From Parvularcula lutaonensis (GTDB taxonomy: Bacteria; Pseudomonadota; Alphaproteobacteria; Caulobacterales; Parvularculaceae), in the NCBI RefSeq assembly GCF_014651915.1, contig NZ_BMXU01000002.1, positions 687,507-751,506 of the forward strand: a DNA stretch of 64,000 nucleotides. Reading direction: 5' to 3'. The position numbers were made by a program, and so were the translations under genes. The notes beneath the pieces were generated by a model. It ran no database searches, was not told the origin of the DNA, and saw only the letters and a list, made by a program, of their open reading frames with translations. Shown here piece by piece: positions 1-64,000 of this stretch; within the stretch, counting starts at the first letter, position 1; each line of letters opens with the position of its first letter.

Positions 1-261
1 CTCGACCACTTCGGCATCCGTCCCGGTGAAGCCGAAGCCGCGCAGTGTCTCCACATGAGGCCGGTCGTGGGGCGGGATGAAGCCTTGGGTGAAGCCCATC
101 TCCACCATGCGCCGCATCTTGGCGAGCCCTTGGAGCGCAGCTTCCTTAGGGTTGGAAGGGGTTTCCTGGCTCTTCATCGAGGCGACATTGCCGAGGCTGA
201 GGCCGCCGTAATTGTGGGTCGGGCCGACGAGGCCGTCGAAGTTGACTTCTTTCACGCTCAT
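1..261 (-). CDS. astB: N-succinylarginine dihydrolase, N-terminal part (cut by window edge)
   Basis: Second step of the arginine succinyltransferase (AST) pathway: cytoplasmic hydrolysis of N2-succinylarginine to N2-succinylornithine, ammonia and CO2. Only the first 87 residues lie in the window. They start [20 protein letters not shown] and continue with [13 protein letters not shown] and IPPHDRP, matching the AstB N-terminus. The ATG (259-261) overlaps the astD stop as ATGA, so the gene is probably translationally coupled as the fourth gene of a minus-strand operon. The remainder of the gene lies beyond base 1. Confidence 0.93.
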
Positions 262-1730
262 GCTTTCCGTCCCGGTACGGCCTGGTCGTCCTTGAGCGGA
301 CCTTCTGACATCATGCTGGCCATGGGCCATGCAGCGAAGTCGGCGGCGTAGGAGCCGGCCGGGCGATGGTTGCCCGACAGGCCCGGCCCGCCGAACGGCA
401 TGGCGCCCGAGGCGCCGGTGGTCTGGCGATTCCAGTTGACGATCCCCGCACGGATCTCCCCGGCAAAGCGCTCCCAGAGGCTTTCATCATCCGAGAGAAG
501 CGCAGCGGCAAGGCCAAACCTTGTGTCGTTGGCTTCGTCGAGTGCTTCGTCAAAAGTCTTGACGCGGATGACCTTCAGGAGCGGTGCGAAGACTTCCTCG
601 TCCGGGTCCTTGTCGCCCATAGCGGTCACGTCGATCAGGCCCGGTGTAACATAGGCAGGCCCCGCAGGAGACCGCTCCATCTTCACGATGGGCTCCGCAC
701 CGTCAGCGATCAGCGCTTCCTGCGCCTTGAGCGCATTCTCTGCGCTCTCTTTGCTGATGAGCGGCCCCATGAAGGGCTGGTCTTCTGCCAGTGGATCACC
801 GACGGAAAGCTGCGGGATGAGGTCGGCGACGGCCTTGATGATGCGGTCGCCCTCTTCGCCTTCCTTGACGATCAGGCGACGCGCGCAGGTGCAGCGCTGG
901 CCGCTGGTGATGTAGGCGGAACGCGCGATGATCTGCGCGGCGTCGTCGGCATTGGCGACGTCCCACACGATGAGCGGATTGTTGCCGCCAAGCTCCAGGG
1001 CGAGCATGACGTCCGGCCTGCCTGCGAGCTGCTGGTGGATGGCGCGACCGGCCGGCAGGCCGCCCGTGAAGAGAACCCCGGCGGTTTTCTCATGACCGAT
1101 GAGCGCTTGCGCGACCTCGCGGTCGCCGTGGACGAGATTGAGGCAACCGGCCGGCAGGCCGGCTTCCTCCCACCATTCGCACATCTTCTGGCCCACGGCA
1201 GGAGTCTGCTCGGACGGTTTGAAGACCACCGTGTTCCCGGCGAGCAGCGAGGGGATGATCTGGCCGTTCGGCAGGTGGCCGGGAAAGTTGAACGGGCCGA
1301 TGACGACCATGACGCCGTGGGGCTTATGGGCAATGCGGAGCTTCAGTTGGCCGTTGTCCTTTTCCCTGGTCGGCGTGCGTTCCTCGTAGGAGGCGACCGC
1401 CAAAGCAGCCTTCCCGGCAATGCCGCCCGCCTCGGTGGTGGCGTCCCAAAGCGCCTTTCCGGTTTCCTGCGCGATCAGGCGCGCCATCTCGTCCTTCCGT
1501 TCTGCGGCGATCTCGGCGAAGCGCTCGATCACGGCCTTGCGCTCGTCATAGCTCTTGCGGCGCCAGCCGCCGAAAGCCTGCGCAGCGGCTTCGGCCGCTT
1601 CAGCTGCCTGGTCCGTGCCCGCCATGCTTCCTGCGGCGATGATTTCGCCATTGGCCGGGTTCACCGATTCGAGGCGCGGTCCGGTGCCTTCGGTCCAGGC
1701 ACCTCCGATCCAGTTCTTGAGCTCGATCAT
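258..1730 (-). CDS. astD: Succinylglutamic semialdehyde dehydrogenase
   Basis: NAD-dependent oxidation of N-succinylglutamate semialdehyde to N-succinylglutamate, fourth step of the AST pathway. The protein is 490 residues, usual for AstD, and starts [12 protein letters not shown]. The frame stays open 55 codons upstream, but that extension lies inside astA, and the ATG at 1730 overlaps the astA stop as ATGA, so 1730 is chosen. Aldehyde dehydrogenase landmarks are the general-base region LELGGNNP and the nucleophile region [11 protein letters not shown]. It sits between astA and astB, both joined by 4-base overlaps. A generic aldehyde dehydrogenase is possible from the fold alone, but context makes AstD very likely. 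Confidence 0.94.
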
Positions 1731-2761
1731 CGGCTTCCTTTCCGTGTTTTGAGGGGTGAACAGACGACTTTGTCGCTGGAGCTGACCTGCAGCATGTCTG
1801 CTTCCTGCGGGGTGAGGAACATGCTGCCGTCGCTGGGGCCGCGTTCCATGAGGATGGCCCTGAAGCGCTTGGCGTCCGGCACCGCAACGATGCATCGCCT
1901 TTCGCCTTGGGTGGGTATGTTATCGAGCACGCGAACGACTGCCCGTTCCGCCTCCCGCACCGTGCGGATGAGGTTGAGCGGCGCCTCGAGGCTGGGGCCG
2001 GCATCGAAGATGTCGATGCAGTTCTGGAAGGTGAAGCCTTCCGCCATCAACATGTTCATCGCCGGGGCTGAGTCTTTGTGAGGTTTCCCGAGAACCTCCT
2101 GCGCCTCCTCCGAGAGAAGGTTCGTGTAGATCGGGAATTTCGGCATCAGGTCCGCGATGAAACGGAAATCATGTGCCGAGCGGCGATCCGCTTCTTCGAA
2201 GGTCATGTCAAAGAACTTGGCGGCGATGGCATCCCAGAACGGACTCTTTCCGCTGTCGTCGAAGCGTCCCCGGATCTCCGCCATGACGTTCTCGGAGATG
2301 CGGTCCTCGATGGCTTTCATGAACAGGAAGCGGCTGAGCGATAGCAGGCGTCCGGCGCCGGTCCCGCGTGCCTTGTCCGAAACGAGCAGCGTGCCGATCT
2401 CGGCATAGCCGTGATAGTCATTGCACAGATAGAGAAGGTCCGAAGAGGCCTGGATACCGAGCTCGGGCGCAGCCGCGGCGACCTTGCTCATGCGGTAGGA
2501 GTAGAACGGACGGTCCTCACCCAGGGCCGGGAAGATCGAGGCCATGCCCACGACTTCGCCGTCCATCTCCAACACGAAGAAGAAGACGTCCTTGGGACCT
2601 GCGCGCTCCTCGCTCGCCTGGGCCTTGATCGAAGCTGTGACACGCGCCTCGATCGCCTCGCGCGAGTTGGGCACGGTGGTCATCCCCGTCCCTGCGTTCT
2701 TGGCGAGTTCGAAGAGGCCGTCGATGTCACGTTCTTCGGAAAGTCTGACGATGGCAGTCAT
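1727..2761 (-). CDS. astA: Arginine N-succinyltransferase
   Basis: First step of the AST pathway: transfer of succinyl from succinyl-CoA to the alpha-amino group of arginine. The 344 residues equal the usual family length. Visible AstA features are the start MTAIVRLSEERDIDGLFELA, the segment LLYLCNDYHGYAEIGTLLV with the acyl-CoA-binding region after it, and the late FTFQNCIDIFDAGP segment. A single chain is present rather than the AruF/AruG pair of pseudomonads. It starts 3 bases after the M20 hydrolase stop and its own stop overlaps the astD start, so all four genes look like one transcript. Confidence 0.95.
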   Translation of the reverse strand: MTAIVRLSEERDIDGLFELAKNAGTGMTTVPNSREAIEARVTASIKAQASEERAGPKDVFFFVLEMDGEVVGMASIFPALGEDRPFYSYRMSKVAAAAPELGIQASSDLLYLCNDYHGYAEIGTLLVSDKARGTGAGRLLSLSRFLFMKAIEDRISENVMAEIRGRFDDSGKSPFWDAIAAKFFDMTFEEADRRSAHDFRFIADLMPKFPIYTNLLSEEAQEVLGKPHKDSAPAMNMLMAEGFTFQNCIDIFDAGPSLEAPLNLIRTVREAERAVVRVLDNIPTQGERRCIVAVPDAKRFRAILMERGPSDGSMFLTPQEADMLQVSSSDKVVCSPLKTRKGSR

Positions 2762-2764
2762 GGG

Positions 2765-4000
2765 TCACACGTCCAATCGCTTGGGCCACGGGGCTTTGCC
2801 CGAGGCGAGAAGCAACATGATGAGAAGCGATAGCTTGGCCCGAGGCACGAAGCTTTCCGGGTGCGCATATTCCTGGTCCGAATGGATCTTGCCGCCGACA
2901 ACGCCGAGGGTGTCGACATTGGGCAGGCCCGCATCGGCGAGGTTGTTGCCGTCGCAGCAGCCGCCCGTGGGCGCCCAGTCGATGCCGATCCCGAGATCCC
3001 CACCGGCCTTCTTGACGAGCTGGAACAGTTCGGCGGTACCGCCTTTCATCTCCTTGACCGGACGGTGGACGCCGCCGTGAAGCTCCGCCGTAATTCCGTC
3101 GCCGAGGTCGGTTTCCTCATGAACGCGGCGGATCTCGGCGTCGACCCAGTTGAGATCCTCGGTCTTCCGGGCACGGACATTGATGCGGACGACGCAGGTG
3201 TCCGGCACCACATTCGTCGCGACACCGCCATCAATCACGCCGATATTGATGGTGGCCCCATCGCGCACGCCGTTCAGCTCATCGATGGCCAGCATCAGCC
3301 GCGCGGCTCCGAGGATCGCATTCTTGCCCTTGTCGAACTCGCGTCCTGCATGGGCTGCGAGCCCCCTTACGGTGAAGGTATAGTGCCCGGAACCCGCGCG
3401 GGCGCCTGCCAGCGTGCCATCGGGCAGGGCGGGCTCGTAGACCATGCCGATGTCCGCTTCCTTCGCCATCCTTGCAAGGAGCGCGGCCGAGGCGTGGCTG
3501 CCGGTTTCTTCATCAGCATTCAGGATGACGTCGATGCCGATATTGTCTGCATAGGGAGAATTGAGGAAGGCGCGCGCCGCCTCGAGCATGACGCAGATGC
3601 CGCCCTTCATGTCCGCCACGCCGGGGCCATGCAGGGTGCCGTCGTCGCGGATCACGGGCGTCTGGAAGTGGGAGTTCTTCGGGAACACCGTGTCGAGGTG
3701 CCCTGTCATCAGGATACGGCGGTTCGCGGTCGGGTTGGCGCGGAAGACGCAGGCTTCGCCGCGGACGATCTCCACCACGTCCCCCTTGTCATTGACTTCG
3801 GTCACCGGGGCTGGGGGCACGCGCTCGGCCTCGAAGCCCGCCTCGGTGAAGGCGGCGGTCACCTCGTCGGCCATCTGTGCGAGGCCTTCGAGGTTTGCCG
3901 TGCCTGAATTGATCGCGGACCAGCGCATGGTCCTGTCGGTCATCTGTTCGGTCAGCCCGTCGAGGCTGCCGAGAATGCTGTCAAAATCGCTGGTGGGCAT
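2765..4000 (-). CDS. M20-family metallohydrolase heading the ast operon
   Basis: A 411-residue cytoplasmic di-zinc hydrolase of the M20 (ArgE/DapE/CPG2) family with an intact active site: H101 and D103 in GHLDTV, D130 in GVADMKGG, and the E164-E165 pair in NADEETGS. A dimerisation domain follows (about residues 200-310). It lies 3 bases upstream of astA and is probably co-transcribed. No astE (succinylglutamate desuccinylase) is seen in the visible part of the operon. M20 enzymes such as DapE and ArgE remove N-succinyl or N-acetyl groups, so a desuccinylase role is a reasonable inference. A glutamate-carboxypeptidase-like peptidase is the alternative. Confidence 0.85.
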   Translation of the reverse strand: MPTSDFDSILGSLDGLTEQMTDRTMRWSAINSGTANLEGLAQMADEVTAAFTEAGFEAERVPPAPVTEVNDKGDVVEIVRGEACVFRANPTANRRILMTGHLDTVFPKNSHFQTPVIRDDGTLHGPGVADMKGGICVMLEAARAFLNSPYADNIGIDVILNADEETGSHASAALLARMAKEADIGMVYEPALPDGTLAGARAGSGHYTFTVRGLAAHAGREFDKGKNAILGAARLMLAIDELNGVRDGATINIGVIDGGVATNVVPDTCVVRINVRARKTEDLNWVDAEIRRVHEETDLGDGITAELHGGVHRPVKEMKGGTAELFQLVKKAGGDLGIGIDWAPTGGCCDGNNLADAGLPNVDTLGVVGGKIHSDQEYAHPESFVPRAKLSLLIMLLLASGKAPWPKRLDV

Positions 4001-4047
4001 GGCGCCCTCTAACGCCGCCTTGGGGGCTGCGTCAAAGAGCGCTTGCT

Positions 4048-5157
4048 TCAGAGAAAACTCGCCGCCGGCTGGTACTCGAGGCCGAGGTCGCGGGCGACGG
4101 CTTCATAGGTGATCTTGCCGCCCATGACATTGAGGCCGTTGCGAAGGTGCGGGTCTTTGCGCATCGCTTCGACCGGGCCGTTATTGGCGAGGTTCAGCAC
4201 ATGGGGAAGCGTCACATTGTTGAGCGCGAAGGTCGACGTCCGGGCGACGGCGCCGGGCATGTTGGCGACGCAATAGTGGACGATGCCTTCGACCTCGTAG
4301 ATCGGATCGTCATGGGTCGTGGGGCGGGAGGTCTCGAAGCAGCCGCCTTGGTCGATGGCAATATCGACGAGCACCGCGCCCTTCTTCATGTCCTTGAGCA
4401 TCTCCCGTGTGACGAGCTTCGGCGCAGCGGCGCCGGGGACGAGCACGGCGCCAATGACGAGGTCGGCCCGGCAGACCGCTTCGTAAACCGCGGTCGGGTT
4501 CGAGAAGACTGTCTGGACCTGGTTCTTGAAGAGTGCGTCGAGCTCCTCGAGCCGCTTCAGGGAAAGGTCGAACAGCTCGACATCGGCATGGAGGCCGACG
4601 GCCATTTGGGCAGCGTTGAAGCCCGAGACGCCGCCGCCGAGAATGACGACATTCGCGGCGGAGACACCCGGCACGCCGCCGAGAAGGACGCCGCGGCCGC
4701 CCTGTTGCTTCTCCAGCGCCCAGGCGCCGACCTGCACGGACATCCGCCCGGCGACCTCTGACATGGGGCGCAGGAGCGGCAGGCCACCATGGTCGCCAGT
4801 CACGGTCTCATAGGCGATCGCCGTACAGCCGGACTTCATCAGGGCCTCGGCTTGCGGTTTGTCGGCAGCGAGGTGGAGATAGGTGAAGAGCGTCTGGTGC
4901 GGCTTCAGCATCGCGCATTCTTGGAGCTGCGGCTCCTTCACCTTGACGACCAGGTCAGCATCGAAAGCTTCTTCGGCAGAGCCGACGATCGTTGCACCGG
5001 CGGCCTCGTAATCGCTGTTCGTCAGGTCGATGCCGGCCCCTGCGTCTTTCTCGACGACGACTTCGTGGCCGCAGCGGACCGCTTCGCGGACGCTGGACGG
5101 AGTCATGCCGACCCGGAACTCGCGTTTCTTGATTTCCTTGGGGACGCCGATTTTCAT
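4048..5157 (-). CDS. ald: Alanine dehydrogenase
   Basis: NAD-dependent reversible oxidative deamination of L-alanine to pyruvate and ammonia. From ATG 5157 the protein is 369 residues, the family norm. That start gives the canonical MKIGVPKEIK with R15, and GGGAG lies about 8 bases upstream; a 22-codon upstream extension is Lys/Arg-rich and unlikely. Catalytic landmarks are K74 in KVKEP and H95 in YLHLAAD, then the Rossmann fold around VVILGGGVSG. It is divergent from the sigma-factor gene across about 170 bases. With the ast genes it forms an amino-acid catabolism block, but the 47-base gap upstream of the M20 gene leaves operon membership open. Confidence 0.95.
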   Translation of the reverse strand: MKIGVPKEIKKREFRVGMTPSSVREAVRCGHEVVVEKDAGAGIDLTNSDYEAAGATIVGSAEEAFDADLVVKVKEPQLQECAMLKPHQTLFTYLHLAADKPQAEALMKSGCTAIAYETVTGDHGGLPLLRPMSEVAGRMSVQVGAWALEKQQGGRGVLLGGVPGVSAANVVILGGGVSGFNAAQMAVGLHADVELFDLSLKRLEELDALFKNQVQTVFSNPTAVYEAVCRADLVIGAVLVPGAAAPKLVTREMLKDMKKGAVLVDIAIDQGGCFETSRPTTHDDPIYEVEGIVHYCVANMPGAVARTSTFALNNVTLPHVLNLANNGPVEAMRKDPHLRNGLNVMGGKITYEAVARDLGLEYQPAASFL

Positions 5158-5330
5158 GCCATTCACTCCCGAGGCGCGTTTGTTTTTTGCGCGCCCCCTT
5201 AGGCTCTTTTTCTCTGCCGTCACCCCGATCCTCGCGTTTCAGTGAAAAAACTTTCGGCTCGACGGGAACGAATCGCGCCCTAGCGCCTTCGTGAGCCATG
5301 CGGGCGACGGAGCTCGCCTGGAGAACGCTG

Positions 5331-6200
5331 ATGCACGCCGACGAGAAAACGCGGGACTTTGTCCGGGACACCATCCGCCGGGCAATGTCCGCGCCCATCC
5401 TCTCGATCGAGCGTGAGCGCGAACTGACCCGTGCATGGTGCGAGAAGGGCGACGAAAAGGCCCTCGCCGAATTGACCGAAGCGCATATGCGTATGGCGGT
5501 TTCCACGGCCATCAAGTTCAGGGGCTACGGCCTTCCGCTCGGCGACCTCATCCAAGAAGGGGCCATCGGCCTGCTCGAAGCAGCGAAACGCTTCGATTGC
5601 GAGCGGGAGGTCCGCTTCTGCACCTATGCGGGCTGGTGGATCCGCGCGTCGATGCAGGACTATGTGCTGCGCAATTGGTCGATCGTCCGGATCGGTTCGA
5701 AATCAGCGCACAAGACCATCTTCTTCAATCTCTCTCGTATCCGGGCGATGATCGAGGAAGTCGATCAGGCAGCGCCGATCGCGCGCGAGCGGGTGGGCAA
5801 GAAGTTCAACGTTTCCGGCGATGATATTGAGTTCATGACGGCGCGCCTCGGTCGGCGCGACATGTCCCTCAACGCAACGATAAACGAGGATGGCGATACC
5901 GAGCGCCAGGAGATGATCCCCGACGAGCGGGCGCTGCCTGACCAGTCCGCCGAGGAAGAGATCGACCTCCAGAAACGGCGCGAGTGGCTGGAAAAAGCGA
6001 TGATGGCACTCACCGACCGTGAGCGGAGGATCATCGACCAGCGTTTCTTCGGCGAGGAGCGGGTGACGCTTTCCCAGCTGGGCGTGGACCTCGGCCTGTC
6101 GAAGGAACGCGTCCGGCAGATCGAGAAGCAGGCCATCGGGAAGCTCCGGGTGTCGCTGGCGAAGGCCCTGCCCAGCATCGAAGCGATCACGCTTCGTTGA
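5331..6200 (+). CDS. RpoH-like (sigma-32 family) RNA polymerase sigma factor
   Basis: Group-3 sigma factor that directs RNA polymerase to heat-shock or stress promoters. Region 2 is clear (LIQEGAIGLLEAAKRFD, then the TYAGWWIRASMQDYVLRNWS segment of 2.3/2.4). The RpoH-box equivalent is HKTIFFNLSRIR. Region 4 carries TLSQLGVDLGLSKERVRQIE. ATG 5331 gives 289 residues and has GGAG 9 bases upstream; an ATG 11 codons earlier has no ribosome site. Alphaproteobacteria usually carry several RpoH paralogues, so whether this is the main heat-shock factor or an RpoH2-like oxidative-stress factor cannot be settled here. Confidence 0.9.
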   Translation: MHADEKTRDFVRDTIRRAMSAPILSIERERELTRAWCEKGDEKALAELTEAHMRMAVSTAIKFRGYGLPLGDLIQEGAIGLLEAAKRFDCEREVRFCTYAGWWIRASMQDYVLRNWSIVRIGSKSAHKTIFFNLSRIRAMIEEVDQAAPIARERVGKKFNVSGDDIEFMTARLGRRDMSLNATINEDGDTERQEMIPDERALPDQSAEEEIDLQKRREWLEKAMMALTDRERRIIDQRFFGEERVTLSQLGVDLGLSKERVRQIEKQAIGKLRVSLAKALPSIEAITLR

Positions 6201-6253
6201 GATCGTGATGCAGTAAGGCAACACTATCGCTAGAGAATTCAAGGTAGCTGCCG

Positions 6254-6269
6254 TTAACCCTTGGATAAC
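6254..6269 (+). promoter_or_regulatory. CtrA-like box (one mismatch)
   Basis: TTAA, seven bases, then ATAAC lies 85 bases upstream of the OmpA-type gene. The alphaproteobacterial cell-cycle regulator CtrA recognises TTAA-N7-TTAAC, so this has one mismatch. The same stretch is also a CCGTTA / TAACGG inverted repeat. Chance occurrence is possible. Confidence 0.3.
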
Positions 6270-6354
6270 GGAACCTTCCCCCCCAGTGCATGTTCTGCGC
6301 ATAATCATCCCAGCGTAATTCTTAACGCAGCTGGTTTCCTTGGAGGGGAAGAGT

Positions 6355-7617
6355 ATGAGTTACCGCCTTGCACTGCTGGTTGCAGTCGGCACCGCAGCCC
6401 TGGGCACCGCGTCGGCCCAGACCGCCGAAAAAGAAGGCCACTACGGCGCCCTTGGCGTCGGCTATGCCTACGAATACGGCGCCAATGATTTCCAAAGCGA
6501 AGAAGGTGCCCTGCGCTCGATGGACGCCCAGGAATTCGACAGCCGTCTCGAGACGGGTGACGGTTTCGCAGCCTACGCCGCCCTCGGTAAGTACTTCCAA
6601 CGCGGCCTTCGCGGCGAGATCGAACTTTCGCACCGTAGCCAGGACGTCAACGATCTTCCGGGTGATGGCGCGATGTTCGCTGGCTTCCGCACCGGCGGCA
6701 ACGGCCAGAACGTCGTCAATGGCACCCCGCTCGGCGACAACAACGACCTTGGCACCTTCGGCGTCACCGCCGGGATGGTCAATCTGTACAAGGACTTCAA
6801 TTTTGACGCCGCTGGCCGCTTCACGCCGTATATCGGTGCCGGCATCGGCTTCGCGAAGGTCCGCGCCGATTTCGACAATGTCGACGACCAACCGGCCGTC
6901 ACCGACGCGCAGGTGATGAACGCGACCCGTCCGGTCAGCTTCCGCATCCTCGCCTCGAACGACGACTACGTCACGGCAGTGCAGGGTCTCGCCGGCATCA
7001 GCTTCGCGCTGACCGACGACCTCTCCTTCGACCTCGGCTACCGCTACCTGCGCACCGGTGAGTATGACTTCGACGCTTACGTGAACAACGAAGTCACCGC
7101 CGTCACCGGCGAGTACGAAGTCCACGAAACCACCTTCGGCCTGCGCTGGGACTTTGGCGCCGGTGCACCGGTTGCGGCCCCGGCCGTCCAGCCGACGCCG
7201 CAAACCAAAACCTGCTTCGACGGCACCGTGGTCCCGATGGGCCAGGACTGCCCGACGGCAGCCGAGGACGAAGTCACGCCGGAAGAACTCCGCACGGTCG
7301 TCTACTTCGAGTTTGACAGTGCCGAACTCAGCCCGGCTGCTCGCCAGCTGCTGCAGCGTCGCGCCCAGCAGGCGACCGACCTCGACATCATCGAAGTCGT
7401 CGTTTCGGGTCACACCGACACCTCGGGTTCGGCCAGCTACAACGAACGCCTGTCGGCTCGCCGTGCGCAGGTCGTCCGCGACGCGCTGGTCAGCTACGGT
7501 ATCGATGCGGACAAGATCAAGATCCGCGCTCTTGGCGAGACCAAGCCCGCCAAGCCGACGCCGGATGGTGTCCGCGAGCCGCTCAACCGTCGTACGGAAG
7601 TCGAATTCGACTTCTAA
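6355..7617 (+). CDS. OmpA-family outer membrane protein
   Basis: An outer-membrane protein linking the membrane to peptidoglycan. The 420 residues begin with a signal peptide (cleavage after TASAQ) and a predicted beta-barrel of about 240 residues rich in alternating Gly/Tyr/Phe. A linker with a CFDGTVVPMGQDCP cysteine pair follows, then an OmpA C-terminal domain (about 300-420) with VYFEFDSAELS, SGHTDTSGS, NERLSARRA and the final NRRTEVEF. ATG 6355 is chosen over one five codons earlier because GGAGGGG sits 9 bases upstream and the signal peptide starts there. A strong terminator follows. Likely an abundant, monocistronic porin. Confidence 0.92.
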   Translation: MSYRLALLVAVGTAALGTASAQTAEKEGHYGALGVGYAYEYGANDFQSEEGALRSMDAQEFDSRLETGDGFAAYAALGKYFQRGLRGEIELSHRSQDVNDLPGDGAMFAGFRTGGNGQNVVNGTPLGDNNDLGTFGVTAGMVNLYKDFNFDAAGRFTPYIGAGIGFAKVRADFDNVDDQPAVTDAQVMNATRPVSFRILASNDDYVTAVQGLAGISFALTDDLSFDLGYRYLRTGEYDFDAYVNNEVTAVTGEYEVHETTFGLRWDFGAGAPVAAPAVQPTPQTKTCFDGTVVPMGQDCPTAAEDEVTPEELRTVVYFEFDSAELSPAARQLLQRRAQQATDLDIIEVVVSGHTDTSGSASYNERLSARRAQVVRDALVSYGIDADKIKIRALGETKPAKPTPDGVREPLNRRTEVEFDF

Positions 7618-7640
7618 GACCGGTTGGTCAAAGAACAGGG

Positions 7641-7674
7641 AAAGGGCCGGCCTTCGCGTCGGCCCTTTTCTTTT
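7641..7674 (+). terminator. Rho-independent terminator of the OmpA-type gene
   Basis: Perfect 8-base stem AAGGGCCG / CGGCCCTT with a 10-base loop, followed by TTCTTTT, 24 bases after the stop codon. Confidence 0.85.
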
Positions 7675-7683
7675 GCACGGCTC

Positions 7684-8325
7684 TCAGGTGGCCCCGTAGG
7701 CGAAGAGCCCGTGCCCGTTTTCGCGCAACCAGCGATCATGGCGGTCATAGTCCGGCATCAGCCTGCGGACGGTTTCCTGGAATTCAGGGCCATGGTCCAT
7801 GACGATCCGGTGCGCAGCCTCATGCGCTGCGACGGCCGAGAAGACCTCCCGCGGGGCAAAGGCGAGGCGCGTGTTCAGCACCGTCGCCCCATCCTGCGCG
7901 CAGCGGCCCCAGAGCGTCTTCATGTCCCGGACCCGCGTATCCCGCGGCTCGACGCCAAGCGCGCTCCAATAGATGAAGAGGTCGCGCCGCGCCGCATCGA
8001 GGCAGGCGGCGCGGACGAGCCGCCGCACGGCCCTGTCCACCTGTTCGGGCGAGCCCTCGGGGATCAAGAGGGCGTCCAGCGTCATCCTCGCGCGCCCTCG
8101 CTCGACCGGTCTCACCAAGCGGTCCTGACCGAGCACGGGCAGCACGGATCCGAAACGGAAGGGGACCGGATCGGGCGTCTCCGCCAGCCTTTTTTCCACA
8201 TAGTCAGTTTTCGTCCGCAGCCAGCGGTCGGCAGCCTTCGAACTGCCCCTTGTGGGAATCGTCAGGTGGATGACCCCGCCCGAGACTCGTAGGACATAAC
8301 GCCGGGCGCGGGCGTGCCGCCGCAC
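7684..8325 (-). CDS. YgjP-like metallopeptidase domain protein (DUF45 / SprT-like)
   Basis: A 213-residue protein with the zinc motif HEAAH (HExxH) in AVAAHEAAHRIVMDHGPEF and the typical upstream segment KTLWGRCAQDG, which matches the family's MKTRWGSC motif. The C-terminal H and W residues (YDRHDRWLR) also fit. The biochemical role of this bacterial family is poorly known; it is annotated as a predicted metal-dependent hydrolase. The start is a GTG at 8325; no ATG is available in frame. It is divergent from mutS across 80 bases. Confidence 0.85.
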   Translation of the reverse strand: MRRHARARRYVLRVSGGVIHLTIPTRGSSKAADRWLRTKTDYVEKRLAETPDPVPFRFGSVLPVLGQDRLVRPVERGRARMTLDALLIPEGSPEQVDRAVRRLVRAACLDAARRDLFIYWSALGVEPRDTRVRDMKTLWGRCAQDGATVLNTRLAFAPREVFSAVAAHEAAHRIVMDHGPEFQETVRRLMPDYDRHDRWLRENGHGLFAYGAT

Positions 8326-8405
8326 CTTGACCGGGACCGCACGTCCCGAAGCCAGCAGCAGTGGCGCGACGGCGTCCTTGTCCGCAGAACCGGAGGCAAA
8401 TGGCG

Positions 8406-11027
8406 ATGAACGCGACAGCTCAGCATCCTCCCGAGATTGCGGGGAAGGTCACCCCGATGATGGCGCAGTACCTGCGCATCAAGGCGCGGGCTGGCGACGC
8501 CCTCTTGTTCTACCGAATGGGCGATTTCTACGAGCTGTTTTTTTCCGACGCGGAGAAGGCGGCGGCGGCGCTCAACATCACCCTTACCAAACGCGGCCAG
8601 CATCAGGGCGAAGACATCCCGATGTGCGGCGTGCCGGTCCATGCGCGCGACCAGTATCTCGCCAAGCTCGTGCGCCTCGGCTTCACGGTCGCGATCTGCG
8701 AACAGACCGAGGACCCGGCCGAAGCAAAGAAGCGCGGATCGAAGGCCGTCGTCGAGCGCGACATCGTCCGGATTGTCACCCCAGGGACCCTCACAGAAGA
8801 AAGCCTGCTCGAACCCTCGGCGCCGAACCACCTGGCGGCGCTGGTCCGCGATGGGGACATGGTGGCCGTGGCAGCGACCGACCTCTCGACGGGAGAGGTC
8901 ATCGTCGACGGCGGACCTGCACCATCGGCGCCGGATCTTCTGGCAAGCCTGGCCCTCAGTGAGCTGATCGTTGCGGACGCCGGCGACGCTCCGCCGCTTT
9001 CCCACGCGAAGATCACCGAAGCGGACCCGCGGAGTTTCTCTCCCAGCTCGTCGCATGACAGGATATGCGAGGCCTATGGCGTCAGCGAGCCTGAAGGGCT
9101 GGGCCTTCACGGCCAGCTCGAAAAGCAGGCACTCGGCGCGCTTCTGTCCTATCTCGAGCTGACGCAGATCGGGAGCCGACCAGCGCTCCGTGTGCCGAGG
9201 ACTGGAGCCGCAGCAGGAAGCATGGCGATCGACGAAGCGACCCGGCGGTCTCTCGAACTGACCGAGAGCCAGTCCGGCGGACGCAGGGGCTCACTCCTCC
9301 ACGCTATCGATCGCACGGTGAGCGCGGGTGGCGGCAGGCTGATGCGCAGTTGGGTCGCAGCACCCCTTCTCGATGCCGGGCTCATCCGGACGCGGCAGGA
9401 TGGCGTGGGTTTCCTCGTCTCGGACAGCTTCCTGCGCGACGATCTGCGTGCTGAGCTCAAACGCATGCCTGACCTTGCCCGTGCCGTCAGCCGGATTGCG
9501 CTTGATCGCGGCGCCCCTTCCGACCTTGGCCTCGTAGCTAGAGCGCTCGCGGCGGGGGAGGCGCTCGGCTACCGGCTGGGCGCTGCTGGCCCTCTTCCTG
9601 AAGTCTTTGGTGACGTGCAGCTTCCATCATCGCTGAGTGAACTTCGCAACCTCCTCGATCGTGCGCTTGCGGAGGAGTTGCCGCAGCGCAAGGGTGATGG
9701 CGGCTTCATCCGGCAGGGGTTTGACGCTGATCTCGACCGCTCCCGCGAACTCCAGAGCGGCGCCCGGCAGCTGATTGCGGGTCTCGAGGCGCGCTACCGC
9801 GAGGACACCGGCATCAAGGGCCTTCGGGTCAAGCACGACAAGGCGCTCGGTTACTGCGCCGAGGTAGGCAAGGCGCAGGCCGAGAAGCTCTCCGGCCACG
9901 ATCTTTTTACCCAACGACGGACACTGACGACTGCCGCGCGTTTCACGACCGAAGAACTCGACGCCCTCAACCGTGACATCATGGAGGCCGAGAGCGCCGT
10001 TGCCACGCGCGAGGCGCAGCTGTTCCGTGAGCTGACCGATGCTATTTCTGTCCGGCGCGAGGCGCTCCTCGACCTTGCCGACCGCATGGCGACCATCGAC
10101 GTCCTGGCTGCGCTCGCAGAGCTTGCAGAAGCTGAGAATTACGTCAGGCCGTCGATAGAGGAGGGCATTGCGTTCACCGTCGAAGGCGGCAGGCACCCGG
10201 TGGTCGAGGCAGCACTCAAGCGTGACCGGCAAAGCTTCGTCCCCAATGACTGCACCCTTGCCGACGGCGGCGCGGCCCAGCTCCAGCTTGTCACCGGACC
10301 GAACATGGCGGGGAAGTCGACCTATCTGCGCCAGAATGCACTGATCGCCGTCCTTGCCCAGGCCGGTAGCTTCGTCCCCGCACTGAGGGCCAAGATCGGC
10401 ATCGTCGACCGGCTGTTCAGCCGCGTCGGCGCTTCTGATGATCTCGCGCGCGGCCGTTCGACCTTCATGGTCGAAATGGTCGAAACGGCGGCAATCCTGC
10501 ATCAGGCGACGGAGCGCAGCCTCGTTATCCTCGACGAGGTCGGGCGGGGCACGGCGACCTATGACGGCCTGTCGATCGCCTGGGCGACGCTTGAACATCT
10601 TCATACGGAGTGCCGCTGCAGGGGATTGTTTGCCACCCATTACCACGAGCTGACCCGCCTTGCAGAGGAACTGCCGCGGCTGACGTCAGTGGCCATGACC
10701 GTCCGGGAATGGCGCGGGAAAGTTGTCTTCTTGCACGAGGTCAGACCCGGCGCGGCAGACCGCAGCTATGGTGTCGCCGTCGCCCGGCTGGCGGGGCTTC
10801 CCGAAGGGGTCGTCGCTCGCGCGCAGCAGCTCCTTTCGCTGCTGGAGGCGCAGGCCCCTGTCGGCGGTCTCGTTGCGGACCTGCCGTTGTTCGCTGCTGC
10901 TCCGCAGGCGGATGAAGAGGCTACGGACCCATTGCGTGACACGCTCGCCGCTCTCGACCCTGACGGGATGTCCCCGCGCGAAGCGCACGAGGCCCTTTGC
11001 AGGCTGAAGGACATGCTCGGCAGTTAG
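8406..11027 (+). CDS. mutS: DNA mismatch repair protein MutS
   Basis: Mismatch-recognising ATPase of methyl-directed or general mismatch repair. The N-terminal domain has the mismatch-contacting Phe-x-Glu (MGDFYELFF). The core and lever domains follow, then the ATPase with Walker [10 protein letters not shown], the [13 protein letters not shown] signature, Walker [13 protein letters not shown] and ATHYHEL. From ATG 8406 the protein is 873 residues, normal for MutS. GGAGG (8392-8396) is 9 bases from this ATG and only 3 from the one at 8400, so 8406 is preferred. Its stop overlaps by 4 bases the end of the convergent gene. Confidence 0.97.
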
Positions 11028-11749
11028 AAGCCGAGTTCAGCCTCGCTGGTGTCGAGGGTTTCATCCGCTATGGCCGCGAGGCGAAGGGCAAACCCTCCGA
11101 CCCTCTCCCAAAGATAGAAGGCTTCGATGAGAGCTTCGTCGCGGCATGCTTCTTCGAGCGGTGCATTGAGGGCGAGGCGCCGGACGAAACCGCTGCGCGT
11201 GCGTTCGTCTTCGGTTGCTCCAGCATATCCGACCATCGGATGGTCTTCGATCGGGTTCCTGAAAGGCAGGTTCTCGACGAAATTCGACCCTTCATCGACG
11301 CGCTCGATCAGGCGGCGGAGGTCCTGGATCTGCCGCCGCTCTTTCGGAGCTTGTAGCCTCTTGAGGGCATCATCTTCTGTCAGGTCACGGATGGCCGAGA
11401 TCTGGGGATAGAACCCCGGCGTGCCGCGGATCGCCTGGAGCCCGGCATCGACGGCCGCTTCCGCCTCGGCCATCACCGCGCAGGTGCTCAGGGCGTCGAG
11501 GGCATGGCGGACACGTTCGAGCGGTTCGGCATAATCGCTGCGATACTGCGCGACAATCTCGCGGTTCGCCTCGATTTCCTCAGCAAGCTGATCCAGAGCG
11601 GCAGCGTATCGCTCACGCTCGCTCCTCGCTTCGTTCCAGTTGCCGAGCTGGATGCCGAGGAAAACACCAAGCACGACGATCGCGAAATCGAGACCGACGG
11701 CGAACCAGTTCTGGTCCCGCACGTTCTTGCTGACTGACCGGAGGATCAC
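11024..11749 (-). CDS. Single-pass membrane protein of unknown function
   Basis: A 241-residue protein with one N-terminal membrane segment (about residues 16-36) ending in the motif [10 protein letters not shown], followed by a charged helical region and an alpha-helical C-terminal domain. The membrane-segment-plus-NWNE layout resembles DUF6090-like proteins; no activity is known. The start is GTG 11749, 4 bases after the suhB stop, so it is probably the second gene of a suhB operon. It ends convergently over the last 4 bases of mutS. Confidence 0.7.
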
Positions 11750-11753
11750 AGGT

Positions 11754-12554
11754 TCAGCCTTTTCCGCCCAGAAGGACCCGGCGAATCTTGTCGTGCATCA
11801 AATGGTTCGTGGCCAGAATGCTCTTGTCGAGGTGGGGCTTGCCCTTGTCATCCTCGATAGTGGACACTTGGCCGCCTGCTTCCCGCGCGATCACGATCCC
11901 GGCGGTGACGTCCCACGGGTTGAGACCGCGCTCCCAGAAGGCATCGAGACGCCCCGCGGCCGTCATGCAGAGGTCGTAGGCCGCCGAGCCGAACCGGCGC
12001 ACCCCGGACGTTTCCTTGAGGACACGCTCGACTTCGATGAGAGCCTGCTCGCGTCCGGGCTTGCCCTTGAACGGCAATCCGCAGCCGACCAGCGCTTCGG
12101 AGAGGTCTTCTCGGCCTGTCACCCGCAGGCGGGTATCGTTCATGAATGCACCGAAGCCGCGCTCGGCATAATAGAGCTCATCGAGAATCGGGGCGTAGAC
12201 GACCCCGGCATAAGGCTCGCGGTCCCGCTCCAGCCCGATCGAGATAGCGAATTGCGGCATGGAGTGGAGGAAGTTCGTGGTGCCGTCGAGAGGGTCGACG
12301 ATCCAGCGGTTCGACTTGTCGGTTCCTTCGATCTCGCCGGTCTCCTCCAGAAGCATACCGTATTTCGGTCGCGCCTTCTGAAGCGCCCGTCTGATCGCCT
12401 CTTCGGCGGCAAGATCCGCTTTGCTGACAAAGTCCGCCGCGCCCTTTTTGCGGACCTGCAACGCTTCGACCTCGTAGAAATCGCGGCGCAGGATACGGGC
12501 CGCGTCCTTGGCGGCGCCAATCATGACGTTCAGCAGGGGCGAGAGATGCGGCAC
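11754..12554 (-). CDS. suhB: Inositol monophosphatase family protein (SuhB)
   Basis: Mg-dependent, Li-sensitive phosphatase hydrolysing inositol-1-phosphate or related sugar phosphates; in enterobacteria SuhB also takes part in antitermination. Motifs are EETGEIEGTDKSNRWIVDPLDGTTNF (read as EE ... WIVDPLDGTTNF) and the late LNPWDVTAGIVIAREAGG. The start is GTG 12554, giving 266 residues beginning (M)PHLSPLLNVMIGAA, the usual SuhB start and length; AAGGA lies about 9 bases upstream. A longer frame to 12770 has no family similarity and is rejected. Cofactor-ligand Asp residues are intact. Confidence 0.93.
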   Translation of the reverse strand: MPHLSPLLNVMIGAAKDAARILRRDFYEVEALQVRKKGAADFVSKADLAAEEAIRRALQKARPKYGMLLEETGEIEGTDKSNRWIVDPLDGTTNFLHSMPQFAISIGLERDREPYAGVVYAPILDELYYAERGFGAFMNDTRLRVTGREDLSEALVGCGLPFKGKPGREQALIEVERVLKETSGVRRFGSAAYDLCMTAAGRLDAFWERGLNPWDVTAGIVIAREAGGQVSTIEDDKGKPHLDKSILATNHLMHDKIRRVLLGGKG

Positions 12555-13404
12555 GGGCAGAATTCCTTCGGAGGGTGAGACGGGCCCGTTAAGCGCCTCC
12601 CGACAGCTTTGCCAAGCGGGCTTCGGTGAAAGGGGTGTGAGGGGATGACGCGGAGGCCAAACGTAGCCCGTCACCGGGCGCCATCCCTGCCTGGCAGATA
12701 GGCGTCGATGGCCACCCGGCTTCGGACAAGCCAAGTACCGCGGGGGGTCCGGATACCTGGCGACCTTCACCGGAGTTCGAGCGGATCGCTGCGCCCGGCT
12801 TCGGCCTGAAGGTCCGTTGCAGACCGGCGTGTGATGGATGCCTCCGCCGATCCGGATACCGGGGAGGGAGAAGGGCTCTCCGCTCCCACGTGCCGCAGGG
12901 CGCGCCGGTATCGAGAACCCTTGGGCAAAGACCTGCGCTCCGGGTGAAGGGAGCTGGCAGGCCGGGTAACTTCGACACGTACGATGCGCACTAGACTTCT
13001 GGCCGACGTCTGATGTGACCGGAAAGCGGCACTACGCGGTGGTGAAAGATCGCGCACCAAGGGCTGGGCTAAGGTCAACCATCGGCGGCTTTTCGGGCCC
13101 GCCCGCAAGGCAATCCGTGCAGATAGGTGGCAGTCATCGTGAAATTCTATCTGCAGTCTTGGGCAGTTCGTCTTGCCGCGCGGTCCTCCGAATACCTACA
13201 ATTGCGAGTATTCGAATGTCGTTCCGTCCTTTTCAACCTCCATTGAAGAGTGTCGGACCCGAAATGATTTTCGGCAATAGGTTTATGCAGTTGGCCTCGA
13301 GCTCACGGAACGTAACGAATAGAAACGGAACGCAGGTGGTCTCCCTGCACCGCTGCCGCTACAGGGTGACCAACCGATAATCTCGATAAGAGGAAACACC
13401 GAAC
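12555..13404. other. 850-base gene-free region, possibly with structured RNA
   Basis: No frame shows a recognisable protein. The part 12600-12990 is very GC-rich and has nested complementary segments: GCTCCC (12882-12887) with GGGAGC (12949-12954), enclosing CGCAGG (12894-12899) with CCTGCG (12932-12937). TCCGGATACC occurs twice (near 12748 and 12851). The part 13010-13404 is less GC-rich, more promoter-like, and leads into a GAGG ribosome site for the acyl-CoA ligase. Hallmarks of RNase P RNA, tmRNA and the cobalamin riboswitch were looked for and not found. Confidence 0.45.
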
Positions 13405-15129
13405 ATGGATGCAGGCGCCGTCCCGCCAATCACAACCGAAGAGCTGAACGAAGGCATCGAAAAGGTGCTCGCCGCGGGCGCGCCGTTCGCTGTCATGCCG
13501 ATGACGGTCCGGGGTGTCGACTACCCCCGTGTCTTCGCGCTCTCGAACATGTCGCTCCGGGATGTCCTTGCCCTGAAGACCGCCGAGAACAAGGACCTGC
13601 CGTTCATCGTCTACGAGGACGAGCGCTACACGGTCGGTGAAGTCTGGGCACGGAGCATGCGCTTCGCGAACTGGTTGAAAGCGCAGGGCATCGGGCAGGG
13701 TGACCGCGTCGCCATCGCCATGCGCAACTATCCCGAATGGTGCGTGGCCTATCTCGGCATCGTCTGTTCCGGGGCCACGGTCGTGCCGCTCAATGCGTGG
13801 TGGCAGGCCGACGAGCTGCGCTACGGTTTGACCAAGTCAGAAGCGAAGATGGTGGTCGCCGATGCAAAGCGCGCGGAGATCATGCTGCCATGCAAGGACG
13901 AGCTCGGCCTGACCTTCATCGCAGGCCGCGAAGACATTCCGGGCCAGGACGAAAAGCTCCACGCGATCCTTGCTGACGATGCGATATCGATGGACGTGCC
14001 CCAGGATCCGATTGATCCGGACAGCGATTATTGCCTGCTTTTCACGTCCGGTTCGACGGGCAAGCCGAAGGGAGCCCTTCTTACCCATCGCGGCGTCCTG
14101 AACGCGGTCCTTTCCTGGTCCTTCACCCTCGAAGTGTTCAAGCTTGTCCGACCCGAAGTCGACCTCAGCCCTGAAAATCCCGGCATACTGCTCAGCCTGC
14201 CACTGTTCCACGTGACGGGCCTGCACTCGATCTTCCTGCTCGGCTATCTGTCAGGCCGGAAGCTCGTCTTCACCTACCGCTGGGATCCCAAACAGGCCGC
14301 GAAGATCATTCGCGACGAGAAGCTGACACATTTCCTCGGTGTGCCGACGATGGCCTATGATCTCGTCAAGGCGGCCGAGCCCGGTGATCTCGATACCATT
14401 GTCGATATCGGCACTGGCGGAGCCAAGCGCCCCGAAGCGCAGGTCGCCCTGCAGCGGGAGATGTTCCCGGAGATCAGCGCATCGTCAGGCTACGGCCTCA
14501 CGGAAACGAATGCGCTCGGCACGCACATCGCGCTCGGCGACTATGTGAAGTACCCTTCGTCCACCGGTCGCCCGGTGCCTCCGGTGACGGAGATCGCGGC
14601 CTTCTCGCCTGAAGGCCAGCGCCTTCCTGATGGTGAAGAGGGCGAGATCTGCATCAAGAGCCCGGCCAATATGCGCGGCTATCTCGACAATCCCGAGGCG
14701 ACTGCCGCGGCTTTCTTCCCCGAGGGCTGGTTCCGCACCGGCGATGTCGGCTTCGTCAACGAGGCCGGTTTCGTGACGATCACGGACCGTCTCAAGGACA
14801 TGATCATTCGCGGCGGCGAGAACGTGTCCTGTCTCGAAGTCGAGAACGCCATCCATGAGATTGCGGGTGTCGATGAGGTCGCCGTCTTCGGCGTGCCCCA
14901 TGAGAAGCTCGGCGAAGTGGTCGGCGCTGCGATCTACGGTTCGGACGACCTCGACCTCGAGTCTGTCCAGGAGCACGCCAAGGAACGGCTCGCGCCGTTC
15001 AAGGTTCCGACCCGCATCTGGCGCTCGCCGACGATGCTGCCGCGTGGCGCGACGGGGAAGATCGACAAGAAGGTGATCCGCCAGGTGACCTCGGAGAACC
15101 CGCCGCACTTCCAGCGCGGCGACGACTGA
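13405..15129 (+). CDS. AMP-dependent acyl-CoA synthetase/ligase
   Basis: Adenylate-forming enzyme that activates a carboxylic acid, probably a fatty acid, as acyl-AMP and then acyl-CoA. The 574 residues carry A3 LLFTSGSTGKPKGALLTH, A5 SGYGLTETNALG, A7 GWFRTGDVG, A8 ITDRLKDMIIRGGENV and the A10 lysine in PRGATGKIDKK. The A3 and A5 motifs and length match the long-chain fatty-acid / class I ligase group; exact chain specificity cannot be read. GAGG lies upstream of ATG 13405. The gene follows an 850-base gene-free region and precedes the BlaI operator by 23 bases, so it may be monocistronic. Confidence 0.9.
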   Translation: MDAGAVPPITTEELNEGIEKVLAAGAPFAVMPMTVRGVDYPRVFALSNMSLRDVLALKTAENKDLPFIVYEDERYTVGEVWARSMRFANWLKAQGIGQGDRVAIAMRNYPEWCVAYLGIVCSGATVVPLNAWWQADELRYGLTKSEAKMVVADAKRAEIMLPCKDELGLTFIAGREDIPGQDEKLHAILADDAISMDVPQDPIDPDSDYCLLFTSGSTGKPKGALLTHRGVLNAVLSWSFTLEVFKLVRPEVDLSPENPGILLSLPLFHVTGLHSIFLLGYLSGRKLVFTYRWDPKQAAKIIRDEKLTHFLGVPTMAYDLVKAAEPGDLDTIVDIGTGGAKRPEAQVALQREMFPEISASSGYGLTETNALGTHIALGDYVKYPSSTGRPVPPVTEIAAFSPEGQRLPDGEEGEICIKSPANMRGYLDNPEATAAAFFPEGWFRTGDVGFVNEAGFVTITDRLKDMIIRGGENVSCLEVENAIHEIAGVDEVAVFGVPHEKLGEVVGAAIYGSDDLDLESVQEHAKERLAPFKVPTRIWRSPTMLPRGATGKIDKKVIRQVTSENPPHFQRGDD

Positions 15130-15152
15130 CCCGACGGGCAGTTCCATAGCGC

Positions 15153-15202
15153 TTGACACCCTGTCGCGTCCGTGTGACGCATGTCGCACAATCGCGACAG
15201 GG
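15153..15202 (+). promoter_or_regulatory. Putative promoter with nested palindromes for the BlaI/M56-M23 pair
   Basis: TTGACA (15153-15158) is a consensus -35. Directly after it CCCTGTCGCG (15159-15168) is matched by the inverse CGCGACAGGG (15193-15202), a perfect 10-base inverted repeat. Between them TGTGACGCATGTCGCACA is an imperfect palindrome over the expected -10 and start region. The right arm merges with the GGGAG ribosome site of the repressor gene. BlaI/MecI repressors bind palindromes and usually control their own operon, so autoregulation is inferred. Confidence 0.65.
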
Positions 15203-15210
15203 AGCGCGCC

Positions 15211-15591
15211 ATGGCCCAGAACCCTTCCGAGACGGAACTCGTGCTCCTCAAGGCACTATGGGCCTCGGGTCGCCTGAGCGCGCGCGAGGTGCATGACGCG
15301 ACCGAGGCGCGCACCGGCTGGTCGTTCTCCGCGACGCGCAAGACGCTCGAGCGGATGGAGGCCAAGGGCCTGGTCAAGGTCGAGCCGGTCCACGGCGTAA
15401 AGACCTTTGTTCCCACCAAGGGAAAGCTCGAAGTGATGGCGCGGCTGATCCAGAATTTCGCGAGCCGCGTCCTCGACTGCGAGACGCCGCTGCCAGCCGC
15501 GGCTTTCACCGGCAGCCGGGTCATCGAGCCCGGAGAGGTCGACGAACTCGAAGCCCTTCTCGAGCGCCTGTCCGAGGAGGATAAGCCGTGA
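15211..15591 (+). CDS. BlaI/MecI-family winged-helix transcriptional repressor
   Basis: Dimeric winged-helix repressor, 126 residues, of the family inactivated by proteolysis through an M56 membrane peptidase. The N-terminal half reads SETELVLLKALW then SAREVHDA and FSATRKTLERMEAKGLVK, the helix-turn-helix and wing region of BlaI proteins. ATG 15211 is chosen over one ten codons earlier because GGGAG sits 6 bases upstream and the earlier ATG lies inside the operator palindrome. Its stop overlaps the GTG start of the M56-M23 gene as GTGA, the usual repressor-sensor layout. No beta-lactamase gene is nearby. Confidence 0.9.
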   Translation: MAQNPSETELVLLKALWASGRLSAREVHDATEARTGWSFSATRKTLERMEAKGLVKVEPVHGVKTFVPTKGKLEVMARLIQNFASRVLDCETPLPAAAFTGSRVIEPGEVDELEALLERLSEEDKP

Positions 15592-16946
15592 GCTTCCTGT
15601 CCGTTCCCGCGCTCCTCACATGGCTTGTCCTGCCGAGCCTTTTTGCCATCACCCTGTTAGCCGTTCGCCTCCTCATCGAGTGGCGCAGCAAACCGGCTCT
15701 CGAGGATACCACGGAGAAGCGCACACTGGCGTTGATGCTCCTGCCCTTCGTCGCAGGCGCAGCAATCGTTCCGTTTGCGTCCTATCTTCCTGGCATCGTG
15801 CCTTCGATGGCCTATGCCGAGCCGCTTTTGCTGGCTGCTCCGGATGCTGAACGAGCTTTGGACGGAGCGCACGTTGCTGTTGCGAGACCGGCCTTCTTCC
15901 TGCCCGTCCTTCTCGGTGCCTATGTCGCCATGGTCCTCTGGCGCCTTGCCAGAATCCAGAGGGCACGCCGCGCGCTCAGCCGGATCGCCGCAGGGGCGAG
16001 GCCGTCCGTCTTGGGACCGGACGTGGCTACCACAGCGGCTCTGCGGAGCCCCGTTGTCTGCGAACGCGGCACCGTCCTCCTGCCTGAGGCGTTCGCGACC
16101 GGGACCAGCCCCGACGAGCTGGCCCTCATCATCGCCCATGAGCGCGCCCACCACGCGCGTGGCGACCAGCGCTATTTTGTCATCCTTGCCCTGATTGATG
16201 CGGTGTTCTGGGCCCATCCGGCGATACTGCACCAGACCGCCCGCTGCCGACTGGCAGCGGAGCTCGCCTGCGACGAAGCCGTCTGTCGGCAGCGGCCAGA
16301 AATGCGCAAGGCTTATGCCGAGCTGATCGTCAGGGCGCTGCACCATGCCGCCGGAAGCGCACTGCCATGCGCCCCGGCGGTCTTTTCACCTCGAACCAAA
16401 GGAGAATTCGGCATGAGGTTGACCGAGATCATGCGCCCCCGCGCCAGGGCGGGCAAGCGGAGAGGAGGCATCGTCCTTGCCGCCGCCGTCGGTTTGCCGC
16501 TGGTGGCCGGGCAGGTCGCCATTGCGCAGCAGGGTGCGATAGCATTCACTGTGGCGCCTGTTGAAACGGGCAAGGTGACGAGCAGCTTCGGTATGCGCGA
16601 GCACCCGATCGAGAAGCGTCGCCTGATGCATCGCGGCACCGATATCGGTGCAGCACTCGGTACGCCGATCCAGGCTCCGGCAGCCGGTATCGTGACCATG
16701 GTGGTCGAGTCCGACGAGGGCTATGGCAATATGATCGAGATTTCCCACGCCGACGGCGTGGTCACCCGCTACGGCCAGCTCGATACGTTCAGTGTGCGTA
16801 AGGGAGAGAGGCTACGTGCTGGAGAGGTCTTCGCCACGGTCGGCCAGAGCGGTGCCGCGACCGGCCCACACCTCCATCTCGAAGTGTTCATCCATGGCGA
16901 GCGGGTCGATCCTGAGACAATCGTCAAAATGCCCGCTCGTCGCTAG
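15588..16946 (+). CDS. M56/M23 double metallopeptidase (BlaR1-like membrane protease fused to a LytM domain)
   Basis: A 452-residue membrane protein. Three N-terminal membrane segments (about 8-28, 46-66, 102-120) precede an M56 (BlaR1/MecR1-like) zinc protease with H184-E185-x-x-H188 and the downstream ELACDE segment. A fourth membrane segment (about 294-312) leads to an extracytoplasmic M23/LytM endopeptidase domain with intact zinc ligands H348 and D352 (MHRGTDIG) and H428-x-H430 (GPHLHLE). BlaR1 normally has a penicillin-binding sensor in that position. The GTG start overlaps the BlaI-type gene, so the pair is a repressor plus protease unit. Inference: the M23 domain senses or cuts peptidoglycan and the M56 domain cleaves the repressor. 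Confidence 0.88.
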   Translation: MSFLSVPALLTWLVLPSLFAITLLAVRLLIEWRSKPALEDTTEKRTLALMLLPFVAGAAIVPFASYLPGIVPSMAYAEPLLLAAPDAERALDGAHVAVARPAFFLPVLLGAYVAMVLWRLARIQRARRALSRIAAGARPSVLGPDVATTAALRSPVVCERGTVLLPEAFATGTSPDELALIIAHERAHHARGDQRYFVILALIDAVFWAHPAILHQTARCRLAAELACDEAVCRQRPEMRKAYAELIVRALHHAAGSALPCAPAVFSPRTKGEFGMRLTEIMRPRARAGKRRGGIVLAAAVGLPLVAGQVAIAQQGAIAFTVAPVETGKVTSSFGMREHPIEKRRLMHRGTDIGAALGTPIQAPAAGIVTMVVESDEGYGNMIEISHADGVVTRYGQLDTFSVRKGERLRAGEVFATVGQSGAATGPHLHLEVFIHGERVDPETIVKMPARR

Positions 16947-16956
16947 GGCAGGAAAA

Positions 16957-16982
16957 GGCCGTGGTTCCCGGAGGCCACGGCC
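16957..16982 (+). terminator. Hairpin after the M56-M23 gene
   Basis: Perfect 8-base stem GGCCGTGG (16957-16964) / CCACGGCC (16975-16982), preceded by AAAA, which gives a U-run for transcripts on the minus strand. It lies between converging genes and may serve both, most convincingly the minus-strand lipoprotein gene. Confidence 0.6.
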
Positions 16983-16992
16983 CTGATCTTCA

Positions 16993-17274
16993 TTAGTTGG
17001 GGCTCAGCGATCCTTCACGACCCTGATTGATCTCGCGGCGCTGGGAAATCAGGTCGCCGGACGTTTCCGAGATCGTCCGCCATTCTTCCGCCGTGCGGCA
17101 CACTGGCTTCTTGCGGAGCCGTGAACCGGTCGTCGTCTCGCCCTTGCAGATCAGCGCCTCTTTCGAAGTCTCCGCCGTTTGCGTTGTCTCAGCCGATCCT
17201 GTGGTCGTGCCCTCGGTGGTGGCGCAAGCCGCCAGCAGAGCTACGGCGGTCAGCGGAAGTAGTGCTTTGAGCAT
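16993..17274 (-). CDS. Small lipoprotein of unknown function
   Basis: A 93-residue protein with a lipoprotein signal peptide ending in the lipobox LLAAC (Cys17), then a Thr/Glu/Ser-rich stretch and a short domain with two cysteines (LICKGE and KPVCRTAEEW). KPVCRT..EW is a motif seen in many small uncharacterised alphaproteobacterial secreted proteins. It is probably anchored in the outer or inner membrane facing the periplasm. It converges with the M56-M23 gene; no partner is evident. Confidence 0.75.
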   Translation of the reverse strand: MLKALLPLTAVALLAACATTEGTTTGSAETTQTAETSKEALICKGETTTGSRLRKKPVCRTAEEWRTISETSGDLISQRREINQGREGSLSPN

Positions 17275-17375
17275 TTATGCTTCTCCTCGTTCCGAAAAAC
17301 GATGCGGATGGTTCCGTTCGGTGTCAAAGGACAATCTGTACCTGCGGCAGGGGACATTCTCGCTCAACTACCGGA

Positions 17376-17738
17376 TCACTCCGTCGGCTTCAGCCCGGCG
17401 CCCGTCACTTCCCGGTAGAAGCATGTCGGCCGACCCGTGTGGCAGGCGGCCCCCGTCTGCTCGACTTCGTAGAGAAGGGTATCCTGGTCGCAGTCGGCGA
17501 GGACGCGCAGGACCTTTTGCGTGTGCCCGGATGTGGCGCCCTTGTGCCAGAGTTCCCGCCGCGAACGCGACCAGTAGTGCGCTTCGCCGGTCTCGAGCGT
17601 TTTCGCGATCGCTTCGCGGTTGGCCCAGGCGACCATCAGGACCCGGCCACTCCCGGCGTCCTGCGTCACCACGGGCAGGAGGCCCTGGTCATTGAACTTC
17701 GGCTCGAAGTGGTCGGTTTCTTCAATCGTCTGGGTCAT
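17376..17738 (-). CDS. hisI: Phosphoribosyl-AMP cyclohydrolase
   Basis: Zinc enzyme of histidine biosynthesis that opens the adenine ring of phosphoribosyl-AMP. The 120-residue stand-alone form shows [19 protein letters not shown], the substrate/metal region [28 protein letters not shown] and the cysteine segment [16 protein letters not shown] 17738 ([11 protein letters not shown]) is chosen; a 30-codon upstream extension is unrelated. The HisE pyrophosphatase domain is absent, as usual in alphaproteobacteria. hisI commonly lies near folE in this class; here a flagellin gene stands between them. Confidence 0.95.
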
Positions 17739-17885
17739 CGCCTCATCTTCAATCCCGCGGGCGCCCCCTAGCGGTCTCGTTTTCCCGGTCCTAGGGGCCT
17801 GCCGGGCCGATGCTTCCAATTTTCGCAATCGCTGTCAGCAGCCGGAAACACTGACGCGAATTCTCTTAAAAGCTCAGGCACACCT

Positions 17886-17918
17886 CTCGTGTAACTCTAT
17901 CACGAGGGAGAGAGTATC
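17886..17918 (+). promoter_or_regulatory. Hairpin and ribosome site in the flagellin leader
   Basis: Inverted repeat CTCGTG (17886-17891) / CACGAG (17901-17906) with a 9-base loop is followed at once by GGGAGAGAG and the GTG start. A stem touching the ribosome site suggests translational control; alphaproteobacterial flagellin mRNAs are known targets of FlbT in their 5-prime leaders. Confidence 0.4.
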
Positions 17919-19457
17919 GTGCTGCTGACCAATGCTTCGGCGATGACCGCCATGAGGACGCTGCGACTGGCCGAGAGCAATCTCGATACAACGCAGAACC
18001 GGATCTCGACGGGTTTCAAGGTCTCCAAGGCCGGTGACAACCCGGCGTTCTTTCTCGTCTCGAACACGGTCCGCGGTGACATCACGGCCTATGAAGGCCA
18101 GCGCGATACCCTTCTTTACGCCCTTGGCGCGATCCAGACGGCCCAGGCGGCGCAGTCCGAGATCGACAATGCTATCCTGAACATCAAGTCGGCCGTGGTC
18201 GCTCTGGAAACGGGTTCAGGAGAGAAGGAACTCGAACGCGTCATTCTCGAACAGGTCGATCAAGTCCGTAAGATCATCTCGGGGACAAGCTTCAATGGCA
18301 TCAACCTGCTCGAACGCGACAATGTCGAGACGTTCCTTCTCGGCTATGAGCGCGAAGGGCGGAGCCTTGATTTCGATACGCTGTCGATCCGTGCACAGGG
18401 CCTAGCCCTGCGGACCGCTCCGGTCAGCGCGACGATCAACCCGCTACCGGGCGCGGCGCTTGATCTCAACTCGCAAAACACATTCGGCACGCCGGGCGCC
18501 TACACACCGCAGAGCCTCGGCTCGATCAGCGGCGTGAATGTCGGCCTCGGGGGCAGCGGCGTCAGCCAGCGGACATTCGCCATCAGTTTCGAGACCGGGG
18601 CTGACATCACGACCGAGCAGATCATCTACGAAGAAGGCGGCGGTATCCGTGGCCTGAACATCTCGATCAGGAACGGTCAGCTGGTCTTCGGTGGCTACAA
18701 CATTCCGAACGACGGCACGACGCCCTGGGGCTACCGCGAGGCGCAGGCGACCGTGCAGGCCAACACGCGGTACACGGCGCAGCTCGTCCTGGACGGCAAC
18801 GCCTCCGCCACGGGTGAGTTCAGGGCTTACCTTGACGGCACGCTCGTCGATACGGCGACGGGCGTCGGCGTCCTCTACAACCACGGCAACGCCATCGGTC
18901 TCGGCCGGATCGCCGGCAACGCCGTCGTCAATGGCGTGGTCAAGAACGACACGGGTGCGGGCCCTACGGGCAACCGGTTCCAGGGTGCGAACGACAAGGT
19001 CGTCCTCTACAACCAGATCTTCACGCCAGCCGAATTCGATCAGATGACGTCCTATCTGGCCGAGGGCTGGCTGCCACCGAAGGGCATCGCCTTTTATATC
19101 GGCAGCCAGGCGCGCCAGGACAGCGCGACGCTTGTCGAGCTTCTCGAAGCCGTCGCGCCTGTCGACCAGCCCGGCTTCTCGACAGCCGCTGCCCTCGAAG
19201 TGCTCGATGCCGCGCAGGAGAAGGCCAACCGTGCCTTCGCCCAGCTCGGCTTCTACGAGGACCGGATCACCGGCCAGCGCGATTACCTCATGGGCCTGAC
19301 GGATTCCCTGGAAGAGGGCGTCGCGGCCCTCGTCGAAGCGGACCTGCAGGAGGAGTCGGCCCGGCTCCAGTCGTTCCAGGTCCAGACGACGCTCGCCCGG
19401 CAGAGCCTCCAGATTTCGAACAGCCGTTCGAACATCCTCCTGACCCTGTTCAACTAA
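17919..19457 (+). CDS. Flagellin with a LamG-like (concanavalin-type) insert
   Basis: A 512-residue flagellin. Residues 1-165 form the N-terminal D0/D1 helices (ESNLDTTQNRISTGFKVSKA, then ISGTSFNGINLL). Residues about 395-512 form the C-terminal partner (EKANRAFAQLGFYEDRI, LVEADLQEESARLQ, ending in ILLTLFN). Between them, about residues 178-375, lies a beta-rich domain with QIIYEEGGGIRGLNISI, YRAYLDG-like FRAYLDGTLVD and KVVLYNQIFTPAEF, which I recognise as LamG-like. Alphaproteobacterial flagellins are often under 300 residues with no insert. The start is GTG with GGGAGAG upstream. No other flagellar gene is in the window. A surface-adhesive or glycan-binding filament is inferred. Confidence 0.85.
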   Translation: MLLTNASAMTAMRTLRLAESNLDTTQNRISTGFKVSKAGDNPAFFLVSNTVRGDITAYEGQRDTLLYALGAIQTAQAAQSEIDNAILNIKSAVVALETGSGEKELERVILEQVDQVRKIISGTSFNGINLLERDNVETFLLGYEREGRSLDFDTLSIRAQGLALRTAPVSATINPLPGAALDLNSQNTFGTPGAYTPQSLGSISGVNVGLGGSGVSQRTFAISFETGADITTEQIIYEEGGGIRGLNISIRNGQLVFGGYNIPNDGTTPWGYREAQATVQANTRYTAQLVLDGNASATGEFRAYLDGTLVDTATGVGVLYNHGNAIGLGRIAGNAVVNGVVKNDTGAGPTGNRFQGANDKVVLYNQIFTPAEFDQMTSYLAEGWLPPKGIAFYIGSQARQDSATLVELLEAVAPVDQPGFSTAAALEVLDAAQEKANRAFAQLGFYEDRITGQRDYLMGLTDSLEEGVAALVEADLQEESARLQSFQVQTTLARQSLQISNSRSNILLTLFN

Positions 19458-19482
19458 AAAGGCCCCTGCGAAAGCAGAGGCC
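19456..19482 (-). terminator. Terminator between the flagellin and folE genes
   Basis: GGCCCCTGC (19461-19469) pairs with GCAGAGGCC (19474-19482) with one mismatch and a GAAA loop. The A-run at 19456-19460 gives a U-run in minus-strand RNA, so it is best as the folE terminator; it may also stop flagellin transcripts weakly. Confidence 0.75.
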
Positions 19483-19498
19483 CTTGACCGACAGCAGG

Positions 19499-20128
19499 TT
19501 ACTTGCCCGCGAGCCGCAGAAAGCGTTCTTCCATCTTGGGGTCATCCTTGAAAGCGCCGGTGAAGCGCGTCGTCACCGTATCGACGCCGTGCTTGTGCAC
19601 CCCGCGGGTGGACATGCACTGGTGCTCAGCCTCGATCATCACGGCGACACCGCGGGGTTTCAGGACCTTTTGCAGGGTGTCGGCGATCTGGGCCGTCATC
19701 TTTTCCTGCACCTGCATGCGCTTGCCGTAGATATCGACAAGACGCGCAAGCTTGGAGATGCCAACCACGCGCCTGTCCGGCAGGTAGGCGATGTGGGCCT
19801 TGCCAATGATCGGCGCCATGTGGTGCTCGCAGACGCTCTCGACGCGAATGTCCTTCAGGAGGACGATGTCGTCATAGCCTTCGACTTCCTCGAAGACCCG
19901 GGCGAGGATTGCCTCGGGGTCTTCGCGGTATCCGCCGAACCACTCTTCATAGGCCTTCGCGACGCGCTTCGGCGTGTCGAGCAGTCCTTCTCGTGTCGGA
20001 TCGTCCCCGGCCCAGCGGATCAGCGTCCGCACGGCCTCTTCGGCTTCGTGGCGGCTGGGTCGGCTGGAGACGTAAGTTTCTTCTTCGGGCGTGGGAACCA
20101 CGCTCTCATCGTAGGCAATGACGCTCAT
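19499..20128 (-). CDS. folE: GTP cyclohydrolase I
   Basis: Zinc enzyme converting GTP to 7,8-dihydroneopterin triphosphate, first step of folate (and queuosine) synthesis. The 209 residues carry [20 protein letters not shown], the zinc/substrate motif [39 protein letters not shown] and the second metal region [12 protein letters not shown]. All catalytic Cys and His residues of type IA enzymes are visible. It converges on the flagellin gene through a shared terminator region and is divergent from cysS. Confidence 0.96.
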
Positions 20129-20297
20129 GGAAGGTCTGTCCTAACTGTTCGGGGGCCCTTTCAGGCACCGATTGAGCCGCAACTTTTCCCTCGCTCCTCG
20201 AGTGGGCGGCTCCGGAATATATGGCGATCAGGGCGCAAAACGCCAACCTTTGCGCCGCGACGTTGCGTCCCGGCAAGGCTCAGGGCATGGAAAACCC

Positions 20298-21668
20298 ATG
20301 AGCCAGAAGATCCATGTCCACGACACCTTCCGCGGCGAGAAGGTCGAGTTCCGCCCTGCACAAGAGGAGCGGGTGACGGTCTATTGCTGCGGACCAACGG
20401 TCTATGCGCCGCCACATATCGGGAATGCGCGGGCAGGGGTGGTTGCGGACCAGATGGTGCGCCTTCTCCGCGAGGTCTATGGCGAGAAAAACGTCGTTTA
20501 CGCCCGGAACCTGACCGATATCGATGACAAGATCATCGCCGCCGCCAACGAGGAAGGCGTCGATATCGAGATCATCACGGCGCGGGCAACCGAGGCTTAT
20601 CTTTCGAATCTCGAGGCTCTGGGCTGCGACCTGCCGGACATGATGCCGAAGGCCACGGGCCACATCGATGCCATGCAGTCGATGGTGACGAGCCTCCTGG
20701 AGCAGGACTTCGCCTATGTCGCCGAGGATCATGTGCTTTTCGACACCCAGGCGTTCCCCGGTTACGGTAGCCTCAGTCGTTTGAACCGCGACGACATCAT
20801 CGCTGGAGCGCGGGTGGAGGTCGCGCCATACAAGCGCGATCCTGCGGATTTCGTGCTGTGGAAGCCCGCCAAGGAAGGCGAGCCCGGTTGGGATGCTCCC
20901 GAGGCTTGGGGCATCGAAGGGAAGGGGCGGCCGGGCTGGCACCTCGAATGCTCCGCGATGATCGAAGAGAATCTCCGTGCGCCGATCGACCTCCATCTCG
21001 GCGGTCTCGACCTGCGCTTCCCGCACCATGAGAATGAAATCGCCCAGAGCTGCTGCGCCACTGATCTCGGCGGCGTGCCCCTCGCCCGGCACTGGATGCA
21101 CAATGGGATGCTGCGCATGGGCGATACGAAGATGTCGAAGTCTCTTGGCAATATCGTGACGCCTACGGAGCTTCTCGAGGAATGGCACGGCGAGGTACTG
21201 CGCATGGCGCTTCTCTCCGCACAGTACCGCCAGCCCCTCGAATGGTCGGACCAGCTCCTCGAGGCCTCGAAGGCGCAGCTGGACAAGTTCTATCGCGCGG
21301 CAGGCGACGCGGAGCCGGGCGATGTGCCCTCATCCGTCCTCGAAGCATTGAGCGATGACCTCAATACGCCCGCGGCATTTGCCGCGATGCATGAGCTGCG
21401 TGAGAGAGCACAGGCAGGCGATGCCGAGGCCAAGTCGGGCCTGCGTGCCGCAGGGCGGCTCCTCGGCCTGATGCGGGAGACCGAAGCGGCCTGGTTCAAG
21501 GGTGGGGCTTCCGCGGACGATGCGCGAATTGACGCGCTGTTGGCCGAACGGGCCGCAGCGCGGGCGGCCAAGAATTTCGCTCGAGCCGACGAAATCCGTG
21601 ACCAGCTTTCAGCCGAAGGCATCATCATCGAGGACAACCCTGGCGGAGCGACCTGGCGGCGAGGCTGA
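20298..21668 (+). CDS. cysS: Cysteine-tRNA ligase
   Basis: Class I aminoacyl-tRNA synthetase charging tRNA-Cys. From ATG 20298 it has 456 residues. Visible motifs are the zinc cysteine and HIGH region CCGPTVYAPPHIGNARAG, zinc ligands in GRPGWHLECSAM and HHENEIAQ, and the KMSKS loop TKMSKSLGN; the C-terminal DALR-type helical domain follows. A 42-codon upstream extension has no similarity and is rejected. The gene starts 169 bases from the divergent folE start. Confidence 0.97.
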   Translation: MSQKIHVHDTFRGEKVEFRPAQEERVTVYCCGPTVYAPPHIGNARAGVVADQMVRLLREVYGEKNVVYARNLTDIDDKIIAAANEEGVDIEIITARATEAYLSNLEALGCDLPDMMPKATGHIDAMQSMVTSLLEQDFAYVAEDHVLFDTQAFPGYGSLSRLNRDDIIAGARVEVAPYKRDPADFVLWKPAKEGEPGWDAPEAWGIEGKGRPGWHLECSAMIEENLRAPIDLHLGGLDLRFPHHENEIAQSCCATDLGGVPLARHWMHNGMLRMGDTKMSKSLGNIVTPTELLEEWHGEVLRMALLSAQYRQPLEWSDQLLEASKAQLDKFYRAAGDAEPGDVPSSVLEALSDDLNTPAAFAAMHELRERAQAGDAEAKSGLRAAGRLLGLMRETEAAWFKGGASADDARIDALLAERAAARAAKNFARADEIRDQLSAEGIIIEDNPGGATWRRG

Positions 21669-21739
21669 CCTGCGGTTCGCGGTTGTAGCTTCGCACCGGC
21701 CGTTCGAAGCTCCTCCCCTGCAGTTGGAGGGATCCCGCC

Positions 21740-22093
21740 ATGGCCAATCCGGTTGTCCGTTTCGATATCGGTTGCAAGGACCGCGACAGGACCGTTGCAT
21801 TCTACCGGGACGTCTTCGGCTGGTCCGGCCATGACACAGGTTTGAGCACCGAAGTCTCCACCGGCGAGGGCGGCATCGACGGCGCCATCACCGCGCTTGG
21901 CCATGAGCCGCACAACTACGTCATGGTCTACATGCAGGTCGCCGATTGCGACGCTCATTGCGAGAAGATCAAGGCCGCGGGCGGTGAAATCGAGGTCGGC
22001 CCCATCGATATCCCCGGCGACAGGGGCCGCTTCGCCTGGTTCAAGGACCCCGAGGGCAATCGCCTCGCAATCTTCCAGCCGCCAGCGGAGTGA
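21740..22093 (+). CDS. VOC (glyoxalase/bleomycin-resistance) family protein
   Basis: A 117-residue single-domain vicinal-oxygen-chelate fold protein. It begins with VVRFDIGCKDRDRTVAFYRDVFGW and ends with GRFAWFKDPEGNRLAIFQPP, the two characteristic halves of these proteins. Members bind a metal and act on varied small molecules or bind drugs; the substrate cannot be told. GGAGG lies upstream of ATG 21740. It follows cysS by 71 bases in the same direction. Confidence 0.85.
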   Translation: MANPVVRFDIGCKDRDRTVAFYRDVFGWSGHDTGLSTEVSTGEGGIDGAITALGHEPHNYVMVYMQVADCDAHCEKIKAAGGEIEVGPIDIPGDRGRFAWFKDPEGNRLAIFQPPAE

Positions 22094-22171
22094 TCGCTTT
22101 CCCTTACAGTTTCGCCGGTGCGGAGGCCGACGGGCTTCTTTTCGGCGCTTTGATCGCCTATCTCTTGGGCG

Positions 22172-22606
22172 ATGGATGATCTCTATTCGAACCGCCTGCT
22201 CGAAGCCGCAGCCTCGCTCCCCCCTGCAGCTCGTCTGGATGCCCCCTCCGGGCAGGGCCGCAGGACCTCGAAGGTGTGCGGTTCGGAGGTCGAAGTGGAT
22301 CTCCTCCTGGAAGACGGTGTCGTCCGCGACCATGCGCTCAGGGTGAAAGCCTGCGCCTTGGGACAGGCATCTTCGTCGCTGCTGTCGGGGCTGCTGAACG
22401 GCTCGACAGCCGAAGAGCTCCGGGCCCTCCAGCCGGTGATGGAGAAGATGCTGCGTGAAGGCGGACCAGCGCCAACGGGACGCTTCTCCTCGCTCGACGT
22501 GCTGAGGCCGATTGCGGAGTATCCGGCCCGGCACGCCTCGACGCTGTTGGTCTTCGGCGCTGTGGTCGATGCCCTCGATGAAGCCGAGGCCAGGGATGCT
22601 GCTTGA
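22172..22606 (+). CDS. NifU-like iron-sulfur cluster scaffold protein
   Basis: A 144-residue protein of the IscU/NifU N-terminal family. The first ligand region is SKVCGSEVEVDL and the second VKACALGQASSSLL. Where IscU has its third cluster cysteine (IHCS), this protein reads RHASTLL, so the third cysteine is replaced by alanine. Such divergent scaffolds are common next to yidD and hisI in alphaproteobacteria, and their cluster-holding ability is uncertain. The 3-prime end overlaps yidD by 11 bases, so the two are coupled. Confidence 0.82.
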   Translation: MDDLYSNRLLEAAASLPPAARLDAPSGQGRRTSKVCGSEVEVDLLLEDGVVRDHALRVKACALGQASSSLLSGLLNGSTAEELRALQPVMEKMLREGGPAPTGRFSSLDVLRPIAEYPARHASTLLVFGAVVDALDEAEARDAA

Positions 22607-22820
22607 CCGGGCGGCCCGAGGCGCGATCATCGCCTACCGCTATACGCTCAGCCCGTTTCTCCACCTCGTCGGGGTCCGCTGCCGGCATGAGCCGACATGC
22701 TCCGCCTATGCGCTCGAAGCTTTCGCCAAGCACCCGCCGCTGAAAGCAGCGCGGCTGACAGCCAAGCGGCTCGGCAACTGCCGCCCCGGCGGGACATGGG
22801 GCTACGACCCGGTTCCCTGA
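22596..22820 (+). CDS. yidD: Membrane protein insertion efficiency factor YidD
   Basis: A small peripheral inner-membrane protein assisting YidC-dependent membrane insertion. From ATG 22596 it is 74 residues: AIIAYRYTLSPFL, then the hallmark RCRHEPTCSAYALEAF and the ending GGTWGYDPVP. GAGG lies 6 bases upstream. Upstream in-frame ATGs exist at 22569 and 22578 but lie in the NifU-like gene and give no family similarity. It overlaps that gene by 11 bases and precedes thrS by 88 bases. Confidence 0.92.
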   Translation: MLLDRAARGAIIAYRYTLSPFLHLVGVRCRHEPTCSAYALEAFAKHPPLKAARLTAKRLGNCRPGGTWGYDPVP

Positions 22821-22908
22821 GTCCCTTTTCAGCGCCGGAATCCGCGCCAAGCCTTGACCTCAGGGAAAGGTGCGGCGCACACCGTTCTTCTGTACGACAG
22901 AGACCATC

Positions 22909-24867
22909 ATGCCAGTCATCACGCTACCTGACGGCGCAGAACGCGCCTATGACCACCCCGTATCCGGCGCGGACATCGCTGCCGACATCTCGAAATCCCT
23001 CGCCAAGAAGGCCATCGCCATGAAGGTCGATGGTGAGCTCATGGATCTCGACCACGTCGTCGAGAAGGACGCGCAGGTCGCACTCGTGACCCGGGACGAC
23101 GAGGAGGGGCTCGAACTCATCCGCCACGACGCCGCGCACCTCCTGGCCCAGGCGGTGCAGGCCCTGTACCCCGACACGCAAGTGACGATCGGCCCGGTGA
23201 TCGAGGACGGCTTCTTCTACGACTTCGCCCGCGACGAACCCTTCTCGACGGAGGATTTCGAGAAGATCGAACAGAAAATGAAAGAGCTCGTCGACGCCGA
23301 CCTTCCCACCCGTAAGGAAGTCTGGCCGCGCGCCGAGGCGATTGCCCGCTTTGAAGCGCTGGGCGAGCACTACAAGGCCGAGATCATCCGCGACCTGCCA
23401 GAGGACGAGGAGATCAAGGTCTACCACCACGGCGACTGGTACGATCTCTGCCGTGGTCCGCACCTTCCGTCCACGAAGCATATCGGCAAGGCGTTCAAGC
23501 TGATGAAGCTGGCAGGTGCCTACTGGCGCGGCGACCACCGCAACGCCGTGCTGCAGCGCATCTACGGCACGGCCTGGGCCAACGAGAAGCAGCTCAAGCA
23601 ATACCTCCACCGCCTCGAAGAGGCCGAGAAGCGCGACCACCGCAAGCTCGGCAAGGAAATGGACCTCTTCCACCTCCAGGACGAGGCGCAGGGTTCGGTC
23701 TTCTGGCATCCCAATGGCTACACAATGTGGGTGGAGCTCGAGGCCTATATCCGACGCAGGCTGAACGATGACGGCTATGTCGAGGTGAAAACCCCACAGC
23801 TGATCGACGCAAAGCTGTGGGAGAAATCGGGCCACTGGGGCAAGTATTCCCAGAACATGTTCGTCGTCCCCGACGATGTTCCGGATACGGTCAGCGACGG
23901 GGCGACCTTCGATCCGGACGCCAAGCTCATGGCGCTCAAGCCCATGAATTGCCCGGCGCACGTGCAGATCTTCAATCAGGGCATCAAGTCCTACCGTGAC
24001 CTGCCCATGCGCATGGCCGAGTTCGGCTGCTGCCACCGGAACGAGCCGCACGGCGCGCTTCACGGCATCATGCGTGTGCGCCAGTTCACCCAGGACGACG
24101 CGCATATCTTCTGCCGCTGGGACCAGATCGCCGAGGAGACGAAGAAGTTCTGCGCGCTCGCATCGTCCGTTTACGAAGATCTCGGTTTCGAAGACGTCCG
24201 CATCGCGCTCGCCACCCGGCCGGAGATGCGGATCGGGACCGATGAAGAGTGGGACCGTATGGAAAGGGTGCTGGGCGATGCCCTCACCGATGCCGGGCTC
24301 GACTACGAGGTGCTGGAGGGCGAGGGGGCTTTCTACGCGCCCAAGCTCGAATACCACCTGCGCGACGCGATCGGCCGGTCGTGGCAGTGCGGCACGCTCC
24401 AGCTCGACCCGCTGCTTCCCGAACGCCTCGATGCGACCTTCATCGACGAGGACGGCTCCAAGCAGCGCCCTGTGATGCTCCACCGCGCCATCCTCGGATC
24501 GATGGAGCGTTTCATCGGCATGCTGATTGAAAACCATGCAGGCCGGATGCCCCTGTGGCTCTCGCCGACCCAGGCCGTGGTGACGACCATCACCTCCGAC
24601 GCTGACGCCTACGCCCAGGAAGTTGCTGAGGCGCTGACCAAGGTCGGGCTGCGCGCCAAGGCGGACACCCGCAACGAAAAGATCAACTACAAGGTTCGCG
24701 AGCACTCCAATGCCAAGGTGCCCGCTATCCTCGTCTGCGGTGGCCGCGAAGCCGAAGAGCGGACGGTCTCGATCCGTCGCCTCGGCTCGAAGGAAAACCG
24801 CACCATCTCCCTCGATCAGGCCATTGACGAACTGGTCAAGGAAGCGACGCCTCCAGATCTTCGGTGA
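22909..24867 (+). CDS. thrS: Threonine-tRNA ligase
   Basis: Class II synthetase charging tRNA-Thr, 652 residues. Domains in order: TGS (about 1-62), editing domain with [11 protein letters not shown], catalytic core with [10 protein letters not shown], the [19 protein letters not shown] motif region (read in two parts), [14 protein letters not shown] and [13 protein letters not shown], and the anticodon-binding domain. ATG 22909 ([15 protein letters not shown]) matches the usual start; a 13-codon extension upstream is unlikely. The stop overlaps the GTG start of the next gene by 4 bases. Confidence 0.97.
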
Positions 24868-26030
24868 CCGGAAGTTTCTGGCGCGTCTGGATGATCTTCG
24901 CAGCGGCGGCGCTCGCACCGACGCTGCTTTTCTCGTTCCGGGCGCTCTGGATCGTGCAGCTGGCCTTCTGGCTCCCTGCCGGGGTTCTGGCGCTAGGCCA
25001 GCCGCGCGCGTGGCTCGACCTGCCGCGCTGGAGCTGGTTCATTCTCGCCCTTCTCGGTTGGGCCGCCGTGACCCTCCTTTGGACCCCGTCGCCGCGCGGT
25101 CCCGGCGACGTTGCCGGGCATGCAATCCTCGTCCTCGTCAGTATACAGATGCTACGCTTCCGGGTCGTGGAGGCGCCCATCTTTGCGCTCGGTGTTTTCG
25201 CGGCACTCCTCCTTGTCACGATCGATATCGCATTCGGCAATGCGATCAGGGAAGCCGTGCCGCCGGAGAACCTCCCGGCGAAGGATGCGATCGGCTCGGC
25301 CCGTGGGCTCAGCCTCATCCTTCTCATGTTGCCCCCAGCGGTGCTGACGCTTTCGCGACAGGCGAGGGGCAGGGCGATCGTGCGCAGTACCGGTCTGATT
25401 GCGGGCTTCGGGGCCGCGGCTGGGGGCATTCTTGCGAACGGCGTCGCTCTCATCGCAGGCATCGTCGCCTTTGCCGTGACGGGACTCCGGCAGGTGGTCG
25501 GACTGAAGGCGCTCATCGCTCTTTGGGGCGGCGCGCTGGCAGCTCCCTTCGCCCTTGCCGCCTTCTTGCCCGGTGTCGACAGGCTTGCGCAGATCACCGC
25601 GCTGCCGGACTCGACCGTCCATAGGCTGATTATCTGGCGGCAGGTTCTCGACCTCTGGGTCGAGGGGCGCACGCTCTTTGGCGCAGGTGCCCGTGCCACC
25701 CATACGCTCTCGCCGGAACTCGGCAAGATCGCCCTTGCGAGCGGCACGGATGTCTCTCTCGTCTCGGCCCATCCGCACAACGTCCCGATCCAGATCCTCT
25801 ACGAATTCGGGCTGTTGGGATACGGACTGACCCTGGCAGCGGTCGTTCTCGGTGCGCAGGTGTTGCTGAGGCGGACATGGCGACCTGACGTGGCAGCGGC
25901 GATCGCTGCACTGGGCGCGGTCCTCCTCGTCTTCGTGACGATCGATACCGACCTGTGGAGCGTCTACACCTGGTCGGCGACCGTTCTCTCGGTCTGCGGC
26001 CTCAAGGCTGTCGCGGCGGAGCGGTCCTGA
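24864..26030 (+). CDS. O-antigen ligase/polymerase-like membrane protein
   Basis: A 388-residue integral membrane protein with about ten hydrophobic segments and a large loop containing [16 protein letters not shown] followed by [19 protein letters not shown]. The conserved histidine-asparagine loop (HPHN...Q...E.G..G) is typical of Wzy polymerases and WaaL ligases, inner-membrane enzymes that polymerise or attach surface polysaccharide. Which of the two it is cannot be decided. It starts with GTG overlapping the thrS stop (GTGA) and its own stop overlaps the glycosyltransferase start (TGATG), so the three genes are translationally linked. Confidence 0.8.
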
Positions 26031-26902
26031 TGATCTCTGTGGTGATCGTCAGCTTCCGGACAGGCGCTATCCTTTGGCGCTGCCTTGAAAGCGCACTCTC
26101 CGCGGGGGGAGTGGGCGAAGTCATCGTCGTCGATAACGGCAACCCGAAAGAGGTCACCGACCAGCTTGCCAAGCGGGCGGAGGCGGAGCCGCGCATGTCG
26201 CTTCTGACCGGGCATGGAAATATCGGCTTCGCGGCAGGCTGCAATCTCGGCGCAGAGCAAGCAAGGGGCACGCACCTCCTGTTCCTCAACCCCGATGCCA
26301 TCCTGCCGATCGAAGCGGCGGCACAGCTCCGGGCGGCGGGCGAACGTCAGGCAACTGAGCATTGGGCGACAGGGCCAAGGCTCTGCGATCCCGACGGCCA
26401 GGAGCAGCGCGGCTCCCGCCGGGCCATCCTGACCCCGTGGAACGCTTTCGTTGAAGCGACCCGGCTTTACAGGATCGCGCCGCGCCATCCGGCGTTTCGC
26501 CGTTTCAACGAACACGAGGCACCCAAGCTCGACAAGCCGACACCGGTGCCTTGCCTCTCAGGCGCCTGCTTCCTCGTTCCCCGCGCCACGTGGGAGGCCC
26601 TTGGCGGCATGGACCGGAGGTTCTTCCTCCATGTCGAGGACGTGGATTTCTTCCTGAGGCTGAACAAACTCGGCGGCACCGCTGTTTATGTTCCCGGTGT
26701 CGAGGTCATTCATCACAAAAGCTCGAGCGAAGTCTCGCCGCTGGAAATCGAACGTCGCAAGAAGCAGTCGATGAACCTCTACTTCGCGACACATTTCCGG
26801 GGAGTTTATCCGCCGGGCTTCCTGACGCTGCTGCGCGGAATGCTGTGGATCAGCTTCGCGTTCCGTAGCTTGAAGTTCCGCGTGGTGAAGAGACAGCCCT
26901 AG
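26030..26902 (+). CDS. Family 2 glycosyltransferase
   Basis: A 290-residue cytoplasmic GT-A fold enzyme transferring a sugar from a nucleotide donor, here probably during surface polysaccharide assembly. The start [20 protein letters not shown] is the usual GT2 beginning; EVIVVDNGN, NIGFAAGCNLGAEQA and LFLNPDA follow, and RRFFLHVEDVDFFLRL holds the acidic catalytic region of rhamnosyltransferase-type GT2 proteins. The ATG shares one base with the stop of the ligase/polymerase gene. No other polysaccharide genes are nearby. Confidence 0.88.
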   Translation: MISVVIVSFRTGAILWRCLESALSAGGVGEVIVVDNGNPKEVTDQLAKRAEAEPRMSLLTGHGNIGFAAGCNLGAEQARGTHLLFLNPDAILPIEAAAQLRAAGERQATEHWATGPRLCDPDGQEQRGSRRAILTPWNAFVEATRLYRIAPRHPAFRRFNEHEAPKLDKPTPVPCLSGACFLVPRATWEALGGMDRRFFLHVEDVDFFLRLNKLGGTAVYVPGVEVIHHKSSSEVSPLEIERRKKQSMNLYFATHFRGVYPPGFLTLLRGMLWISFAFRSLKFRVVKRQP

Positions 26903-26908
26903 CGCGGC

Positions 26909-27514
26909 TTACTTCTTCGCCGCCGCCAGCTCGGCCTTCAACCGCTCGATCTCTTCGCGTAGGGCTTCGACTTCGCCTTCCTTGGCCGGGGCGCCTCCGC
27001 CATGCGGGCCGCCGTGCTGCGGGACCTTGAGGCCGAACATCGCCATGCCCTGCTCGAACAGCGCCATGTTCTGCCGTGCGGCGTTCTCGAAGATCTGCAT
27101 CCCGCCTTGGGGGGCCGAGAACGCTTCGGACAAGGACTGGCGCATCGCGTCCTGGTTCTTGCGGAAGGCTTCCATCGAGGCTTCGAGATAGCTCGGCACG
27201 AAGCTCTGCAGGTTGTCGCCATAAAGGCCGATCAACTGGCGCAGGAAACGGACGGGCAGGAGGTTCTGCCCCTTGGTTTCCTGCTCGAAGATGATTTGCG
27301 CGAGCACGGCGCGGGTCAGATCCTCGCCTGATTTCGCGTCCACCACGACGAAATTCTCACCGCGACGCACCATTGCGGCCAGCGTCTCGAGGGTCACATA
27401 AGTGGAACTCTCGGTGTTGTAGAGCCGCCGGTTTGCATACTTCTTGATGACTATCGGCTCGCCATCCTGCGGTTCGGGCTTGCCATCGGGCTGGTTGGGT
27501 TGTTCGAGAGCCAT
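26909..27514 (-). CDS. phaR: Polyhydroxyalkanoate synthesis regulator PhaR
   Basis: DNA-binding repressor of polyhydroxybutyrate genes that also binds the polymer. From ATG 27514 it is 201 residues. The N-terminal PhaR DNA-binding domain reads IKKYANRRLYNTESSTYVTLE, then FVVVDAKSGEDLTRAVLAQI. The PHB-accumulation regulatory domain begins at LLPVRFLRQLIGLYG. The C-terminus is a Lys/Glu/Ala coiled coil (EVEALREEIERLKAELAAAKK, end of chain). It is divergent from phaA, and the space between them has two inverted repeats. A much longer upstream frame has no PhaR similarity and is rejected. Confidence 0.95.
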   Translation of the reverse strand: MALEQPNQPDGKPEPQDGEPIVIKKYANRRLYNTESSTYVTLETLAAMVRRGENFVVVDAKSGEDLTRAVLAQIIFEQETKGQNLLPVRFLRQLIGLYGDNLQSFVPSYLEASMEAFRKNQDAMRQSLSEAFSAPQGGMQIFENAARQNMALFEQGMAMFGLKVPQHGGPHGGGAPAKEGEVEALREEIERLKAELAAAKK

Positions 27515-27525
27515 ATGATCCGCCT

Positions 27526-27620
27526 CTATCGCCAGGGACACCAGCGATAGCCTAGTGTGACAAAATAGAAAAGCCTTGGCAGGCCGTGATTTGCTGCGAA
27601 TGCGTTGTGCACCTGCCAAG
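27526..27620. promoter_or_regulatory. Two inverted repeats between phaR and phaA
   Basis: CTATCGC (27526-27532) / GCGATAG (27544-27550) is a perfect 7-base repeat just upstream of phaR. CTTGGCAGG (27575-27583) / CCTGCCAAG (27612-27620) is a perfect 9-base repeat ending 14 bases before the phaA start. The second encloses a TGC-rich stretch (TTGCTGCGAATGCG); PhaR proteins are known to bind TGC-rich DNA. Autoregulation and control of phaA by PhaR is inferred. Confidence 0.5.
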
Positions 27621-27634
27621 TGAAGGAGATGTTC

Positions 27635-28816
27635 ATGAGCCACGATGTTGTGATTGCGAGTGCCACGAGGACTGCGATTGGCAGTTTTGGAGGGACGCTC
27701 GCACCAGTGAGCGCGCCTGATCTTGGTGCCGCGGTCATCAAGGAGGCGCTCGCGCGTGCCGGAGTCGACGGCGAGAATGTCGATGAAGTCATCATGGGCA
27801 ACGTGCTCACCGCTGGCCTCGGCCAGAACCCGGCCCGCCAAGCCTCGATGAAGGGCGGTGTCCCGCAGGAGCGGCCTGCCATGACCATCAATCAGGTCTG
27901 CGGCTCCGGCCTCCGCGCGGCGATGCTCGGCGCGCAGGTCATCAAGAACGGCGACGGCAAGATCATCGTTGCCGGAGGCCAGGAGAACATGTCGGCTTCC
28001 ATGCACGCGCAGAACATGCGCAACGGCACCAAGATGGGCCCGCTGACCATGGTGGACACGATGATCGTGGATGGCCTCTGGGACGCCTTCAACGACTACC
28101 ACATGGGCCAGACGGCCGAAAATCTCGCGGCGAAATACGGCATCAGCCGCGAAGAGCAGGACGCGTTCGCCGCTTTGTCGCAGCAGAAAGCCGCCGCGGC
28201 CCAGGAAGCGGGCTACTTCGATGCCGAGATCACCGCGGTCACCATCAAGAACCGCAAGGGCGACATCGTCTTCGACAAGGACGAGTATATCCGTGCTGGC
28301 ACCACGGCCGAAAAGCTGGCCGGCCTTCGCCCGGCCTTCACCAAGGATGGCTCGGTCACGGCGGGCAACGCTTCGGGCCTCAATGATGGCGCCTCGGCGC
28401 TCGTGCTGATGAGCCTGGAAGAAGCCGAGAAGCGCGGTGTCACCCCGCTGGCGCGTATTGCCAGCTTCGCCCATTGCGGCGTCGATCCGGCGATCATGGG
28501 TATCGGCCCGGCCCCGGCATCGCGTCTTGCGCTCGAGAAGGCTGGCTGGTCGATCAACGATCTAGACCTGATCGAGGCCAATGAGGCCTTCGCCGCCCAG
28601 GCTCTCTCGGTCGGCAAGGAGCTCGGTTGGGATCCCGAGAAGGTCAACGTCAATGGGGGCGCTATCGCCCTTGGCCACCCGATCGGCGCATCCGGCGCCC
28701 GTATCCTCACCACGCTCCTGCACGAGCTGAAGCGCCGCGAGGCCGACAAGGGCCTTGCGACCCTCTGCATTGGCGGCGGCATGGGCGTCGCCATGTGCGT
28801 CGAGCGCATGCACTGA
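27635..28816 (+). CDS. phaA: Acetyl-CoA acetyltransferase (beta-ketothiolase)
   Basis: Condenses two acetyl-CoA to acetoacetyl-CoA, first step of polyhydroxybutyrate synthesis, also reversible in fatty-acid breakdown. The 393 residues show the nucleophile cysteine in [27 protein letters not shown] with the catalytic histidine, and the C-terminal cysteine in [16 protein letters not shown] lies 8 bases from ATG 27635; ten upstream codons are open but lack a ribosome site. Divergent phaR and downstream phaB support the PHB role. No phaC synthase is in the window. Confidence 0.95.
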
Positions 28817-28956
28817 GCGATTTTCCGGGCCGTGCCATAGGTTTGGTGCGGCCCGGGCCATTTGTTCTTCTGACATCTCCGTCAGCGTGGTTGCGTGTGC
28901 GCCGCACCTTCGATCAAGAGGGCTCCGGACCAACGATTCCGAGGAGGCGCTCCGCT

Positions 28957-29145
28957 ATGAAGAAACTCTCGATCGTCACCATCGTCGCGGCTCTCGCCGC
29001 AGCGGCAGCCGTGTCGGGCTGCGCGAGCTATGATCGCGACATCTCGGCCCAAGCCGCGAGGGCCTGCGCCGACGAGCCCGATCCCCGGTTGAAGTCCGTC
29101 TGCGTGGCGCAAGCCAAGGCCAAGCTGCAGGAAGACGCTTCCTGA
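28957..29145 (+). CDS. Small lipoprotein of unknown function
   Basis: A 62-residue protein with a lipoprotein signal MKKLSIVTIVAALAAAAAVS followed by GCAS (lipobox with Cys22) and a short Asp/Ala-rich tail containing two more cysteines (ARACADEP and KSVCVAQAKAK). GAGGAGG lies 11 bases upstream. The paired-cysteine spacing resembles the lipoprotein that follows, so the two may be related. Its position between phaA and phaB does not by itself tie it to PHB metabolism. Confidence 0.7.
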   Translation: MKKLSIVTIVAALAAAAAVSGCASYDRDISAQAARACADEPDPRLKSVCVAQAKAKLQEDAS

Positions 29146-29193
29146 TCGCTCGGCGATCGAGCATAAAGCAGGCGATCCAAGTCCGGGGGTTCC

Positions 29194-29523
29194 ATGCGCC
29201 TTGCCGCTTACATTATCGCTTCGGCGGGTCTTTTCCTGATGCCAGGTTGCTCGACGACTGCAGACAGGCTGGATCTCGCGGAGGCCTATGACCTCTGCAA
29301 GACCCGCGATAGCGACGAAGCCCGTGATCGCTGCGTGAAGAATTTCATGGCCCTCAAGCGCGAGCAGCGGGGCGCCGACCTCGAGCGATGCGACGAACTG
29401 CTCGCGGAACAGCAGCGCCAACGTGCGGTGGCGGAGGGCTTTGGCGTGGAGGACGGCCGGACCGGCCAGCCGCTCCCCGAGGAATGCGGCATCAGCGTCG
29501 GCTTCTCGACTGGTGAGCGCTGA
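29194..29523 (+). CDS. Lipoprotein of unknown function
   Basis: A 109-residue protein with a lipoprotein signal ending in FLMPGC (Cys19), then a helical charged domain with cysteines in YDLCKTRDSDEARDRCVKNF, ERCDEL and EECGIS. The CxxxD...RC pattern recurs in the preceding 62-residue lipoprotein, suggesting divergent copies of one small family. It lies 48 bases after that gene, in the same direction and ahead of phaB. Probably periplasm-facing; no function is known. Confidence 0.72.
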   Translation: MRLAAYIIASAGLFLMPGCSTTADRLDLAEAYDLCKTRDSDEARDRCVKNFMALKREQRGADLERCDELLAEQQRQRAVAEGFGVEDGRTGQPLPEECGISVGFSTGER

Positions 29524-29643
29524 TCGCGCTCAAATGTCCCGGACAACTGCGCTCGCCACTGGCCATCATCCCATTGCCCGCTAAGGGTCGCCCGAAGGTT
29601 TTTAGCGGCGAGAGAGCCGCGCATCTGAAACGTGGAGGACAGT

Positions 29644-30369
29644 ATGAGCAAAGTTGCCATCGTCACGGGCGGGACCCGAGGTATTGGTTACGCCATTTCC
29701 AAGCGCCTGAAAGAAGAGGGCATGGACGTCGCGGCGATCTACGGCGGTAACACCGAGGCGGCGAACAAGGCTGCCGACGAACTCGGGATCAAGGTCTATC
29801 AGTGCGATGTCTCCAGTTTCGAGGCTTGCGAGGAGACGATCGGCCGGATCGAGAGCGAGCTCGGTGGCACGTCGGTGCTGGTGAACAATGCCGGCATCAC
29901 CCGCGACGGTGCCTTCCACAAGATGACCAAGGAACAGTGGTCTGTCGTGATCTCGACCAACCTTGACAGCGCTTTCAACATGACCCGTCCGGTCATCAAC
30001 GGGATGCGTGACCGCGGCTATGGCCGGATCATCAACATCAGCTCGATCAATGGCCAGAAAGGCCAGTTCGGCCAATGCAATTACTCGGCGGCGAAGGCAG
30101 GCATTCTAGGTTTCACCCGCGCCCTCGCGCAGGAGTGCGCGCGCAAGGGGATCACTGTGAACGCGATTGCCCCAGGCTACATCGAAACCGAGATGGTCGG
30201 TGCGATGAAGAAGGAGGTCCTGGACTCCATCGTCGCAGGCATCCCGGTAGGACGCCTCGGTCAGCCTGAAGAGGTTGCGGCGGCGGTCGCCTTCCTCGCC
30301 AGCGACGAGGCCGGTTTCATCACCGGGGCGACCCTGTCGCAAAACGGCGGTCAGTACATTGCAGCATAA
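29644..30369 (+). CDS. phaB: Acetoacetyl-CoA reductase
   Basis: NADPH-dependent short-chain dehydrogenase reducing acetoacetyl-CoA to (R)-3-hydroxybutyryl-CoA for PHB synthesis. The 241 residues show the cofactor motif TGGTRGIG, NNAGITRDG, the catalytic Ser of NISSINGQKGQFGQ, YxxxK as NYSAAKAG, and the C-terminal GATLSQNGGQYI, which is typical of PhaB rather than FabG. GGAGG lies 7 bases before ATG 29644. Grouping with phaA and phaR supports the assignment. Confidence 0.93.
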   Translation: MSKVAIVTGGTRGIGYAISKRLKEEGMDVAAIYGGNTEAANKAADELGIKVYQCDVSSFEACEETIGRIESELGGTSVLVNNAGITRDGAFHKMTKEQWSVVISTNLDSAFNMTRPVINGMRDRGYGRIINISSINGQKGQFGQCNYSAAKAGILGFTRALAQECARKGITVNAIAPGYIETEMVGAMKKEVLDSIVAGIPVGRLGQPEEVAAAVAFLASDEAGFITGATLSQNGGQYIAA

Positions 30370-30395
30370 GCGGGTAACCGCTTCTTAGCGATCAA

Positions 30396-30430
30396 GGCAG
30401 GGCACGGATCGTCCGTGCCCCGAGCCTGCC
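30396..30430 (+). terminator. Long hairpin after phaB
   Basis: GGGCACGGA (30400-30408) / TCCGTGCCC (30412-30420) is a perfect 9-base stem, extended by GGCAGG / CCTGCC outside a small bulge. There is no clear T-run afterwards, so termination is likely but not certain. Confidence 0.5.
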
Positions 30431-30491
30431 CTATCGCTGCCTTATTTCTCGGCGACCTTTCTGTCTGTTCAGTGACAACAGGGAGGCCGCC

Positions 30492-30665
30492 ATGTCCGAC
30501 CTCGCCAACCGCAAATATGTGTTCCGCCGCCGTCCCGTCTGGGGCCGCGTGACGCTTGGCGTCCTCGCTCTCGGCGGTACGATCTTCATGCTGACCTTCA
30601 AGAGCGCGGACGCCATTCCCGGCGGCTATCAGCGCATCACCAGTATCGAAGAGCCCGCGAAGTAG
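30492..30665 (+). CDS. 57-residue single-pass membrane protein
   Basis: Short gene starting MSDLANRKYVFRRRPVWGR, then a hydrophobic segment (about residues 19-37, TLGVLALGGTIFMLTF) and a polar tail ending in EEPAK. GGGAGG lies 5 bases upstream of the ATG, a strong ribosome site. The basic N-terminus suggests the C-terminus faces the periplasm. Its last 37 bases overlap the end of the convergent exchanger pseudogene. The function is unknown. Confidence 0.6.
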   Translation: MSDLANRKYVFRRRPVWGRVTLGVLALGGTIFMLTFKSADAIPGGYQRITSIEEPAK

Positions 30666-31663
30666 AGCGCAATCACGAGAACGGTCTCGAAGCCGAGTCC
30701 CGCGGGACCTTTCTCTTGCCGCCTCAGGAGGCCCATCAACAGCGCTGCGGTCATCGCCATCGCCACAGCGGTCAGGAAAAGCTGCTGGTTCCCGATCGCG
30801 GCGTAGATCGACCCCTCGCGATAGGCGACGTCCGACGCTGCGATGAACAGGACGTCGAAGGCATTGCCGCCGATGATGCCACCGACCGCAAGTGTCAACG
30901 CTCCGCGCCGGACCGCGGCCACCGTAGTCACCAGTTCAGGGAGTGACGTTACGATTGCGGTGAGGAACGCTCCGGCGATCGACTCCGACAACCCGAAGAC
31001 CTCGATCGCCCCCTCCGCAGCACGGCTGACCATGAATCCAGCGACGGCGGTTATCCCTGCGAGAACACAGAAGCTGATGACCAACCGCGAGAGGCTCAGT
31101 TTCCCGGCATCCGTCTCGGGCTCGTCCTGCCGCGTGTTGGCCGTGATCTTGGCCTGCCATCCGGGTACGTCCCGCGCACTCTGGGTGACCTTGAGGCCGA
31201 GCACGTAAAAGCCGACCACCATCACGCTGACGGGGTGGACACCGGCAACTTCAAGTCCCGGCGCGGCCACCGCCATCACCACCAATGACAGGGCGCCAAG
31301 AAGGACCGTACCCTGGAGCATGTTCTCGAGGCTTGCCGCAGCGTGCTCGAGGTTGGCCTTGCGGTAGGCGATGTCTGCCGCGGCGAGGAACAGCGTTTGG
31401 GCGGCGATCCCGCCCAGCGAGTTCGACACAGCGAGGCTCGGAAACCCGTTTCAGGCTGCGGACACCGATGTCGTCAGTCCAGAGAGCGATGTCGCTGCTC
31501 CCAGAAGGACGCTGCCCACGAGCGCTTCGCCCAGACCTGTGCGGTCGGCCAGCTTGTCGGCGACCGCAGAGAGCCTGATGCCAGCCAGCAGGATGACCCC
31601 TGCGGTCAGGGCAAGGGCCGTCAGGACACCGGCCGGTGTCGAGAAAGTGAATAGCGCATTCAT
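30629..31663 (-). pseudogene. Na+/Ca2+ exchanger-family gene interrupted by an in-frame TGA
   Basis: A 345-codon frame encoding a CaCA/NCX (YrbG-like) antiporter, read without frameshift except for TGA at 31451-31453 (codon 71). The first alpha repeat runs through the stop: [23 protein letters not shown], stop, NGFPSLAVSNSLGGIAAQT. The second is SIAGAFLTAIVTSLPELVTT then GGIIGGNAFDVLF. About ten membrane segments are otherwise intact. Trp (TGG) would fit the stop position, so one G-to-A change explains it. A restart at a GTG (31429) would lose half of the first repeat. A sequencing error is possible. Confidence 0.85.
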
Positions 31664-31720
31664 CGGTCAGGGACGTGTTGACCTTTCCCGACACTGACGG
31701 TCTTGGGAAAGAAGGACCGT

Positions 31721-32071
31721 TTAGGTGACGGACGTCTTGTGCGCGCCGTCTCGCGCCGCGCTTCGGGCAGGCGGGCTCGTGACTTCGATTGCGTGGAAGC
31801 TCTCCTCGATCTCGTAGCAATGCTTGACGCCTTTCGGCACGCGCCAGCTGTCACCCTTGGTCAGGTGGATGGTCGTGCCATCGGAATGCAGCTTGGCTTC
31901 TCCGTCGATCACGTAGCCAATTGTTTCGTAGCCCGAGGCGTGCTCGCCCTTGTTGCCGACCGGGCCTTCGTTCCAGACGCGCATGGCCATCTCGCCGTTC
32001 GACATCGCCAGGGCTTCGCCGTGGCTGCTTGGTTGGTGTTCGTTCGCGTTCAGTTTTTCGATCTGGGCCAT
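31721..32071 (-). CDS. Cupin-domain protein
   Basis: A 116-residue single-domain cupin. The first cupin motif is SGYETIGYVIDGEAKLHSDG and the second is DSWRVPKGVKHCYEIEE, a little degenerate in the usual G(X)5HXH region but retaining Glu and His residues. Stand-alone cupins of this size bind small ligands or metals; the substrate is unknown. It lies 57 bases upstream of the broken exchanger gene in the same direction. Confidence 0.8.
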   Translation of the reverse strand: MAQIEKLNANEHQPSSHGEALAMSNGEMAMRVWNEGPVGNKGEHASGYETIGYVIDGEAKLHSDGTTIHLTKGDSWRVPKGVKHCYEIEESFHAIEVTSPPARSAARDGAHKTSVT

Positions 32072-32125
32072 GCGACCTCCGGAATGGCTTCACGGAGTGA
32101 ACACGCCTGTGCCGCCACCCGTTCG

Positions 32126-32614
32126 CTAGTCGGTGCTGCGGCGGTAGTTCGCGTCGAACCACACGTTCCAAGTCCCGGTGTCGGTGTCGTGGGTCCAGAA
32201 GGTCTGCTGCACGCTGCCGTCTTCCATCGGGGTCCATCGTCCGCGGAACGGTGTCGCACCCTGGCCCGAGCGCGGGGTCAGCGTGCCTTCGAGCACCATC
32301 GCACCGTCTTCGTCGAGCCCGCCATCATAGTCGATCAGGAAACCGGCACTGACCCAGAGCTGCCGCCATTTGTCCGTCGAAGGATCGTAGAAGTTATAGC
32401 TTTGTCCGGTGCCGCCCTGCGCACTGGTCCAGCGTTCCACCAGCAGGCAGCCGCTCTCTTCCGAAGTGATGACGTTCGTGCCGACCTTCTGGTCGTTCGC
32501 CGCGTAGACATCCCAGCTTCCGATCCAGAAGTCGAACTGCCGGTATGCCTCTGCATCGCATGACGGCGGCGTCTGGGCCTGGAGTGCGAGAGCGGCGACG
32601 GCGGTGATCAGCAT
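32126..32614 (-). CDS. Secreted protein, DUF1579-like
   Basis: A 162-residue protein with a signal peptide (MLITAVAALALQAQ, cleaved about residue 15-18) and a lipocalin-like beta domain starting FDFWIGSWDVY, then SGCLLVERW, GTGQSYNFYDP and WRQLWV. These phrases are typical of a family of small secreted alphaproteobacterial proteins related to DUF1579. The start at 32614 has AAGGA about 9 bases upstream; 12 further in-frame codons upstream are Arg-rich and unlikely. Function unknown. Confidence 0.75.
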   Translation of the reverse strand: MLITAVAALALQAQTPPSCDAEAYRQFDFWIGSWDVYAANDQKVGTNVITSEESGCLLVERWTSAQGGTGQSYNFYDPSTDKWRQLWVSAGFLIDYDGGLDEDGAMVLEGTLTPRSGQGATPFRGRWTPMEDGSVQQTFWTHDTDTGTWNVWFDANYRRSTD

Positions 32615-32675
32615 GGCGCGGTTCCTTCTGGTCCATCGGTCAGAAGACACCGCCCGGTGCGATCACCGCAAGAGA

Positions 32676-33710
32676 TCAGTGCATCTGCACCTTGTCGCCA
32701 AGGAGGCCGCGATTGAGCAGGAGCTCCGCGATCTGCACGGCGTTGAGCGCCGCGCCTTTGCGCAGGTTGTCGGAAACGACCCAGAGGTTCAGCCCGTGCT
32801 CCACGGTCGGGTCCTCGCGAATCCGGCTGATGAAGGTGGCGAAGTCACCGACGCACTCCACCGGCGTGACATAGCCGCCATCCTCGCGCTTATCGACGAC
32901 GAGGCAGCCCGGTGCCTCGCGCAGGATGCTCGTCGCCTCTTCGGCTGAGATCTCGTTTTCGAACTCGATGTTCACCGCTTCGGAGTGGCCGACAAAGACC
33001 GGTACACGGACGGCCGTGGCCGTCAGCTTGATCGACGGGTCGAGGATCTTCTTCGTCTCCGCCGTCATCTTGAATTCTTCCTTGGTCGAACCATCGTCCA
33101 TGAAGACATCGATGTGCGGGATCACGTTGAAGGCGATCTGCTTGGTGAAATTCTCCGAGGTCGCGTCGTCGCCGACAAAGATGCCCTTGGTCTGGCGGAA
33201 AAGCTCGTCGGCTGCGTCCTTACCTGCTCCGGACACGGATTGGTAGGTCGAGACCACGACCCGCTTGATCTTCGCGCGGTCGTGGAGCGGCTTGAGCGCA
33301 ACGACGAGCTGCGCCGTCGAGCAGTTGGGGTTCGCGATGATGTTCTTCTTCACGAAACCCTCGACTGCGTCGGGGTTCACTTCCGGGACGACGAGCGGAA
33401 CGTCAGGGTCTAGACGGAAGGCCGACGAGTTGTCGATCACGATACAGCCAGCCTTGCCGGCTTTCGGCGCGTACTCCTTCGATACGTCACCACCAGCGGC
33501 GAAGATCGCGATCGTCGCCTTGCTGAAATCGTATTGGTCGAGGTCCTGGCATTTGAGTGTCTTGTCGCCATAGCTCACTTCGCGGCCCAGCGAGTTGCGG
33601 GAGGCGAGGGCATGGACTTCATCGGCCGGGAAAAGGCGCTCGGCGAGGATCGCGAGGACCTCCTGCCCGACCATTCCGGTGGCTCCGACGACGGCGACAG
33701 TAAGGGACAT
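32676..33710 (-). CDS. asd: Aspartate-semialdehyde dehydrogenase
   Basis: NADPH-dependent reduction of aspartyl phosphate to aspartate semialdehyde, the branch point to lysine/diaminopimelate, threonine and methionine. The 344 residues carry VAVVGATGMVGQE at the N-terminus, the nucleophile cysteine in NIIANPNCSTAQLV, VVVSTYQSVSGAGK and the catalytic histidine region VPVFVGHSEAVNIEFE. It is monocistronic in appearance. It supplies diaminopimelate for peptidoglycan. Confidence 0.96.
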   Translation of the reverse strand: MSLTVAVVGATGMVGQEVLAILAERLFPADEVHALASRNSLGREVSYGDKTLKCQDLDQYDFSKATIAIFAAGGDVSKEYAPKAGKAGCIVIDNSSAFRLDPDVPLVVPEVNPDAVEGFVKKNIIANPNCSTAQLVVALKPLHDRAKIKRVVVSTYQSVSGAGKDAADELFRQTKGIFVGDDATSENFTKQIAFNVIPHIDVFMDDGSTKEEFKMTAETKKILDPSIKLTATAVRVPVFVGHSEAVNIEFENEISAEEATSILREAPGCLVVDKREDGGYVTPVECVGDFATFISRIREDPTVEHGLNLWVVSDNLRKGAALNAVQIAELLLNRGLLGDKVQMH

Positions 33711-33770
33711 GTCAGGCTCCTTGAGGAGAGGCGAGAAAAGCCGCTCTTAGCGCCTGCAGCATGAAAAATG

Positions 33771-34241
33771 CTAGTCCTCGTGCTCGTCCTCGACGAAACG
33801 GGCATCCGTCTCGCCGGTTATGGCGATCAGGTCCTCGAGAACAGCGGCCGCGACGATGTCGCCGCGCGGCCAGACCTCGTCACGGCTGCGATGGTAGTCC
33901 AGGCGCCATAGTGCCAGCTTGTAGGTCACGTCGACCACGGTTCTCGCGGGCAGGGAGGCGGAAGCGTCGAGAATTTCCGACTGCGCGGCGACGAGGCTCG
34001 CCCGTTCCTGTAGGGCGCTTATCCCTTCGCCCGCAGCCGATAGTCTCTTGTGAAGCTCCGTGTAAAGAGAGAAGAGTTCCTTGTGCGCTTGGCAGGATTC
34101 TGGCGCGTTGAGGCAACGGGCGATGATCGCATCGATCTGCGGAAGAACATCGTCCGTGGGACGTTCCTCAGTGCCCGGCGCTTGCGCGCGCTCCTCGATT
34201 TCGATGCCGGCTTCCACGAGCCGCAGCGTTTCCCGTTTCAT
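33771..34241 (-). CDS. Hypothetical protein, 156 residues
   Basis: Not recognised. A soluble, mostly helical protein with no signal peptide or membrane segment. It has an acidic C-terminus (VEDEHED), two cysteines within NAPESC and ARCLNA, and a heptad-like central stretch (ELFSLYTELHKRLSAAGEG). Codon use resembles its neighbours, so it is probably real. It lies upstream of asd with 60 bases between and may be independent. Confidence 0.6.
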   Translation of the reverse strand: MKRETLRLVEAGIEIEERAQAPGTEERPTDDVLPQIDAIIARCLNAPESCQAHKELFSLYTELHKRLSAAGEGISALQERASLVAAQSEILDASASLPARTVVDVTYKLALWRLDYHRSRDEVWPRGDIVAAAVLEDLIAITGETDARFVEDEHED

Positions 34242-34419
34242 GGGCCTTGATCCTCACCCCGAGCATATCGGTCAAATGAACCTCCGATATGCTTTTGGGA
34301 TGTGAGAAATTCACGTCCCGCGTTTCCGGGACGGGCTTACTGAGTTACAGGATTGGTCGAGGCGACGCACCGTATTAACTCAGGTTTATTCGTGCCTTTT
34401 CTTCTACGGAATTTCTCCT

Positions 34420-35142
34420 GTGCCATTTGTCGTTCAATTCGCTATTGATACTTTGTCCCGCAATCATTCCAAGGACTTGCTTGAATTCACCATCGACGCG
34501 ATCAAGCGGCGCGGCATTACCCGGATGAGCTATCACCACATGCCGCCGCCGGGTGCTTTCGATCATTCCCCCTATGTTTCGGTCATCACGGAAGGTTTTC
34601 CGGAGGAGTGGGTGGAGAGGTATAAAGATAAGCAATATTACCTCACCGACCCGATTCCCCGCCGCGCGCTCTCCGCGGGCAGGCCGTTCTGGTGGTCGGA
34701 TGCCGGTCGGCATTTCGACCTGTCCGAGAAAGAGAAAGCGTATCTCGACGAACTCGAGCGTGCCGATCTCGGCGATGGACTCGCCGTCCCCGTCTTCGGG
34801 CCCCATGGCCGTGACGGCTATGTCGGCCTTGGCTGCGGGCAGGACCAACGCACCCTCTCGACCGGGCAGATCATCGAGCTCCAATATATCTGCCAGGCCG
34901 CGCATCTTCGGTATTGCGAGCTCCTGGCGAAGCACTTGCCAAAGGCAGCGGCGCTGTCCGAGCGTGAGCAGGAGATCCTGAACTGGATCGCGCGGGGGAA
35001 GAGCAACGCCGTCATCGCGGAAATCCTGGGCCTCAGCGCCAACACCGTGGACACCTATGTCCGACGTATCTTCAAGAAGTTCGATGTCGGCGATCGTGTC
35101 TCGGCGGTTCTGAGGGGCTACGCCCTCGGCCTTTTGAGCTGA
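34420..35142 (+). CDS. LuxR-family transcriptional regulator with autoinducer-binding domain
   Basis: A 240-residue regulator with an N-terminal AHL-binding domain and a C-terminal LuxR helix-turn-helix (LSEREQEILNWIARGKSNAV, then NTVDTYVRRIFKKF). Residues that contact acyl-homoserine lactone in TraR/LuxR appear to be kept: W64, Y68, D77-P78 and W91/W92. No luxI synthase is in the window, so it is a LuxR solo as far as can be seen. The start is a GTG at 34420 with only a weak ribosome site; the family aligns from about there. The upstream region is AT-richer. Confidence 0.87.
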   Translation: MPFVVQFAIDTLSRNHSKDLLEFTIDAIKRRGITRMSYHHMPPPGAFDHSPYVSVITEGFPEEWVERYKDKQYYLTDPIPRRALSAGRPFWWSDAGRHFDLSEKEKAYLDELERADLGDGLAVPVFGPHGRDGYVGLGCGQDQRTLSTGQIIELQYICQAAHLRYCELLAKHLPKAAALSEREQEILNWIARGKSNAVIAEILGLSANTVDTYVRRIFKKFDVGDRVSAVLRGYALGLLS

Positions 35143-35157
35143 GGGCGCCGGCGGGCT

Positions 35158-37086
35158 TCACTCCTCGAACACGTGCTTGAAGAACATCACCACCGCTTCG
35201 GTCATCGCGTCGCGGTTGGTTTTCTTCCGGAAGCCGTGGCCTTCATCCTTTGCGCCCATGTACCAGGCCTCGCCGCCATTGGCGCGGACCGCTGCGAGGA
35301 TCTGGTCGGCCTCGGATGCCGGCACCCGCGGGTCGTTGAGGCCCTGGATGATGAAGAGCGGCTTGGTGATCTTGTCGGCGTTGTTCAGCGGGTCGATCTC
35401 TTCGAAGAAAGCGCGCATCTCAGGATCACGCTCGTCGCCATATTCCGCACGCCGAAGATCCCGGCGATAGTCCGCCGTGTTCTCGAGGAAGGTGATGAAG
35501 CTCGAGATCCCGACAATATCGACACCGCCAGCGAGCCTGTCATTGTAGTCCACCATCGAGGCGAGGACCATGTAGCCACCATAGGACCCTCCGTAGACGA
35601 CGACCTTGTCTTCGTTGAGGTCTTCCTGCTGGCTGATCCAGTCGAGGAGGGCACCGATGTCTTTCACCGAGTCCTTCCGCTTCATGCCGTTGTCCATCTT
35701 CACGTAAGACTTGCCGAACCCGGTGGAGCCGCGGACATTGGGCACGACGACCGCTGCGCCCAGCTCGTTCACCCAATACTGGTATGTCGGGCTGAAGGTC
35801 GGCCGTGACTGGCCTTCGGGCCCGCCATGGATCGACACGATCACCGGGAAGGGGCCTTCGCCTTTGGGCTTGTAGATGAACGCCGGGATTTCCATCCCAT
35901 CGAAGCTCTCATAGCGGAAGAACTCTGGTTCCACGAACGCCGAGGTGTCGAGCCCGCCGACCTCGCTCTTTGTCCAGCGGTTGAGCTCGCCCCGCGAGCC
36001 GACCTTGAAGCTATAGGCATCCGTCGGAGAGGTCGCGGCATTGAGCGAGAAGCCCAGCACATTCTCCGTCGGCGAGAATTCGAGCCCTCCGATCACGCCG
36101 GCCGGAATATCAGGTACACGGACGTCCCGGTCGTTCCGCGACTGGCGCACATGGATCTTCGAGCGGCCCTCGTCATTGACCACGAAAGCATAGTACCGTC
36201 CGTCCTCTGACTGGGCAAAGCCGCCTACATCGGCGTCGATACCCGCCGTCAGGTTCTCTTTCTCTCCTGTCTCCGGGTCGTAGCGGAACAGGTTCCGGAA
36301 CTCCGACCCCTCGTCCGAGGTGAAGTAGAGGTGCCCGCCATTGGCAGCGAACTGTGCGCCGCCATAGGAGATCGGCTCATCGGACGGATTGATCTGTGAG
36401 ACTTCCCCGCTTTCGAGATCGAGGAGGTGGATCTTCGAATCATTGATCGAGACATATTCGAACAGGATCAGAGAATCGCCGTCTTCGGAAAAATCCGAGG
36501 CCCCCCACCAGCCGTCGCCAGTGAAAACTGTCTCGCGGCCCTCTGGGTTGTCGATATCGGCGATGACGATGCCCTTGGTCGGGCCGTCCATGGTCTTGGT
36601 CCAGGCGACGCGCTGGCCGTCCTTCGACCAGGTGCCGCCGGTCTTCCGTCCCTCGCCGTCCGAGAGCATCGTGCTCTGTCCGGTGCTGCGGTCGAAGAGG
36701 TAGATCTGGTAGTTCTCATCGCCGCCCTTGTCGCGGGCGAAGACGAACTGTCCCGGCACGGTGGGCGAGGGCGAAGCGCCGCTGGTCGGCTCCTTGGCAA
36801 AGGTCAGCTGCTCGCGCATCGCCATCGGCTTTTCGACCGCGTGGATCTGGGCCGTCTCACCGAAGCGCGTCGAAATGTAGATGCCCTCGCCGTCGGCGTC
36901 GAAGCCCTGGAATCCGGCGGAGCGGGTGTTCTGGTATTGCTGCAGGGACTGCGCGACGCTGGGCGGGGTCTCCGGCACATTTTCGAGGATCAGGTTCCCG
37001 CGCTCGATGCGCTCCACATCCTGGGCGACGGCTCCGGCCCCGAAAGCGGTCAACGCGACCAGGGCTGCGGCGGTGGCTTTTACCAT
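35158..37086 (-). CDS. Secreted S9-family prolyl oligopeptidase (dipeptidyl/acylaminoacyl peptidase type)
   Basis: A 642-residue serine peptidase with a signal peptide (cleaved after GAVAQ), an N-terminal beta-propeller with WD40/PD40-like repeats (about 60-370) and an alpha/beta-hydrolase domain. Catalytic Ser lies in YGGSYGGYM, Asp in NDPRVP and His in DEGHGF. ATG 37086 is chosen over one five codons earlier because GAGG precedes it and the signal peptide starts there. It is likely periplasmic and degrades short peptides. It is divergent from tolQ. Confidence 0.92.
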   Translation of the reverse strand: MVKATAAALVALTAFGAGAVAQDVERIERGNLILENVPETPPSVAQSLQQYQNTRSAGFQGFDADGEGIYISTRFGETAQIHAVEKPMAMREQLTFAKEPTSGASPSPTVPGQFVFARDKGGDENYQIYLFDRSTGQSTMLSDGEGRKTGGTWSKDGQRVAWTKTMDGPTKGIVIADIDNPEGRETVFTGDGWWGASDFSEDGDSLILFEYVSINDSKIHLLDLESGEVSQINPSDEPISYGGAQFAANGGHLYFTSDEGSEFRNLFRYDPETGEKENLTAGIDADVGGFAQSEDGRYYAFVVNDEGRSKIHVRQSRNDRDVRVPDIPAGVIGGLEFSPTENVLGFSLNAATSPTDAYSFKVGSRGELNRWTKSEVGGLDTSAFVEPEFFRYESFDGMEIPAFIYKPKGEGPFPVIVSIHGGPEGQSRPTFSPTYQYWVNELGAAVVVPNVRGSTGFGKSYVKMDNGMKRKDSVKDIGALLDWISQQEDLNEDKVVVYGGSYGGYMVLASMVDYNDRLAGGVDIVGISSFITFLENTADYRRDLRRAEYGDERDPEMRAFFEEIDPLNNADKITKPLFIIQGLNDPRVPASEADQILAAVRANGGEAWYMGAKDEGHGFRKKTNRDAMTEAVVMFFKHVFEE

Positions 37087-37120
37087 AAGGTCCTCACTCA
37101 TTTATCGTAGCGCGATACGT

Positions 37121-37137
37121 ATGGCGGAAACCGCCAT
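37121..37137. repeat. Perfect short hairpin between the S9 peptidase and tolQ
   Basis: ATGGCGG / CCGCCAT with a 3-base AAA loop. It lies 35 bases upstream of the S9 peptidase start and about 150 bases upstream of tolQ, in a position that could be an operator or leader hairpin for the peptidase gene. Confidence 0.4.
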
Positions 37138-37283
37138 GGGAAAAGCGTGGTGCGCACGTCGAATTCACGAGGATGGAAAGCCCGAAAGAACCAATTTCAC
37201 CGCTCGAAATGGTGAGCGACCTCGTGTAGGGATGGTTAAGGAAGGCGGCGTATGCCGCGTCAGGGTGAATTCAGGAGTCAGCG

Positions 37284-37985
37284 ATGGAAGAACAGGTCGT
37301 CGCCGAAAGCGCGATCGGCACGGAGTTTGGCGTAGTCGCCATGTTCATGCAGGCCGACCCGGTGGTCAAAGCCGTCATGATCGTGCTGGCCATCGCCAGT
37401 GTCTGGTCGTGGGCGATCATCATCGACAAGTCGCTCACCTTTTCGAGACTTCGCAGCAAGGCGAAGAAGTTCGAGGAGCAATTCTATTCGGGCCGTCCGC
37501 TCGATGACCTCTACCGTCGCCTGAAGGACCGGCTCGACCATCCGATGGCGCGGGTCTTCGTCGCTGGCATGGACGAGTTTGCGAAAAGCGTCCCCGCAGG
37601 CGGCTTCGCGCCGTCATCGGTCCAGCGGGCCGAGCGCCGCATGATGGCCGAAGCGACTCGCGAAATCGAACGCGCGGGCAGCCAGCTCCCCGTTCTTGCG
37701 ACCATCGGTTCCGTCGCGCCGTTCATTGGCCTCTTCGGCACTGTCTGGGGCATCATGAACTCGTTTCAGGGCATCGCCCAGACAGGTGACGCCAACCTCG
37801 CTGTGGTGGCGCCGGGTATTGCCGAAGCGCTCTTCGCGACGGCCATCGGTCTCGTCGCCGCCATCCCGGCGGTCGTTGGCTACAACCGCTACACCGCGGC
37901 GCTGAACAGCTACGTCAACCGCATCGAAGGCTTCACCGGCGAGTTCACCGCGATCCTCAGCCGCCAGGCTGACGGGAGCCGCTAA
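37284..37985 (+). CDS. tolQ: Tol-Pal system protein TolQ
   Basis: Inner-membrane proton-channel subunit of the Tol-Pal system, which drives outer-membrane constriction during division. The 233 residues have three membrane segments (about 25-47, 140-160, 175-197). ExbB/TolQ motifs are ATIGSVAPFIGLFGTVWGIM and LAVVAPGIAEALFATAIGLV. The ATG has AGGAG about 10 bases upstream. It is the first gene of tolQ-tolR-tolA-tolB-pal here; ybgC, often first in this operon, is not adjacent. Confidence 0.96.
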   Translation: MEEQVVAESAIGTEFGVVAMFMQADPVVKAVMIVLAIASVWSWAIIIDKSLTFSRLRSKAKKFEEQFYSGRPLDDLYRRLKDRLDHPMARVFVAGMDEFAKSVPAGGFAPSSVQRAERRMMAEATREIERAGSQLPVLATIGSVAPFIGLFGTVWGIMNSFQGIAQTGDANLAVVAPGIAEALFATAIGLVAAIPAVVGYNRYTAALNSYVNRIEGFTGEFTAILSRQADGSR

Positions 37986-37988
37986 CCG

Positions 37989-38438
37989 ATGGCGGGCGGA
38001 CTTCTTCCCGGCGGCGGAGGCTCAGGTCTCGGCAATGGCAAGCTACGCCGCACAGCGGGCACGCCGATGGCGGAGATCAACGTCACCCCGATGGTCGACG
38101 TGATGCTCGTGCTGCTCATCATCTTCATGGTCGCCGCGCCGCTCCTCACGGTGGGGGTCGAGGTCGAGCTCCCCGAAACCGAGGCCGAAGCGCTGACCGA
38201 GCAGGTCGAGCCGATCACCATTTCGGTGACGGCGAATGGCGAGATCTTCGTGCAGGAAACCGAAGTCCCCTACGACGAACTCGTCACCCGGCTCGAGGCC
38301 ATTGCCGGCACCGGCTATGACGGGACAATCTATCTGCGTGCAGACAAAAGGGTGCTCTACGACGACGTCGCCAAGGTCATGGGCAGGCTGAAGGCGGCTG
38401 GGTACTCGAAAATTGGCCTCGTGAACGACAACCTCTGA
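37989..38438 (+). CDS. tolR: Tol-Pal system protein TolR
   Basis: Second channel subunit, anchored by one membrane segment (about 33-53) with a periplasmic domain. The segment MAEINVTPMVDVMLVLLIIF holds the conserved Asp needed for proton-driven motion. The C-terminal ExbD/TolR domain reads IYLRADKRVLYDDVAKVM. It starts 3 bases after the tolQ stop and belongs to the same operon. Length 149 residues, usual for TolR. Confidence 0.96.
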   Translation: MAGGLLPGGGGSGLGNGKLRRTAGTPMAEINVTPMVDVMLVLLIIFMVAAPLLTVGVEVELPETEAEALTEQVEPITISVTANGEIFVQETEVPYDELVTRLEAIAGTGYDGTIYLRADKRVLYDDVAKVMGRLKAAGYSKIGLVNDNL

Positions 38439-38451
38439 GGGCAGGGGCGGG

Positions 38452-39279
38452 ATGCGCTACGCGACGTTTCTTTCGGCGCTGTTGCACGTCGGCATTCTCG
38501 CCGGCGGCTTCATCATTGCGCCGTTTTTGAGCGTCCCGGACGTCGTCTACCGCCCTGTCGTGCCTGTCGAACTTCTCTCTGAGGCAGAGTTCGCTGACCT
38601 CCTTTCGGTGAAGGCTGACCAGAAGTCCGAAGAGGTCACCGAGGAACCGCCGAACCCCCGCGACGACATCCAGGAAGTCGCGATGCCGGACCCTATCCCC
38701 GTTCCGCAGCCGGAAGATCCGACCCCGCCGGAACCCGAGGTCAAGGAAGAGCCCGAAGACCCCGCGCCGCGCGAAGAGCCCAAGCGCGAAGACCCGCCGA
38801 AGCGCGAGCCTGACCCCCAGCCTGCCGAGGAAGACGACTTCTTTTCCGGCCTCGACGAGGCGCTCGTCGATCTCGAGGACGAGCCGGACAAGGGCGCGCC
38901 CGCTGAAGTGGCTGACGCAGAGGGCCTGCGCGACCAGGAACAGATCGGTCTCGGCGACACCCTGACTGCTTCGGAGATCGACCTCATCCGCCAGAAAATG
39001 GCCGAGGAGTGCTTCGACCAGCCGACCGGTGTTCCGAACGCTGAGAAGCTCGTCGTCCGCATTCGCTTCAATCTCGACCCCGAGGGGCAGCTCATCGGCC
39101 AGCCCGAAGTCCTGAACGCCCGCCAGATCGCGCTCTCCAACAACAGCTGGTGGCGGACCACGCGCGATCGCGCGCTTCAGGCCGTCGTGAAATGCGCGCC
39201 CTACGACTACCTGCCGGAGGAGCGCTACTACGTGTGGTCGGAGATGACCCTGAACTTCACGCCGCTCGGCGTGATGTGA
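38452..39279 (+). CDS. tolA: TolA-like protein with a Pro/Glu-rich linker
   Basis: Envelope-spanning protein that couples TolQR motion to TolB and Pal. It has one N-terminal membrane segment (about 7-27), a Pro/Glu/Asp/Lys linker (about 55-130, with repeated EEP and PKRE units) and a C-terminal TonB/TolA-like domain (about 170-275) with ECFDQPTGVPNAEKLVVRIR. The linker is short and proline-rich instead of the long Ala/Lys helix of enterobacterial TolA, as is common in alphaproteobacteria. Position and fold, more than identity, support the name. Confidence 0.87.
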   Translation: MRYATFLSALLHVGILAGGFIIAPFLSVPDVVYRPVVPVELLSEAEFADLLSVKADQKSEEVTEEPPNPRDDIQEVAMPDPIPVPQPEDPTPPEPEVKEEPEDPAPREEPKREDPPKREPDPQPAEEDDFFSGLDEALVDLEDEPDKGAPAEVADAEGLRDQEQIGLGDTLTASEIDLIRQKMAEECFDQPTGVPNAEKLVVRIRFNLDPEGQLIGQPEVLNARQIALSNNSWWRTTRDRALQAVVKCAPYDYLPEERYYVWSEMTLNFTPLGVM

Positions 39280-39384
39280 CCGTTTCGTCAAACCTGTGAC
39301 GTGAACACAATTGACGGTTTTCTGCTTTAGCGCGTCGCGCTACCACCCCGACCGGGGTTTCCACGAGAGAGGTTCGACCAACCG

Positions 39385-40686
39385 ATGCTGAGACACGCTC
39401 TTCTGGCTCTTGTTGCTTTCATGTTGCCGGTGGCGGCATCGGCGCAGGTCGAGATCGACATCACCCGGGGCCGCACGGACCCGATGCCGATCGCCATTCC
39501 GGACTATCTGAGCTCGACGGACGCCGACCTGGGCGAGAGCGTGGCCGAGGTGATCCGCAACGACCTCACCAATTCGGGCCTTCTCGCGCCGATCAGCGAA
39601 GATGCCTTCATCGAAGAGCTGGTGAACATCAACGTCACCCCGCGCTTCGCCGACTGGCGCGTGATCGGGGCCCGCGTCCTTCTCGCCGGCGAGGTCATGG
39701 ACCTTGGCGATGGCCGGGTGCAGATCAACACGCGTCTTTGGGATGTCGTCGGCAACCAGCAGGTCGGTTCGGTCGCGTACAAGACCCCGCGAGAGAACTG
39801 GCGCCGCGCTGCGCACAAGGTCTCTGACTTCGTCTATTCCCAGCTCACGGGCGAGGATGGCTATTTCGACAGCCGCATCGTCTATGTCTCGGAAACCGGA
39901 CCCAAGACGGACCGTACCAAGCGCCTGACGATCATGGACCAGGACGGCTACAATCCGCAGACCCTGACCGGCGGCCTCAACTATGACGTCCTGACGCCAC
40001 GCTTTTCGCCGAACGAGCAGCAGATCACGTATCTCGCCTTCTTCGAGGACCGTCCCGCCAAGGTGTACCTCTTCGACATCGAGACCGGCGTTCAGCGCGA
40101 GGTCGGCGAATTTCCGGGCATGACCTTCGCCCCGCGGTTCACGCCGAACGGCGACAAGCTGCTCGTCAGCTTCGCCCTCAACGGCAATTCGGACGTCGCC
40201 TATCTCGACCCGATCTCGGGCAAGCTCGACCGTCTGACGTCGAACCCGGCAATTGATGTGTCGCCGTCGATGTCGCCGGATGGCCGCTACATCACCTTCG
40301 CTTCCGACCGCGGTGGCAGCCAGCAAGTCTACGTCATGAATGCCGATGGCTCGCAGCAGCGCCGAATCACCTTCGGCGAAGGCACCTACGGCACGCCGGT
40401 GTGGAGCCCGCGGGGCGACCTCATCGCCTTCACGCGGCAGCACAAGGGCCGTTTCTACATCGGCGTCGTGGCGCCTGACGGTTCTGGTGAGCGTCTTCTG
40501 GCCGAGAGCTATCTCGTCGAGGGCCCGACTTGGTCACCGAATGGCCGTGTTTTGGCCTTCCATCGGGAAGAATATCCTGGCGGGCCTGTGCGTCTCTTTG
40601 CCGTTGATCTGACGGGGCAAAATCTTCGCCGTATCCCGACGCCAACCGAGGCGTCGGATCCGGCCTGGTCTCCGCGCCTCGATTGA
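39385..40686 (+). CDS. tolB: Tol-Pal system protein TolB
   Basis: Periplasmic protein of 433 residues with a signal peptide (cleaved after ASAQ), an N-terminal domain and a six-bladed beta-propeller (repeat phrases such as LTPRFSPNEQQITY, APRFTPNGDKLLVSF, VSPSMSPDGRYITF and GTPVWSPRGDLIAF). It shuttles between TolA and Pal. A 105-base gap separates it from tolA, with TTGACG at 39311, so an internal promoter is possible. Confidence 0.97.
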   Translation: MLRHALLALVAFMLPVAASAQVEIDITRGRTDPMPIAIPDYLSSTDADLGESVAEVIRNDLTNSGLLAPISEDAFIEELVNINVTPRFADWRVIGARVLLAGEVMDLGDGRVQINTRLWDVVGNQQVGSVAYKTPRENWRRAAHKVSDFVYSQLTGEDGYFDSRIVYVSETGPKTDRTKRLTIMDQDGYNPQTLTGGLNYDVLTPRFSPNEQQITYLAFFEDRPAKVYLFDIETGVQREVGEFPGMTFAPRFTPNGDKLLVSFALNGNSDVAYLDPISGKLDRLTSNPAIDVSPSMSPDGRYITFASDRGGSQQVYVMNADGSQQRRITFGEGTYGTPVWSPRGDLIAFTRQHKGRFYIGVVAPDGSGERLLAESYLVEGPTWSPNGRVLAFHREEYPGGPVRLFAVDLTGQNLRRIPTPTEASDPAWSPRLD

Positions 40687-40764
40687 TGGTTAACAAATTC
40701 GCCGCAGGATGATTGAACAGGGAAGCGTTAGACGATAGCGTGACCTAAAATTAACCACGTGGTG

Positions 40765-40872
40765 CCACGGATCGGTTAGCGAAGCACGCTAACCCGTGGT
40801 CTCGTGAAAAGGGAATGGCAAGGCTTGGGGGCGTCTTCAAGCTGCGTCAGGGCGGGACGGGGGTTCGTCCCG
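40765..40872 (+). promoter_or_regulatory. Two hairpins in the tolB-pal space (pal leader)
   Basis: GGTTAGCG (40774-40781) / CGCTAACC (40787-40794) with a 5-base loop is extended by CCACG / CGTGG outside a 4-base bulge. CGGGACG (40853-40859) / CGTCCCG (40866-40872) lies 25 bases before the pal start. The first has no T-run, so it is not a standard terminator. They could attenuate or stabilise pal mRNA. Confidence 0.45.
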
Positions 40873-40896
40873 GAAGAAAGGCAACGGAGCAAAGCC

Positions 40897-41415
40897 ATGA
40901 AATTCAACGTTCTGGGGACCACCGGCATTCTCGCCTCTGTGGCCCTTCTCGCAGCCTGCGCAACGACTGAGGAAGAAGTCATCGAAGTCGTCGAAGAGCC
41001 GGTGATCGAAGAGCCGGCCATGTCGAAACTCGAGATGGCCCAGATGGAGCTTGAAGAAAACGTCGGGCACCGCGTTTTCTTCGGCTACGACCAGTATAAC
41101 CTTACCCCGGAAGCCCAGGCGACTCTTCGCCGTCAGGCCGCATTCCTGATGATGCCGGAAAACGCCGACCTGAGGATCCGCATCGAAGGTAACTGCGATG
41201 AGCGCGGTACCCGTGAGTACAACCTCGCCCTCGGTGAGCGTCGTGCTGAAGCTGCCAAGGCATTCCTCGTTGGTCTCGGCGTTGAGCCGACCCGCATCTC
41301 GACCGTCTCCTACGGCAAGGAGCGTCCGATCGATCCGCGTTCGACCCCGGAAGCCTGGGCCAAGAACCGGAATGCCACGACTCGGATTGTCGGCGACACG
41401 GAAGCCATGATCTAA
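40897..41415 (+). CDS. pal: Peptidoglycan-associated lipoprotein Pal
   Basis: Outer-membrane lipoprotein of 172 residues: signal peptide with lipobox LLAAC (Cys22), an acidic linker rich in Glu/Val, and an OmpA-type peptidoglycan-binding domain with VFFGYDQYNLTPEAQ, RIEGNCDERGTREYNLALGE, RAEAAKAFLVGLGV and NRNATTRI. GGAG lies 8 bases upstream of ATG 40897. It completes the Tol-Pal complex. CpoB/YbgF, usually next, is replaced by convergent genes. Confidence 0.97.
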   Translation: MKFNVLGTTGILASVALLAACATTEEEVIEVVEEPVIEEPAMSKLEMAQMELEENVGHRVFFGYDQYNLTPEAQATLRRQAAFLMMPENADLRIRIEGNCDERGTREYNLALGERRAEAAKAFLVGLGVEPTRISTVSYGKERPIDPRSTPEAWAKNRNATTRIVGDTEAMI

Positions 41416-41460
41416 GATGAGGTCCGGGCCTGGCTTTGCCGGGCCCGACCGATCGCACGA

Positions 41461-41489
41461 AAAAGGCCCGCTTGCCGCGGGCCTTTTTT
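41461..41489. terminator. Bidirectional terminator between pal and the RHH gene
   Basis: Stem GGCCCG / CGGGCC flanked by AAAA before and TTTTTT after, 45 bases after the pal stop and 13 bases from the end of the minus-strand gene; the A- and T-runs let it stop both transcripts. Confidence 0.9.
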
Positions 41490-41501
41490 GTTGGCCGTGA
41501 T

Positions 41502-41756
41502 TCAATGGGCGTGTCGGCCCTGCGCCTCTTTCAAGGCAAACAGCCTCAGGGCCGAAGCAAGATTCTGGTCCTCGGCCCGTGCCCGGTCGATCTCGCCGAT
41601 CAGCCCGGCAAGAGACAGGTCGCGTCTCTTCGCAGCCGCTTCGAGGACAGCCCAGAAAGCCCGCTCCAGCGAGACCGATGTCCGGTGGCCTGACAGGCTG
41701 ACACTCCGTTTCTGGAAGCGAGCGAGGTCGGTTTCGGTCACTTCGGTTTCGACCAT
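41502..41756 (-). CDS. Ribbon-helix-helix domain protein
   Basis: An 84-residue protein with a ribbon-helix-helix fold of the RHH_4 type: RSVSLSGHRTSVSLERAFW forms the strand and first helix, and AAKRRDLSLAGLIGEIDRAR the second. Such proteins bind DNA as dimers; targets are unknown. It overlaps the end of the 73-residue gene upstream by 19 bases, so the two are probably co-expressed, and it ends at the shared terminator with pal. Confidence 0.82.
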   Translation of the reverse strand: MVETEVTETDLARFQKRSVSLSGHRTSVSLERAFWAVLEAAAKRRDLSLAGLIGEIDRARAEDQNLASALRLFALKEAQGRHAH

Positions 41757-41959
41757 CCTTCGAGCCCGTGGTCCCGGATCGCCTTCGCCGCTGCTTCCAT
41801 CCCGTCGAGCACCCCGGCGAGATGGCTGAGCGCGTCGCTGTCCGCGTCCGCCGGATCGATCCCCAGTGCATGGTAGAGCGAGCCGACGTCGATCCCCTTC
41901 TGGTATAGGAGCTGTGCCACGGCGATGCGCACGCGGGCGGCGTTCATGCTATCGGCCAT
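41738..41959 (-). CDS. Hypothetical protein, 73 residues
   Basis: Not recognised. A small helical protein starting MADSMNAARVRIAVAQLLYQ with a YHALGIDPADAD segment and a Lys/Trp-containing end. ATG 41959 is chosen over an upstream one because GGAGGAG lies 5 bases before it. It overlaps the RHH gene by 19 bases, which suggests linked translation. It starts 77 bases after radC in the same direction. No partner in toxin-antitoxin families is recognised. Confidence 0.55.
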   Translation of the reverse strand: MADSMNAARVRIAVAQLLYQKGIDVGSLYHALGIDPADADSDALSHLAGVLDGMEAAAKAIRDHGLEGWSKPK

Positions 41960-42036
41960 CTGGCTCCTCCGAGGTTCGGTCTGCGGACATGCAAAGCCCG
42001 GCAGCCCGTCCTCCGCAAGAACCGTGCCGGGTCGGA

Positions 42037-42759
42037 TCACATCAATTTCAGCTGCTGGAAGCTGACTTCGGAGCCACGCCCGATGATGAGGTGGTCGTGG
42101 ACGACGAGGTCCACCGACTTCGCAGCCTCCACGATCCTGGCCGTCATCTCGATATCCGCCCGCGAAGGCGTTGGGTCGCCCGAGGGGTGGTTATGCACGA
42201 GAATGATCGCCGCCGCGTTGAGGGTCAGGGCCCGTTTGATGACCTCGCGCACATAAACCGGCGTGTGGTTGATCGTTCCGGTCTGCTGCTTTTCGTCTGC
42301 AATCAGGGCGTTTTTGTTGTTGAGGAACAAAATCCGGAATTGCTCCACCGGCTCATAGGCGGTGGCCGAGCGGCAATAGGCAATCAACTCCTTGTAGCTC
42401 GACATCAGGTCGCGATTGAGGAGGTTCGCAGATGTCAGCTTCAGGGCCGACGCACGGCTGAGCGCAAACTCGGCGAGCACCCGGTTTGAAACCTTGAGCG
42501 GCGGCTTGCCATCGACGGCGACGGAAATCGTCCGCAAGCGTTCTTCCGGTGCATTGATGACATCCGCGAAATTCCCAAATTCGCGTATCAGGATCTTCGC
42601 CAGCGGCTTCACGTCCCGCCGGGGGATCGCGTTGAACAGGACGAGTTCGAGCAGTTCGTAGTCCTGCACGCTGTCCGCACCGCCAGCCATGAACCGCTTG
42701 CGCAACCGGTCGCGGTGGCCGGCCTGCAGGCTCTTGGCGTCAAGCCGCGTGGTGCTCAT
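42037..42759 (-). CDS. radC: RadC-family JAB-domain protein
   Basis: A 240-residue protein with an N-terminal helix-hairpin-helix-like part (YELLELVLFNAIPRRDVKPL) and a C-terminal JAB/MPN domain with the metal motif HNHPSGDPTPSRADIEMT. The family name radC is historical; a DNA-repair role is doubtful and the activity is unknown. The ATG overlaps the map stop by 4 bases, so it is coupled to map. The map-radC order is common in alphaproteobacteria. Confidence 0.92.
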   Translation of the reverse strand: MSTTRLDAKSLQAGHRDRLRKRFMAGGADSVQDYELLELVLFNAIPRRDVKPLAKILIREFGNFADVINAPEERLRTISVAVDGKPPLKVSNRVLAEFALSRASALKLTSANLLNRDLMSSYKELIAYCRSATAYEPVEQFRILFLNNKNALIADEKQQTGTINHTPVYVREVIKRALTLNAAAIILVHNHPSGDPTPSRADIEMTARIVEAAKSVDLVVHDHLIIGRGSEVSFQQLKLM

Positions 42760-43598
42760 CCGGCCGGATAGGGCGGCCGGTCGAGGCCAGCGGGCGATTT
42801 CGTAAAGACCTCGTAGCCGTCCTCCGTCACGGCGATCGAGTGTTCGAACTGTGCCGACAGGGACTTGTCACGGGTCACGGCGGTCCAGCCGTCGCGCAGC
42901 ATCTTGGCTTCGGGCTTGCCGGCATTGATCATCGGCTCGATCGTGAAGAACATCCCTTCTTCTAGGACGATGTCAGGCGCTGTGTGGGTGATGCCGTCAC
43001 GATCCGTGTACTGCTCATAGTGGACGACATTAGGCGGGCAGTGGAAGACCTTCCCGAGACCATGGCCGCAGAAATCTCTCACCACGGAGAAACCGTGTCC
43101 CTCCGCATGGGTCTGGATAGCCCGGCCCACATCGCGGAGATTGGCCCCCGGCCGCACGACCTCGATCCCCTTCCACAGGCATTCGAAGGTGACATCGACC
43201 AGGCGCTTGGCCTTTACCTTGGGCTCGCCCGCATAGAACATCCGGCTCGTATCGCCGTGCCAGCCGTCGACGATCACGGTGACGTCGATATTGGCGATGT
43301 CGCCGTCTTTCAACGTCTTCGACGAGGGCATGCCGTGACAGATCACATGGTTCGGCGAGATGCACAGAGCGTGGCGATAGCCGCGGTATCCGATCGTCGC
43401 GGAGGTCGCGCCATGATCGAGGATGAATTGGTAGGCGAGGTCATCGAGCTTCTGTGTCTCGACGCCGGGCCGCACTTCTTTCGTGAGCATGTCGAGGCAT
43501 TCCGCGGCGAGACGGCCAGCCTTGCGCATTCCTTCGAAGCCTTCCGGCCCATGACGGGTAAAGCCTGTCGCGCGGGGGGCGAGGGTATCCTGGTCCAT
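42756..43598 (-). CDS. map: Methionine aminopeptidase, type I
   Basis: Cobalt/iron/zinc enzyme removing the initiator methionine of nascent proteins. The 280 residues are slightly longer than E. coli Map because of a short N-terminal extension. Metal ligands and signature are visible: NIDVTVIVDGWHGDTSRMF (two Asp), GHGLGKVFH, FTIEPMI and FEHSIAVTEDG. It is the first gene of a map-radC pair. Confidence 0.96.
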   Translation of the reverse strand: MDQDTLAPRATGFTRHGPEGFEGMRKAGRLAAECLDMLTKEVRPGVETQKLDDLAYQFILDHGATSATIGYRGYRHALCISPNHVICHGMPSSKTLKDGDIANIDVTVIVDGWHGDTSRMFYAGEPKVKAKRLVDVTFECLWKGIEVVRPGANLRDVGRAIQTHAEGHGFSVVRDFCGHGLGKVFHCPPNVVHYEQYTDRDGITHTAPDIVLEEGMFFTIEPMINAGKPEAKMLRDGWTAVTRDKSLSAQFEHSIAVTEDGYEVFTKSPAGLDRPPYPAG

Positions 43599-43739
43599 GC
43601 CGCTTCCTTAGGCGAAGGCACGCCCGAACCCAAGCGCGCTTTCACAGCTGCGCGAAACTGGGGTGTCCGCGCACCCAGAAGGCGAACGCGAGCGAATCCA
43701 GAACGTTAGCGAGACACTAGCAACGATGAGGAGGATGCT

Positions 43740-44078
43740 ATGCAACCAGTGCTTTCCGCCACCAGCCTGACCGGTGACGAAGTCGTCAACGCCCAGGGCG
43801 AGAAGATCGGCAAGCTCGAAGACATCATGATCGATATGTCGAACGGCCGTATCGAGTATGGTGTTCTGAGCTTCGGCGGCTTCCTGGGTATTGGTGACAA
43901 GCTCTTTGCAATCCCTTTCGATCAGTTCACGGTCGATACGGCGAAGGAACGTCTTGTGCTCGACATTCCGAAAGAGAAACTCGAGAACGCACCGGGCTTC
44001 GACAAGGACAACTGGCCGAACTTTGCCGACACGTCCTTCCGCAATGAAGTGACGTCCTACTACGGACGAACCAACTAA
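43740..44078 (+). CDS. PRC-barrel domain protein
   Basis: A 112-residue protein made almost entirely of one PRC-barrel: the start LSATSLTGDEVVNAQGEKIG, then EDIMIDMSNGRIEYGVLSFG, KLFAIPFDQF and the tail ENAPGFDKDNWPNF. The family is linked to RNA metabolism and photosystem assembly; small stand-alone forms are common stress- or envelope-related proteins of unknown role. GAGGAGG lies 6 bases before the ATG. A strong terminator follows. Confidence 0.88.
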   Translation: MQPVLSATSLTGDEVVNAQGEKIGKLEDIMIDMSNGRIEYGVLSFGGFLGIGDKLFAIPFDQFTVDTAKERLVLDIPKEKLENAPGFDKDNWPNFADTSFRNEVTSYYGRTN

Positions 44079-44113
44079 ACAGCGCGTTTCTCCGGACCCC
44101 CCGAGAGCTTGAG

Positions 44114-44140
44114 TGGCCGGGCATAGTGCCCGGCCATTTC
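44114..44140 (+). terminator. Terminator of the PRC-barrel gene
   Basis: Perfect 10-base stem TGGCCGGGCA (44114-44123) / TGCCCGGCCA (44127-44136) with a TAG loop, followed by TTTC. Confidence 0.8.
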
Positions 44141-44142
44141 GT

Positions 44143-44523
44143 ATGGGTATCGGCCCTCACGGCTCCGACGATCTCGCTGACGAATGCATCGATATCGCTC
44201 GGTTTGCGTGACGTGATGACGTTGCCGTCCCGCACGATTTCCCGGTCAACCACCGTCGCACCGGCATTGCGCAGGTCGGTCCGAAGCGGTGGCCAGCTCC
44301 TGATGGTCCGGCCTTTCGCGGCCCCGGTCTCCACGAGCAACAGGGCGCATGGCCGATGGCAGCAATCGGCTTTGCTTGCTTGCTTGCTGAAACGTCGGCT
44401 CAGGTCGACGGCTTGACCGTCGAGCAGCATGCGGTCCGGATTGATCCGGCCGCCGGGCAGGACAAAGGGGGTGTTCGCCAACAGAACGCCGCATGCGGTA
44501 AAACACCCGTGCGCGGATAACAT
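44143..44523 (-). pseudogene. Decayed DJ-1/PfpI-family gene (truncated, two compensating frameshifts)
   Basis: The frame reads PFVLPGGRINPDRMLLDGQA near its start and GRTIRSWPPLRTDLRNAGAT, VVDREIVRDGNVITSRKP and DIDAFVSEIV later, clear DJ-1/PfpI (YhbO-like) segments. The first 60 or so family residues are missing. Between 44344 and 44390 a run of AAGC repeats is followed by about ten codons in another frame that spell KPIAAIGHAP, the nucleophile-elbow region; the original frame then resumes at LLVETGAAKG. The family stop is also not found. The catalytic Cys position reads Gly. It is a likely dead gene or mis-sequenced copy. Confidence 0.75.
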
Positions 44524-44588
44524 GCTTTCGAAGCTTCGCTGCGAGGGGTTCCTTGCGCTAACTGCATCCCACGAGAAAGGGGTTTCCC

Positions 44589-45449
44589 ATGACGCTCACC
44601 ATTTCGGCGCTGACGGCGCTGGCCAGCCTGTCCCTTGCCCAGCGGGACCTCTCCTCCGTCGAAATCACCAGCGAGGAAGCCGCGCCGGGTGTCCATGTCC
44701 TCTACGGCGCAGGGGGGAATATCGGCCTTCATTTCGGGGACGACGCGGTTTTCATCATCGATGACCAGTTCGCGCCCCTGACCGGCAAGATCATCGCCAA
44801 GGTCCGCGAGCTCTCCGGTGACGACATCGATTTCGTCCTCAACACACACTATCACGGCGATCACACCGGAGGGAACGAGAATCTCGGCGAGGCGGGTGCG
44901 CTGATCTTTGGTCATGACAATGTCCGGACCCGCGTCCTTGAAGGGCAGAACCCTGCCAATGCCCCTGTGGTGACGTTTTCCAAGCAGCAAAGCTTTCACA
45001 TCAATGGCGATACTGTCCGTGCCGTGCACATCCCGAACGCGCACACCGATGGTGATGCGATCGTCGTGTTCGAAAAGGCGAATGTCATCCACACCGGCGA
45101 TACCATGTTCGAAGAGTCAATGGGCAGCTTCCCCTATATCGACCTCGCCGGAGGAGGCTCGATCAACGGAGCGATCGAGGCGGCGCGGACCACCTGGGAG
45201 ATGTCGGACGAGAACACGGTCATCATCCCTGGCCATGGCAGGCTGACCGACAAGGCTGGCGCCAAAGCCTATCACGACATGCTGGTCGCTATCCGCGACC
45301 GGGTTCAGCGCATGATCGATGATGGCAAATCGAAATCGGAGATCGTGGCTGCTAAGCCTGCTTCCGCCTATGCCGAAAGCAGGACCGGAGGCTTTATCTC
45401 CGAAGACAGGTTCGTCGAGACAGTCTATGACAGTCTGACTGCGGAGTAG
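44589..45449 (+). CDS. Periplasmic MBL-fold metallohydrolase
   Basis: A 286-residue metallo-beta-lactamase fold protein with an N-terminal signal-like segment (MTLTISALTALASLSLAQ). The metal motif is NTHYHGDHTGGNENL; other ligands lie in PNAHTDGDAIV, VIHTGDTMFE and IIPGHGRL. The overall layout resembles subclass B-like or SoxH-type hydrolases acting in the periplasm, not a proven beta-lactamase. GAGAAAGGGG precedes the ATG. The neighbour is the PfpI pseudogene. Confidence 0.87.
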   Translation: MTLTISALTALASLSLAQRDLSSVEITSEEAAPGVHVLYGAGGNIGLHFGDDAVFIIDDQFAPLTGKIIAKVRELSGDDIDFVLNTHYHGDHTGGNENLGEAGALIFGHDNVRTRVLEGQNPANAPVVTFSKQQSFHINGDTVRAVHIPNAHTDGDAIVVFEKANVIHTGDTMFEESMGSFPYIDLAGGGSINGAIEAARTTWEMSDENTVIIPGHGRLTDKAGAKAYHDMLVAIRDRVQRMIDDGKSKSEIVAAKPASAYAESRTGGFISEDRFVETVYDSLTAE

Positions 45450-45459
45450 ATAACTCGAC

Positions 45460-45488
45460 AAAAAAGCCCCGCCTTCCGGCAGGGCTTT
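45460..45488. terminator. Bidirectional terminator between the MBL gene and sodB
   Basis: Stem AAAGCCC.GCC / GGC.GGGCTTT with a TTCC loop and one mismatch pair, flanked by an A-run and T-run; it lies 11 bases after the MBL stop and 24 bases from the sodB stop. Confidence 0.85.
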
Positions 45489-45511
45489 CCCTGTCAGTTT
45501 GCTGACGGAAT

Positions 45512-46108
45512 TCAGCCCAGATTGCTCTCGGCGAAGTCCCAGTTCACGAGATGGTCGAGGAACCGGTCGATATAGGCCGGACGCGCGTTCTGGTAGTCGA
45601 GATAGTAAGCGTGCTCCCAGACATCCATTGTCAGGAGCGGCGTCGCGCCGTCGTCAGTCAGCGGCGTTTCGGCATTCAGGGTCTTGCGGACTTCCAGCTT
45701 ACCGCCTTTCTCCACCAGCCATGCCCAGCCCGAGCCGAACTGCGTCGCGCCGGCATCCGCGAATTCCTTGCGGAAGTTGTCGTAGCTGCCGAAGCTGTCG
45801 TCGATCATCTTGGCGATCTTCGAGCCTTCAGCGGGCTTTCCGCCGCCGCCGGGCTTCATCGAGTGCCAGTAGAAGGTGTGGTTCCACACCTGGGCGGCGT
45901 TGTTGAACAGGCCCTGGTCCTTGCCGACCGCCTTTTTCACGATCGTGACAAGGTCGTCGTCCGCCATGTCAGTGCCTTCGATGGCGGCGTTGGTCTTGTC
46001 GACATAGGCCTGGTGGTGCTTGCCATAGTGGTAGTCGAGCGTGTCCCGGCTGATGTGCGGGGCCAGGGCATCGCGCTCATAGGGAAGCGGGGGAAGGCTG
46101 ACGGCCAT
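45512..46108 (-). CDS. sodB: Superoxide dismutase, Fe type
   Basis: Dismutates superoxide to oxygen and hydrogen peroxide in the cytoplasm. The 198 residues show the metal ligands in YHYGKHHQAYV (first His), QVWNHTFYWHSM (second His) and LTMDVWEHAYYLDYQN (Asp and third His). The FNNAAQVWNHTFYW phrase, with Gln before the second histidine, favours the iron-specific subgroup. ATG 46108 has AAGGAG about 9 bases upstream; a 21-codon extension is rejected. Confidence 0.95.
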   Translation of the reverse strand: MAVSLPPLPYERDALAPHISRDTLDYHYGKHHQAYVDKTNAAIEGTDMADDDLVTIVKKAVGKDQGLFNNAAQVWNHTFYWHSMKPGGGGKPAEGSKIAKMIDDSFGSYDNFRKEFADAGATQFGSGWAWLVEKGGKLEVRKTLNAETPLTDDGATPLLTMDVWEHAYYLDYQNARPAYIDRFLDHLVNWDFAESNLG

Positions 46109-46269
46109 GGTGCGTCTCTCCTTTTGGTTCAATCCGTGACCGGGACGTAACGGTTCCGGCGCGATAATCAATGACGGCGCGCCGTCGCATTGCCGCGAGG
46201 GCCACGCAGTTTTGCTGTCTTTGCTCCCTTCCGGCCTTCCGGGCGGCCCCTACCCTCAGCCTCGTCAGC

Positions 46270-46395
46270 CACCACGAGGAGATTGCGGCAGTGGCGGCAT
46301 TCCTCGTGTCCGATGATGCCAGCTATGTCACGGGTGCGGAATATACCGTAGATGGTGGCATGACGATGCATTGGTCCTTTGATGTCATTCAGGAG
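46270..46395 (+). pseudogene. C-terminal remnant of a short-chain dehydrogenase/reductase
   Basis: The frame reads HHEEIAAVAAFLVSDDASYV then TGAEYTVDGGMTMHW, the canonical last 35 residues of an SDR (compare phaB in this window). Upstream the frame has no Rossmann motif, so only the 3-prime end remains. It sits in the 395-base stretch between sodB and the dipeptidase gene; bases 46109-46269 show nothing else recognisable. A hairpin repeat follows 12 bases later. Confidence 0.75.
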
Positions 46396-46406
46396 CGATC
46401 GAAGAT

Positions 46407-46479
46407 CGAGCCCGGAATCCATACCGTGTCGTTCTATGGGTTCCGGGCCTGCCTTGCAGGCATCCCGGAATGACAGATG
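46407..46479 (+). repeat. Hairpin repeat, copy 1
   Basis: CCGGAATCCATAC at the left, then TTCCGGGCCTGCC, a 4-base loop, AGGCATCCCGGAA, then TGACAGATG. The arms TTCCGGG / CCCGGAA pair perfectly. A second copy in the same orientation is at 47780-47849, on the other side of the dipeptidase gene. Confidence 0.8.
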
Positions 46480-46503
46480 GGTAGAACATGCTAAACCCGC
46501 TCC

Positions 46504-47748
46504 ATGGGCACACTCATTCTCCGCATCATTGCCGGCATCTTGGGGTTTCTGGGCCTCGCGCTGATCCTTTTCCTCTGGCTCGCGCCGCCTCGGGTGGATG
46601 CCAGCATGAACCCGGTGGTGCCGCACGCGCCTTATGAGATTTCCGAGGAGGCGAGGGCGCTGCACGCGACGATCCCGGTGGCGGATCTTCATGCGGACAG
46701 TCTCCTTTGGAACCGGGACCTGCTGAAACGGAACGACTACGGCCATGTCGACATCCCGCGCTTGCGCGAAGGCGGGGTGTTCCTGCAGATGTTCACGGCG
46801 GTGACGAAGACGCCGAAGGGCCAGAACTACGACGAGAACGATGGGTCCACGGACAATATCCGGACTCTCGCGATGGCGCAGCGCTGGCCGCGGAGGACCT
46901 GGGACAGCCGGACGGAGCGGGCGATTTATCAGGCGGAGAAGCTGGCGGGGTTTGCGGAGGACTCGCAAGTCGGTCGCGATGGGTTGGCTCCCCTCGAGAT
47001 TGTTCGCACTTCCGCCGACCTGGATGAACTCCTCAGGATTTGGACCGGCGGCATCGAGTTGGAGGTGCTTTCCGCCGACGGCGGAACAACTCCTGTGTCG
47101 TTACGCGGTGTCGCCGCCATCCTCGGCACCGAAGGCTCTCACGCCCTCGACGGCGACCTCGCCAATATCGACCGGCTGTTTGATGCCGGGTACCGGGTGA
47201 TGGGGCTGCACCATTTCTTCGACAACAAGCTCGGCGGCTCGCTGCATGGGACGAGCGGTGAGGGGCTGACGGAGTTCGGCCGCGCCGCTGTCAGCCGGAT
47301 GCGCGAGAAGGACATCATCATCGATGTGGCCCACAGCTCTGAACAGGTCGTGCGCGAGGTCCTCGCCATGGGTGCAGGCCCGCTGATCGTCAGCCACACG
47401 GGCTTTGACGGGCACTGCCCGAGCCCGAGGAACATCTCCGATGAGACCATGGAGATGATTGCTGAGGACGGGGGGCTGATCGGCGTCGGCTTCTGGGAAG
47501 ACGTCACCTGCGACGCCTCGCCCGCCGGGATTGCCGATGCGATCATGTGGGGCGCCAACAGGTTCGGTGTGGACCATATTGCTCTGGGTTCGGACTTTGA
47601 CGGCACGGTGACGACCGAGCTCGATGCGAGCGAGCTGGCCGCGATTACCCAGGCCCTGATGGATGCTGGGATGGAGGATGATGACATCCGCAAGGTGATG
47701 GGCGGGAACGCAGTGCGGTTCTTCCTGGAGAATTTGCCTGAGGGGTGA
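46504..47748 (+). CDS. Membrane dipeptidase (M19, renal dipeptidase family)
   Basis: A 414-residue zinc dipeptidase anchored by an N-terminal membrane segment (about 5-27). Metal-site motifs are PVADLHADSL (HxD), GTEGSHALDG, LHHFFDNKLGGS, IDVAHSS, SHTGF and ALGSDFDGT. M19 enzymes hydrolyse dipeptides, including D-configured or dehydro forms, and act here probably in the periplasm. The gene is bounded on both sides by the same hairpin repeat. The start has a weak ribosome site. Confidence 0.9.
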   Translation: MGTLILRIIAGILGFLGLALILFLWLAPPRVDASMNPVVPHAPYEISEEARALHATIPVADLHADSLLWNRDLLKRNDYGHVDIPRLREGGVFLQMFTAVTKTPKGQNYDENDGSTDNIRTLAMAQRWPRRTWDSRTERAIYQAEKLAGFAEDSQVGRDGLAPLEIVRTSADLDELLRIWTGGIELEVLSADGGTTPVSLRGVAAILGTEGSHALDGDLANIDRLFDAGYRVMGLHHFFDNKLGGSLHGTSGEGLTEFGRAAVSRMREKDIIIDVAHSSEQVVREVLAMGAGPLIVSHTGFDGHCPSPRNISDETMEMIAEDGGLIGVGFWEDVTCDASPAGIADAIMWGANRFGVDHIALGSDFDGTVTTELDASELAAITQALMDAGMEDDDIRKVMGGNAVRFFLENLPEG

Positions 47749-47779
47749 GGGAGCAGATCCCGGGGCGCTTGGAGACCGA

Positions 47780-47849
47780 GACCGGGATCCATACGCAGCG
47801 CTGTTCGGGTTCCGGGCTCCAGCTTCGCTGGCCCCGGAATGACAGGTGA
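47780..47849 (+). repeat. Hairpin repeat, copy 2
   Basis: CCGGGATCCATAC at the left, then TTCCGGGCTCCAGC, a 3-base loop, GCTGGCCCCGGAA, then TGACAGGTG. The outer sequence and arms match copy 1. The inner stem differs in both arms (CCAGC/GCTGG here, GCCT/AGGC there), so pairing is kept. Confidence 0.8.
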
Positions 47850-47926
47850 TGAGAAGGGCGACAGGGTCGTCACTTGAACAAACGCCCAACTGCAACCAAA
47901 CCCTCTTCATGACCGAACCAAGGGCC

Positions 47927-50008
47927 ATGTTGCGCGCCGTTCTTGCCGTTTTTGCCCTTTTTGCCGTCGCCCAGGCCCAGACGGGGCCGGTGGTGGAGAC
48001 AGGGCACGCCTCCTCGCGCCTGATAGCCGAGAAGTCAGCCGCCGTGCCGGGCGACACCCTGTGGGTCGCGCTGGCGCAGGAGCTGGACGAGGGCTGGCAC
48101 GTCTACTGGAAGAACCCGGGCGATAGCGGTCTCCCGCTGGAGCTTCGCTGGAATTTGCCGGAAGGCTGGGAGGCCGGGGAAATCGGCTATCCGCTGCCCC
48201 ATCGCCTGCCACTGGGGCCGCTGACGAATTTCGGCCACGAAGGCAGCCCGACTTTCCTTGTCCCTCTCGAGGTGCCGGACGATGCCGAGCCCGGCTCGAC
48301 GGCGCGCTTCGATGTCCTTGCCGAGTGGCTGATCTGCCTCGACGTCTGCATCCCCGAGAGCGCCGAGCTGACAATGACCATCCCGGTGATGGCCAGCGCG
48401 GCGGACATGCCGGCGCAGTCCGCGCGGATCCGCACTGCGCGCAGCGCTCTGCCGCGTGATCTCGGCCTCGATGCGCAGTGGGCCATGGACGGGGAGAACG
48501 TCGTCCTGCGCATCGAAGGCGCGCCGACAGGGAAGGCGTTTTTCTTTCCCGAGCGCGGCGGCACCATCGAGCCTTCGGCTCCGCAGGCCCAGCACCGGCA
48601 TGAAGGTGCGCTCTACCTGTCGATGACTCCCGGCATCGACTTCCGGCTGGAGAAGCCTGAGGAGATCGCGGGCGTCCTCGTCCTCGACATGGACGGACAG
48701 GAAGTCGGCGTCGAGATTTTGGCGCGGGAGAGCGCAGCCCCGGTGGCGAGCCCGGAGATCCTCGCTTCGCTGGGTTCCGGCGCCTCTGGGGCGACGGAGG
48801 GGGGAGCGGGCAACATCGCGCTGGTCTTCCTGTTCGCGCTTCTTGGCGGCGTCGTCCTCAACGCCATGCCGTGCGTCTTCCCCATCGTGTTCCTTAAGGC
48901 CGCGAGCGTCGCCAAGCTCGGCGGGGCCGACCGGAGCACCATCCAGAAGGATGCCTTGGCCTACACCGCCGGCGTGCTCGTCACTTTCGCGGCAATGGCG
49001 GGGCTGCTTCTCGCGCTGCGGGGCGCAGGCGCACAGCTCGGCTGGGGCTTCCACCTCCAGTCACCCGTGGCCGTCGGCTTCTTTGCCGTCGTGGTGTTCC
49101 TGATCGGGCTCAACCTTGCCGGGCTCTTCGAGGTGGGAACCTCCGTACAGGGAGCAGGCTCCGGCCTCACCCGGAAGCCGGGATTGAAGGGCTCGTTTTT
49201 CACCGGGCTGTTGGCCGTGGTGGTCGCCGCGCCGTGCATCGGGCCGTTCCTTGGCCTGCCGATCGGCTTTGCCCTCAGCGCGCCGCCGGTTGCGGCGATC
49301 GCCGTGTTCCTTGCCCTTGGGCTTGGTCTTGCGCTGCCCTACCTGATGCTCACGGTCGTGCCGCAGCTGGTGCAGGCCCTGCCGAAGCCGGGGGCCTGGA
49401 TGGTGCGGCTGAAGCAGGTGTTCAGCTTCGCGATGTTCGGCACCGTGGCTTGGCTGACATGGGTGGTGAGCCTTCAGGCGGGGCCCCAGGGTGTGCTGGC
49501 CCTCGGCATCGCTTTCGTGCTCGCAGCCTTCGGAGGCTGGCTCTTCGGCCTCGCGCAGGAGAAGGGCGGGGCACGGCCCCTCCAGCTCGCGGCGGCCTTG
49601 GCGCTAACCGCGGCGCTTCTGCCCCTGGCCATGCTCAAGACGGCGGAAGGTCCTGCCTATGTCGGCTCCCTCGCCAAGGAGCCCTATGACGAGGCGCGGA
49701 TTGCGGCCCTGCAGGCGGAGGGCACACCGGTCTTCGTGGATTTCACCGCGGCGTGGTGCGTCACCTGCCAGTACAACAAGCGCGTGGTGCTCGACTCCCC
49801 CGAAGGCCAGGCGCTCTTCGCGCGCACGGGGACGGTGTTCATGGTGGCGGACCTGACGAACCCGGACCCGGTCATCACCGCTGCGATCGAACGGCAGGGC
49901 AGAAGCGGCGTTCCGCTCTATCTCTACTATAACCGCAAGGGCGAGACCGAGATCCTGCCCCAGATCCTGACGCTCGACCGTCTCGAGGAAACACTGGAGA
50001 GAACCTGA
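47927..50008 (+). CDS. DsbD/ScsB-like thiol:disulfide interchange membrane protein
   Basis: A 693-residue protein carrying electrons from cytoplasmic thioredoxin to the periplasm. It has a signal peptide (cleaved after AQAQ), an N-terminal periplasmic domain with C137 and C141 (CLDVC), a polytopic CcdA/DsbD-type membrane domain (about 300-590) with cysteines in NAMPCVFPI and AAPCIGPFLG, and a C-terminal thioredoxin domain with C611 and C614 (WCVTC). The N-terminal cysteine pattern resembles ScsB more than classical DsbD. ATG 47927 is chosen because the signal peptide starts there. The next gene overlaps by one base (TGATG). Confidence 0.9.
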   Translation: MLRAVLAVFALFAVAQAQTGPVVETGHASSRLIAEKSAAVPGDTLWVALAQELDEGWHVYWKNPGDSGLPLELRWNLPEGWEAGEIGYPLPHRLPLGPLTNFGHEGSPTFLVPLEVPDDAEPGSTARFDVLAEWLICLDVCIPESAELTMTIPVMASAADMPAQSARIRTARSALPRDLGLDAQWAMDGENVVLRIEGAPTGKAFFFPERGGTIEPSAPQAQHRHEGALYLSMTPGIDFRLEKPEEIAGVLVLDMDGQEVGVEILARESAAPVASPEILASLGSGASGATEGGAGNIALVFLFALLGGVVLNAMPCVFPIVFLKAASVAKLGGADRSTIQKDALAYTAGVLVTFAAMAGLLLALRGAGAQLGWGFHLQSPVAVGFFAVVVFLIGLNLAGLFEVGTSVQGAGSGLTRKPGLKGSFFTGLLAVVVAAPCIGPFLGLPIGFALSAPPVAAIAVFLALGLGLALPYLMLTVVPQLVQALPKPGAWMVRLKQVFSFAMFGTVAWLTWVVSLQAGPQGVLALGIAFVLAAFGGWLFGLAQEKGGARPLQLAAALALTAALLPLAMLKTAEGPAYVGSLAKEPYDEARIAALQAEGTPVFVDFTAAWCVTCQYNKRVVLDSPEGQALFARTGTVFMVADLTNPDPVITAAIERQGRSGVPLYLYYNRKGETEILPQILTLDRLEETLERT

Positions 50009-50592
50009 TGCTCAACGCTTTCGTCAGCCTTCTGGCCCTTGTCGGTGCGATTCCCGGCCAGCCAGCGCCTGCGTTCTCCGAGATGAGCGCCGAAGGCACC
50101 GAGATCAGCCTTGGCCAGTTCGACGGCAAGACCGTCGTTCTCGAATGGACGAATGACGGCTGCCCCTTCGTACAGAAGCACTACAATTCGAATAACATCC
50201 AGCTGCTCCAGAAGCGTGCCGCCGCCGAGGGTATCGTCTGGATCCAAGTGATCTCTTCGGCCGAAGGGAAGCAAGGCTATGCGGATGCGGCGCGCGCCAA
50301 GCAGCTCAATGAAGCCCGCGGCGCGCAGCCGGCCCATGTTCTTCTGGATGCGGACGGTTCCATGGGGCGGGCCTATGGGGCAAAGACAACGCCGCACATG
50401 TTCATCATCGATGGCGAGGGGATCGTCCGCTACAATGGCGCTATCGATACCATCCCCACGGCCGATCCCGAGGATATCCAGCATGCTCAGAACTATGTGA
50501 GCACGGCCCTCCAGCAGATGAAAAACGGCGGAGAGGTGGTCACCAAGGTCTCGAAGCCCTATGGCTGCTCGGTGAAATACGCCGACAGCTAA
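50008..50592 (+). CDS. Secreted thioredoxin-fold / peroxiredoxin-like protein
   Basis: A 194-residue AhpC/TSA-redoxin-like protein with a short N-terminal hydrophobic segment (about 1-15). The strand VVLEWTNDGCPFVQKHYNSN places Cys52 at the peroxidatic-type position; there is no CxxC. A second cysteine is near the C-terminus (Cys187, PYGCSVKY). The typical phrase KTTPHMFIIDGEG follows the fold. The start shares a base with the DsbD-like stop, so the DsbD-like protein may reduce it. Confidence 0.83.
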   Translation: MLNAFVSLLALVGAIPGQPAPAFSEMSAEGTEISLGQFDGKTVVLEWTNDGCPFVQKHYNSNNIQLLQKRAAAEGIVWIQVISSAEGKQGYADAARAKQLNEARGAQPAHVLLDADGSMGRAYGAKTTPHMFIIDGEGIVRYNGAIDTIPTADPEDIQHAQNYVSTALQQMKNGGEVVTKVSKPYGCSVKYADS

Positions 50593-50610
50593 GCGGGAGA
50601 TTCGAGCGCC

Positions 50611-52254
50611 ATGGACCCCACCAAGACGAAAGCGTGGGAAGACCTCTCCGCGCTGAGCTCCACCGACGGCCAGGCCCGGCTGCGCGATCTGTTTGCGGAG
50701 GATGAGGACCGGTTCGAACAGCTCTCCTTCGAGGCCGCGGGCCTGTTCCTCGATGCCTCGAAGACGCGCGTCACGCACAGGGCCATGGATGCGCTCTTCG
50801 CCCTCGCCGGCGAAACGGGCGTCGAGGAAAGGCGTCGGCGGATGTTCGCGGGCGAGGCCATCAACGAGACCGAAGGCCGGGCGGTCCTGCATGTCGCCCT
50901 TCGCGACAACCGCCACGGGAAATATTCGGTAGACGGTAAAGACCCGATGCCCGAGATCGAGGCGGTCCGGGAGCGGATGAAGTCCTTCACAGACGCCGTG
51001 ACCTCCGGCGAGCGAAAGGGTGCGACCGGCAAGCCGCTGACCACGGTGGTGAATATCGGTATCGGCGGGTCGGACCTTGGCCCGGTCATGGTGACGGAGG
51101 CGCTGCGCCCCTATCACATCGATGGGCGGGAAGTGCATTTCGTGTCGAATGTCGACGGCACGCACCTGTCGGAGGTGCTGCGCAGGATCGACCCCGAGAG
51201 GACGCTGTTCACCATCGCATCGAAGACCTTCACGACGCAGGAAACGATGACCAATGCGCGTTCGGCGCGGGATTGGTTCCTGAAGCAGGGAGGCAGCGAG
51301 GCGGATATCGCAAAGCACTTCGTGGCGCTTTCGACCAACCATCAGGCTACGGCGGAATTCGGGATCGACCCGGAGAACGTCTTCGGGTTCTGGGACTGGG
51401 TAGGTGGGCGGTATTCGCTGTGGAGCGCCATCGGCCTGCCGATCGCGCTGACCGTGGGCTGGGACAGTTTCGAGGACCTCCTCTCCGGTGCCCATGCCAT
51501 GGACAGGCACTTCGAAGAGGCGCCGCTCCGCGAGAACCTGCCGATCGTCATGGGCCTCGTGGGCCTGTGGCACCGGACGTTCCTCGACATGCCCGCCGTG
51601 GCGGTGCTGCCCTATGACCAGTCACTGTCGCGGCTGCCCGCCTATCTCCAGCAGGCGGACATGGAGTCGAACGGCAAGGGCCGCAGGCTCGACGGATCGA
51701 AGGTCACTTACGAGACCGGGCCGATTGTCTTCGGCGAGCCAGGTACCAATGGCCAACATGCGTTCTACCAGCTGATCCATCAGGGCACGACCGAGATCCT
51801 GTGCGAGTTCATCGCGCCTGCGATCTCCCACAACCCCCTCGGCGACCACCACGAGAAGCTGCTCGCCAATTTCCTGGCCCAGCCCGAAGCGCTGATGGTC
51901 GGCGTGACAGAGGACGAGGCGCGGGCGCAGCTCAAAGAGCAGGGGGCTTCGGACGAAGAGGCGGACCGCCTTGCACCGCACAAGGCGTTTCCGGGGAACC
52001 GGCCTTCGGTATCGATCCTGATGCAGAAGCTGACGCCGCAAACCCTCGGTGCCCTGATCGCTCTTTATGAGCACAAGATCTTCGTCCAGGGCGCGGTATG
52101 GGGCGTGAACTCCTACGACCAGTTCGGCGTCGAGCTCGGCAAGGTGCTGGCAAAGCCAATTTTGGCTGAACTGAAGGGTGAGGCCGACGCGGAGCATGAC
52201 CGTTCGACCAGCGGGCTGATCGCGCGGATCAGGTCGCTGCGGGCTGACGTATAA
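50611..52254 (+). CDS. pgi: Glucose-6-phosphate isomerase
   Basis: Interconverts glucose-6-phosphate and fructose-6-phosphate in central carbon metabolism. The 547 residues include NIGIGGSDLGPVM, FVSNVDGTHLSE, ASKTFTTQETMTNA, FGFWDWVGGRYSLWSAIG and the C-terminal signature GAVWGVNSYDQFGVELGK. This is the large bacterial/eukaryotic-type enzyme. It starts 18 bases after the peroxiredoxin-like gene and may be on the same transcript. Confidence 0.97.
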   Translation: MDPTKTKAWEDLSALSSTDGQARLRDLFAEDEDRFEQLSFEAAGLFLDASKTRVTHRAMDALFALAGETGVEERRRRMFAGEAINETEGRAVLHVALRDNRHGKYSVDGKDPMPEIEAVRERMKSFTDAVTSGERKGATGKPLTTVVNIGIGGSDLGPVMVTEALRPYHIDGREVHFVSNVDGTHLSEVLRRIDPERTLFTIASKTFTTQETMTNARSARDWFLKQGGSEADIAKHFVALSTNHQATAEFGIDPENVFGFWDWVGGRYSLWSAIGLPIALTVGWDSFEDLLSGAHAMDRHFEEAPLRENLPIVMGLVGLWHRTFLDMPAVAVLPYDQSLSRLPAYLQQADMESNGKGRRLDGSKVTYETGPIVFGEPGTNGQHAFYQLIHQGTTEILCEFIAPAISHNPLGDHHEKLLANFLAQPEALMVGVTEDEARAQLKEQGASDEEADRLAPHKAFPGNRPSVSILMQKLTPQTLGALIALYEHKIFVQGAVWGVNSYDQFGVELGKVLAKPILAELKGEADAEHDRSTSGLIARIRSLRADV

Positions 52255-52344
52255 GAAAAAGTGCAGCTCCGGCTGTGCCTAAGGTTTTCGGACGCACCGG
52301 TGCGGGTTCTATAGTCCTGCGGTCACACAGGGAAAGGGAGTCCC

Positions 52345-52839
52345 ATGCGCCGGATACTCTACGCCGTCAGCGCGCTCGCCATTGTTGGCCCGGCCCACGC
52401 GGACGATCACGAAAAGCCGGTGGTCGAGCGAAACAAGGCGCAGGCACGCGGTTTCTATGAAGACCTCTGGTTCGGCGGCGATACCAAGACCGAGAACTAT
52501 GCGAACTACGTTGCCGACACCTACGTCGTGCACGATATCGGCGAGCGAAAAAATTAGACCGAAGCCGCGATCGAGCAGAAGCGGATCGCGGACTTTTTTC
52601 ACAGCATAGGCACAGTGACCGGCAAGATTGACTACCAAGTCGCTGAAGACGACATGGTCGTGAATCGTTGGACCATGAGCTTCGAGCCGAACGAACAGGG
52701 CGAGGCCATGGGCATGTTCGCGGTGAAGGACGTGCCGATCATCAACGTCTTCCGCTTCAATGACGAGGGGAAGATCGTCGAGATCTGGAACCACCGCCAC
52801 GATGTCGACCTGCCGCAGCCGCCTCCACCGCCGCAGTAG
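52345..52839 (+). pseudogene. SnoaL/NTF2-like secreted protein gene interrupted by an in-frame TAG
   Basis: The frame begins with a signal peptide (MRRILYAVSALAIVGPAHA) and reads a SnoaL-like domain: GFYEDLWFGGDTKTENYANY, YVVHDIGERKN, stop, TEAAIEQKRIADFFH, NRWTMSF, IINVFRFNDEGKIVEIWNHR. The TAG is at 52555-52557 (codon 71). Frame and similarity continue across it; CAG (Gln) would fit, so one C-to-T change explains the stop. A GTG at 52615 could restart translation of the second half but would lack a signal peptide. Sequence error is possible. Confidence 0.85.
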
Positions 52840-52913
52840 CGACCGTCTCTCCGGGTGCGCTTGCCCCACTATCCCGCAGCCGCTAACAGCCCCCTTTGCC
52901 GGAGGAGCGAGCG

Positions 52914-53420
52914 ATGGTGCAGGATCAACGGCCGGTGGCCATCATCATGGGATCGACCAGCGACTGGCCCACCATGCGGCGCGCAGCGGAAATCCTCGAT
53001 GAGCTGGGCGTGGGCCATGAAGACCTCGTGGTCTCGGCCCACAGGACGCCCGACCGCCTTGTCCGCTTTGCCACCGGCGCGGAAGACGCAGGGTTCTCGG
53101 TGATTATCGCCGGTGCGGGGGGCGCGGCCCACCTGCCGGGCATGGTCGCTTCCATGACGACCCTGCCAGTGCTCGGCGTGCCGGTGCAGTCCAAAGCGCT
53201 CTCGGGCATGGATAGCCTCCTTTCGATCGCGCAGATGCCCGGCGGTGTGCCGGTCGGAACGCTGGCGATCGGTGAGGCGGGCGCTAAGAACGCTGGCCTG
53301 ATGGCCGCCTCGATCCTCGCTTTGGGGGATGCCGAACTGAGCCTCCGTCTCAAGAGCTGGCGGCAGAAGCAAACGGACGCGGTGCTCGAAGCTCCGCAAA
53401 CGGACGCGCCGGTTATCTGA
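52914..53420 (+). CDS. purE: N5-carboxyaminoimidazole ribonucleotide mutase
   Basis: Class I PurE of purine synthesis, converting N5-CAIR to CAIR. The 168 residues contain [49 protein letters not shown] and [20 protein letters not shown] lies 6 bases before ATG 52914, so this is preferred to an ATG six codons earlier. Its stop shares one base with the purK start, and PurK makes its substrate. Confidence 0.97.
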
Positions 53421-54484
53421 TGCTCGAACCGGGAAGGACGATCGGCATTCTCGGCGTCGGTCAGCTCGGCCGGATGCTCGCCAGCGCTGCTGCCAAGCTT
53501 GGCTTCAAGGTCGCGGTTTATGGCCCTGAGGTGGAGAAGTCTCCCGCGGGGCAGTTCGCCACCATTCGCGTCGATGGCGCCTATGAAGACGCAGCGGCAG
53601 TCGAGGCATTCGCGCGGGGCTGCGACGTGGTCACCTATGAGTTCGAGAACGTCCCCGCGTCCACCGCCGCCGCGGTCACGAAGGCGGGCGTCGAGCTCAG
53701 GCCCAATGCCCGCGCCCTGGAGGCGAGCCAGGAGCGGGTGCGGGAGAAAAACCTCTTCCGTAAGCTGAAGATCGGCACGGTCGATTTCTGGCCGATTGCG
53801 GATGCGCGGGATCTCGCGAAGGCGCTGCCGAAGGCGGGACCCTCGATCCTCAAGACCTGTCGCTTCGGTTATGACGGCAAGGGTCAGGCCCGCCTGCAGG
53901 GTGACGAGGATCCCGAAGCGGTCCTGGCCGAGCTTGGCGGTGGTCCCTGGATCCTCGAAGCCATGGCGCGCTTCGAGCGGGAGGTCAGCCTTGTCGCTGC
54001 ACGATCGGTGCACGGAGAGATCGCCTATTTCGACCTCTGCGAGAACCAGCACAAGCACGGCATCCTCGCGCGAAGCGTGATCCCTGCGGAGGCCTCGGCC
54101 TCGGTCAAGGAGCAGGCCCGCGAGGCCGTGCGCAAGGTACTCGAGCATCTCGACTATATCGGCGTGCTGACGGTCGAGTTCTTCGATTGTGACGGGACGC
54201 TGCTGGCCAATGAAATGGCCCCGCGGGTGCATAATTCAGGGCACCACACGCTCGAAGCTTGCTCGGTCAGCCAGTTCGAACAGCAGATCCGGGCCGTGGC
54301 CGGCTGGCCCCTGCGCGATGCCGAGACGGTACGTCCGATGGAGATGCTGAACCTGATCGGCGAAGAGATCGAGGCTTGGGACGAGCTTGCCGCCGATCCC
54401 GAAGTCGATCTGACGCTCTATGGCAAGCGCGAGGCGCGGCCGGGCCGCAAGATGGGCCATGCCGTCCGTCCCTGGCGAAAGTAA
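53420..54484 (+). CDS. purK: N5-carboxyaminoimidazole ribonucleotide synthase
   Basis: ATP-grasp enzyme making N5-CAIR from AIR, bicarbonate and ATP. The 354 residues start TIGILGVGQLGRMLA and include DVVTYEFENVP, the ATP-grasp segments ILKTCRFGYDGKGQARL, EREVSLVAARS and EMAPRVHNSGHHTLEA. ATG shares the A of the purE stop (TGATG), so the pair is translationally coupled. Confidence 0.97.
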   Translation: MLEPGRTIGILGVGQLGRMLASAAAKLGFKVAVYGPEVEKSPAGQFATIRVDGAYEDAAAVEAFARGCDVVTYEFENVPASTAAAVTKAGVELRPNARALEASQERVREKNLFRKLKIGTVDFWPIADARDLAKALPKAGPSILKTCRFGYDGKGQARLQGDEDPEAVLAELGGGPWILEAMARFEREVSLVAARSVHGEIAYFDLCENQHKHGILARSVIPAEASASVKEQAREAVRKVLEHLDYIGVLTVEFFDCDGTLLANEMAPRVHNSGHHTLEACSVSQFEQQIRAVAGWPLRDAETVRPMEMLNLIGEEIEAWDELAADPEVDLTLYGKREARPGRKMGHAVRPWRK

Positions 54485-54487
54485 CGT

Positions 54488-54976
54488 CTAGTAGCGGCGG
54501 AAGGGCGCCGTGATGAGGCCGAGGATCAGAGCAGCGCCACCCCAGAAGAGCGCGAATCCCGCGAGGGCGTAAGCAGCACCGGGCAGCGTTGCGGGCACGG
54601 CCGGCTTGAACTCTTCGAGCGTGCTTTCGGCGATCTTCTTGTCGTAATTGCGGACGAGGTAGATCGGGCGCCGCCATTCGTCGGCTGCTTGCAGGTTCGC
54701 GAGCTGTTGCGAATAGCGCTCGAAGTCCTTCACGTCCTCCGCGCGGCCCTTGCATGACATGGCGCCATCGGGGCGGCTGTCGGTGAGGCAGTAGTTGAGC
54801 GCCTCGCTCCGGGTCATGTCCGAACGCATCGCATCCTCGTCGAAGCGGGCGACGACCTCGGTCAGCCGATCCACGCTGCCCTTGAGGTTCTGCAGGTATT
54901 GCTGCGTGAATTCAGGCGCTTGGCTTGCGCCCAGCGCACCGACAATACCGAAAAGAAGAGCAAGAAAACGGCTCAT
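54488..54976 (-). CDS. DUF2937-family membrane protein
   Basis: A 162-residue protein with an N-terminal hydrophobic segment (about 2-18) and a C-terminal one (about 133-155), helical in between. The phrases FGIVGALGASQAPEFTQQYL and KGSVDRLTEVVARFDEDAM match DUF2937 proteins. Function unknown; found mainly in alphaproteobacteria. It ends 3 bases from the convergent purK stop. Confidence 0.82.
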   Translation of the reverse strand: MSRFLALLFGIVGALGASQAPEFTQQYLQNLKGSVDRLTEVVARFDEDAMRSDMTRSEALNYCLTDSRPDGAMSCKGRAEDVKDFERYSQQLANLQAADEWRRPIYLVRNYDKKIAESTLEEFKPAVPATLPGAAYALAGFALFWGGAALILGLITAPFRRY

Positions 54977-55160
54977 GACAACACCCTGACCATCCCGAGG
55001 CCTACCTTAAGCATTGGAAAGGCGGCTTTTCAATGTCGCGGGTCTGTCGCCATTAATGACGCCCATGCGCTGCTGACGGGGTTTGAGCAGTGGACGAACC
55101 GCCGATACACGCTCACCATGCCGTTTTTCGGTAAGTCGATCGCGTGAAGGAGTTCCCCTC

Positions 55161-57581
55161 GTGAAAGCATCTCGCCACCTTCATTGTGCAGCATCGCTGC
55201 TCGCAGCCACCAGCCTGTTTGCCATCGCCCAGGCTCAGGACGCACCGATTGTCCAGCCCGGCGCCCCCGGCCAGGACGTTCGCGAGCTCTCGGCCGAAGA
55301 CGCGGTGAAGATTGCCGATACGAGCTACACCAAGGACGACGTCATGTTCATGCAGATGATGATCCCTCATCATCAGCAGGCGGTGGATATGGCCGTGCTG
55401 GTCGACGATCGCACAAACAATGAAGACATCCTCGACATCGCCGGGCGCATCAAGAAGTCCCAGGCTGACGAGATCGCCTTCATGAAGACCTGGCTTGAGG
55501 ATCGCGGTGAGCCTGTCGAGATGATGCACGGCGATGGCATGCACATGGACCACGCGGCTATGGGTATGGCGTCCGAGGAGGACATGGAAGAGCTGGCGAC
55601 GCTCGAGGGGACGGAGTTCGACCGGAAGTTCCTGACCCTGATGATCCCGCACCATGAAGGCGCGGTCCGCATGGTGAACGACCTGCTGGCGAAGCCTGGC
55701 TCGGCCTATGATCCGGTGCTCTACGATTTCATCAGCGATGTGGTGAACGACCAGAAGGCGGAAATCACGCGGATGAACGGCGTGCTCTCGCAGCTTTCGA
55801 CGGATCCCCGCGTGGGCCTGTCGGCGGGTTTCCGCGACGCAGGCGAGGCTGCGATGAACGTGAAGCTCGTCGCATCGCTGCCGAAGCCGCGCGGCTTCTT
55901 CGATCCCGAGAACCCATCGAACCTTCCTCCGGTGAAGGAGCCTGAGCCGAGCGAAGAGGACGATAGCCGCGAGAACGAAGACGGCACCGATGCCAAGACC
56001 GAATGGGGCGAGCGCTGGCCGCTGCTCAGCTTCTGGAACACGGATATGGCGTTCCAGGACGATATTCTCGTCGCGGGCAATTATCACGGCTTCAACATTT
56101 ACAAGCTCGGCGAGGATGGCGTCCCGACCCTAGTGAGCTCCGTCGTCTGTCCCGGCGGGCAGGGCGACGTGTCGATCGTCGGCGACCTGCTCATCATGTC
56201 CGTGGAGCAGACCCGTGGCCGGGTCGACTGCGGCCTTGAAGGCATCAGTGAGGACGTCAGCAAGGACCGGTTCCGGGGGCTCAGGATCTTCGACATCTCG
56301 GACCTCGAGCAACCCAAGCAGGTGGGGCAGGTCCAGACCTGCCGCGGCTCGCACACCCATTCGGTGGTCTCCGCCGACCGTCGTCGCATCGTGGTCTACA
56401 ATTCCGGCACCGCCGGTGCGCGGGACGAGGAAGAACTCGAAGGCTGCGTCGGCTACGTGCCGGGCGATGACCGGACGGCCTATTTCTCGATCGACGTGAT
56501 CGAGATCCCCGTCCGCAATCCCAGCCGTGCACGGATCACTTCCAGCCCCCGTGTTTTCGCCGATGACGAGGGACGGATCGCAGGCCTGTGGCAGGGCGGC
56601 GACCATGGCGAGGGCACCCAGCGGACCTCCGAGACGAACCAGTGCCACGATATCACCGTGTTTCCGTCTCTCGAGCTGGCCGCGGGTGCGTGCTCGGGCA
56701 ACGGCATCATCCTCGATATCTCCGACCCGTTGAACCCCAAGCGGATTGACGATGTCTCGGACGAAGGTTTCGCCTACTGGCACTCGGCGACCTTCAACAA
56801 CGACGGGACGAAGGTCCTGTTCACGGACGAATGGGGCGGCGGGACGCAGCCGCGCTGCCGCGCGTCGGATCCCAAGAACTGGGGCGCTGATGCGTTCTAC
56901 GAGATCAATGACGGCAAGCTCGAATTCGCGAGCTACTACAAGATCGACGCTCCGCAATCCGAGCAGGAGAACTGCGTCGCGCATAACGGTTCTGTCGTCC
57001 CGGTCCCCGGTCGCGATATTTTCGCCCAGGCGTGGTACCAGGGCGGCCTCTCGGTGATCGACTTCACCGACACGAAGAACCCGAAGGAGATCGCCTTCTT
57101 CGACCGTGGCCCTATCCATGACGAGCGCATGGTGATCGGCGGGTACTGGTCCACCTACTGGTATGGCGGCAAGATCTACGGCACCGAGATCATCCGTGGC
57201 CTCGATGTCCTCGAGCTCACGCCGTCCGAGTTCCTGACGGAGAACGAGATCGCGGCGGCGGAGATGGCCGACATGGGCGGCACCTTCAACCCGCAGCAGC
57301 AATTCCCCGTCACCTGGCCCGACCACCCGGTCGTCGCCATGGCCTATCTCGACCAGCTGGAGCGGGACGGCGGCCTCGCCGAAGCGCAACACTCCGACGC
57401 CGTGGCGCTGATGAAGCTCGCCAAGCAGGCGATGGAGAACGGCACCAAGGACCGCGAACTCGCGGCCCAGATCGCCGGGCTGGCCAAAGAGCTTTCTCCG
57501 TCATCGGACGATGCGGTGGCTGAGAAACGTGTCGCGGCGCTCAGCGACACGATGGAAGGCATCGCGAAGAAGCTTCGCTAG
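55161..57581 (+). CDS. DUF305-LVIVD fusion, large secreted protein
   Basis: An 806-residue secreted protein from a GTG start with AAGGAG 9 bases upstream; the signal peptide ends AIAQAQ. Residues about 50-215 hold two DUF305-type units, each with MIPHH (67-71 and 161-165) on helices, separated by a Met/His-rich loop (about 116-136). An acidic linker (about 255-280) leads to a beta-propeller of LVIVD-type repeats with phrases such as FWNTDMAFQDDILVAGNYHG, LRIFDISDLEQPKQVG and LDISDPLNPKRIDD. DUF305 proteins are ferritin-like and metal-related. A periplasmic or surface metal-handling role is inferred; no enzyme activity is evident. Confidence 0.85.
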   Translation: MKASRHLHCAASLLAATSLFAIAQAQDAPIVQPGAPGQDVRELSAEDAVKIADTSYTKDDVMFMQMMIPHHQQAVDMAVLVDDRTNNEDILDIAGRIKKSQADEIAFMKTWLEDRGEPVEMMHGDGMHMDHAAMGMASEEDMEELATLEGTEFDRKFLTLMIPHHEGAVRMVNDLLAKPGSAYDPVLYDFISDVVNDQKAEITRMNGVLSQLSTDPRVGLSAGFRDAGEAAMNVKLVASLPKPRGFFDPENPSNLPPVKEPEPSEEDDSRENEDGTDAKTEWGERWPLLSFWNTDMAFQDDILVAGNYHGFNIYKLGEDGVPTLVSSVVCPGGQGDVSIVGDLLIMSVEQTRGRVDCGLEGISEDVSKDRFRGLRIFDISDLEQPKQVGQVQTCRGSHTHSVVSADRRRIVVYNSGTAGARDEEELEGCVGYVPGDDRTAYFSIDVIEIPVRNPSRARITSSPRVFADDEGRIAGLWQGGDHGEGTQRTSETNQCHDITVFPSLELAAGACSGNGIILDISDPLNPKRIDDVSDEGFAYWHSATFNNDGTKVLFTDEWGGGTQPRCRASDPKNWGADAFYEINDGKLEFASYYKIDAPQSEQENCVAHNGSVVPVPGRDIFAQAWYQGGLSVIDFTDTKNPKEIAFFDRGPIHDERMVIGGYWSTYWYGGKIYGTEIIRGLDVLELTPSEFLTENEIAAAEMADMGGTFNPQQQFPVTWPDHPVVAMAYLDQLERDGGLAEAQHSDAVALMKLAKQAMENGTKDRELAAQIAGLAKELSPSSDDAVAEKRVAALSDTMEGIAKKLR

Positions 57582-57628
57582 TCAGGAAGCACCGGGCGTC
57601 ATCCTGGGTGCCTGGTGGTCCACACAAG

Positions 57629-57664
57629 AAAGGCCCGCCGGATCTCTCGGGCGGGCCTTTTTTG
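57629..57664. terminator. Bidirectional terminator between the DUF305-LVIVD and MoxR genes
   Basis: Perfect 11-base stem AAAGGCCCGCC (57629-57639) / GGCGGGCCTTT (57650-57660) followed by TTTTG; it lies between two converging genes. Confidence 0.9.
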
Positions 57665-57684
57665 TCTTGGCATCCGGCAGGGCG

Positions 57685-58530
57685 CTACTGCCCTTCGCGG
57701 CGGGCGAGGAAAGCGAGCCGCTCGAACAGATGGACGTCCTGCTCGTTCTTGAGGAGGGCGCCGTGCAGCGGCGGGATGGCCTTCCGCGGGTCTTTTTCCC
57801 TCAGCACACTGAGGTCCACATCCTCTACCATCAGCAGCTTGAGCCAGTCGAGAAGCTCTGACGTCGACGGCTTCTTCTTGAGGCCCGGCGTCTCCCGCAA
57901 GGCGTAGAAGCGAGTCAGCGCCTCGCGCACGAGATCCTGCTTGATGCCGGGATAGTGGACATCGACGATGTCCTTCATCGTCTCGGCATCCGGGAACTGG
58001 ATATAGTGGAAGAAGCAGCGGCGCAGGAACGCGTCGGGCAGCTCTTTCTCGTTGTTCGAAGTGATGATGATGATCGGACGGACCTTCGCCTTCACCGTCT
58101 CGCCGGTTTCGTAGACGAAGAACTCCATGCGATCGAGCTCCTGCAGGAGGTCGTTCGGGAACTCGATATCGGCCTTGTCGATCTCGTCGATCAGGAGAAC
58201 CGGGCGCGTCTCCGAGGTGAACGCCTCCCACAGCTTGCCGCGCTTGATGTAGTTGGCGACGTCGGTCGCCTTTTCCTCGCCAAGCTGGCTGTCGCGCAGG
58301 CGGGCCACGGCGTCGTATTCGTAGAGGCCCTGAGACGCCTTGGTGGTGGACTTCACGTGCCACTCGATCAGTGGTGCGCCGAGGCTTTCGGCTACCTCCT
58401 TCGCAAGGACGGTCTTGCCGGTCCCCGGCTCTCCCTTGACGAGGAGCGGGCGCTCCAGCGTAACGGCTGCGTTGACCGCGACCTTGAGGTCATCGGTGGC
58501 GACGTAGGTGGAAGTCGATTCAAAAGCCAT
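57685..58530 (-). CDS. MoxR-family AAA+ ATPase
   Basis: A 281-residue AAA+ ATPase with Walker A GEPGTGKT (33-40), Walker B PVLLIDEIDKAD, sensor 1 IIITSNNEKELPDAFLRRCF and a C-terminal lid helix. MoxR proteins act as chaperones that mature enzyme complexes, usually with a VWA-domain partner encoded next door. No VWA gene is adjacent here; the neighbours are the LVIVD fusion (convergent) and the glycine-rich protein upstream (39 bases away, same strand), which could be its partner. Confidence 0.92.
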   Translation of the reverse strand: MAFESTSTYVATDDLKVAVNAAVTLERPLLVKGEPGTGKTVLAKEVAESLGAPLIEWHVKSTTKASQGLYEYDAVARLRDSQLGEEKATDVANYIKRGKLWEAFTSETRPVLLIDEIDKADIEFPNDLLQELDRMEFFVYETGETVKAKVRPIIIITSNNEKELPDAFLRRCFFHYIQFPDAETMKDIVDVHYPGIKQDLVREALTRFYALRETPGLKKKPSTSELLDWLKLLMVEDVDLSVLREKDPRKAIPPLHGALLKNEQDVHLFERLAFLARREGQ

Positions 58531-58569
58531 CCGGGTTGGATAGGTGAGCCTTCGCGGGGCGGCAAGCGC

Positions 58570-59343
58570 CTAGCCGCCGCATCCTCCGCAGCCCCCGCCG
58601 CAGCCAGAGCCGCCATCACCTCCGCCGTCGCCGCTGGATTTGCCCGAGCTTGCTCCGCTGCAACCGGTGCCTCCGCCGCCACCGCCCTTTTTTCCGCCTC
58701 TCAGCGCAATGGCGATGATAAGGACGAAGAGGATGGACATGCCGAGGATGACAACAAGGTCTTTCGGTATGCCTTCCCCGGCACCGGGCACCGGCGCTGC
58801 TGCGGCGAGAGCCAGCGCCCCGGCAGCGACCGCGCCCGCGGTGCCGGTGGCGGCGAGCCTGCTTCTCGAGAGGACCAGCGTGTCGCTCATGTCGATGCGG
58901 CGGAAGTGCCGCGCGCGATCGAAGCGCTCTTGAGGTGCCGGCCAGATGTCCGACGGCGCTTCCTCACCGAAAAGATCCTTGTAAAGAGCAAGGGTGGCGT
59001 CGTAATTGTCCCGGTAGCGCTTGTTCTCCGTCTTGCCGCCTTTGGTGGGGCCGTGGTGCAGCTCCGTGCCGAGAGCTTCTTTCCACTCGCCCCAGTAGTG
59101 CCGGGTGTAGCAGAGGTGAAGGTGCCAGGCCTGGTCGACTTCGTCTGAAGGGGTGACCTCACGCCCGCCCACCACGGCGAGATAGGCAAAGCGGCGATAC
59201 TCCTCGATCACGCGGTTGGCGAAGAGCGGACTCCAGCCATTGTCGCGGGCCAGTCTGGCAGAGAACGGGAAGGCTGTGCATTCGGGATCGAACGAGACGG
59301 CGCTGATCGCCTGCCAGCGGGGGTCTTCGAATGCCTCGGTCAT
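58570..59343 (-). CDS. Glycine-rich-domain membrane protein with Cys/Gly tail
   Basis: A 257-residue protein. The N-terminal domain (about 1-150) includes EEYRRFAYLAVVGGREVTPS and DEVDQAWHLHLCYTRHYW, the signature of the glycine-rich (GRDP / TIGR04222-like) domain. A hydrophobic Ala/Gly stretch (about 160-185), a membrane segment (about 193-212) and a tail almost wholly Gly, Ser and Cys (ending CGGGCGGCGG) follow. Role unknown. It lies just upstream of the MoxR gene in the same direction. Confidence 0.8.
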   Translation of the reverse strand: MTEAFEDPRWQAISAVSFDPECTAFPFSARLARDNGWSPLFANRVIEEYRRFAYLAVVGGREVTPSDEVDQAWHLHLCYTRHYWGEWKEALGTELHHGPTKGGKTENKRYRDNYDATLALYKDLFGEEAPSDIWPAPQERFDRARHFRRIDMSDTLVLSRSRLAATGTAGAVAAGALALAAAAPVPGAGEGIPKDLVVILGMSILFVLIIAIALRGGKKGGGGGGTGCSGASSGKSSGDGGGDGGSGCGGGCGGCGG

Positions 59344-59399
59344 GGGAGCCTCCCTTCAGCAACGAGGATACTTCACTCCATAAGGGGGAGGTCAGGCAA

Positions 59400-59879
59400 T
59401 CACCGGGCGCTGTGGTCCGCAGGGTCGAGGCCGAACAGCTCCATGGTTCCCGCCTCCACGCGGCGAGGCCGGCCCGTGGCGCGGTCGAGGAGCACCCACT
59501 GGGTCTCGCAGACGGCGGCGGGCCGGGAGGCGCCCTTCTTCCTGATATCGCAGTGGCGGGAGAAGCGAGCGCCCCTGGCGGTGCCAAGCCATGTGCGGAG
59601 TTCGACCTCCTCACCTTCCCGGACTTGGTCCTTGTAGTCGATCTCGTGGCGCGAGCAGACCCAGATCGCGGCGGCCTTCGTCGCCTCGTCGGCGACCGCC
59701 TGCCAATGGCCCACGGCAGCGTCCTGCACCCACCGGACATAGACGGAATTGTTGACGTGGCCGAGCTCGTCGATCTCGTCGGGCTGGGCGATCCGGCGCG
59801 AGATACAGGCGCTTTCGAAGTCCTTGCAGCCGAGCAGGGGGCCTTCCGGGGGAGGGGTTTTGCTGAAGCTATCGCGCAT
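59400..59879 (-). CDS. Acyl-CoA thioesterase (4HBT hotdog fold)
   Basis: A 159-residue hotdog-fold protein of the YbgC/4-hydroxybenzoyl-CoA thioesterase group. The catalytic region is DEIDELGHVNNSVYVRWVQD, then HEIDYKDQVREGEEVELRTW. ATG 59879 has GGAG about 6 bases upstream; a 46-codon extension has no similarity. Substrate unknown. It lies between the aldo/keto reductase and glycine-rich protein genes, all on the minus strand with small gaps. Confidence 0.87.
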   Translation of the reverse strand: MRDSFSKTPPPEGPLLGCKDFESACISRRIAQPDEIDELGHVNNSVYVRWVQDAAVGHWQAVADEATKAAAIWVCSRHEIDYKDQVREGEEVELRTWLGTARGARFSRHCDIRKKGASRPAAVCETQWVLLDRATGRPRRVEAGTMELFGLDPADHSAR

Positions 59880-59964
59880 GTGCACTCCGAAGAAGAACGG
59901 CTGGAGCGTCCGCTCCCGCCGCGAATGTTCGTCCATTGCCTTACGGGTGCAACCCCGCGAAGCG

Positions 59965-60807
59965 TCAGGCGGCTTCGCTTGTGCCAGTGTCCCACTCAGG
60001 AGCCCAGTCCGGGTCAATCAATCGGCCATCGGGACGCATCAGTCCGTAAACGGTTTTCATGTCTTCGGCGGACAGCTCGAAGTCGAAGATGTCGAAGTTC
60101 GACTTCAGGTGCTCTTCGGACGATGTTCTCGGGATCGCGGCGACATTCGCCTGCTGCAAATGCCAGCGCAGGACAATCTGGGCCGGGTCTTTCTTGTTCC
60201 ATTCCGCAAGGCGCTTGATCGCCGGATTGGCAAGGACCTTGCCTTGGCCAATCGGGGAATAGCTGGTGAACAGCATGTCGAAGCCGCGGGCGGTCTTGAG
60301 GACCGGATCCTGGTTCAGCATGGGATGGTACTCGCATTGGATATTGGCGAGGCGTTCGGGGCAGTCGGTCACCGCCTTGAGGAGCTGCTGCTGGGTGTAG
60401 TTAGAGACACCGATCAGCCGGGCCTTGCCTGCGCTCTTGATCTCCGCCAGCGGTTCGACCTGCGGCTTGATCTCCATGCCCGGCACCGGCCAGTGGTTGA
60501 GGATCAGGTCGATATAGTCCGTGCCAAGACGGTCTAATGACTTGTCCATGGCTTCGGCACTCTTGCCGTCGCGAATGTCCTTCCACCAAAGCTTGGTGGT
60601 CAGGAAGATATCCTCGCGCTTGAGGCCGCTTTCGGCGATGGCGCGGCCGACTTCTTCCTCGTTCTCGTAGACTGCAGCCGTGTCGATATGCCGGTAGCCG
60701 ATCTCCAGGGCCTTGCTGACGATGCGATAGGCGTCGTCCCCCTGGAGTTGCCAGGTGCCAAGGCCCAGGCGCGGGATGTCGATGTCGTCGAAGCGGTGGA
60801 ACAGCAC
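59965..60807 (-). CDS. Aldo/keto reductase
   Basis: A 280-residue NADPH-dependent (alpha/beta)8-barrel reductase of the 2,5-diketo-D-gluconate reductase type. The catalytic tetrad is visible as Asp and Tyr in HIDTAAVYENEEEVG, Lys in FLTTKLWW and His in LILNHWPVPG; the cofactor phosphate region is AIPRTSSEEHLKSN. Substrate not predictable. It is divergent from the TonB receptor, sharing a space with two Fur-like boxes, so it could be iron-responsive. Confidence 0.92.
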   Translation of the reverse strand: MLFHRFDDIDIPRLGLGTWQLQGDDAYRIVSKALEIGYRHIDTAAVYENEEEVGRAIAESGLKREDIFLTTKLWWKDIRDGKSAEAMDKSLDRLGTDYIDLILNHWPVPGMEIKPQVEPLAEIKSAGKARLIGVSNYTQQQLLKAVTDCPERLANIQCEYHPMLNQDPVLKTARGFDMLFTSYSPIGQGKVLANPAIKRLAEWNKKDPAQIVLRWHLQQANVAAIPRTSSEEHLKSNFDIFDFELSAEDMKTVYGLMRPDGRLIDPDWAPEWDTGTSEAA

Positions 60808-60912
60808 GGAGCCTCCTTGTTGTCCAAGACAGTGTCACTGGATCGCGAACACGGTGTCCCGTCCGGCGGTTCGGGCCGTGCGGCGGCCTGTCATCGGCGT
60901 TGCAAATTCTTC

Positions 60913-60975
60913 TGAGAATCGTTCGCATTGTTGTTGACACTCAGTCGCAGGTGGGGCAGTTGCGAACCGTTCTCA
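60913..60975. promoter_or_regulatory. Two inverted Fur-like boxes between the reductase and TonB receptor genes
   Basis: TGAGAATCGTTCGCA (60913-60927) and TGCGAACCGTTCTCA (60961-60975) are inverse copies of one 15-base motif with 13 of 15 identical. The second lies 21 bases from the receptor start. TTGACA (60934-60939) lies between them. The sequence resembles alphaproteobacterial Fur sites (TGCGAAT..TTCTCA type). Iron repression of the receptor is inferred. Confidence 0.7.
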
Positions 60976-60996
60976 ATCGCAGGATTTGCTACCATC

Positions 60997-63123
60997 ATGT
61001 TGTCTGCTCTCGTCACCACCAGCGCCATCGCCCTCGCATCGGCAGCCGTGGAGCCTTCAGCTACCGCTACCGCCACCGCGGCGAGCGCCAACGCCGCCGC
61101 CGACGTCATCATCGTCAATGCGAAGTATCTCTCCACCAACGAGCTTAACGCGCTGAAGACGCCGACCCCGATCATCGAGGTCCCGCAGAGCCTCTCGATC
61201 GTGACCTCGGACGAAATCGTCCAGCGCGGCTTCACCTCGATCGGTGAGATCATCAACTACACGCCCGGCGTTTCGAACTCGCAGGGCGAGGGGCACCGCG
61301 ACGCTATCGTGTTCCGCGGCGTCCGTTCGACGGCTGATTTCTTCATCGATGGCGTACGTGACGACGTTCAGTACTACCGCCCGCTCTATAACCTCGAGCA
61401 GGTGGAGATCCTGCGCGGCCCGAACGCGCTGTTCTTCGGCCGCGGCGGCACGGGCGGCATTCTCAACCGCGTGACCAAGAAGGCCACGATCGGTGAGCAG
61501 TTCACGGAGTATCGCGCCTCGGCGAACAGCTTCGGGGCCTATGACCTCTGGATCGACCAGAACTTCGACACGGGCGAGAACTCCGCTTTCCGCATCAACG
61601 CGATGTACGAAAGCCTCGACAACCACCGGGACTTCTTCGATGGCGAGCGTATCGGCATCAACCCGACAGCGAAGTTCCAGCTCTCGCCGGTCACGACGCT
61701 CGACCTCTCCTATGAATATGTCGACCACCAGCGCTTCATCGACCGCGGCATTCCGACGGGTGCGGATGGCCGCCCGGTCGAGGCGTTCGAGGACATCGTC
61801 TTCGGCGATCCAGAGGTGAACTCTTCGGAGCTGGAAGCCCACCTCTGGCGCGCGACGTTGCAACATCAGTTAGCGGACAACCTGAAGGGCCGGTTCAGCG
61901 CGTTCTATGGCGACTATGACAAGTCCTACGCCAACTTCTATGCCTCGAGCTATGACGAGGCGAATGCGCCGGGCGTCGTCGGCCTCGATGGCTATGTCGA
62001 CACGACCCAGCGCCAGAACCTGATCCTGTCGGGCGACCTGATCGGCGAGTTCCAGACCGGCAGCATCGGGCACACGGTGGTCACTGGCGTCGAATATATC
62101 GACACGGTCAACAACAATGACCGGTTCAATGCCTTCTGGGACCAGACCCAGGATGACGTGGAGTTCTTCATCATCCAGCGTCCGCTGAACCTGCGTGGCG
62201 GGGTGGGTGTCAATGCGAATGGCCTGACGACCACGAACGACTTCACCGCGGACCTCAATGATGACACCGAAGCCGATGTCACGGTGTTTTCGGCCTACGC
62301 CCAAGACGAAATCGCGCTGACCGAGCAGTTCGACCTCGTGCTTGGCCTGCGTTATGACAGCTTCGACATCGAGGTCCTCAACGTCCCGGCGAACGAAACC
62401 CGCGAGCGTCTCGATGAGCGCGTCTCGCCGCGTTTGGGGCTCGTCTACAAGCCGCAGTCGAACCTGTCGTTCTATGCAAGCTATTCCGAGAGCTTCCTGC
62501 CGCGCTCGGGCGAGCAGTTCGCCAATATCAACGGCAACAACAATGCTCTTGACCCAGATGAGTTCTCGAACCTCGAAGCGGGCATCAAATGGGACTTTCT
62601 CGACAATCTCAGCCTCACCGCTGCGGTGTTCGAGATCGAGCAGAGCTCGCCTCAGGTCGCGGACAATGACCCCGAGACCCTCGACGTCATCGAGTCGGAA
62701 ACGCAAGGCTTTGAGCTCCAGCTCAAGGGCGAGATCGTCGAAGGCTGGTACATCTCCGGCGGTTACAGCTATCTCGATGGCGAGATCGTCGATCGCAACG
62801 GCCCGACGGGGCTGACCCCGCGCGAGCTGCCGGAGAACATGTTCTCGCTGTGGAACGCCTTCCAGATCACCGAGAAATTCGGTGTCGGTGTCGGGGCGAC
62901 CTATCAGGACGAGAGCTTCATCAACAACTCGAACAGCGCGGTGCTGCCGAGCTTCACGCGGGTCGACGCCGCAGCTTATTACGACGTTTCGGAGAAACTC
63001 CGCCTACAGCTCAATGTCGAGAATCTGACGGACGAGCTCTACTTCCCGACCTCGCACAGCACCCACCAGGCAACGGTCGCGGCACCGCTCAATGCCCGCC
63101 TCACGGTGCGGGGCCGGTTCTAG
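60997..63123 (+). CDS. TonB-dependent siderophore receptor
   Basis: Outer-membrane receptor for a ferric siderophore, 708 residues. It has a signal-like N-terminus, a TonB-box-like DVIIVNAKY, a plug domain (PQSLSIVTSDEIVQRGF, then VFRGVRSTADFFIDGVRDD and GPNALFFGRGGTGGILNRVT) and a C-terminal 22-strand barrel ending in Phe (VRGRF). ATG 60997 is preferred because the signal sequence starts there. Fur-like boxes upstream support iron control. The specific siderophore is not predictable. Confidence 0.93.
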   Translation: MLSALVTTSAIALASAAVEPSATATATAASANAAADVIIVNAKYLSTNELNALKTPTPIIEVPQSLSIVTSDEIVQRGFTSIGEIINYTPGVSNSQGEGHRDAIVFRGVRSTADFFIDGVRDDVQYYRPLYNLEQVEILRGPNALFFGRGGTGGILNRVTKKATIGEQFTEYRASANSFGAYDLWIDQNFDTGENSAFRINAMYESLDNHRDFFDGERIGINPTAKFQLSPVTTLDLSYEYVDHQRFIDRGIPTGADGRPVEAFEDIVFGDPEVNSSELEAHLWRATLQHQLADNLKGRFSAFYGDYDKSYANFYASSYDEANAPGVVGLDGYVDTTQRQNLILSGDLIGEFQTGSIGHTVVTGVEYIDTVNNNDRFNAFWDQTQDDVEFFIIQRPLNLRGGVGVNANGLTTTNDFTADLNDDTEADVTVFSAYAQDEIALTEQFDLVLGLRYDSFDIEVLNVPANETRERLDERVSPRLGLVYKPQSNLSFYASYSESFLPRSGEQFANINGNNNALDPDEFSNLEAGIKWDFLDNLSLTAAVFEIEQSSPQVADNDPETLDVIESETQGFELQLKGEIVEGWYISGGYSYLDGEIVDRNGPTGLTPRELPENMFSLWNAFQITEKFGVGVGATYQDESFINNSNSAVLPSFTRVDAAAYYDVSEKLRLQLNVENLTDELYFPTSHSTHQATVAAPLNARLTVRGRF

Positions 63124-63215
63124 GCCCGCAAGAACCTCGGGGCTCCTTCGTCCAGACCCCTTGAACGCCGCTTCCAAGCGGAGCAGAGGGGATGGAGGAC
63201 AAGAAGGAGGCCCCG

Positions 63216-64000
63216 ATGGCAGACGCAGGCACGAACGAATATCCCACCAACGAACTCCTGGTCGCTCGCCGGAACGCGGCATGTCCCGCTGGCCTTCCGT
63301 CCAAGTCGGGGATCTATGCAGCGAAGGCCCGCGGAGCCGAGCTCTGGGATGTCGAAGGCAAGCGCTACATCGACTTCATCGCGGGCATTGGCGTCCTCAA
63401 TGTGGGCCATAACCACCCCAAGGTGATGCAGGCCGCGCGGGACCAGATGGAAAAGGTGGTCCACACCTGCTTCGGGGTCGCTCAGTACGAGCCCTACATC
63501 GAGCTGGCCGAGCGCCTCAACAAGCTGGTCAAGCAGGCTGGCGGCGGACGTTCCGACTACAAGACGATGTTCATGAACTCGGGCTCGGAAGCCACCGAGC
63601 ACGTGTGCAAGTTCGCCCGCCGCATCACGGGCCGTCCGGGCCTCATCAGCTTCGAGGGCAGCTTCCACGGCCGCACGCTTCTCGCCACGGCACTCACAGG
63701 CAAGGCCCGTCCGTACAAGGAAGGCTTCGGCCCGCTTCCGGGCGACGTCTATCACGCTCCGTACCCGCATGAATACAAGGGCATGTCGAGCCAAGGCGCG
63801 CTCAATTGCCTGCAACACATTTTCGAAACCTCGATCGCGCCCTCCGATGTCGCAGCGATCCTGATCGAGCCGGTGCAGGGCGAAGGCGGTTTCGTGCCTG
63901 CGCCGAAGGAATTCCTGCAGGGCCTCCGCGAGATCTGCGACAAGCACGGCATCATGTTCATCGCCGACGAGGTCCAGACCGGCTTTGCGAGGACCGGCAC
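63216..64000 (+). CDS. gabT: 4-aminobutyrate aminotransferase, N-terminal part (cut by window edge)
   Basis: PLP-dependent transaminase converting 4-aminobutyrate and 2-oxoglutarate to succinate semialdehyde and glutamate. The 261 visible residues match the GabT pattern: GAELWDVEGKRYIDFIAGIG, LNVGHNHPKVMQA, VVHTCFGVAQYEPYIELAE, MFMNSGSEATE, SFEGSFHGRTLLATALTGK, EPVQGEGGFVPAP and HGIMFIADEVQTGFARTGT. The PLP lysine lies beyond the window. AAGGAGG lies 6 bases before ATG 63216, so this is preferred over an ATG eight codons earlier. A related omega-aminotransferase cannot be fully excluded. Confidence 0.9.
   Translation, partial: MADAGTNEYPTNELLVARRNAACPAGLPSKSGIYAAKARGAELWDVEGKRYIDFIAGIGVLNVGHNHPKVMQAARDQMEKVVHTCFGVAQYEPYIELAERLNKLVKQAGGGRSDYKTMFMNSGSEATEHVCKFARRITGRPGLISFEGSFHGRTLLATALTGKARPYKEGFGPLPGDVYHAPYPHEYKGMSSQGALNCLQHIFETSIAPSDVAAILIEPVQGEGGFVPAPKEFLQGLREICDKHGIMFIADEVQTGFARTG

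Follow-up and report, generated by a model that had tools for sequence, protein, structure and literature searches.

A BlaR1-like receptor locus of Parvularcula lutaonensis in which an M23 domain without its general base may serve as the sensor

In the marine bacterium Parvularcula lutaonensis, a gene for a BlaI-type repressor is followed by one whose product joins a BlaR1-like M56 protease to an M23/LytM peptidase domain. The question raised by this locus is what an M23 domain does where BlaR1 and MecR1 carry a class D beta-lactamase-like, penicillin-binding domain as their sensor. The window considered here is the whole stretch of DNA that was analysed, 64,000 nucleotides long (contig NZ_BMXU01000002.1, positions 687,507 to 751,506), and all coordinates refer to it. 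M56 is listed among the catalytic partner domains that occur in less than 1% of M23 entries, with no role shown for it (PMC9662197). In the open-licence PMC literature, we found no described function of the M56-M23 pairing. Direct sensing of peptidoglycan by Gram-negative bacteria is itself only partly known.

The first gene (15211..15591, plus strand) encodes a 126-residue protein in which Pfam recognises Penicillinase_R (PF03965, E=5.6e-15, above the cut-off). A HMMER profile built from 38 repressor sequences matched MecI (1sd6, E=6.3e-16) and BlaI (1sd4, E=6.4e-14); the MecI match spans residues 6-122, the MecI/BlaI alignment covers nearly the whole chain, and the product has both the winged helix and the dimerisation tail of the BlaI/MecI family. 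In our judgement, translation starts at ATG 15211, with gggag upstream, rather than at ATG 15181, which lies inside the operator discussed below. Like the copper repressors CopY and CopR, the protein belongs to a winged-helix family with a near-identical operator consensus; unlike them, it has a protease receptor as its partner, and its chain ends with no CXC metal motif. Its stop codon overlaps the GTG start of the second gene by 4 nt. The overlapping gene pair described in an earlier note on this DNA is present, with the Pfam domains claimed for it.

The second gene (15588..16946, plus strand) encodes the M56-M23 fusion, a BlaR1-like receptor of 452 residues. Pfam places a Peptidase_M56 domain at residues 148-257 (16029..16358, plus strand; PF05569, E=8.6e-22), with an HExxH motif at residues 184-188 (16137-16151, plus strand), and a Peptidase_M23 domain at residues 347-442 (16626..16913, plus strand; PF01551, E=1.9e-28). 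Ahead of the latter, a hydrophobic stretch at about residues 293-316 (16464..16535, plus strand) is a probable membrane helix; the AF2 model has a helix at 295-313, in a part of low confidence. Because of this helix, and with the topology taken from BlaR1, we infer that the M23 domain would lie outside the cytoplasm, facing the periplasm. The AF2 model, calculated from 35 sequences of which 4 include M56, has a mean pLDDT of 78.0 and a pTM of 0.53; 221 of its 452 residues reach a pLDDT of at least 90, and these are concentrated in the core of M56 and in the M23 domain. A single-sequence model, with a pLDDT of 41.7, was discarded. Foldseek matched the model to M23 structures, one of which is a complex of LytM and a substrate analogue (4zyb, TMt 0.80), and no BlaR1 chain was among the 50 matches listed. 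The structure prediction that had been suggested as a check thus returned a well-modelled M23 fold. Pfam found no penicillin-binding domain in the fusion; because a penicillin-binding sensor is part of what defines BlaR1, we describe the protein as working like BlaR1 and do not class it as one.

Relatives were collected at two levels, from 62 family genomes and from 398 order genomes, with at most four candidates scored in each of the latter. At least 132 fused reading frames were found, which the removal of duplicates with identical last 300 residues reduced to 101 distinct fusions, the host's included; this set, gathered with a two-domain profile and four candidates scored per genome, may lack members in which one of the domains is ruined. 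In 99 of the 101, the gene immediately before the fusion, on the same strand, is BlaI. In the other two (L132 and L133), a single gene, a second M56 gene that itself lacks M23, stands between the upstream BlaI and the fusion. Co-occurrence with BlaI in related genomes, the absence of which would have spoken against the earlier proposal, therefore holds for the whole set, with BlaI in the operon of all 101 fusions. A search of named genome contigs with the host fusion protein alone retrieved no relative. Among the Bacteroidota, a Flavobacteriaceae metagenome bin (L140) carries the same fusion and a BlaI-like gene; no other fusion is among the matches listed from 60 genomes of its family, and the locus may be mis-binned sequence.

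A survey of 241 genomes across the class gave matches in 138, mostly weak. In the ten best-matching loci from beyond the order (L267-L276), a BlaI-like gene precedes M56 and no M23 follows; Pfam, applied to five of these, found one TonB_C tail, one DUF3471 tail and three with no tail recognised above the cut-off. Among the 14 loci L263-L276, M23 occurs only in L263 and L264, both members of the M56-M23 group. These other pairs share the BlaI-M56 core and differ in the tail domain, a pattern that fits a constant transducer with exchangeable sensors. The host genome (2.95 Mb) has one further M56 gene behind a BlaI gene, also without M23. By eye, the tail of this second M56 protein is charged and looks like a coiled coil.

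The protease half is BlaR1-like. A profile of 38 M56 halves matched residues 22-319 of S. aureus BlaR1 (8exp, E=5.4e-18), and the BlaR1 residues H201, E202, H205, E242, D246, Y261 and R294 align with H184, E185, H188, E225, D229, Y243 and R277 of the fusion, the last of which lies downstream of the Pfam-defined M56 domain. All seven positions are invariant in the 101 fusions, and so the claim of a BlaR1-like M56 site at H184-E185-H188 is borne out. E225 is aligned with Glu242, which we take to be the third metal ligand of BlaR1. The cryo-EM study of BlaR1 names the HEXXH motif, His201, Tyr261, Asp246 and Arg294, and gives Ser283-Phe284 as the autocleavage site and Asn101-Phe102 as the site at which BlaR1 cuts BlaI (PMC9834060). 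Phe266 of the fusion (16383..16385, plus strand) is aligned with Phe284, the P1' residue of autocleavage; this position is Phe in 96 of the 101 fusions, Leu in 4 and Met in 1. Phe99 of the repressor (15505..15507, plus strand) corresponds in the alignment to Phe102, which is P1' where BlaI and MecI are cleaved, and the position is Phe in 95 of the 99 repressors beside fusions and Leu in 4; the preceding P1 residue is Ala, versus Asn in the known cut. Because the protease residues and both Phe positions are kept across the fusions, we conclude that, at the level of sequence, the repressor-cutting machinery is conserved. Covariation between Phe266 and Phe99, considered as a sign of a shared protease, was rejected, the exceptions being in different loci.

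The locus thus resembles the BlaR1-BlaI and MecR1-MecI systems of staphylococci and Bacillus licheniformis in its repressor family, its M56 catalytic and dimer-contact residues, the Phe at both cleavage sites, the operator grammar and an apparent control of its own operon. It differs from them in the M23 domain, in the position of BlaI upstream of the receptor gene (unlike the order in S. aureus), and in that no beta-lactamase or PBP target was recognised in the operon.

What, then, does the M23 domain do? The metal ligands H348, D352 and H430 are all present, as is the catalytic-site residue H428, within the fold and the HxxxD...HxH pattern of M23 peptidases. The general-base position, the His of the Y-x-H-L motif, is occupied by Gln397 (16776..16778, plus strand), so that only His428 remains of the two catalytic His residues; the equivalence of Gln397 with LytM H260 is based on this motif and on family alignments. 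LytM catalysis depends on two His residues, H260, which accepts a proton from water, and H291, by which the transition state is stabilised; both are essential (PMC5519744). Compared with LytM, ShyA, NMB0315 and DipM, the domain has the same fold and metal ligands, and differs in the replacement of the base by Gln and in its fusion behind the M56 half of a receptor. The four residues listed by the earlier note as intact ligands are indeed there, but the site as a whole is not intact.

Across the 101 fusions, the residues at positions 348/352/397/428/430 are HDQHH in 59, HDHHH in 34, HDSHH in 4, HDRHH in 1 and HDHQH in 1, and the site is lost entirely in 2 (L036 and L038), both with an intact M56 site. 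The general base is gone in 66 of the 101, and 64 of these 66 retain the other four residues. Among unfused M23 reading frames of other bacteria, 78 of 79 are HDHHH and 1 is HDQHH. These controls come from the best 80 of at least 578 loci, in a scan seeded partly by the G-x-x-TGPHLH pattern around the last two His residues, so that they serve as a fair control at position 397 alone. Eight other M23 domains in the host genome were read by eye: five with full ligands all have His at the base position, and three have lost ligands.

These counts bear on the idea that the M23 domain is the effector: an endopeptidase anchored in the membrane and produced when needed, whose expression M56 and BlaI would control. 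The well-modelled M23 fold and the 34 fusions with all M23 residues speak for it, and these complete-site fusions may still hydrolyse. Against it stand the Gln at the base position here and in 59 of the fusions, a base lost in 66 of the 101 members while the M56 site stays intact in every one, the need of LytM for both of its His residues (PMC5519744), and the two relatives without any M23 ligand. We regard an effector role as unlikely. Of the two functions proposed in the earlier note, sensing or cutting of peptidoglycan, the sensing version survives; cutting is improbable for this protein.

The His/Gln state appears to have changed several times. When the M56 halves are placed on a tree, the Gln label requires 9 changes, at least 5 of them forced by starred branches; this is a quick tree with long-branch warnings, it is independent of M23, and the count of changes is silent on gain versus loss. 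Five Gln members lie inside a His clade (L015, L052, L054, L056 and L057), and these look like changes from His to Gln. For the comparison of evolutionary rates, pairs of close sequences were preferred because of saturation in a looser run; among close pairs that have lost the base (n=33, the pairs not being independent), M23 has a median dN/dS of 0.15 and M56 one of 0.114, and for complete-site pairs (n=7) the values are 0.257 and 0.161. In the looser run, with pairs up to dS 1.5, M23 and M56 come to 0.475 and 0.319 where the base is lost and to 0.437 and 0.355 where the site is complete, and M23 is the slower domain in just 87 of 288 pairs. By these ratios, the M23 domain evolves faster than M56 yet under purifying selection. 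The M23 half has most likely been disarmed, and has not simply decayed. A base that is gone, a metal site that is kept and a domain under selection together fit a binding sensor, and the most likely role of the domain here would be to bind without cutting.

Two other readings concern the same site. The M23 domain might be a protein-docking module like EnvC and NlpD, with an amidase, a division protein or an outer-envelope protein as its partner. EnvC, NlpD and Csd2 likewise combine an incomplete site with a preserved fold, and degenerate M23 domains are described as regulatory or docking modules that mostly serve protein-protein contacts (PMC9662197); the full ligand loss in L036 and L038 would suit such a role. 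In contrast to EnvC, NlpD and Csd2, however, the metal ligands stay in the present family and mostly the base alone is lost, usually to Gln. Docking alone would not need the four residues that 64 of the 66 base-lost members retain, and the three other degenerate M23 domains of the host have lost ligands. We give a docking role only a small chance of being correct. Alternatively, the His-Asp-His site itself might be a sensor of periplasmic zinc or copper, with M56 relaying the signal to a CopY/BlaI-type repressor; the ligands retained without the base speak for this. CopY and CopR, relatives of BlaI, respond to metals through a near-identical operator (PMC7253601). Three points argue against a metal sensor: L036 and L038 lack the ligands; the sole large cluster of same-strand neighbours, described below, looks like an RND pump, some neighbours being unassigned to families; and the zinc of M23 enzymes is usually tightly held. 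A metal sensor is thus, in our view, very unlikely.

We return to the binding sensor, and to the DNA through which its signal would be read. Upstream of BlaI, the group shares a 16-bp palindrome with the consensus YGYKACANNTGTMRCR, derived by eye, and the candidate operator core of the host is TGTGACGCATGTCGCA (15173..15188), common to the BlaI promoters of relatives. Sites were scored on 7 pairs and 6 core letters, a rule set after the enriched dyads had been seen. By this rule, 86 of 99 promoters reach at least 11/13, versus 1.4 per 99 dinucleotide shuffles, and 98 of 99 reach at least 10/13, versus 7.8 per 99 shuffles. These counts refer to the 99 promoters with an adjacent BlaI; L061 is a short-contig artefact and L065 has no site, leaving 97 real ones at 10/13 or above. 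The host's operator scores 10/13, the level reached by 7.8 per 99 shuffles, and is accepted because of its shared place, 20 nt from TTGAC, and because its letters resemble those of near relatives. On the minus strand, 15175-15186 matches YKACANNYGTMR without mismatch, a sequence that forms the core of RNYKACANNYGTMRNY, the consensus published for CopR-CopY (PMC7253601), and an nACAnnTGTn palindrome is present, site and footprint, at the operon's own promoter. The YKACANNYGTMR pattern alone proves little, because the window holds one other such match and, with up to one mismatch, matches in the window are no commoner than chance.

A TTGACA at 15153..15158 (plus strand) is the likely -35 element of the promoter that we infer here; a promoter scan reported no site at this locus. 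TTGAC precedes the operator core by 20 nt in 11 loci, the host's included, by 21 nt in one and by 12 nt in 31, and none is found near most operator sites of the long-form fusions. The core is enclosed by a perfect 10-nt inverted repeat (15159-15168 and 15193-15202, within 15159..15202), which is unusual: when the 111 nt that precede BlaI are shuffled by mononucleotide, just 5 of 2000 versions contain a 10-nt repeat with a spacer of at most 30. This is the repeat described in the earlier note. It is real, but it was rejected as the operator, since relatives do not share it: around the operator centre in 97 promoters, pairing is 0.66-1.0 at positions 2-8, a value that partly reflects the use of pairing to select the sites, and 0.19-0.41 past position 8, so that symmetry does not extend in conserved form to the outer arms, which are perhaps flanking half-sites. 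The palindromic region thus does hold an operator-like site common to relatives (97 of 99 promoters), and that site is the inner one, at 15173-15188.

Which genes might such an operator control? The host genome has a single exact copy of TGYGACRNNYGTCRCA, at the operon's own promoter; sites with one mismatch number five there, compared with seven for the control, which gives no evidence of further targets. In all 18 genomes searched for the exact pattern in group g10, probably Hyphomonas (18 of the 20 with a fusion; G330 and G366 were left out), YRYTACANNTGTARYR is likewise found once each, at this operon's promoter, compared with 80 occurrences of its reversed control, a control that differs in TA content; weaker sites may exist besides. 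No regulated defence gene is thus seen in the host, its sole exact operator being its own. This confinement favours an effector, for the fusion itself may then be the output of the circuit. Across the 62 family genomes, exact TGYKACANNTGTMRCA occurs 82 times versus 7 in the control, with the operons' own sites counted. Distal TGYKACANNTGTMRCA sites lie before TonB genes at nine loci in eight genomes (one Pfam-checked) and before TonB-dependent receptors at four loci; the repressor that would bind these distal sites may be another BlaI paralogue. The sequence TGCGACAGATGTCACA, or its complement, recurs in eight g7 genomes and was dropped as a regulon member: in the 4 of 8 loci inspected by eye, it lies inside a MoxR-like frame, so that coding conservation explains its recurrence.

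By a crude frame rule, the next downstream gene is on the opposite strand at 55 of the 101 loci, on the same strand at 44 and unassigned at 2. This rule can err; at the host locus, it picked a plus-strand frame 327 nt downstream, and we favour instead 16993-17274 on the minus strand, a small lipoprotein-like frame with no Pfam family above the cut-off. The largest downstream clusters are convergent ones of 23, 12 and 4 loci and a same-strand one of 20 loci. The latter consists entirely of long-form fusions (723-892 residues) with a common downstream gene, which reads as an AcrB-type RND pump, from Pfam on a similar gene at L362. A pump at these 20 loci, together with the BlaR1 ancestry of the protease half, could point to a receptor for beta-lactams or another antibiotic, with the drug bound by the M23 domain. 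The protein itself has no domain for binding penicillin, though, and by eye no beta-lactamase was recognised in the four largest downstream clusters; we consider an antibiotic receptor highly improbable.

Taken together, these results lead us to favour, with modest confidence, a receptor-repressor circuit of the BlaR1/BlaI type in which the sensor is an M23 domain that has kept its metal-binding residues and lost its general base. Because the residue needed for cutting is lost and the metal residues are kept, this domain probably reads the state of the wall and is not a cutter. BlaR1-BlaI controls its own operon, and the present pair would do likewise: a BlaI dimer on 15173-15188 would repress the two-gene operon; the periplasmic M23 domain would bind, without cutting, a wall ligand such as a stem peptide, whether cross-linked or not, or a fragment that comes from the wall; binding or release of this ligand would shift the membrane helices and activate the cytoplasmic M56 protease; M56 would cut BlaI before Phe99; and the operon would stay derepressed till the stress ends. 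Metal and ligand binding, topology, repression, cleavage of BlaI, the direction of the signal and the physiological output are all presumed parts of this scheme. In B. licheniformis, a peptidoglycan dipeptide binds BlaI itself (PMC3305447), and so the BlaI family can be wired to wall metabolism.

For the family as a whole, we propose more tentatively, with somewhat more doubt than conviction, that these fusions form a widespread alphaproteobacterial class of receptors in which a wall endopeptidase has become a natural 'substrate trap' more than once, by keeping the zinc site and exchanging the base for Gln, so that peptides of the wall would be bound and left uncut, and in which the cleavage of a repressor would report the binding. 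In this proposal, Hyphomonas would have a single perfect operator, its own, and a sister group would drive an RND pump. A substrate trap would parallel BlaR1, whose sensor has a beta-lactamase-like fold. If this is true, wall sensing would become testable with purified domains, since the antenna comes from the kin of wall-cutting enzymes and the transducer resembles the solved BlaR1 protease; and BlaR1 would be a single example from a family of modular receptors whose sensors were once enzymes.

Sites of the BlaI type, like the putative 16-bp operator at 15173-15188 of the window, were also found before genes other than those for BlaI. In a sister genus, such sites precede TonB genes at nine loci (L337-L341, L353 and L355-L357), where one gene was identified as TonB by Pfam and the rest by likeness; the 16-mers at these loci vary. 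TonB-dependent receptors lie at BlaI-type sites in four loci (L344, L354, L359 and L360). A further locus (L362:1-6405) holds three frames: one is BlaI-like, one of 919 codons looks like M56 on visual inspection, and one encodes an AcrB-type RND pump (PF00873). The BlaI-like frame, which comes first, and the pump gene are each preceded by a BlaI-type site.

The genome of the window contains a second BlaI-M56 pair (L001), whose receptor frame has 813 residues within the locus and carries a charged tail. In the window itself, a flagellin gene occupies 17919-19457; its Flagellin_N and Flagellin_C domains flank a variable middle, which has a weak likeness, below the cut-off, to the Laminin_G_3/concanavalin-type lectin domain (PF13385, E=0.005).

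In a Saprospiraceae MAG (L156:2776-3860), a PadR-type regulator overlaps a gene whose M23 product contains, as judged by eye, a hydrophobic segment. The general-base position, Gln397 in the window's fusion, is likewise Gln in this protein. This locus is a second case of a putatively disarmed M23 coupled to a regulator, here without M56.

Among the M56-M23 fusions, two belong to three-gene arrays of BlaI, M56 with a charged tail, and M56-M23 (L132:1440-4983 and L133:2075-5648). In two others (L036 and L038), M56 is intact and all M23 ligands are gone; these fusions constitute a natural test of the need for the metal site.
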